Shown here one piece after another: positions 1-28,256 of a stretch of 28,256 nt of DNA. Position 1 is the first letter of the stretch; each line of letters opens with the position of its first letter. The notes beneath the pieces were generated by a model. The model was not told the origin of the DNA and did no database searches. It saw nothing but the letters and a program-made list of their open reading frames with translations. Made by a program: the position numbers and the translations under genes. Location of the stretch: NCBI RefSeq assembly GCF_000003605.2, contig NW_003108085.1:445825-474080 (forward strand), given 5' to 3'. Source of the stretch: Saccoglossus kowalevskii. Taxonomy: Eukaryota; Hemichordata; Enteropneusta; Harrimaniidae.

Positions 1-108
1 AAAAAACAACGTAATAATGACATCCGCTAAAAAACAAAATGGCCGAATTATTGCTATAGAAGAATGTAACATAGAGGGTAATACTATTAGATATAAATGA
101 ATACTTAC

Positions 109-187
109 CAAGCTCACGGGTGTAGACGTCATTTTCTGATCTTCGAACCCTCGAAAGAAAGTCGTTACGAGTAGTGCCTATCGGATC
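109..187 (-). CDS. Internal exon of an unidentified minus-strand gene
   Basis: A 79-nt exon read on the minus strand. The acceptor is strong: a T-rich tract ends in TTTTTACAG at 190-188. The donor is a near-consensus G|GTAAGTAT at 108-101. Only one of the three frames is open across it. It starts in phase 0 and leaves one base at the 3' end, and it encodes 26 residues beginning DPIGTTRNDFLSRVRR and ending VYTREL. The peptide is charged and hydrophilic, with no membrane segment and no motif I recognise. The gene runs off the left edge of the window. Upstream exons must lie at higher coordinates; a phase-0 start exon at 4442-4407 would fit by phase but is weak. Both splice sites and the single open frame are seen; that it is a real exon is inference. 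Confidence 0.4.
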
Positions 188-190
188 CTG

Positions 191-593
191 TAAAAATATC
201 CATAAGAATACCGGTCTCAAGTAGAATAATCGCCCGGTCTCAGAACGACAAACATACTGCATCGCCCGAGTCGGTTAGTGCGGAGTGATATGGTGCTGAC
301 TTTTTATGAATTACCGGTGATCAGGCTGTGTCCAACAAGTGCTTCGGTACACAATGCGTTAGATTGTACCCAGACTGGTGTGCGCATGCGTGTGCCCCGT
401 GTTACCATTGGTGCGTTTGCTCGCAGACTTATCGTGAATTGAGTGTTTTTATTTTTTTTTAAAGAAATGCAGTGATTACAACAAAGTAGTGCGCTAACAG
501 TGATGCGAATTGTTTTACGGTGTGAAGGTGAATTGACTCGCACAACCATAATATGAAAGAATATGTTTATTACAGAGTTATACAGTAAATAGA
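191..593. other. No gene seen
   Basis: No open frame here has coding character or supporting splice signals on either strand. The segment carries scattered TGCGCATGCG-like motifs, which recur in the family A MITEs, and an A/T run near 450-462. If the exon at 109-187 is real, this is intron of that gene. Confidence 0.4.
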
Positions 594-842
594 CTGCGCA
601 TGTGCGACGTTTGTGTTGATCAATGTTGATTTTCCTATATTCCAATGCGTTCTTGGAAATCACAAGTATGACCTGGGCGCGACTTGCATTAATTACCGTC
701 AGTGACGCTTTCGATACCTTTCAATCACCCACAAATACCCCATTAAAGCTTGGTAACGTCTCAGTTTGTACTCGTTGATCTGCGTAACAGTCAAAGCCGC
801 CATCTTTGTTTATATGAGACCCATATGTCTCGCGCATGCGTG
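594..842 (-). mobile_element. Family A MITE, inverted degenerate copy
   Basis: This is the reverse complement of the elements at 7590, 12290 and 12766. Shared landmarks, read on the minus strand, are a block matching AAAGATGGCGGCTTTGACTG, then CGAGTACAAACTGAGACGTT, then ACCAAGCTTTAAT, then GGTAATTAATGC, then CATACTTGTGATTTCC and a GCACATGCGC block. Both outer ends are eroded, so no target-site duplication can be read. A different repeat unit abuts it from about position 831. It has no coding capacity. Confidence 0.75.
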
Positions 843-930
843 AGAATTTAGTCCTAAGCGACGATAACAACACACGCTAAAAATGCAAATGGTAAGACGC
901 TTATTTGGAAACAATAACACGCTATGGCCT
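831..930 (+). repeat. Direct repeat, copy 1 (partner at 1519)
   Basis: About 100 bp that recurs in the same orientation near 1519-1626. Shared blocks in the same order are GCGCAT/CAC-GCG, GAGTCC-CTAAGC-like, GATAACAACACAC, TAGACGCTTAT and AACAAT-ACGCGCTATGG with substitutions. The roughly 590 bp between the copies holds no open frame. The pair could be the ends of an old insertion or two copies of a short dispersed repeat; the sequence does not decide. Confidence 0.6.
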
Positions 931-1518
931 ATACCTACCTCCCCCGTTATGCCTACTCATAAATGCAAAAACCCATATTTTATTTATTTTGCATTACATC
1001 GCACTCCCGGACATAAAAAAAGTTGAGGCCACCAGCCTTATTTTCGAGAAAATTTTAGTTTTATTTTAGTGGTCAGTGGCCATTTTGTCAGTATTATAAC
1101 GTTTTATATGGTAGAGATATCAAGCCATAACTCAAATTCCAGGCTGGTGACATTGTCTCAAAAAAAAAAATCGTATATTGTTAATAATAGACCACTTTAC
1201 TTGAATTATTTAAATCTGGGTTTTAAAAAAGTGTAAAAAAAGCAATTTTTCTTGAACAAGTGCTCTATAGAATTATTAAAAAAATAACGATTTTTGAAAA
1301 AGTATTGTGAAAGTTTTCCAAAACTATGTCATTGTAACACTTAAAATAATGCTATTTCATGGTGCCATGGGACAATAGCTCCATGATTGTACATAATAAA
1401 CCAATGAACACTGTCATGTGATTTATGACCAATTTTCTCAAAAATTATGAGTGGGCTTCTACTTAATGGCAGTTGAATACCAAAAATGAAGAAATAATCG
1501 AGGTCAGACTCGAAAAGC
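931..1518. other. AT-rich spacer between direct repeats, no gene seen
   Basis: An AT-rich segment with several A or T runs. A short imperfect inverted pair, AGGCCACCAGCCTT near 1026 and CCAGGCTGGTGAC near 1139, is visible, and CATGGTGCCATGGG near 1360 is partly palindromic. No frame is convincing. It could be the body of an old non-coding insertion bracketed by the repeats at 831 and 1519. Confidence 0.4.
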
Positions 1519-1626
1519 CTGCGCACACGCGGGAATTGAGTCCCAAGCCATGATAACAACACACACTATGAACGCAAAGGCTCATGGGTAGACGCTTATG
1601 TAAACAATGACGCGCTATGGACACCT
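1519..1626 (+). repeat. Direct repeat, copy 2 (partner at 831)
   Basis: This is the second copy of the unit at 831-930. GATAACAACACACACTATG, GGTAGACGCTTATGTAAAC and GACGCGCTATGG correspond to GATAACAACACACGCTA, GGTAAGACGCTTATTTGG and AACACGCTATGG in the first copy. Divergence suggests an old duplication or insertion. Confidence 0.6.
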
Positions 1627-1639
1627 GACGCATGCGTAT

Positions 1640-2160
1640 GTGACGACTCTCCTGCTTTAATTAGTGAGTTTCCAGGATGAAACTAGTTCCCCACTATACT
1701 ATACTACAGCGGATTTAGTTGATTCTAAGCCCGATTCTAAGTCGGATATGCGTGGGTCGTTGTACCATTTCACGTAGATTCGTTACCTCACCGACAGCTA
1801 AAAACTCGCGATATATTGACCTCGTTCCGCAATATAATAACCGGTTGAACATGTACATCTTAATATTAGTTGTGATGCCCCAAATGTCGACGCAATCATC
1901 GGTGTTCCGACTGCGTCTTCCTGTTTTTTTTAATGTCAAGAGGGTGATAATGTTCATGAGACAATTACCGATCTCAGTCGTTTGACCTATACACATATCA
2001 ATCGCGTAGATGACTTTTTCGTGCACTACGTTCTCAATAGACTGTTTACGGATTTATTGTGCACACGATATTCCGTCCTATTACGTCAGTAGCGGGTAGC
2101 CTCGTTCGCAATTTGCTTGTGACGCGCGCGGTCACTGTCTCGTGCATACAAAGAATTGGA
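1640..2160. other. Stretch open on both strands, no assignable gene
   Basis: About 300 bp (1715-2026) is free of stops in one frame of each strand: 103 codons on the minus strand and 88 on the plus strand. Two minus-strand frames are open over part of it. The predicted peptides show no motif I know, and I see no convincing splice or start context. CpG is relatively frequent, which by itself lowers stop frequency, so chance is a fair explanation. Nothing else recognisable lies here. Confidence 0.3.
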
Positions 2161-2825
2161 ACTTTTTTTTTCAGATTTCGCGGTGTTTAATATCAAACAT
2201 TTCCTTGTCATACCGCAGTCTGATAAATAGAGTATTTCAAGTACTTTAGTGTTTATTGCTAGGCAAGCCACAAATCGTATGACATGTTGAGAAAAAAACA
2301 GCACGTGATACTAAAATCACCAAGTCGTTCGCTCATTTAACACATCAGTTGTCGCTCGGAGTGGGGAGGTCCAATCGTTCTCACACCTCAGTATAACATG
2401 TACATGCGCGTTCGTGAAACAGTTTTGTAAAACCTTTTCTGGTTTGATAAAAATGATAGATCGGCAGTCACGAACACAATGCTGTCCAATGAAGCGAGGC
2501 GTAACTTATGAGCCGGAACTACAGAGTGGGCAAACATAGTGCGGTGGTAGGTGTCGACAATGTTGCTTGGCAACCTTGAAAACATGGTTCGGGAAATGTT
2601 GAATATCGTTAATGTCAGACACACGAAAGGCGGATGAATTGTTCAGGCCACCGTTTACCTTTCATGTTCGATGGGTAGTAGGGACTATCTTATGCGTGCG
2701 GATTAATACATTAAAATTGAGCCACTTTGCCTTTTACTACTAGAGGATTTCAAGAATGTTTGAAGCATATATTTTTAGAAAATATATCGTCTCGATATTT
2801 TTCAATTTTGTTTTTGTATTTTCAG

Positions 2826-2879
2826 TGCACCGTTTTCATCGGTGTGTTTGATCAAGAATTCTTCGGCGTCAGTCATTAA
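2826..2879 (+). CDS. Possible last coding exon of an unidentified plus-strand gene
   Basis: A strong acceptor (T-rich tract TTTTGTTTTTGTATTTTCAG ending at 2825) is followed by 17 codons, CTVFIGVFDQEFFGVSH, and TAA. AATAAA follows at 2917-2922, and then a GT-rich tract, GTGCTGTATGTGTGTC. Acceptor, short open frame, stop, poly(A) signal and downstream element appear in the right order and spacing for a terminal exon. A second frame is also open for 19 codons, so the frame is uncertain. I could not find the preceding exon. AT-rich DNA yields such arrangements by chance, so the call stays tentative. Confidence 0.27.
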   Translation, partial: CTVFIGVFDQEFFGVSH

Positions 2880-2916
2880 CGCGTGACACTTGTGTGAGTA
2901 ATCAGCCAAATGTAAA

Positions 2917-2922
2917 AATAAA
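2917..2922 (+). terminator. AATAAA poly(A) signal with GT-rich downstream element
   Basis: A canonical hexamer followed at once by GTGCTGTATGTGTGTC, a good match to a metazoan cleavage site with its downstream element. It would serve the last-exon candidate that ends at 2879. Confidence 0.35.
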
Positions 2923-2982
2923 GTGCTGTATGTGTGTCATTTTCGTTTCATTTGCCTACTCACTTTTTGGTTGTCGCTTACA

Positions 2983-2983
2983 A

Positions 2984-3058
<75 letters not shown>
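2983..3058. repeat. (AAT)n microsatellite, about 25 units
   Basis: An uninterrupted trinucleotide tract. It produces artificial poly-leucine and poly-isoleucine open frames on the minus strand, which are not genes. Confidence 0.97.
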
Positions 3059-3059
<1 letters not shown>

Positions 3060-3500
3060 TCGCACAGACGTGAAATGCCAACTTCATGCTTCTTGGTGAC
3101 TTGAAAAAAAAAAGAAAAAAAAATATGCGTGGGCTGATAATGTACATTTCTTTGATATGCTACTCGAGCCGTCATCCCCGGAGTGCAGCGAGCGACAGCT
3201 TGTCAACATGGAAGCAGGTACCCGCCATTTGACGAGATTGAGGTTATATTGATCCGTTGCCACGCTTTACAGTGAAGTGTCACTGATATTGTTAATAGCA
3301 GCAATTGCCGGAGGGTCAATGTACGCGGTTAGTAGAGGTTGTCGTTGTTACTGAAACGTGCGTGCCTTGCTGCATGATACGTTGTACGTCCACGTAATTA
3401 TTATTCATACTGGCAAATCATTTTCTTTTTTGAGTGTGGTAGAATGTCATCACTGTGTAAGTGGCCAAGGTATTTTTTTCTCCAACGTTTAATGTGTAGT
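3059..3500. other. No gene seen
   Basis: Mixed-composition DNA with an A-rich patch near 3103-3122. No supported exon. A GTAAGT donor-like site at 3457 has no convincing open frame before it. Confidence 0.4.
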
Positions 3501-3795
3501 GTGTAAAATACATTATTTTCGCTCTTCTCACCGATGGAATGATTCAGTGAGAATCAAATCCAGCGAATATGCCTTTGTTAGCTATATTTTACATTCAACT
3601 AATCGAAAATCAGTCTAAAATAACCTATTTTACACTATATGACTATATACATGTACTTTATTTTCACGTCGAATTTATTTCGTTATTTTTTGCTGAAATA
3701 GAAAATCAGTGAAATCATCTTCATATAAAATAGCGAAAATACATTTTGAGCGAACATTAATTCTAGCTAAAATAAAAATAAAAAGTATTTTACGG
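3501..3795. mobile_element. Family B MITE (CTGTAAAATAC ends), diverged copy
   Basis: The left end reads GTGTAAAATAC and the right end is the complement of CCGTAAAATAC, so the ends form an inverted repeat. The interior matches the element at 23533-23740 in order: GGAATGATTCAGTGAGAAT, CCAGCGAATATGCCTTT, TTTTACATT and TTAATTCTAGCTAAAAT. This copy is about 90 bp longer and more diverged, with no clean target-site duplication on its left side. It has no coding capacity and presumably moved with a transposase supplied elsewhere. Confidence 0.75.
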
Positions 3796-4332
3796 TAACT
3801 TCCTTCTAACTCGGCATATTTTAATCGCTTCTCGTTTTCAAGTGAATACATTATTTTGATTGTTCTGTACACGTATGAATTAATTTGAGATTTTTTTCTC
3901 TTTATATTGTATAGATATGAAGATAAATTTTCTTGCTATTTTTTGGGGCCAATAAACTCTTCTTTTTTTTTAAACAAAAAGTCCTATAAATTTAGAACCA
4001 TGAACGATATTGAAAAAGAAATATTTCGCGCACTGTAATGAAGAATGCATATACACAAAAAAGTAATACATTCAGTAGAATTATAGCGATGATGAAACAA
4101 AATGCGTAGTAATCCAAACTTGACTAGAGTCTATGTAATATGTACTAGTATACCACAACAAGTTTACTCAAACATTCAAGCAATTTATTACACTGAAACT
4201 TGGTTTCTCAAATGTCCTTGGAACGCTGCTCCTTGTGCGCATGGCGACTAAAGCGTCACGCCCGCAACGCGACGCACGCGTCCGAATTTCATATAGTTGT
4301 AAATATTAACGCGCGTTGTATGAGGCGCTTCA
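3796..4332. other. AT-rich, no supported exon
   Basis: No convincing open frame. The right third (4220-4320) is CpG-rich, with several CGCG blocks. It immediately precedes a well-formed poly(A) site and may be 3' untranslated sequence of an unseen or non-coding transcript. Confidence 0.3.
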
Positions 4333-4338
4333 AATAAA
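4333..4338 (+). terminator. AATAAA with GT-rich downstream element, orphan poly(A) site
   Basis: AATAAA is followed by CGTGTGTGTATC, a classic signal and downstream element pair on the plus strand. No upstream coding exon is recognisable, so it may end a long 3' UTR or a non-coding RNA, or be coincidental. Confidence 0.25.
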
Positions 4339-4406
4339 CGTGTGTGTATCTCCATTTATTTTTATGCAGTTGTTTTGTTTTGTTTGGGGACGAATATATC
4401 ATTTAC

Positions 4407-4442
4407 CTGAGCGCTGAAGTCGGTCATCGCGCGCACGCACAT
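4407..4442 (-). CDS. Weak candidate start exon, minus strand
   Basis: On the minus strand an ATG at 4442 opens twelve codons (MCVRAMTDFSAQ) that end exactly at CAG|GTAAAT, in phase 0. A stop lies just upstream in frame. A second ATG at 4427, with G at -3, would leave MTDFSAQ. The surrounding DNA is CpG-rich, as a promoter might be. Phase 0 matches the start phase of the exon at 187-109, so the two could belong to one gene with a 4.2-kb intron, but such a short open frame is easily found by chance. No product can be suggested. Confidence 0.18.
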
Positions 4443-4755
4443 GGGTTAAATCCCCGTGTGCAGATGTAGTTGGGATTCGTCAGTAACGCACGGTGGTAGT
4501 CGTATTTTCTTTCAACTTGTGGGAAAAGAGCCTATTTTCACATGTGTCAGTGTATCCGGGTTTTGATATACGACACCGGTATTGCCCAACACTATATCCG
4601 ATGAATTTCAAGGAAGCAAATTTCAAAAGCTCATCAATAACAAAAAACCCCGAAGCGCTTACTGCGAGTATTGCTTGTTGGAGCGTATACATATACTCTT
4701 TTTTTTGTCACAGATACTTCTACTAACCGTGCTTTTGGTGTAATACTCTGTCTGG
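4443..4755. other. No gene seen
   Basis: Open frames of 70-77 codons exist on both strands over the same bases (4480-4726). Neither has splice support or a recognisable motif. No other structure was noticed. Confidence 0.35.
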
Positions 4756-4815
4756 TCTTGATTTTACCGATTGGGTAGAGCAGTCACTTCAAGCATAACG
4801 GTTCGTTGCCGGTCC
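4756..4815 (+). repeat. tRNA-like head with pol III box A and box B, possible SINE remnant
   Basis: TTGGGTAGAGCAGTC near 4771 resembles an A box, and GGTTCGTTGCC at 4800 resembles a B box, at about tRNA spacing. The anticodon arm does not fold cleanly, so this is not an intact tRNA. The following 180 bp have no clear boundary or A-rich tail. It is either a decayed tRNA-derived SINE or chance. Confidence 0.28.
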
Positions 4816-5150
4816 CATGCGACGCGTGTACAATGTTTGTATACATTGTATTGTTTGATTTCACGAGATTCGAATGCTCGCCCATATGGCGAGTTCCACC
4901 CAACAAAAATGCAGAACCCATTTTAAAGGCTGTCAGAATGCCGCATCTATTGGCAAACAAGTGCGTCATATTTCAAGAAAAAATACTACATATACGATTC
5001 TAAGTGTTCATTTTTTTGCTGCTGATATGTGTAAATGAAAGGTGAAATTCTCATATTGTTAACAACAGACTGAATTACTAGTATTACCCCCCCCCCGTGT
5101 CCGGTCGTATTTTGTTTTACATTACTGACATCTTCACATTGCAGCGTATT
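4816..5150. other. No gene seen
   Basis: Plus- and minus-strand open frames of 60-75 codons overlap here without splice or motif support. There is a C10 run just before 5096. The first part could be the body of the tRNA-like repeat to the left. Confidence 0.35.
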
Positions 5151-5270
5151 CCATTGCGCATGTCTGAAATCCATTGCGCATGTCTGGAGTCCATTGCGCA
5201 TGTCTGGCATTCATTGCGCATGTCTGGAATCCACTGCGCATGTCCGACGTCCATTACGCATGTTTGGCGC
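5151..5270. repeat. 20-bp tandem repeat, six units
   Basis: Six head-to-tail units of CCATTGCGCATGTCTGGAAT-like sequence begin at 5151, 5171, 5191, 5211, 5231 and 5251. The TGCGCATGTC core is the most conserved part and the last two units are the most diverged. A lone GCGCATGTCTGG also occurs near 27306. TGCGCA is half of an NRF1-type site, so the array could bind protein, but that is conjecture. Confidence 0.9.
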
Positions 5271-6357
5271 ATTATTTAAAGCTAGAGATACAGAGTCTTG
5301 TCTCAGACTGCTTATTGATAGCTGACTCATAAATTATAGCTCCTGAAACTGTTCAGACCCAATTTTAGCGACATGTTTGCGATCTTGTCACCATATCTCC
5401 AACGTAAAAAAGATCTCAATCTTTTTGTGACTCACTATCTCGAAAAAACAAATAATGCCAGACTCAATTTTTACTATCCCCAAATGTTTACAAATTTACA
5501 GCAACATTCCACTTCTTCCTACTACCTATGGGGAATATTTTCCAGCTCATTTACTATCTTTGGTAAAAACTATTTAAAGGAAACATCACCAAACAACATA
5601 ATGACCCCTCAAGAAAAAGCTCCACAAATGTAGGAGAATGCAATTTACAGTTTTTTATATCACTTTTCATTCTCTAGATATTCAACTTTTCATCAGTATT
5701 ATGTAGTCAGCCATCTTGATTCTCAAGCAAAGTATTATGGGTAAAGTATGACACCATAGAATCTGTTGTCAGAAATTAGAAAATAATTTCATTTATAACA
5801 TGAGAAATACTGATGCGAATCAGTTCAAATTTTCGTTGTGCATATTACTCATGTATATAAATATACTAATGGAAATGTTACAAATACACATAAAGTGAAG
5901 ATATTGCCAAAAATGTTAAAAAAATAAAAATCGTTATTTTAGTCGTGAAATATAGAATGACACTTTGTTGTCCCCCTTTTTGTGGTCAACATGTAATACA
6001 TCACCTATATAACCTACTCACATCGCTAAATTCTATACAATATAAGGACATTTGAGCATTTGGTAGAAAAACATAAAAATAAATATTTCCTGTTCTGTTA
6101 CTATGACAACTATTTTATGAGCATGTTAGCCCTGACTTTCTCTTTAAGATTTATTGATTTGTTCGGCAGATGCAATGAACACACAATACGATAATCTCAG
6201 ACTAACTCATCTCGTCAATGTCACCTGTCTAATATAGACCCCCGGTTTCAATAAACACCTTCTCAAATTGCAATACAACAGCGTTTAACTGTATTCGATG
6301 TTCGATAACGAAAGAAGGTATTTAGTTATATCTTAAGTTCCTTCCCGCCAATTACCT
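5271..6357. other. AT-rich region, no supported gene
   Basis: The longest frame (5373-5633, 86 codons, plus) lacks splice support or a motif. A weak terminal-exon arrangement exists near 6169-6255: an acceptor TTGTTCGGCAG, 22 open codons, TAG, and AATAAA about 18 nt later. No GT-rich element follows, so I do not call it a gene. No transposon ends were seen. Confidence 0.35.
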
Positions 6358-6582
6358 CTAAATTGAAACCACATTGCATATTATTTTAGGGAATGCCTTA
6401 GTTGTCCTATCCCACACATTTTCCAATTGGTTATTCAACGCTCGTGACCTACAGGATTGTCCCTGATTGGCCCTCCTAACCCCAACCAGTAAGCGGCATT
6501 CACCATCCCTGTGTAATGAGTGCATGGTCTCAGCGTAATCTCGTCTCCTCGAGATTTGAAGTGAAACAAACAATCTCGCCAC
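6358..6582 (-). other. Open minus-strand segment of unknown nature
   Basis: Seventy-four codons without a stop, beginning from a GTG, in DNA of higher GC than the surroundings. The peptide is basic and rich in Arg (RRRDY, VGVRR, SCRSRALNNQ). A pyrimidine-rich stretch precedes a CTCGAG|GAGACG junction that could be an acceptor. A candidate minus-strand start exon lies only 55 bp upstream, at 6672-6638. It could be an exon of that gene or a decayed transposon fragment; I recognise no family. Confidence 0.2.
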
Positions 6583-6599
6583 ATAACGCGGATCTCCAG

Positions 6600-6802
6600 T
6601 CGTTAATACCCCCGCTGGGCTTAGTTAATGATCTTACTTCAGCAGCGCCGTGGCCGGGACTGACTTTCGCATAAGGCGCGCTGATCTTGCTGCCCACCCG
6701 CGACTTCCCGAATCGACCCTTTGGCGTTTACAGTTTTAATGAGACAAGTAGTTATTCAGTTTATTGTTGTTAAGAGCTGTTTTTGTACGGTCTTGAGCAT
6801 TG
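6600..6802. promoter_or_regulatory. CpG-richer segment with divergent candidate start exons
   Basis: About 140 bp (6600-6740) is clearly richer in G, C and CpG than its flanks. On the minus strand an ATG at 6672 opens MRKSVPATALL and ends at a good donor, AA|GTAAGA (6637-6632). On the plus strand an ATG at 6739 opens 21 codons (MRQVVIQFIVVKSCFC...) and ends at G|GTGAGT (6803). The two point away from one another across 66 bp, as at a bidirectional TATA-less promoter. Both ATGs have poor contexts, and neither exon has a proven partner. Confidence 0.25.
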
Positions 6803-7589
6803 GTGAGTAGTGTGTTTGAGGTTGTGGGTGAAGCACACCACTAACACATGCCAATGAACGAAGAGAAGCTAACTAACTTATAGTAATAGTGATTAAACGC
6901 TTGATGGAATGATGAACCACGTACGAATACACGCGCGATTAGCATTAATGGTACGTAATGTTAATTCAAAGCGCATGTGCGTTTTCCGCATTTCTTTATC
7001 ACGTGTATATGGAACAAAAATCTTGAAGGGAAATACATTTATTTTATTTTTTAATTATAAGATTTTTTATTTTCCACTAAACATGAAACTATCAAACAGA
7101 AATAACTGGAAAATAACTTTTGGGGCCATTGCAGGGTATTCAGTCAAACAACATTACGGAGACTCGTACAAGCTGTTGAGCCACGGACGGACTAGCCCTG
7201 GATAAACGGCGTATTCCGAATGGGAGATATGTACGTTCGGTAGTTGGCTGACCTCGATTTCCTGTACACGGGAATTCAACTACTAATTGCACCACATTTT
7301 TACAGATACATCGATATTCTAATCATTACTAGTTTATGTTTGATTCTTTTGTTTACTCAAATACAGTATGCGTCAATTTGCTACGCACCCACCACCATCA
7401 CGTGTTTTATGCGTATTGCATTCTCATTGGCCGGTGGACATAGAGTAGTTTATCATTTTTGGTTTCAGCAAAGCCAGCTAATATGATTAACCATACACTG
7501 TGACTAGACAAAGCGCACATACCCACAGAAAATGACTTCAAATGTTGCAACGGACAGAGTTTATAATAAAAGAAACTGTGCCGAGGTTT
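6803..7589. other. No supported gene
   Basis: Frames at 6909-7205 and 7244-7486 (plus) and 7407-7676 (minus) are open but lack splice or motif support; the last runs into the MITE. An acceptor-like CACATTTTTACAG ends at 7304, followed by a hydrophobic frame without recognisable features. Confidence 0.35.
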
Positions 7590-7885
7590 AAAAGGTGGTC
7601 GTCGTTGCGCCACGCATGCGCCGCGCGAGATGTGGGACTCATATAAACAAAGATGGCGACTTTGACTGTTGCGCATACCACACTGAGACGTTACTATGCT
7701 TTAACTGTGTATTTGTTTAGCGATTGGAATGTATCGAAAGAGTCATCGGCGGTAATTAGGGTACGTTGCGCCTTGGTCAAAACACATACTCGTGATTTCC
7801 ATTAAAAGAGAGCATTGGGTTGTGGGAAAAATCAATGTTTATAAACATAAAATGTCGCACATGCGCGGCACAACGACCACCGTAG
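7590..7885 (+). mobile_element. Family A MITE, full-length degenerate copy
   Basis: The left end GGTGGTCGTCGTTGCGCCACGC and the right end, the complement of GGTGGTCGTTGTGCCGCGCAT, form an inverted repeat. The interior has AACAAAGATGGCGACTTTGA, CTGAGACGTTAC, CGGCGGTAATTAG, GGTCAAAACACATACTCGTG and ATTTCCATT, as in the 12290 and 12766 copies. The outermost bases of the left end are deleted, so the duplication cannot be read. It is non-coding. Confidence 0.8.
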
Positions 7886-7997
7886 TAGGGTAAATCATGA
7901 TCCTCATAAATCTGAATATCTGATGGGCATGTTTCTGTTCCTTTTTGAAAAGAACTCGATTAAAACACTTTGTACGCAAAAGTTTCAAAATTATTAA

Positions 7998-8116
7998 AGG
8001 GCGGTGGCCGTCGCGTCCTGTTCGATATTGGACTCATAGCGACGTATACAACGCGTGTAAAATATATTGTTTGTTTACACGAAATGCGAACACGCGCTGC
8101 GCGACGACCACACCCT
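7998..8116 (+). mobile_element. Family A MITE, short internally deleted derivative
   Basis: It begins AGGGCGGTGGCCGTCGCG and ends with the complement of AGGGTGTGGTCGTCGCGC. The flanking triplets are TAA on the left and TCA on the right, one mismatch from a TAA duplication. The 119-bp element keeps the ends but lacks the shared GATGGCGACTTTG core, so it is either a deletion product or a separate subfamily mobilised by the same transposase. It lies 112 bp from a longer copy. Confidence 0.7.
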
Positions 8117-8353
8117 TCAAACTATTTACTATTCGAAAGAGCGCAGGAACAGCCAGTTTTTTCAATACTAACGGGTAAACGTGCGACGAGTTCATGAAGT
8201 CACTGTTTCCACGAAAATAAAGCCTTCTTTTAATCGTCTATTTGCTGGGCAAGTTCATTCAACACTTTGTGGTGTTTTTGAAATGTCCACAACTTACTAG
8301 TTGACCACGTTCACCCCCTAGTTATCCATCTGAACGTCAGCCGGCTATAAATG
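8117..8353. other. No gene seen
   Basis: No supported frame. AATAAA occurs at 8216 but is not followed by a GT-rich element. The right end leads into a TATAAATG-TGACGTCA stretch. Confidence 0.35.
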
Positions 8354-8361
8354 TGACGTCA
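8354..8361. promoter_or_regulatory. Palindromic CRE (TGACGTCA)
   Basis: A full CREB/ATF-type palindrome, immediately preceded by GGCTATAAATG. It sits 10 bp beyond the end of the minus-strand exon candidate at 8371-8550, inside its putative intron. Function is unproven. Confidence 0.4.
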
Positions 8362-8370
8362 CGGACTTAC

Positions 8371-8550
8371 GATCACACTTAAAAGACAAGATTGCGAAAT
8401 TATTCACCGTTTTAAAGTGGCAATTAATTGAATTGCATCCACGGATGGCTTGATTCCAATAGCAAGACCCGCAGTCGTGATTGTATGGTTCGGTAGTTTC
8501 TTTAAAGTGCCTGTGAAATGTCCATCGACACATTTTAAATTTGTGTTCCA
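8371..8550 (-). CDS. Candidate internal exon, minus strand, Cys-rich frame
   Basis: A 180-nt interval lies between a strong acceptor (ACTGTATATTTCAG, ending at 8551) and a consensus donor (GTAAGT, 8370-8365). The frame open through to the donor has two leading bases and one trailing base. It encodes 59 complete codons containing DCGSCYWNQAIRGCNSINC and ending AILSFKCD, with seven cysteines, as in a small disulfide-bonded extracellular domain. The spacing only loosely recalls VWC-type modules and I do not claim that family. A second frame, phase 0, reads WNTNLKCVDGHFTG... and stops at 8404. It also looks protein-like and could be a last exon. I cannot decide between the two frames. Confidence 0.3.
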
Positions 8551-8601
8551 CTGAAATATACAGTTATTGATTTTCTTCTTGTTGAAAATCATTACTCGCA
8601 A

Positions 8602-9841
8602 CCGAGTAAATTTGAGATATTTCTCGTGTTGTAGCCACGCCCACCTACCCTGAAACAGTCGGCTGTTTTCGGTATTCCGACTCTAGCCGAAGTAAAAGTG
8701 CGCCACCGAATGCCAAAATAAGAGAGGAAGCCATACTCTTTTGCTTTTCATCTATAATTATATACCCTATATATAAAATATGTTTTTAAAATGCAGTCTC
8801 TCACCCCCTTGGCTATTTTCGCCGATTTTTCGTCGCCGGAGCGATTCACGTTCCAAATTTTGGTTCTCTTAGCGTCTCTAATAAATACCCTATCTAACCG
8901 CTGGACTGAATTATATATTATGAAAAATTCATAGAAGATTGGGCGAAAATCGGTCGTTTTTGGCCTCGACGTTTTTTTGCTCGGAAACGCAAGGGCGATA
9001 AGACTCGATTTTCAAGAACACAGGTCACTCGGATTGGACGGTTTCTATTGTTTTGAGTCTGTTGTGTGTGTAGAAACATAATAACTTTGTTTTTGGTGAA
9101 TATAGAACATGCTCTGTTCCATTAAAGGATTTTGATATGGAAATTGAACAATTTTAATAGTTCCTTATTGTAACGTCTCCCATATAAATAGTTCTCTACT
9201 CCCCAGAATTTGACAATGGTACTAGCCCAGAATGAACTTTCTGTTCAGCGCGTCTTTGATTGTAGCAATGTTTACGCAACTGTACGAAAATACGCACACT
9301 CGTGAATTTGACAACATTCACTTGAGTGTTTTAGGATAGTGGGAATATCTGAAGCAAATAGATGGAAATAACATTTAAGTCACTCATGAAGATTGATGAT
9401 TCGATTGCTGGCCGGGATAGATGTATTTGGTGTTCATTTCTATGCAATAAATCTCATCAGGATTTCCACATGAAGTTACACAAATAGAAAAAAAAGCAAT
9501 GTTAAGACAAGGAAAATTATGCATTATATTATTTTGGGGGTATTTTTGTGAGTTTACATGTATGCATTAAAATTATCAAAACTATAAATGTAATTATTAT
9601 ATTACAAATGTAAACAAAATTATTGAATGATTTTGGATTTGTTGGGAAAGTAGCCGAATTGATGTGACATTGTCTAATTGGTGATGGGAATTGCCAAGCC
9701 AGTTTATAAAATAAAACAAAAATTTTTGTAAGTATTACTGATCGCCAAAGACGCCCATCGCGAAGTGCCTTGTACTATTAACGATATATATTTTTTCGGT
9801 CAGTGCTTTTTCTGAAATGTATTTTCTTTTCATGGATGTAG
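8602..9841. other. No supported gene; left flank of the exon at 9842
   Basis: Two CGAAAATCGG-type blocks near 8817-8835 and 8943-8962 are in roughly inverted arrangement and could be the ends of an old element, too decayed to define. The right part is very AT-rich and ends in the branch and pyrimidine region of the acceptor at 9841. If the gene at 9842 is real, this is intron. Confidence 0.35.
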
Positions 9842-10109
9842 CAATGCTTATCCTAATAGTATGAGCATTTACGCGTTTCCAAACGATCCGAAAGGAAACG
9901 AAAAAGGAAAAGTTCAGACGTACATTCTCCTTATACCATCATACAGCAGATTCGCTGAACAGCTGTTATCATTTTTAAAAGAACAACTTGGATTTATAGA
10001 CAAGTTCCGGAAAAATAAACCTGGCACAATACTAACACTTTTTGAAGAACCAGATTCCGAACCAGCCAATGTTCACCACGTCGGCTTTCAGAAGAGAGTA
10101 ACATGTCGG
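9842..10109 (+). CDS. Internal exon of an unidentified plus-strand protein gene
   Basis: This is the best-supported exon in the window. The acceptor TATTTTCTTTTCATGGATGTAG ends at 9841 and the donor CGG|GTAAGTG begins at 10110. One frame is open through all 268 nt: one leading base completes a codon, then 89 codons, ending in phase 0. The peptide looks like a folded globular segment. It has a polar Gly/Lys turn (DPKGNEKGK), a hydrophobic strand (QTYILLIPSYSRF), an amphipathic helix (AEQLLSFLKEQLGFIDKF), a second strand (GTILTLFEEPD) and VHHVGFQKRVTCR. An ATG at 9861 lies inside the exon but need not be a start. I do not recognise the family. The last exon at 11558 continues the frame. No upstream exon was identified. 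Confidence 0.6.
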
Positions 10110-11557
10110 GTAAGTGTTTCAAAATGAATAACCTTTTGTAGATACCATATAGTTATGTAAGAGGTAGCAATGACGTGACGCGAACACCGAAGCGTCACGT
10201 CAAACAGGAAATTACACAGCACTCACACGTTGGTAATTGTTTTTAATTTCGCTGTCTAAAGTGTTCAATGACTACTTCACACTTCTGTGATCTTTTCTTG
10301 TAATTTGATCTGCGTTATACCAGTAAATGAGCTGTCAATTTTTGCGACCAAGTAATGTTCAACGTCAAGTCCTAATTATGACAATTACTCTAATAACAAT
10401 ATGAAATTTTCATCTGTTTTTGCTCTCGATTATTTTTGTTATCAAACTAAACGGCACCATTCACGCACTTGTCCTCTTTGTGACCCGACGTGTTCACCTA
10501 TTTCAACACGTAATCAATTCCTTCGCACGCGAGTAACGTTACTAGAAGAGTAGCCGTGGTACAAGTGACTCCTGACTGGGCAGTACGCCGTTGATCGCGG
10601 CGACCAGCTACGCCAGAGGGGACATATTTCGTATCTTACTGAAACCTATACGATAAACCTGATAATATGTGTTCTTTATGGTCCACTCTTCCTCGAGGAA
10701 CAAGTACATGAGTGGCATTTTAGTCAAAGACGAGAAAATTGAATAAGAAATGTGCCTTATATACACTATCGCTTGCTGAAACGCAAGTTCCACTGCTTAC
10801 GTCACCAGGGGTATGCAAATGAGAAGCTAATGAGGAGCCTCGTTTTAAAATACATAAAAATGGCGTAGATTGAGTTTGGAACTGACTTTTTCGCTTTAAA
10901 TGTTTATTTCGTACTTAGGCGAGACTTTTATTATCCCTTGTTTCGCGAACCCGCCGAATGAACAGGAACCGAAAATGAAAATGAAATAAAAATAAAATTT
11001 CAGTGTGATTTTTATCTTCATTTTTTTTACCGCCCGCCGCATAAGAAATCCAAGTTGCACTTTCGTGGGAATAGTATCATGATCAAAGTACCGAAGTCTC
11101 GCGCAGATGAGAAACAAGGTTATAAATGGAATAAAATTTGTATTTCATTTCTTCTCTCCTCAATGATCTCACTTACAATTCTTTGAGAATCACACAAATC
11201 CGATGGAATTTTTTTTCCGTCCCTCCTCAAAAAATTGCCTTAAAAAAACTCGAGAAACAAGGAATAAAAAAAGTCTGGTCTTAATAACATGCAAAATAAT
11301 AATATTGATGTACTAATAAATTATTTTGGGCCAGAAAATAGCAGTCATTTCACAAGCACTTTAAAGTATAACTTCATAATTATCCACAGTCCTTCAGTAA
11401 TCCCCAAAATTTAAATTGTTTAAATAAAGGGGCTATATTTATTTAAAGGTCGCCAAGTTTTTCAAATGCAATGTTTTTTTAAATGTTGGTTTGCATCTTC
11501 CTATAATGAATATGATTTGTTATTTCCAATAATGCATTGCGGTGTTTGTTCCCGCAG
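10110..11557 (+). other. Putative intron between exons 9842-10109 and 11558-11623
   Basis: It begins GTAAGTG and ends TTTGTTCCCGCAG. Inside are the perfect inverted repeat at 10171-10202 and an octamer ATGCAAAT at 10813-10820, near an AAATACATAAAAATGG stretch. No other exon is supported. The minus-strand frames at 10608-10793 and 10896-11117 lack splice support. Confidence 0.45.
10171..10202. repeat. Perfect 11-bp inverted repeat with bZIP-like arms
   Basis: TGACGTGACGC (10171-10181) and its exact complement GCGTCACGTCA (10192-10202) flank a 10-nt loop. Each arm contains TGACGTG, a CRE/UPRE-like bZIP core. As DNA it could bind two dimers; as RNA it would form an 11-bp GC-rich hairpin about 60 nt into the putative intron. 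Confidence 0.85.
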
Positions 11558-11623
11558 ACGACAAGTTTAAACAGACAAACCAGAATTGTTGAATCATTAT
11601 ACTCTACGTCAAGAAAGTGTTGA
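11558..11623 (+). CDS. Putative last coding exon of the gene with the exon at 9842
   Basis: The acceptor GGTGTTTGTTCCCGCAG ends at 11557. Phase 0, exactly the phase in which the exon at 9842 ends, is open for 21 codons (TTSLNRQTRIVESLYSTSRK, then Cys) and stops at TGA. AATAAA follows 84 nt after the stop, with a GT-rich tract behind it. The C-terminal peptide is polar, Ser/Thr/Arg-rich and probably disordered. Joined to the upstream exon, the readable C-terminal part of the protein is 110 residues. That these two exons are adjacent in the mRNA is inference from phase and order. Confidence 0.45.
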   Translation, partial: TTSLNRQTRIVESLYSTSRKC

Positions 11624-11647
11624 AACAGTAGTAACTATATTCGACTA

Positions 11648-11655
11648 TGACGTCA
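11648..11655. promoter_or_regulatory. Palindromic CRE (TGACGTCA)
   Basis: A full palindromic bZIP site that falls in the putative 3' UTR of the 9842/11558 gene. It is part of the window-wide excess of this octamer and may be chance here. Confidence 0.3.
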
Positions 11656-11706
11656 TTGTCACAGCAATATTGGTTTTCGGAACACAAAATAATGTTTTTC
11701 AATTTT

Positions 11707-11712
11707 AATAAA
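11707..11712 (+). terminator. AATAAA poly(A) signal with GT-rich downstream tract
   Basis: The hexamer is followed by TGTGTCAGTGTCCG. Its position 84 nt past the TGA at 11621-11623 gives a compact 3' UTR. Confidence 0.45.
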
Positions 11713-11729
11713 TGTGTCAGTGTCCGATT

Positions 11730-12289
11730 CAGGTTACTGTGATTTAGCGGGCGAATTCCCCGAATACAACGTAATCACAATTTTACTTTACTAATCCATA
11801 AAGTCATTAAAGAAATTTGCCAATGTCGTGTAAACGCAATTCCGGTCTAGTGTCGCCGGAAACTAGAATACCTAAACTGCAGTCAGTTTTAGGGATTTGC
11901 TCTATTTTCGCTAGTCGTTCATGACTTAGATTTTTACTTATTATTGCCGGGGAGGTAGGGAGTGACTGACAAATAATAATTCGAAAATTGGTTCTGTTTA
12001 TCGATTATTAATTGTGTTTTTTTTAACTATGCAGTTTATTGTATGTGGAATCATGCTTCGAAACGTGATCTGAATGTATCACTCACAGCGGTTGGTGCAT
12101 TTTCAAATGTAACATTTTCTGTAAAACAAGAGTGCAAACAGTCGTCAAACAGTCGCTGGGTATTTTACTTAATGAACGTGATTTCAAGCCAACTATTTGA
12201 TACCGCTGCCACTTATTTAATCTTTAATGAACGAGATTTCACTGCCAACTGTTTTATGAACGAAACTTCTGTCACCGACACCTCTTTGA
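11730..12289. other. No supported gene; small internal duplication
   Basis: A strong acceptor-like TTTTTTTTAACTATGCAG ends at 12034, but the phase-0 frame stops after 12 codons. The longer frame, from 12043, runs into the adjacent MITE. A block AATGAACGTGATTTCAAGCC (12171) recurs as AATGAACGAGATTTCACTGCC (12225), a two-copy direct repeat about 54 bp apart. Confidence 0.4.
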
Positions 12290-12589
12290 AGAGCGGTGGT
12301 CGTCGTGCCACGCATGCGCGAGATATGGGGGGGGGGTCATATAAACAATGATGGCGACTTTGACTGTTGCGCAGACCAACGAGTACAAACTGAGACGTTA
12401 CCAAGCTTTAACTAGGTAATTTATTTGGTGATTGGAAGATATCGAATGAATCGCCGGCGGCAATTAGTGTACGTCGCACCCAGGTCAAAACTAACTCGTA
12501 CTTGTGATTTCAAATAGAAGAACGCATTGAATCGTGGGGAAAAACACAACACAAATATCGCATATGCGCGGTGCGATGAGCACCGACCT
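12290..12589 (+). mobile_element. Family A MITE, full-length copy
   Basis: It begins AGAGCGGTGGTCGTCGTGCC and ends with a complement reading AGGTCGGTGCTCATCGCACC. The interior carries GATGGCGACTTTGACTGTTG, CGAGTACAAACTGAGACGTT, ACCAAGCTTTAACTAGG and CGCCGGCGGCAATTAG. The flanking triplets TGA and TTA do not match exactly, consistent with age. A G9 run lies inside, near 12328-12336. Confidence 0.8.
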
Positions 12590-12765
12590 TTAATGAACTC
12601 CGTAAAATGAATTTATTTTAAGGATTTATACAATTATTTCTGTAACGATATATTTTACATCTACTTTTGAAACGGCTTGAGTATGCATTATTCTCCAAAT
12701 AATATTACGAATTATGTGAGACCCCCCCCTAAACGCCTTGGGAAACGGGCGCGTTCTTTGCTTAA

Positions 12766-13028
12766 AGGGCGATGGTCGTCTCGCCATACATGCGCGGGGT
12801 TTGGGACTCGTATGAACAAAGATGGCGACTTTGACTGTTGCGCAGAGAACGGACACAAACTGAGGCGTTACCAAGCTTAATCACGTAATTTATTTGGTGA
12901 TGGGAAGGTATCGAAGGAGTGGCCGGCGGTAATTAGTGCACATTACGCCTTGGTCAAAACACATACTTGTGATTTCCATTAGAAAAGCGTAAATATCGCA
13001 CACATGCGCGGCGCGAAGACTGCCGCCC
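12766..13028 (+). mobile_element. Family A MITE, best-preserved copy (PIF/Harbinger-like)
   Basis: This is the cleanest member. AGGGCGATGGTCGTCTCGCC at the left and the complement AGGGCGGCAGTCTTCGCGCC at the right are flanked on both sides by TAA (12763-12765 and 13029-13031). A 3-bp TWA duplication with G-rich ends is typical of PIF/Harbinger elements. TTAA can also be read across the junctions, so a piggyBac relationship is not fully excluded. At 263 bp it encodes no transposase. It lies 176 bp from another copy in the same orientation. Confidence 0.85.
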
Positions 13029-13323
13029 TTAATACACGTAGGAAATAAATTAAATGCAAAACATTCTCGACGCGACCTTCGTTATCACTTATAATACCCA
13101 TCGCCTGTTTCACAAATCGGCGTAAGGGGTCGACCATTATAATTCACGGGGGTGGCTTGAAGATTTGTTTAAACAAAATACCAGCTAGACACCGAAAATA
13201 ATACAAAATACATGCAAGGCATAGCAGAAAAAATGTTGGCGCATTCAAAAAATAAAATAAAAATGCGCTGGCCACTCTCTTCCAACCACCCCCATGATTC
13301 AAAATGGTTTACCCCTAAGCGAG

Positions 13324-13330
13324 TATAAAA
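13324..13330 (+). promoter_or_regulatory. TATA box (TATAAAA) of a candidate plus-strand promoter
   Basis: GAGTATAAAATAGAGGG is a strong TATA element. Initiator-like TCACTTC (13364-13370) and TCAGT (13369-13373) lie 40-47 bp downstream, slightly further than usual. CCACCCCC lies upstream, near 13286. The next convincing acceptor downstream is the one at 13663, so the transcript could be the short gene that ends at about 13900. Confidence 0.35.
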
Positions 13331-13334
13331 TAGA

Positions 13335-13663
13335 GGGACACACACAAAAGAAACAAACTTCGCTCACTTCAGTACAGGTGTAGTCAAAGACGTTCATTGT
13401 GATTTGATTAACTTTCAAGTCAAGCTTGGATAACTTACTAGTAGTTGATTTTTATTTATCGCGAACACGGTAATTTTCTTTTTTTAGACTGTCGCGTTCC
13501 ACCTATTATTTTTAATGAACGATGAAAGGCAGTAGAACGAGTTGAATGCGATAGCAGTCAAGATATTCTTGGAAAAGTGCCTTCATCACGCGGAACACAT
13601 TTGAGAAATTTCAAATTATGTTTTTTTTTTCTACTACATTAATGATTAGGTGCGCTTTTACAG
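13335..13663. other. Possible 5' UTR and first intron; no coding frame
   Basis: It lies between the TATA box and the acceptor at 13663. A possible donor, TACAG|GTGTAG, is at 13377. ATGs here open only very short frames. No other structure is seen beyond a T11 run at about 13620. Confidence 0.25.
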
Positions 13664-13889
13664 GAGTTTTCACAATAAGATCCGATTACACTTTTTTCTC
13701 ATCATTGTGAACGTAGGTAGGGTTTTCACAGTGACACCATGGAAGGTATTAGGGCTGCCTTTATGTTCCATGGTGGTAACCAAAGCGTTGTGTCCGGTTA
13801 CTGACGTGCGCTACGCAACGGACGTACTTGAGAATACACGGCGCCACATCATACGGCACATTATTTTTGACAGTGTATATTCTTGTTAA
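13664..13889 (+). CDS. Possible last exon of a short plus-strand gene
   Basis: The acceptor GTGCGCTTTTACAG ends at 13663. After one leading base, 74 codons run open to TAA, and AATAAA begins 2 nt after the stop (13891-13896). The peptide starts with a hydrophobic stretch (LHFFLIIVNVGRVF) that could be a membrane or signal-type segment. It continues through TPWKVLGLPLCSMVV to a charged C-terminal part (TDVRYATDVLENTRRHIIRH). No family is recognised and no start codon is tied to it. The 3' UTR would be extremely short, which argues for caution. A hairpin (CACCATGGAA/TTCCATGGTG) sits in the middle of the exon. Confidence 0.25.
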
Positions 13890-14699
13890 AAATAAAAGAA
13901 AGGTCAAAATTACGTGATGCCAAGATGGTAAAATGTTTAGTTTAACTGTTATCTATTATGTTTTTCTTAATTTCTAACTGTCGAATTATACACAGAGCAC
14001 AATGCATTGACATGTAGTTTAATTGTTTCTGTTCTCTAACATTCTGTTTTGTTCAAGTTCGTTTCTGCTTCGCTTGACTAAAAAAGCTACAAGTATTTAA
14101 TGTTTCGATCTTATTCATAATTTATTATTTGGATATTTTATACATTTTTCTCAAAACGTTAAATCAGAGCAAGTATTGAGAATTCATCTTTGTACCCTCA
14201 GCGCAACACACTGAAACTGAAACGACAAGTTTCTATTTGCAGATTGAATAACACTGGAACGTTTCGAAGGAACTGTGCTCGTTGATGGATTTAACTAAAA
14301 TTTATGAATATGTAAAGAGAACGGCTTACGAATATATTTATATGTTATAATATTTTTAAGCCTTTGGAAAATTTGTATATATTTTTATATAGTAGTGTTT
14401 GTATAAATATATTTCATGATATAAATATTATTATATATTTATTTAAATTACTTGTTTTCAGAACAATAGTATACATAGAAGCTAGAACGCCTCTGTGACA
14501 CGCAATTGTAGGTTGGTTGGTGCGAGAGACCATCTGTGACAAAGTTCATGCTTTTGATGTATGACGAATTATATTTTTTTCCAAATTTCTAATTTGATAA
14601 AATTATTTATATCCTTGTAGCAAAATAATTGGGTGTCATTTTATTGTTTGGTGATCCCGAACTATTAATTTCGAAATCCTTACTTCTGTTAAGACTGGA
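13890..14699. other. AT-rich, no gene seen
   Basis: The stretch 14330-14460 is nearly pure A/T (TATATATTT runs). Elsewhere there are no open frames with splice support. Two overlapping acceptor-like sites on the minus strand near 14215 lead only into short frames. Confidence 0.4.
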
Positions 14700-15212
14700 G
14701 TGCATTTTAAATTTGATACAATATCAAAAGGAGGCACTGACTTTAAGATCTTTGATAGTCTGAGTTTACAATCTGGCATTCTGTTTTACGACCATTGTCG
14801 CAAAACAGTATGGGGTATACATGGTCAGTCAACGGAATTACAGGAAAATCGAAGGACTACGAAGGTGGTACGATGTGAACAATTTGTATACAGCCACCAC
14901 TTGAACAACAACAACAACAACAACAAAAAACACACACACAAAAAAAACATGCATAATCGCTGACTCATTACCACGACATACCGGGAAAGGAACGTACTGA
15001 CTAAACACTAGCAGTTGATATCACCTCGAGACATTTACCGGAAACATATTTATAATATGTATAAATACAACGAAATCCAATGACAACAGTTTTAATTTTC
15101 TTATTGATGAATTAGTAATTTATAACTAGACATTGAATGTGTAGTTGAAAAAAATATTAATTAATTCAGCTTAAAAGGTAAGAAGTTTGAGGCAATTGAC
15201 AAGAGTCAACCA
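14700..15212. other. No supported gene; simple repeats
   Basis: An 87-codon frame from a GTG at 14700 ends in an artificial poly-Asn run made by an (AAC)n tract at about 14903-14926, followed by (CA)n and A-rich sequence to 14948. No splice support. Confidence 0.45.
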
Positions 15213-15484
15213 TTGGTCGACCAACCGATCACTTATCTCGAAACATTATCGAGCGAGGCTGTGAACAACGCCACTCTCACCATTCACGACACGGTTTCGC
15301 TTCGACTTGAGCCAGGGTGCTCAGAGACTCGGTCAGTTCTAAACCAGAGTTTAGATATAACTCGAGAGAGTTCGAGAGCTATAACGCTAATTGTAAAACT
15401 GTCTCTGTAAATTGACCCTAAACCTAAAATGGCCGCCGAGAGCGTTGGGAGCGAGAGAAAGGCGAGCAGTAACTACGTATACCG
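15213..15484. other. CpG-containing segment upstream of a CRE, no clear exon
   Basis: GC is raised over 15200-15480. It includes AAAATGGCCGCCGAGAGCG (15427), which resembles a YY1 site (AANATGGCGGC) with one change. YY1 and CRE sites together are common at TATA-less housekeeping promoters. The 65-codon plus frame at 15213 has no splice support. Confidence 0.3.
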
Positions 15485-15517
15485 TGACGTCATCACTATA
15501 TTGTAACGCGCGTTACA
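15485..15517. promoter_or_regulatory. CRE and adjoining perfect 16-bp palindrome
   Basis: TGACGTCA (15485-15492) is followed after nine bases by TGTAACGCGCGTTACA (15502-15517), a perfect palindrome. With the YY1-like motif at 15427, the cluster looks like a small promoter or protein-binding module. No exon is firmly attached to it. Confidence 0.4.
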
Positions 15518-16162
15518 GAGTGGCATTTTATTGAAGAAAACTCATAATAATGCGATTTAGAATGATGGAGGCAATTTATTTGGTCGAAAAATAAATAATT
15601 ATATATAGAAAAAGATGAGCCAACATTTTGGTGGGCAGTTAAACAGACGGACAAAACAGCGTTTTATGAATATTCCAAATAAAAGTTGCCCCCTAAAAAA
15701 CAACATGTTATTGTGATACTAATAACATCTAAGACGTTTGTCGTTATTTTTGTATTATTTCATTCTATCACAAATTTCAAAATATTATTTTACATATCAT
15801 CTATTATCATACACTGACATTCTGGTAAGGGTATTTTCTTTCCTCAATTATTTAAGCCCCAGAGGGCGTGTGTATTTTGTATTTGTATTATACCAGAATG
15901 CCAGTGGACTAAAGTATTTAAACTGATATTAAAGTACGATGAATATGAATACGGCTATCACGATGGAATGTCATCATGCCTGGTAGGCGGGGGTGTCTTT
16001 GAAGAAAAATATCGAAAGCAAGAAGTGATAGATTAATAATAATAGTTTCGTGTATACCCATAAACTACTTGGAAATAAACACACTGGTTAGATATGCTTC
16101 GACAGTGCTCATTATTATGTAAAATTGAAGCAATTGCGAACCGTTCTTATAATTATTGTACC
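15518..16162. other. AT-rich, no gene seen
   Basis: No splice-supported frame. The frame at 15738-15926 is a hydrophobic AT-rich chance product in appearance. Confidence 0.4.
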
Positions 16163-16187
16163 AAAAAAAAAAAAAAAAAAAAAAAAA
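16163..16187 (+). repeat. A25 homopolymer
   Basis: An uninterrupted run of 25 A. It could be the tail of a retroposed copy, but nothing upstream is recognisable and no target-site duplication is obvious. Confidence 0.9.
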
Positions 16188-17240
16188 CCTCGGAGGCGTG
16201 TATGCCTTTTTTTACTATCGACATAATATGTTTTAGGAATACTAAAAAAAAATCATGATATGAATGAACTATTATTTTGAAACAATTTCTGAACAAATTT
16301 ACTTGAATGTCAGGAGGAAATTGTGTTGATACGTGTTTTTTTTCTTTAAATGCTACTCACTACGTTCAGGGGGATGTGTACAATTGCCATGCGCACTGAT
16401 GTCGAATGCTACGTCGTATTTGTTATTTTCTTGGCTAACACGTTGATGAGTACATTAATTTTGTTGAATGAATGAATGAATGAATGAATGAATCAGAAAA
16501 AAACATAATTCGCATTATAACATATTTCCTATTTTAGTTCCGTTTTTTGTTTAATCGCGGTAGCCCCCTTAAGTAGCTCGTACCTAACTACAAATAGGCC
16601 GCGGTAAAAAGAACAAGATTTACATAAAAGTGTCTTACACTAAACACTAAACAAAAGAAAAGTACTGAAACTATGTACATTTCTTAATTTTAATAATAAA
16701 TTATCATATGGTCCGTCACTGGGCAACAACGCATACACAGTATATTATTTGACTTGGACAAAGAGTTACTCCACCCTTCGACTCATGTGATTCCCTTCTA
16801 GTGAACAACTTGAAACAAACAAACGATGTACGCGTTGAAAACATTATCTACGAACAACGTAGAACAACCACATTGTCGCGACGATTGCCGCTCTTTAAAT
16901 TTAGTGGCTGTCTGCTAATACCCTCTGGGATGCGTAACGTAGACTCTGCATGGGTCTGACGAAAAGGAGATGTTTAGCGCAGTTGTGCTCGGCTGTTCGA
17001 GATTAAACTAGACGCCGCAGTGAGTGCGAGAAACGACCATCCCAGGCACCTGTGGGTAAAACCGCGAACGTACGTAGTCTGTAGCGGTAATAGAGGTTTA
17101 TCAGTTACTTTTCTACACCGTAGACGCGTACAATGTGTTGCGCGCACTCTTCCGAGTGTGTATGGCGTGATATATTGGCCCCTGTTTCATTCTGCACATT
17201 ATTGTGGATTTATTGTATATGTGCATCTTATTTCATAACT
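16188..17240. other. No supported gene; tetranucleotide repeat inside
   Basis: A (TGAA)n tract of about seven units lies at 16464-16493. The part from 16860 to 17200 has raised CpG and a 72-codon plus frame beginning GTG at 17020, but no convincing exon boundary. Confidence 0.35.
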
Positions 17241-18499
17241 GCCAGTTTAAGAGACCTACAAACAAGCCCTCAACGCTGTTAATAACCCGTATAATTTGTT
17301 TTAATGAATAATATATGATAATATTAACAATGCTATATTTACAAATATAAGGACAGATAGAATCGTACAGTGTTTGATTCGATAGATCAGCAGATTTCAC
17401 CTTTTGATTGTACTGCTTCAGTCGTAACTTCCGATAAAAAAAAAAAAAACGCACCAAGGTTTTTTGCTACAAACGGAGCCGTACCTATCAGGTTTGAAAC
17501 TATTATTTTTTCACTCGTTTTTTTTTTTTTCAATTTTGAGTGTAGATCGCGGTAAAATGCACAGTGAAACTCTAAAAAATATATACATTATCAACATATG
17601 AAATAAATTTCCCTGTTGGTAGAGTTTCGAAGAGGCATTGTTTCCTCCAACCCAGTATTGAAAACTGATTAACCGGCATCTCTATTTGGAAATACATAAA
17701 AAAAATACCCTTTTTCAATTGTATGACACTGATACACTTACAGTATCTCGTAATGACAAGAGGGCTACACTTGTTGTTTTTTTTCCCCAGCGAGCTATCA
17801 TTCTATGATTGCATTTCGTTGAACAAAATATTTCCGGGTATTAGAAGTGTTCTAACCACATTCACGTTGTCATGGTTTTGTCTTTGTAATTGACTCATGT
17901 AGCTGACCTTCTCGGAGATTTTGAAATGCCGTTGATTCAATTAAAAAAAAAATATTATATTATAGGTAGACTTCTGTGATTTTTTCTTCGGCCTTCAAGT
18001 TGCAACTGATGCTTAACACAAATGACAAACCGTTTTAGCAATGATAATGTAATGAACACTTGAACACAACGGAACTCGTATCACGTACGTGCTTTTGTAC
18101 CCGTCAAAGTAGAGGATATCACTTTTATTCGCCGCAACGACAAAAGCACAGTTTCGTGATTTAGAGAGTTGCGTCCGAGTACGTTACCAGCTTTGCCAAT
18201 GTATCCATCCTCGTTCACATTTAATTATACAAATTAAAATTGTCTTTCATTACCTTTCGCGATACAAAATAGTTCTCGTTTCACAATAAATAAGATAACA
18301 CATATCGAAACTGGAAACACAATCACCGTGTTCCTTCCGATCAAAATTCAACCATTGAATTCAGCAAAAAAAAAATGCAGAAAACGATAACGAGAAAACA
18401 ACTTATATTGTTTCGTTTTCTAATTACCGCAACACAAATGGGAATTGTGTGCAGATTTTCGGAAATCGTTAATGTTTTTTTTTTCAATTAAAGATCAGA
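17241..18499. other. AT-rich intergenic-looking DNA
   Basis: Several A and T homopolymers and no supported exon on either strand. Its right edge is the 3' end of the minus-strand secreted-peptide gene. Confidence 0.4.
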
Positions 18500-18505
18500 T
18501 TTATT
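18500..18505 (-). terminator. AATAAA poly(A) signal for the minus-strand peptide gene
   Basis: On the minus strand AAAATAAATC lies 249 nt past the stop codon at 18754. The downstream sequence is A-rich rather than GT-rich, so the signal is only moderate. Confidence 0.3.
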
Positions 18506-18753
18506 TTACTACCTAATTAGTTTAATTAGTCGGTATAGTTACGCTTGGGGATTAAGGATCGTAAAAACGAATGCGATATAACCCAATCATTACGTTGCGA
18601 CGCACACAGAATCAACGAACTGAAATGAACATTGGCTTGTGCTGTGAGTACCACGTACTGCTTGCTACGTGGAGTACATTGCAAGAAGTTGCGCGCAAGA
18701 AAACCGATTTCTTCATTTTGTTCTAAAATTCATATTCCTTGGTTGACGGCGGA

Positions 18754-18888
18754 TCAATTGCCGATCTTCTGTCTTCTTATTGCGAAAAATAACGGCGAAA
18801 ATAAACTTTGCAAGAACTGTCGGAGTTGTCTTTCTGAAGATTCGCGTACTGTCGATGTACCGTGAACACATTGCAGGTGGTTCGCGGG
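18754..18888 (-). CDS. Candidate exon 2 of a small secreted peptide precursor
   Basis: An acceptor of high quality (GATTTTTGTTTCAG, ending at 18889) opens 44 codons in phase 0, the phase in which the signal-peptide exon at 19283-19215 ends. TGA follows at 18756-18754. The frame starts PANHLQCVHG, has a charged middle, then a predicted amphipathic helix RQLRQFLQSLFSPLFFA, a dibasic RR and QKIGN. With exon 1 the precursor is 67 residues with three cysteines, one of them after the signal. LRQFLQ also occurs near the start of vertebrate preprosomatostatin propeptides. Six residues are too few to claim homology, and no somatostatin-like cyclic core is present. It could instead be an unrelated peptide or chance. 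The minus-strand frame overlaps other open frames. Confidence 0.35.
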   Translation of the reverse strand, partial: PANHLQCVHGTSTVRESSERQLRQFLQSLFSPLFFAIRRQKIGN

Positions 18889-19214
18889 CTGAAACAAAAA
18901 TCTTGTAGCAATTGGCGAACTCTTGTAGCAATTTCCATCTTTTAGTGGACTTTTCTATCACATCCCGCGCGCTTTTTGCGGGTTTCCCGTCTGAATATAT
19001 ACGTTGTGATCAGGAAAATGGTCGAGCGTGCCGGTCGGGAGACAGACCACCTTCAATTTGCGAACATGCACGTGAATTTATGACATGCAAAACGTGAGTT
19101 GACAATACCAGAATAAGAAGAAGGAGAAGGCATTACAGCACACAAAAATGCGGGCTAACAAATATTCACAGATAAGCATACAGTAAGTTGAATGAGACAA
19201 CTAATATTTCTTAC
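18889..19214 (-). other. Putative 326-bp intron of the minus-strand peptide gene
   Basis: It begins GTAAGAAAT and ends TTTTTGTTTCAG; CACTAAAA about 50 nt before the end could be a branch site. On the opposite strand it contains a Cys-rich open segment with its own donor-like GTGAGT (see findings). Confidence 0.35.
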
Positions 19215-19283
19215 CTCAAACGGCGCTGCAAGTACAAAACCCAGAGCACAAACGAGAAGTAGCGCATAGTGAAGACAAAACAT
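19215..19283 (-). CDS. First coding exon: signal peptide of a secreted protein
   Basis: ATG at 19283 opens 23 codons ending exactly at GAG|GTAAGA, a consensus donor in phase 0. The peptide is a textbook signal sequence: a short N-terminal part MFCLHY, a hydrophobic core ALLLVCALGFVLA, then AAPFE, with probable cleavage after an Ala of VLA or VLAA. No other frame gives such a product. A signal peptide ending on an exon boundary is common in genes for neuropeptides, hormones and small secreted proteins. Upstream are a TATA-like ATAAAAAG, about 90 nt of 5' leader, and CACGCCC and TGCGCATGCG motifs. The rest of the protein depends on which downstream exon is used; the nearest candidate is 18888-18754. 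Confidence 0.55.
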
Positions 19284-19372
19284 GATGCCAACCTGGAAAG
19301 AAACGTGTGCCTGGAGAGAGAGTCACAGCAGAGTCTTGTTCGGAAACACTACATACACTGTCAGCTGCTCAC

Positions 19373-19380
19373 CTTTTTAT
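19373..19380 (-). promoter_or_regulatory. TATA-like box of the minus-strand peptide gene
   Basis: On the minus strand CTGATAAAAAGGTGAGC lies 90-97 nt before the ATG at 19283. Initiation about 30 nt downstream would give a leader of roughly 65 nt. Further upstream are GCGCATGCGTGCC and CCACGCCCAC, plausible NRF1-like and KLF/Sp-like sites. Confidence 0.35.
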
Positions 19381-19439
19381 CAGAGCGCGACTGCCATGGC
19401 ACGCATGCGCATAGCTCACATCGAAATATGTGGGCGTGG

Positions 19440-20173
19440 TCGTTTGTCAGAATAGATATGACCGCCGCCGTGTTTCGTGTAAATTGGAGACAGTTGTCAC
19501 TAAATCAGTGCATCCATACGACCATGTCGTCCACTGATGGTTTCTATGGAAACGTGATGCAAGCAGTTTACGTACATAAACGGTGACGTATCGGGTTTAA
19601 TATACTTTGGGGCGCAGGCAATGACCGATTTACCCCGTAGATGACCAACATCCCGGGCGTGTACCTCCATGAACAGGCAACGAACTTTTCTGAAGTTCGC
19701 AAAAGCTCTCGACTGACATCGATGGCAGATTGCAGTGTGTGCATATAAGTTGCTATCGGAATAAACATGGATTTAAGAATGATTTGTTTTTTTTCTCACA
19801 CTTCCCAATCACACCAGTGTGTCATTTCCCCCTGGACACCCAAAGTCAAACGGATGAAAGTTGGGCTGAATGTGAAATTGGGAAATTAAAAATGGTGAAA
19901 AATAGAATATAGGTGCAAAGTTAATTCTACCGTGAATTGAAGCTTACAAACATATACTAACATGTGTCGTTAGTAGGAAAGTTTCCAAATGATGTTGCAC
20001 AAAATGCGAAACACAATAAAAAAAAAAGTTTAATGAAGTACGTTGTCAAGGGGATATTATAGTACTCAACGGTGTTGTAAGGCCAAAAAAAATTGTTTTG
20101 TTGCCCTCAGCGATCGACCGAAAAATATGAAATATCGGGTCGCGTTTTTTCCCCATATACCTCGGCTATTTAC
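19440..20173. other. Upstream flank of the peptide gene; no exon seen
   Basis: Open frames of 60-105 codons exist on the plus strand (19269-19586 runs antisense over the promoter and exon), without splice support. No repeat ends were recognised. Regulatory sequence for the minus-strand gene would be expected here. Confidence 0.3.
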
Positions 20174-20327
20174 CAGTGGCGGATTCAGCAAAATGTATTG
20201 GGGGGGGGGGGTCCAAGCTTCGCTTAAGATATACGGAGCGTAAATCGCAGAAAAGCTATGCGTAATCCAGATGATATGAATCGTCATGCGTGGGGGGGGG
20301 GGGTGCCCTTCTCTGGATCCGCCACTG
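20174..20327. mobile_element. Non-autonomous hAT MITE with perfect 8-bp duplication
   Basis: The left end is CAGTGGCGGATTCAG and the right end is the complement of CAGTGGCGGATCCAG, 14 of 15 identical. Both sides are flanked by CTATTTAC (20166-20173 and 20328-20335), an exact 8-bp target-site duplication. Eight-bp duplications and CAGTGGCG ends define the hAT superfamily. The 154-bp element has a G11 run near the left end and a G12 run near the right end, in the same orientation, and no coding capacity. The intact duplication suggests a comparatively recent insertion. Confidence 0.95.
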
Positions 20328-20335
20328 CTATTTAC

Positions 20336-20754
20336 GATACCCTCAGTTTTCACGAGCTAAAAAAAAAATACGACTGACCCAATTTTTTAATTTTCCGACT
20401 TGAGGGCAACATAAGTTTTTTTTTTTTTGGCCTAATACTAGTATACTGTCTATTTGCCCAGTTGACGGACAACGTTGAATTCGAGCCCCTCCTCCCTAAT
20501 TCTAGCCGTTTTAATTGTGCGTTTTTTTCCTTGTGGGTATACCTGAATGTGGATGTTAGTTTGAAGTACGCTCGCACACGCATTTTACCACACGTCTCGG
20601 CGATAAATCGTTCCAGGCAGTGAACGTGCGACAGCTGCATTTCTGAATCTTATGTTACTTACATTGTACCATTTTGTCTCTCGCCGCTAATTGGACGTTC
20701 GCGCCCACGTGATAAGAAAATAGGGGCTCGTTCGCGGACGTTTTTTTTTTGCAG
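20336..20754. other. No supported gene
   Basis: A 96-codon minus frame (20350-20640) lacks a motif or splice support. A and T runs are frequent. The segment leads into the T10GCAG acceptor that ends at 20754. Confidence 0.35.
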
Positions 20755-20820
20755 TCATTAGTGCGTAACCGCTTGAAACCAAAACTGTTGGTATTCATGA
20801 CATTTAGTGCCCACACATGA
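20755..20820 (+). CDS. Weak candidate last exon, plus strand
   Basis: The acceptor CGGACGTTTTTTTTTTGCAG ends at 20754. Phase 0 is open for 21 codons (SLVRNRLKPKLLVFMTFSAH, then Thr) and stops at TGA. AATAAA at 20896 and again at 20901 is followed by CTGTGTCTGTCGGTG, a good GT-rich element. The order and spacing fit a terminal exon. The open frame is too short to be persuasive alone, and no upstream exon was found. On the opposite strand the same segment holds an 83-codon frame ending FFEDFDNLIH with a good acceptor at 20891, so even the strand is uncertain. Confidence 0.22.
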   Translation, partial: SLVRNRLKPKLLVFMTFSAHT

Positions 20821-20895
20821 AAACAATACAAACTAATGTATCAGATTATCAAAATCTTCAAAAAACCTCTGATATAAGTGATCAGAAAACTGAAA

Positions 20896-20906
20896 AATAA
20901 AATAAA
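20896..20906 (+). terminator. Overlapping AATAAA pair with GT-rich downstream element
   Basis: AATAAAATAAATT is followed within 12 nt by TTCTGTGTCTGTCGGTGTTT. This is one of the better-formed poly(A) sites in the window. Confidence 0.35.
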
Positions 20907-21800
20907 TTAAAAAAATTCTGTGTCTGTCGGTGTTTTTATTCAACTCCACACTTGTGTGATGTGTGAAGAACAATATTTTAAAATGATACGGAAGAGTACG
21001 TATGTTGTCGATTTTAAACTCAATGGTGAAGCACAGTGAGAGAAAAGGGGCGCATAAGTACGAAATAATTAATTTAAATCTCATTTTACGGAAGTTATGT
21101 AACCGGGTTAATGTATCGGTGCATTTTACACAATTGTATTTTTTTTTTCGATTATTAGTGATTCATTTGAAAAATGCAATGTTGTTCTGTTGGTCCCCTG
21201 TGGGGATTTTGTCATGCACAATTTCAATTTACGTTAATAGAAATTTTGTATTTAGAAAATTGGTCAAACATTTCGCGTATCCGCGAGAATAAAACGAAAT
21301 TTCGGAGAATCGAACGAAGTTCTCTAGTCTGCGTTTCCTCGAATTAGTTACGAAAGTAATTCATTGCGGTTCGTCAATTAATTTGGCTGTACACGCAATC
21401 TTTGAGTAAAAATATTAAAAATCAATATACCCGAATTTCCATAATTAAAGCTGTCGAGTACTGGCCGATTGATATTTGAATTGTTTTTGGCAGTACTGCC
21501 AGGTATCCATTGTGGGCGTGTATACAAAAGCGAAACATACAAAGAAATGTGCATGCTGATATATGCCCGATTGTCGCTTTCTTGTACTTCCGTGTTACCC
21601 TTCTGTATCCTGACAATTCTGCTCAAATACGTAAACCATGGAAGGCAGTACCTTCCATGCTTAAACAAACACTGCACCGACGTGGGGGTTCATAACCCTC
21701 ATAGCAATAATATCCTGCCAACGAAGCAACACATATAACCCGTATCTACTAATCGAATATCTCTATGATTGTTTTCTAGTTCATTATCTTGCCATGACCC
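20907..21800. other. No supported gene; two short perfect palindromes
   Basis: GGCAGTACTGCC at 21490-21501 and CATGGAAGGCAGTACCTTCCATG at 21637-21659 (9-bp arms, 5-nt loop) share the core GGCAGTAC. Open frames of 60-100 codons occur on both strands over the same bases (21378-21738), without splice or motif support. Confidence 0.35.
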
Positions 21801-22217
21801 GTGAATCAAAGTTCGTTTGAGGTAACTGGCTTCCTCGAGCGCAGACTGACACAATATTCGACTATTCCGATCAACATCATGCAAACAGATAACATTTTTT
21901 GGTTATTATGTCTGTTAAGACGATTGTGTTTCATGCGTAATGGTGTAAAGTTATCGAAACATGATATAGGAACAATGGCAGTAATGCAAACGTCTTTTAA
22001 TACCAAAGAAGGCTTTCCATTATCTGCAATGTGTTACAAGTATGGCTTCAGGCAGGCTCCTTTGTTTTCAAGGGATATCATTTATTTTCTTGCTTATGAA
22101 AGTTTCTTCTTGCTTTCAAACTTTAAGGCTAGTATCCCAACAAAATCGACAAATGAGGAAAAATGTTTTTTTTTTTTTTTTTATAAGATTATGTTTTGCG
22201 TGGGCATAAGAGTATAA
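21801..22217 (+). other. Longest open frame not made by a repeat, 138 codons, unassigned
   Basis: It begins at a GTG, so a true start is not implied. The middle part (about residues 45-115: NGVKLSKHDIGTMAVMQ..., KEGFPLSAMCYKYGF) has mixed composition more like protein than the flanks. The end is an artificial Phe run from a T16 tract near 22167-22182. There is no recognised domain and no clear splice sites. In DNA of this composition a frame of this length can arise by chance. Confidence 0.2.
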
Positions 22218-23532
22218 CATTAAATTGTATTCATTGACGCCTCTGATTTCTACGATTGAATAACGCTAACAAACACACCGCGTACGAGCAAAGAACACCG
22301 TGTATCCCGAAACAGACCAACATACCACGTGGAACCAACATTTCAAAAAGACTTAAGGTACAGATGCAGGTTCGCGGGCACTTGGGAGTGAAATTGTTTT
22401 TTGCTTTTTATTATCCAAACAGTCTTGGCTATATATAGACTGTTAAAATTTTGTAGAATTGTGAATAGTGGAACATACTCAAAAAACGATTTTAAAATAT
22501 AGATAACATGTGCAAACATTATCTCTTTCGAATGCTTAGCAAGATTTAGCAAGACTGTACATAAATAATAAAAAAGAAACATGGTGAAAAAAAGAAATGA
22601 CGGGATCTCCATATTATGCACTATATTTAACTTTTTACAAAACTATAATACATTTAAATTTGGAACTGTTACAGCCATTTTAAATATGAGCATTAGCAAA
22701 CTTCTTACCGAGTGAATTGTTATGCAAATTATCAATTATCTCGGCTTCTTTGTGCACATCCCAGAATTTACGCCTACTTACAGATTCGAACTGGTGTTTT
22801 TTTTTGAAAAGAAGAAATCAAAATATATATTCATTTTCCTAAAAATAGCCACATTATTCTATGACAATCTACCGAATAATGTGGAACCAACACTGCGGAC
22901 TTCAGAATATCGTGCTGCTGGATGACTAAATACTGTACACGCCAGACGAATGCCGCTTACGTCAAGTATACCATATATACACTCAACAACCGTGTAAGTC
23001 CAAAATAAGACAAACTAATGTTGAATATGATGGGCAAACATACACTCCGAGACCACATATCCTGAAATGTTTATGTGCACGGGTTAAAAAAAAAACTGTA
23101 CACGAAAACTAGACTTTACATACACGTGTCGCAACCTTAACCAAAAGATATGGCATCTTGGCCTAAGTCTCACCATGGACCTACCAATGGCCCCATTCAC
23201 CAAGAGGACAGGTGACAATGTTTATCTGGAAAGTTTTTGAAAATAAAACGAAAAGATAAAAATCCGTCCCACACGCATACAGCAACTCTACCATTACATG
23301 CAGGAAATATCATACCTGACAGTAACACTATCCGACTATTTTTTATTATATCTAGTGTATCCTGTTCAATATGATTTCCTGTGGCAAATTTACTACCATA
23401 ATTCAATTTAATTTGTAACATTATTACTACAGACACGCCCAATGCAATGGTTCGTTGAACGCTCCAGTTTTGTAAAGGTGAGTCACCGATTTCATCTTTA
23501 CCGTATTTTGATGCATAATGGAGTGGTGTATA
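22218..23532. other. No firmly supported gene
   Basis: AT-rich. A 45-nt open segment at 23433-23477 lies between CTACAG and AAG|GTGAGT (see findings). On the minus strand an 81-codon frame (23442-23197) overlaps it. Neither has a recognisable motif. Confidence 0.3.
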
Positions 23533-23740
23533 CTGTAAAATACTTAATTTTCACTTGGAATTAATTTTCGCTATTTTCGATGAAGGAATGATTCAGTGAA
23601 AATAAAATCCATCGAATATACCTTTTTTCCTACATTTTACATTTAACTCGTCAACAATCAGTGAAAATAAATTCCATACAAAACACCCGAAAAGTATTTT
23701 CAGCAAAAATTAATTCCAGCTAAAATTAAGTATTCTACAG
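23533..23740. mobile_element. Family B MITE (CTGTAAAATAC ends, TA duplication)
   Basis: The left end CTGTAAAATACTTAATTTT and the right end, the complement of CTGTAGAATACTTAATTTT, are flanked by TA on both sides. The inverted similarity continues inward through GGAATTAATTTTCGC. TA duplication and short size fit a Tc1/mariner-type MITE. The interior matches the copy at 3501-3795. No coding capacity. Confidence 0.85.
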
Positions 23741-23955
23741 TATTTAAACTGAAAGAATCATGATGCGGATGATAATTAAGAGGTTTCACTGATGACATAT
23801 ACATTTATTCGGTAATTATTATGATCGAATTTTAGCGATTTTACACAGGACAAAGGTTTTTATTTTGGTAATTTACATTAATTAAACAAAATGCAGATTA
23901 CTACTAGTACTTATTTATTATTCACGCCCGCCTTAAAGAGCTTGGGCTTACTGGA

Positions 23956-24084
23956 AATAATATGAGGGTTATTGCGAGGATACTGCAAGGTATGCACGAA
24001 GACAGTACATCGGAGTATCGACCGACGCTCCCGCGAACTGTCTGGGTGCATATTTGGCAGTATCCTCATATTAACCTTATTATT
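23956..24084. mobile_element. Foldback element with about 50-bp imperfect arms
   Basis: The left arm (23956-24006) and right arm (24037-24084) are inverted copies. Shared blocks are AATAAT, GAGGATACTGC, TATGCAC and AGACAGT, with a 30-bp GC-richer loop. The structure would fold into a long hairpin. It resembles a palindromic MITE; I cannot see a clear target-site duplication. The frames across it on both strands are by-products of the palindrome. Confidence 0.7.
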
Positions 24085-24748
24085 ATACATCTTTTTTTTC
24101 CAAGGATACATCATGAGAATCCCGAAATCCAAAACAGAATCAGCGAACTTCTGTGTGTGAAGTCCGGTCAAACCCTATGAGCAGCCATGTTTGTTTTTAT
24201 TACTAGAGGACGCTTACGCGCGTAATCGTTCCATATTTGGAATTCGCATTTCCTAATATGGTAGTATGAAAATACCCCGTAAAATACCGCCAAATTACGG
24301 TACGCTGTAACTTATGGCATTACAGTGACAGATGTATAATAAACATTACTATCAGGGGAAAAAATAAATGATTATCCCAACTTATATTATATACCCATAC
24401 ACCATACAGATCTAGATGTATCGCAAGATCATCAAGTTGTTTGAAATATGAAAAGTATTTTATATATAAACAGATGTGGATATTGAAAAAAAATCTGAAG
24501 AATTGTGTTTACTTAACACTATATTATACTACGTGATCAAGTGAAGTAATTCATTGAGAACATTGACCATCAGACATTTTAAATTAAAATAGTTCTAGTC
24601 TCAACAAATACTTACTACCCGGATATGATATTTTTTTGTTAGGAACGAGACGAATGCATAATTTCCCTACGCCGAAGATGATATTGAACGTATGCTGGAA
24701 TTTCTCACTGAAAGTATGGTTTGAGGAAATAATTTTTCAACAAACTAT
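24085..24748. other. AT-rich, no gene seen
   Basis: No splice-supported frame on either strand. Nothing repetitive noticed except A/T runs. Confidence 0.4.
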
Positions 24749-25040
24749 CGGTCACTGGTAGGTTAGTCGTTATCGCACCAGACTCATGATCGGTAGACCC
24801 AAGTTCAAATCCTACCTCCGGCTGAACATTAAAAGAGTCGACCCCTACCCTGGGTGAGAGTGCCACAGTCTCATTAGGAAGGCCAATTGCACTGGCCGAG
24901 ATTCATTCACTAACGAATGCGACTTTGACTATCGGCATTCCAGTGGCGGACAAACTGTATTCTCTTGCTTCATTGCAGCTGAATTTCTACAGGAATTAAA
25001 TACAAATAAAATAAATAAGATAAATACAAATAGGCTAAAT
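24749..25040 (+). mobile_element. tRNA-derived SINE with a tRNA-Met-like head
   Basis: The head has an A-box-like GGTTAGTCGTTATCGCACC and a B box AGTTCAAATCC (24802-24812). The anticodon arm CCAGA-CTCATGA-TCGG reads as anticodon CAT, as in elongator tRNA-Met. After the head comes a non-tRNA body with TCGACCCCTACCCTGGGTGA, GGCCAATTGCACTGGCCGAG and TCGGCATTCCAGTGGCGG. The tail is A-rich, with repeated AAATACAAATAAAATAAAT-type units. Pol III promoter, body and repeated tail give the standard SINE layout at about 290 bp. It is transcribed by RNA polymerase III and moved by a partner LINE, as is known for the class. Confidence 0.85.
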
Positions 25041-25750
25041 TCTTTAATTTGATTATTATATTATATACTTTCCATCATTAATCATGATTTTAATGAATAT
25101 ATTACAATGATGTATCAAGCTGAACTTGAGGTTAAGGAGGCTTCATAATTAGATAAGTGTTTTGAGTTGGATTCTGTTTTTCATCAAACTGTATGGCAAG
25201 AGAAATGATTTTAATTGCACCTTTACAACAATATCCAATACCTTCCTACACAATGGGCATTCATTTACCAACTTATTCTCTATGCTGCTAACTTTAATAC
25301 ATATACAGATTTCAAGAAAACTTTTTTTAGTAGGGAATCTGTAATGTTATTTTTTTCTTCTTGGAAATGAAAAGTAAAAAAAAAAAGACGTCATCTCGCG
25401 GACTCTTGTATTAGTATTGGTTATTTGGTGTAAACGACTGAAATATCGTCTGAAGTCTGAATAAAATTTGGCAGATAAAACTTCTGCACACAAAACGTTA
25501 AACGTGAGCACATATGTTACACATGACGGGTCTTTTTTTTCGCAAACATAAAATAAAATTATTTATATTATAATTTATTAAGCATTTATTTCCCAATATT
25601 CTTTCAAATATCATATCGCCACATTATATGCATAATATAAAGAAGCGGTCAGACTATTACGCCTCCAAATAACTTCATTGATCTTAAAATATCAAAATTC
25701 TTTCAAATTTCGGTTGCCCCGAAAGCACGGCACAGTGGGAGGCGTGGCCT
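25041..25750. other. AT-rich, no gene seen
   Basis: A 60-codon plus frame at 25162-25344 and short minus frames lack support. An A11 run at about 25377-25387 precedes GACGTCATC. Confidence 0.4.
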
Positions 25751-25874
25751 ATTTAGAATATGTCAACAACCAATCACAAGACTGGTTACGAACCACACAG
25801 AGTTTACGACTCGGTTAGCCTTGCTCAACTGGTTCGTAACCAGTCGTGTGATTGGTTGTTGACACATTCTAAAT
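25751..25874. mobile_element. Foldback element, 45-bp arms 43/45 identical
   Basis: The left arm 25751-25795 and right arm 25830-25874 are inverted copies differing at two positions; the 34-bp loop is unrelated. Each arm carries ACCAATCAC, a CCAAT-box core, and GACTGGTTACGAACCA. The arms' high identity suggests recent origin or maintenance. It could be a palindromic MITE or a hairpin that produces small RNA if transcribed. No clear target-site duplication is seen. Confidence 0.85.
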
Positions 25875-26069
25875 TTGTGTAGTTTTCTTCATTTATATTT
25901 CAGCTATTTCGTTCGTTTCCAAAACATGATGTGAAAAACTTTAAATTCTATTTTTTTTAAATTCATTATTTCTTATGGCAACAATTTTGTCGCTAATAAC
26001 GTTTATGCAACATTCAAATGTTGACGAAAATGTTGACTTGCGTGCTGATAATCCTGTGAACTACCTTGT

Positions 26070-26457
26070 GTGATGGTGCATGGGTGAGGCACGACGGTAC
26101 ATGGGTAAGTCGTGATGACATATGGGTGACGCGTGATGCTTCATGGGTTAGCCGTGAAGGTACATGAGTGAGGCGTAGTGGCGCATGGGTGAGGCGTGAT
26201 GGCGCCTGGGTGAGGCGTGACGGTACATGAGTAAGGCGTGATGGCGCATGGGTGAGGCGTGAAGGTACATGAGTAAGGCGCGATGGCGCATGGGGGAGGC
26301 GTGATGGCGCATGGGTGAGGCGTGATGGTACATGGCTTAGGTGTGACGGTACATGGGGGAGGCGTGATAGTGCGTAGGTTAGCCGTGAAGGTGCATGAGT
26401 GAGGCGTAATGACGCATGGGTGAGGCGTGATAGTACATGGGTGAGGCGTGTTGGTGC
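26070..26457. repeat. 21-bp minisatellite, about 18 units
   Basis: The unit approximates CATGGGTGAGGCGTGATGGYR, with variants at the last bases (GGCG, GGTA, GGTG). Because 21 is a multiple of three, one frame on the minus strand stays open as an (LTHAPSR)n-like heptapeptide run, giving a 203-codon frame with unrelated flanks. I interpret this as a by-product of repeat geometry. There is no splice or start evidence for translation. Confidence 0.93.
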
Positions 26458-26837
26458 ATTAACTTCAATAAATTTGATTTTGCTTGATAAAAATATTGTT
26501 TTTCCTCCATAAAAACGAATAAATTTAACATTGTCGAACGTCCCCATGAACATATCACAATACGTGATGAATTCAACATTGTAGAGTGTATGGCGCACAA
26601 ATCTAAATTGATATATTGAAATCAAAATTTCAATATTTAATGTGTATTGGTAGAACCCGACCTAGTTTCAACGTATACGCAAAGGGACCGGCATATCCGG
26701 TGGCAGACAAAACATTGTGGTTTTAGTCAGCCGTCATCAATAGCCGAAACATTTTTCATATTTTGTAGTCGTCAGTAAACGTTTTTCCGATTTGTACAAA
26801 TTTATCGTCTGCGCACATTGTCCGCATGTAACCAGTT
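26458..26837. other. No gene seen
   Basis: An AT-rich left half continues the minus-strand minisatellite frame without motif. The right half is mixed. No signals noticed. Confidence 0.4.
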
Positions 26838-27044
26838 CTACGCACGGTACAACGTTCTGTGATTACATCGAATTTTCGGTGTAAAATGTACACCGTAAAC
26901 AACCCTAGACTCTTGAAAATGTAAAATAATGACCCGCCAGTAAATAGTACTAGTACATTTTCCTCCCTTGTACGAGTAATTACCCACTCCTAGAGGCGAA
27001 TGAATCCCACTATTGAATGTGGCACGTGCTTTAGCGCGTTTCTC
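26838..27044 (-). CDS. Candidate last exon, minus strand
   Basis: The acceptor TTTTCAACAGATATTTCAG ends at 27045. Phase 0 is open for 68 codons and ends in TAG at 26840-26838. The first part is basic and plausible as protein (EKRAKARATFNSGIHSPLG, then NYSYKGGKC). The later part (VIILHFQESRVVYGVHF) is less characteristic. A weak internal donor (GG|GTAATT) would end the exon after about 21 codons. No AATAAA is seen soon after the stop, so an internal-exon reading is possible. No family is recognised; upstream exons would be to the right. Confidence 0.28.
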   Translation of the reverse strand, partial: EKRAKARATFNSGIHSPLGVGNYSYKGGKCTSTIYWRVIILHFQESRVVYGVHFTPKIRCNHRTLYRA

Positions 27045-27770
27045 CTGAAATATCTGTTGAAAAATCACTCCTAATAGACCTCGACAAAGGCGTTCCCGCC
27101 CTCTCTATCTGATCCGAAATTGTTTGTCAAAGAAAGGGATCGTGATCTCTTGGCGCCAAAGCAGGGCGTACAATTTGCTATAATCTCCCGCGGTTGCCAC
27201 ACGACACGAACGACGTGGCGTCAGCACGTCTAGTTATTTTTTGTTATCTTTGAGTCTCATTATTTGAAATCTGCGTGTCGTTATTTGCATATTTATGCTT
27301 GATATGCGCATGTCTGGTGTGTTACATGCCCAAACCTTTTATAGATCGTGGTGATAGGCGTCACTGTTTATGCAGGGGTGAAATGAAAAGCGCATAATAA
27401 TAGGTGATTTTCCGTACAATTGCGAGAAATCCGCGAGATGCATGAAAGACGCGCGTCGAACGTCTGCCGCAAATATCGAACGATTTGATTTTGAACTAGA
27501 ATTTTTTTATTTCGTAGCTTACATTGACCGGCCGATCTTCGACAGAGGAATATTGCTTCCGAATACCCTTACTTAATCGAAATTGCCTATCATCAAATGT
27601 GGACAGCACATTATTAAGCATGGAAATGTCCCCGAAATACTTTCGCGTTTGTCGAATCCCACGCGATGTTTGACGCGACTACGACGCTATGACCTTTGTG
27701 CGTCCTGTTTTATGTTCGATTTCACGCATAACGCGTGATTCTCGCAGTGAACGGAAAATGGTCTTTTGCT
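27045..27770. other. CpG-containing region without a recognised gene
   Basis: GC and CpG are raised around 27090-27230 and 27420-27760. TATTTGCATATTTATGC near 27284 includes an octamer-like ATTTGCAT, and GCGCATGTCTGG at 27306 matches the unit of the 5151 tandem repeat. No splice-supported frame. Confidence 0.35.
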
Positions 27771-27830
27771 GATATAATAATATAATAATAACTTTATTGC
27801 CTCCGTGTAAAAAAATTTACATAGGATAAG
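27771..27830 (-). mobile_element. Possible LINE 3' tail
   Basis: On the minus strand GGAGGCAATAAAGTTATTATTATATTATTATATC has the form of a non-LTR retrotransposon 3' end: AATAAAGTTATT running into a short TTA-rich repeat. The sequence upstream of it (higher coordinates) shows no reverse transcriptase, so it would be a severely 5'-truncated copy. Confidence 0.35.
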
Positions 27831-27969
27831 TACAGCAAAAAAGAGTTTTAAAATAATAACAAGATATATGTAAGAATTGTACAAAAAACAGTACAAAAAG
27901 ACTTAACTAGTATTTAAATGTTATATAAATCTTTTTGTTGTGTAAATATAATTGGCAAGTTGACAGTCA

Positions 27970-28137
27970 TGACGTAACCGTGCTGTTGTCACTCTTGTGT
28001 ACGCCGTCACTAAACTCAAATACATCCCTTTTTAAGATGAACTGTACCTATGCTTAGATTAGAATAGCATACTTCACATATGATGACGTCGCTAAGCATT
28101 ACGTAATGTAATTAAACATTCGCCGTGCATGACGTCA
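27970..28137. promoter_or_regulatory. Cluster of bZIP-type sites
   Basis: TGACGTAA (27970), TGACGTCG (28084), ATTACGTAAT (28098-28107, a PAR/C-EBP-type palindrome) and TGACGTCA (28130) lie within 168 bp. Such clustering is typical of a cAMP/stress-responsive enhancer or promoter. The target gene may lie beyond the right edge. Confidence 0.45.
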
Positions 28138-28256
28138 GAGTAGAGCGAACACATACGTAAATACCACTGAATATCGATAGACTTACTAATTAGGTTGAAA
28201 GGGTTTGTGTTCAGGCATTAAACGTATCATCGGAAAGCAAACAGCGGGTAATGCAA

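Follow-up and report, generated by a model that had tools for sequence, protein, structure and literature searches.

The minus strand of the window, i.e. the whole stretch of 28,256 nt analysed here, very probably contains a real signal-peptide exon, which starts at the ATG at 19283 and ends at a donor after 19215. It is probable that a real gene of an animal-like genome starts at this place, with a leader exon, a short intron and then the exon bearing both the ATG and the signal peptide (Table 1). Altogether, this is probably a real signal exon of a gene of an ordinary kind, whose model is unproven. The open reading frame, the cluster of splice motifs and the signal-peptide character are plain features of the DNA; from there on we infer that the gene would be transcribed and spliced, and its product secreted. 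Gene predictors often miss small secreted-protein genes; in one sea cucumber just 20 of 44 neuropeptide precursors were annotated in the genome, according to an extract of PMC6586643. If confirmed, the exon would add one such gene and correct both the start and the end proposed for it in a preliminary description, no general view being altered.

Table 1. Positions in the window of the features discussed
Feature	Position	Strand	Character	Basis
Proposed end of leader exon	19373..19381	minus	GATAAAAAG/gtgagc; more probably a leader exon's 3' end than the TATA-like box of the preliminary description	
Proposed leader intron	19311..19372 (62 nt); 19293..19372 (80 nt) with the 19292 acceptor	minus	gtgagc...ctctctccag	Suggested by the best minus donor and the two best acceptors
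Signal-peptide exon as internal exon	19215..19310; alternative 5' end 19292	minus	96 or 78 nt	Predicted splicing use
Coding part of signal exon	19215..19283	minus	MFCLHYALLLVCALGFVLAAPFE; VLA/A-type cleavage motif; phase-0 end	Own heuristic for signal peptide
Intron of the preliminary description	18889..19214 (326 nt)	minus		Well supported at the donor only
Proposed exon 2 and stop	18754..18888	minus	PANHLQCVHGTSTVRESSERQLRQFLQSLFSPLFFAIRRQKIGN and stop; unproven	Acceptor 1.95; unremarkable coding scores
AATAAA hexamer cited as polyadenylation signal	18500..18505	minus		Background frequency
Alternative downstream exon	109..187	minus	Entered in phase 0 and left in phase 1; DPIGTTRNDFLSRVRRSENDVYTREL, including a furin-like RVRR	Acceptor 3.05; donor 4.30
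Possible further exon beyond an 82-nt intron (27-108)	1..26	minus	Cut by the window edge; tentative, the weakest part	Acceptor 3.15 at 26

The probable signal-peptide exon and its splice sites

The reading frame of 69 nt ends at GAG/gtaaga, in phase 0, so that the exon almost wholly made of signal peptide and its consensus donor, both of which figured in the preliminary description, are borne out. By our own heuristic the hydrophobic core has a mean Kyte-Doolittle value of 3.03 and the cleavage motif follows residue 19; an N-terminal signal peptide, one of the features tested for a neuropeptide or peptide-hormone precursor, is thus present by this heuristic. Nevertheless MFCLHYALLLVCALGFVLAAPFE has no K or R on the N-terminal side of its hydrophobic core, which counts against a signal peptide. 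The adenine content of the 69 nt is 10%, against 31% in the window, and is the lowest among the nine computed of the 21 signal-like ATG reading frames that the heuristic finds in the window (8 on the plus and 13 on the minus strand, some nested). Coding regions of vertebrate signal sequences are reported as adenine-poor (extract of PMC3077370).

The splice scores, given to every GT and AG on both strands, rest on vertebrate consensus frequencies and not on weights trained on this species. On this scale the donor that follows 19215 has rank 6 of 3455, and the acceptors at 19310 and 19292, which precede the ATG by 27 and 9 nt respectively, rank 2 and 3 of 2533 (scores 8.36 and 8.05). Considering the minus strand only, 19373 (score 7.43) and 19215 are donors 1 and 2 of 1756 GT sites, while 19310 and 19292 are acceptors 1 and 2 of 1276 AG sites; the four sites all fall inside 160 nt, in an order workable for splicing. 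The acceptor and donor of the exon 19215-19310 sum to 14.5, the best pair of the window, the next candidate elsewhere reaching 8.6. Among the 21 signal-like reading frames, only MFCLHYALLLVCALGFVLAAPFE combines a strong donor with a strong upstream acceptor.

How often chance would produce such an arrangement was estimated by controls whose thresholds all derive from the observed values. When sites were placed at random, the best acceptor fell 50-120 nt past the best donor in 4967 of 2,000,000 placements, with also a second donor 30-300 nt further along in 47 of them. In simulated strands, whose Markov model disregards local composition, a signal-like ATG reading frame with a donor of at least 6 occurred in 31 of 1000, and with an acceptor of at least 8 in addition in none; the internal-exon score had a mean maximum of 9.7 and reached at least 14.1 in 5 of 400. 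The exon stands above chance because the combination of donor and acceptor is absent from the 1000 simulated strands and unique among the 21 reading frames. Besides, in no minus-strand frame does a Pfam match at the cut-off embed the signal exon in a known domain.

The window itself is eukaryotic in character, as seen from its composition (37.6% GC, with a CpG observed/expected ratio of 1.23), its intron-like signals and a six-frame translation without significant Pfam domain. For an animal genome with methylation this ratio, a value for the whole window, seems high.

A probable leader intron upstream of the ATG

All four splice sites are accounted for if a leader exon ends at 19373 and, after an intron of 62 or 80 nt, the ATG exon begins at 19310 or 19292; in our judgement it is quite probable that the signal exon is internal and lies behind such an intron. 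The preliminary description had seen instead a first exon driven by a TATA-like box. An ATAAAA is indeed present from 19380, but it overlaps the top minus-strand donor, and no full TATA[AT]A[AG] match occurs in the 317 nt that precede the ATG. Because of this overlap, and because the two top acceptors precede the ATG, a TATA-driven first exon is disfavoured: it leaves the donor 19373 and the acceptors 19310 and 19292 with no role.

Two observations do not favour the leader intron. Its 62-nt form has no branch-point-like motif near the acceptor 19310, the sole one sitting 50 nt off, near the donor. Moreover, an extract of PMC3077370 reports that human signal regions are adenine-poorer in genes without leader introns, and that leader introns are mildly depleted in signal-peptide genes (odds ratio 0.84); on this human pattern, a signal region as adenine-poor as the one seen here speaks for an unspliced leader.

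If the leader intron is real, the leader exon would end at 19373 and the 62 or 80 nt would be spliced out, and the next exon, from 19310 or 19292 to 19215, would bear the start codon and the complete signal peptide. Translation of this message would take the ribosome to the ER. After cleavage by signal peptidase behind VLA, or one residue further on, the rest of the protein would leave the cell or be routed elsewhere within the secretory pathway. The protein body would begin in a phase-0 exon, for which 18888 is one candidate among many and 187 another, unless it lies outside the window. As to the function of the product, nothing is claimable beyond its entry into the secretory pathway.

Candidate continuations and alternative readings

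The preliminary description continued from the TATA-driven first exon through the 326-nt intron to a terminal exon, 18888-18754, giving a 44-residue secreted amphipathic peptide. We regard this model as doubtful, although our estimates for the different readings are not mutually exclusive: the join to exon 2 could hold alongside the leader intron. All the parts of the model are in phase, and the 44 codons, opened by ttgtttcag before 18888 and closed by the stop at 18756-18754, are there. The acceptor, however, was called strong and scores 1.95 (rank 120 of 2533 on both strands), far below the 8.36 and 8.05 found upstream of the ATG, and of the 120 acceptors scoring at least 1.9, 12 open at least 44 codons, so that such a stretch is no more than chance provides. 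Downstream of the signal exon there are 88 phase-0 acceptors scoring at least 0; among the 21 listed continuations (at least 35 open codons, or a donor above 3), 9 have an acceptor better than that of 18888.

The best argument for exon 2 is its short distance from the signal exon: of 5132 arbitrary positions just 281 (5.5%) have a terminal exon of the same quality within 327 nt, and 2.2% have one with an AATAAA within 300 nt as well. The junction of 19215 to 18888 is nonetheless inseparable from chance and is not supported. The coding measures, which are based on general amino-acid frequencies of proteins, do not single exon 2 out from 636 overlapping open segments: its amino-acid score is matched or exceeded by 32% of them and its RNY score by 92%. 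The cited AATAAA does exist, from 18505, in a window that contains one per 554 nt on the plus and one per 642 nt on the minus strand. The dibasic site (RR) and the amphipathic helix attributed to the peptide can likewise be found, the former being shared by 164 of 315 open segments of 44 residues; of the same 315, 4% (over 11 residues) or 9% (over 17 residues) have an amphipathic moment at least as high, a mild point in favour. With its middling acceptor, its lack of coding signature and both AATAAA and dibasic site at background level, exon 2 (18888-18757) does not stand out from chance. In this region all three minus frames are open over 18780-18941, and the longest open reading frame, of 98 residues (19009-18716), is passed by 24% of the segments for amino-acid score and 55% for RNY, and matches nothing in Pfam at E 1.

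It is unlikely, but worth considering, that the signal exon joins instead the segment 187-109, in a prohormone-like protein running past the window edge. RVRR resembles the furin motif; like the RR of exon 2, it is a candidate for the basic cleavage sites that flank the bioactive peptide in neuropeptide or peptide-hormone precursors. The segment has a phase-0 entry with splice sites at both ends and a coding-like composition, in the top 4.1% of the 636 segments for amino-acid score and the top 1.4% for RNY; being of 26 residues against 44, however, it attains extreme scores more easily. Another in-phase acceptor follows 82 nt further, at 26, and keeps the frame open up to the window edge. In simulated 19-kb strands, with thresholds chosen post hoc and the same general amino-acid frequencies, a phase-0 exon with such splice scores appeared in 241 of 1500, and one with matching coding scores too in a single one of the 1500. 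Against the join, the intron would span 19,027 nt and enclose the possible plus-strand exon 9843-10109, the summed splice score (7.3) stays below the mean maximum of simulated strands (9.7), and neither the segment nor its joins have a significant relative in Pfam or the PDB. The segment may belong to the signal-exon gene or to another one. That the signal exon, the 19-kb intron and a furin-type propeptide exon, DPIGTTRNDFLS-RVRR-SENDVYTREL..., would form a new short prohormone family, without significant Pfam, NCBIfam or PDB match, seems to us very unlikely.

Equally improbable is that the exon is a symmetric phase-0 internal one which codes not for a signal peptide but for a membrane-spanning helix within a larger membrane protein. 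The frame is open back to 19310, with AHVSFQVGI preceding the M, and a leader exon ending at 19373 would be open in phase over 44 codons back to a stop, without Met. A hydrophobic 820-residue reading frame of Ramlibacter albus shares the 12 residues CALGFVLAAPFE; we take the resemblance as due to chance, but it illustrates that a membrane helix can have such a sequence. Against this reading stand the ATG directly after the acceptors, followed by a signal-peptide layout with its cleavage motif, and the presence, upstream on the minus strand, of just one other internal-exon candidate above threshold (24779-24849). Finally, that chance accounts for everything and no gene exists at 18500-19380 is highly improbable: each feature taken singly is common in the background and a few simulated strands attain the splice score, but none of 1000 simulated strands reached the combination, and the top splice sites are clustered.

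Comparison with known families and further observations

For the predicted 67-residue product of exons 1 and 2, which the preliminary description assigned to no known family, nothing significant was found in Pfam, NCBIfam or the PDB, and this agreement concerns that conjectured product only. With a limit of E 10, Pfam had no match for exon 1 or exon 2 by itself, for 187-110 or for 9843-10109, and the PDB had none for 187-110 or the joins; NCBIfam, with a limit of E 1, had none for three proteins. Scanning all six frames against Pfam with stops read as X gave a single match with E not above 0.1, to Spectrin_SYNE1 in one minus frame (E 0.01, 15.9 bits against a cut-off of 35).

One resemblance was to the calcitonin family (PF00214), matched over residues 2-60 of the join at E 0.11, with 13.5 bits against a gathering cut-off of 22.3; an E-value of this size is expected from about one random protein in nine, and the scan comprised ten proteins. 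In vertebrate procalcitonin APF follows the signal peptide, as it does in the product considered here. The match requires the true order of exon 2, which speaks for the preliminary model: it disappears when exon 1 or exon 2 is scanned by itself, when exon 2 is reversed, and in five hand-scrambled versions of exon 2, of unchecked composition. Members of the family carry two cysteines close to the N-terminus of the mature peptide (extracts of PMC6586643 and PMC6283891), the DH31 branch being described without this pair (extract of PMC6002491). The proposed product has no such pair, exon 2 containing a single Cys, and it stops after 44 codons without the Pro-Gly-basic site that provides the C-terminal Pro-amide; across the window, none of the three minus frames contains PG[KR]. 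On the minus strand below 19215, single-frame translations, which miss peptides split by an intron or lying beyond the window, give one unconvincing match to the pattern C-x(2-6)-C-x(10-35)-G-[KR], at 13308-13376. With three defining features lacking, i.e. profile score, cysteine pair and Pro-Gly-basic site, the calcitonin family was dropped.

Other weak matches were taken as chance. DUF4747, found with the 66-residue stop-to-stop reading frame 18757-18954 that holds exon 2, has a better E-value than calcitonin (0.017, 15 bits against a cut-off of 27), both remaining below their cut-off score, and is lost with exon 2 alone. Below threshold as well were SBSPON_C (E 0.066, reading frame 19503-19772), HA2_C and GAPT (E 0.15-0.26, exon 1 joined to 187-109) and SoFic-like_C (E 0.11, 187-109 with its continuation). 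None of 24 pattern-matching stretches in viral contigs was confirmed as a relative; of 300 in bacterial and archaeal genomes one was, the Ramlibacter albus sequence mentioned above (41% over 49 residues), attributed to chance in view of the great size of the collection, from which short patterns had first picked the candidates.

The gene organization has a precedent. Starfish SALMFamide precursors, which are neuropeptide precursors encoded by two two-exon genes, have a first coding exon for the signal peptide followed by a phase-0 intron, like the exon described here, whereas kisspeptin precursors have a phase-1 intron at this place (extract of PMC9400282). The exon 2 proposed in the preliminary description differs from SALMFamide precursors by the lack of an amidation motif (no G[KR][KR]). 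Introns of phase 1 are overabundant around signal cleavage sites, as stated in an extract of PMC1626468, and the phase 0 of our exon, being unlike this class, counts against it. A small signal-peptide exon with strong splice sites is also found in genes for secreted proteins in general. A signal exon followed by a phase-0 intron is thus an ordinary plan for secreted-peptide genes, one which identifies no family.

Elsewhere in the window, no RNA family (at gathering thresholds) and no tRNA were detected. The plus strand is open over 89 residues at 9843-10109 (NAYPNSMSIYAFPNDPKG...FQKRVTCR), a possible exon which ends at a very good donor, CGG/gtaagtg, the second best of that strand; it has no Pfam or NCBIfam match, and its best PDB hit is at E 0.098. 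Also on the plus strand, 24740-24880 resembles by eye a tRNA-derived short interspersed element, ARAGORN being negative for a tRNA. A dispersed repeat family has direct copies at 7623-7810, 12321-12491 and 12792-12987, 74-91% alike, and an inverted copy at 733-834, 86-89% complementary to them. Lastly, a 21-bp tandem repeat of 18.6 copies occupies 26070-26459, within a minus-strand stretch of 215 codons free of stops.
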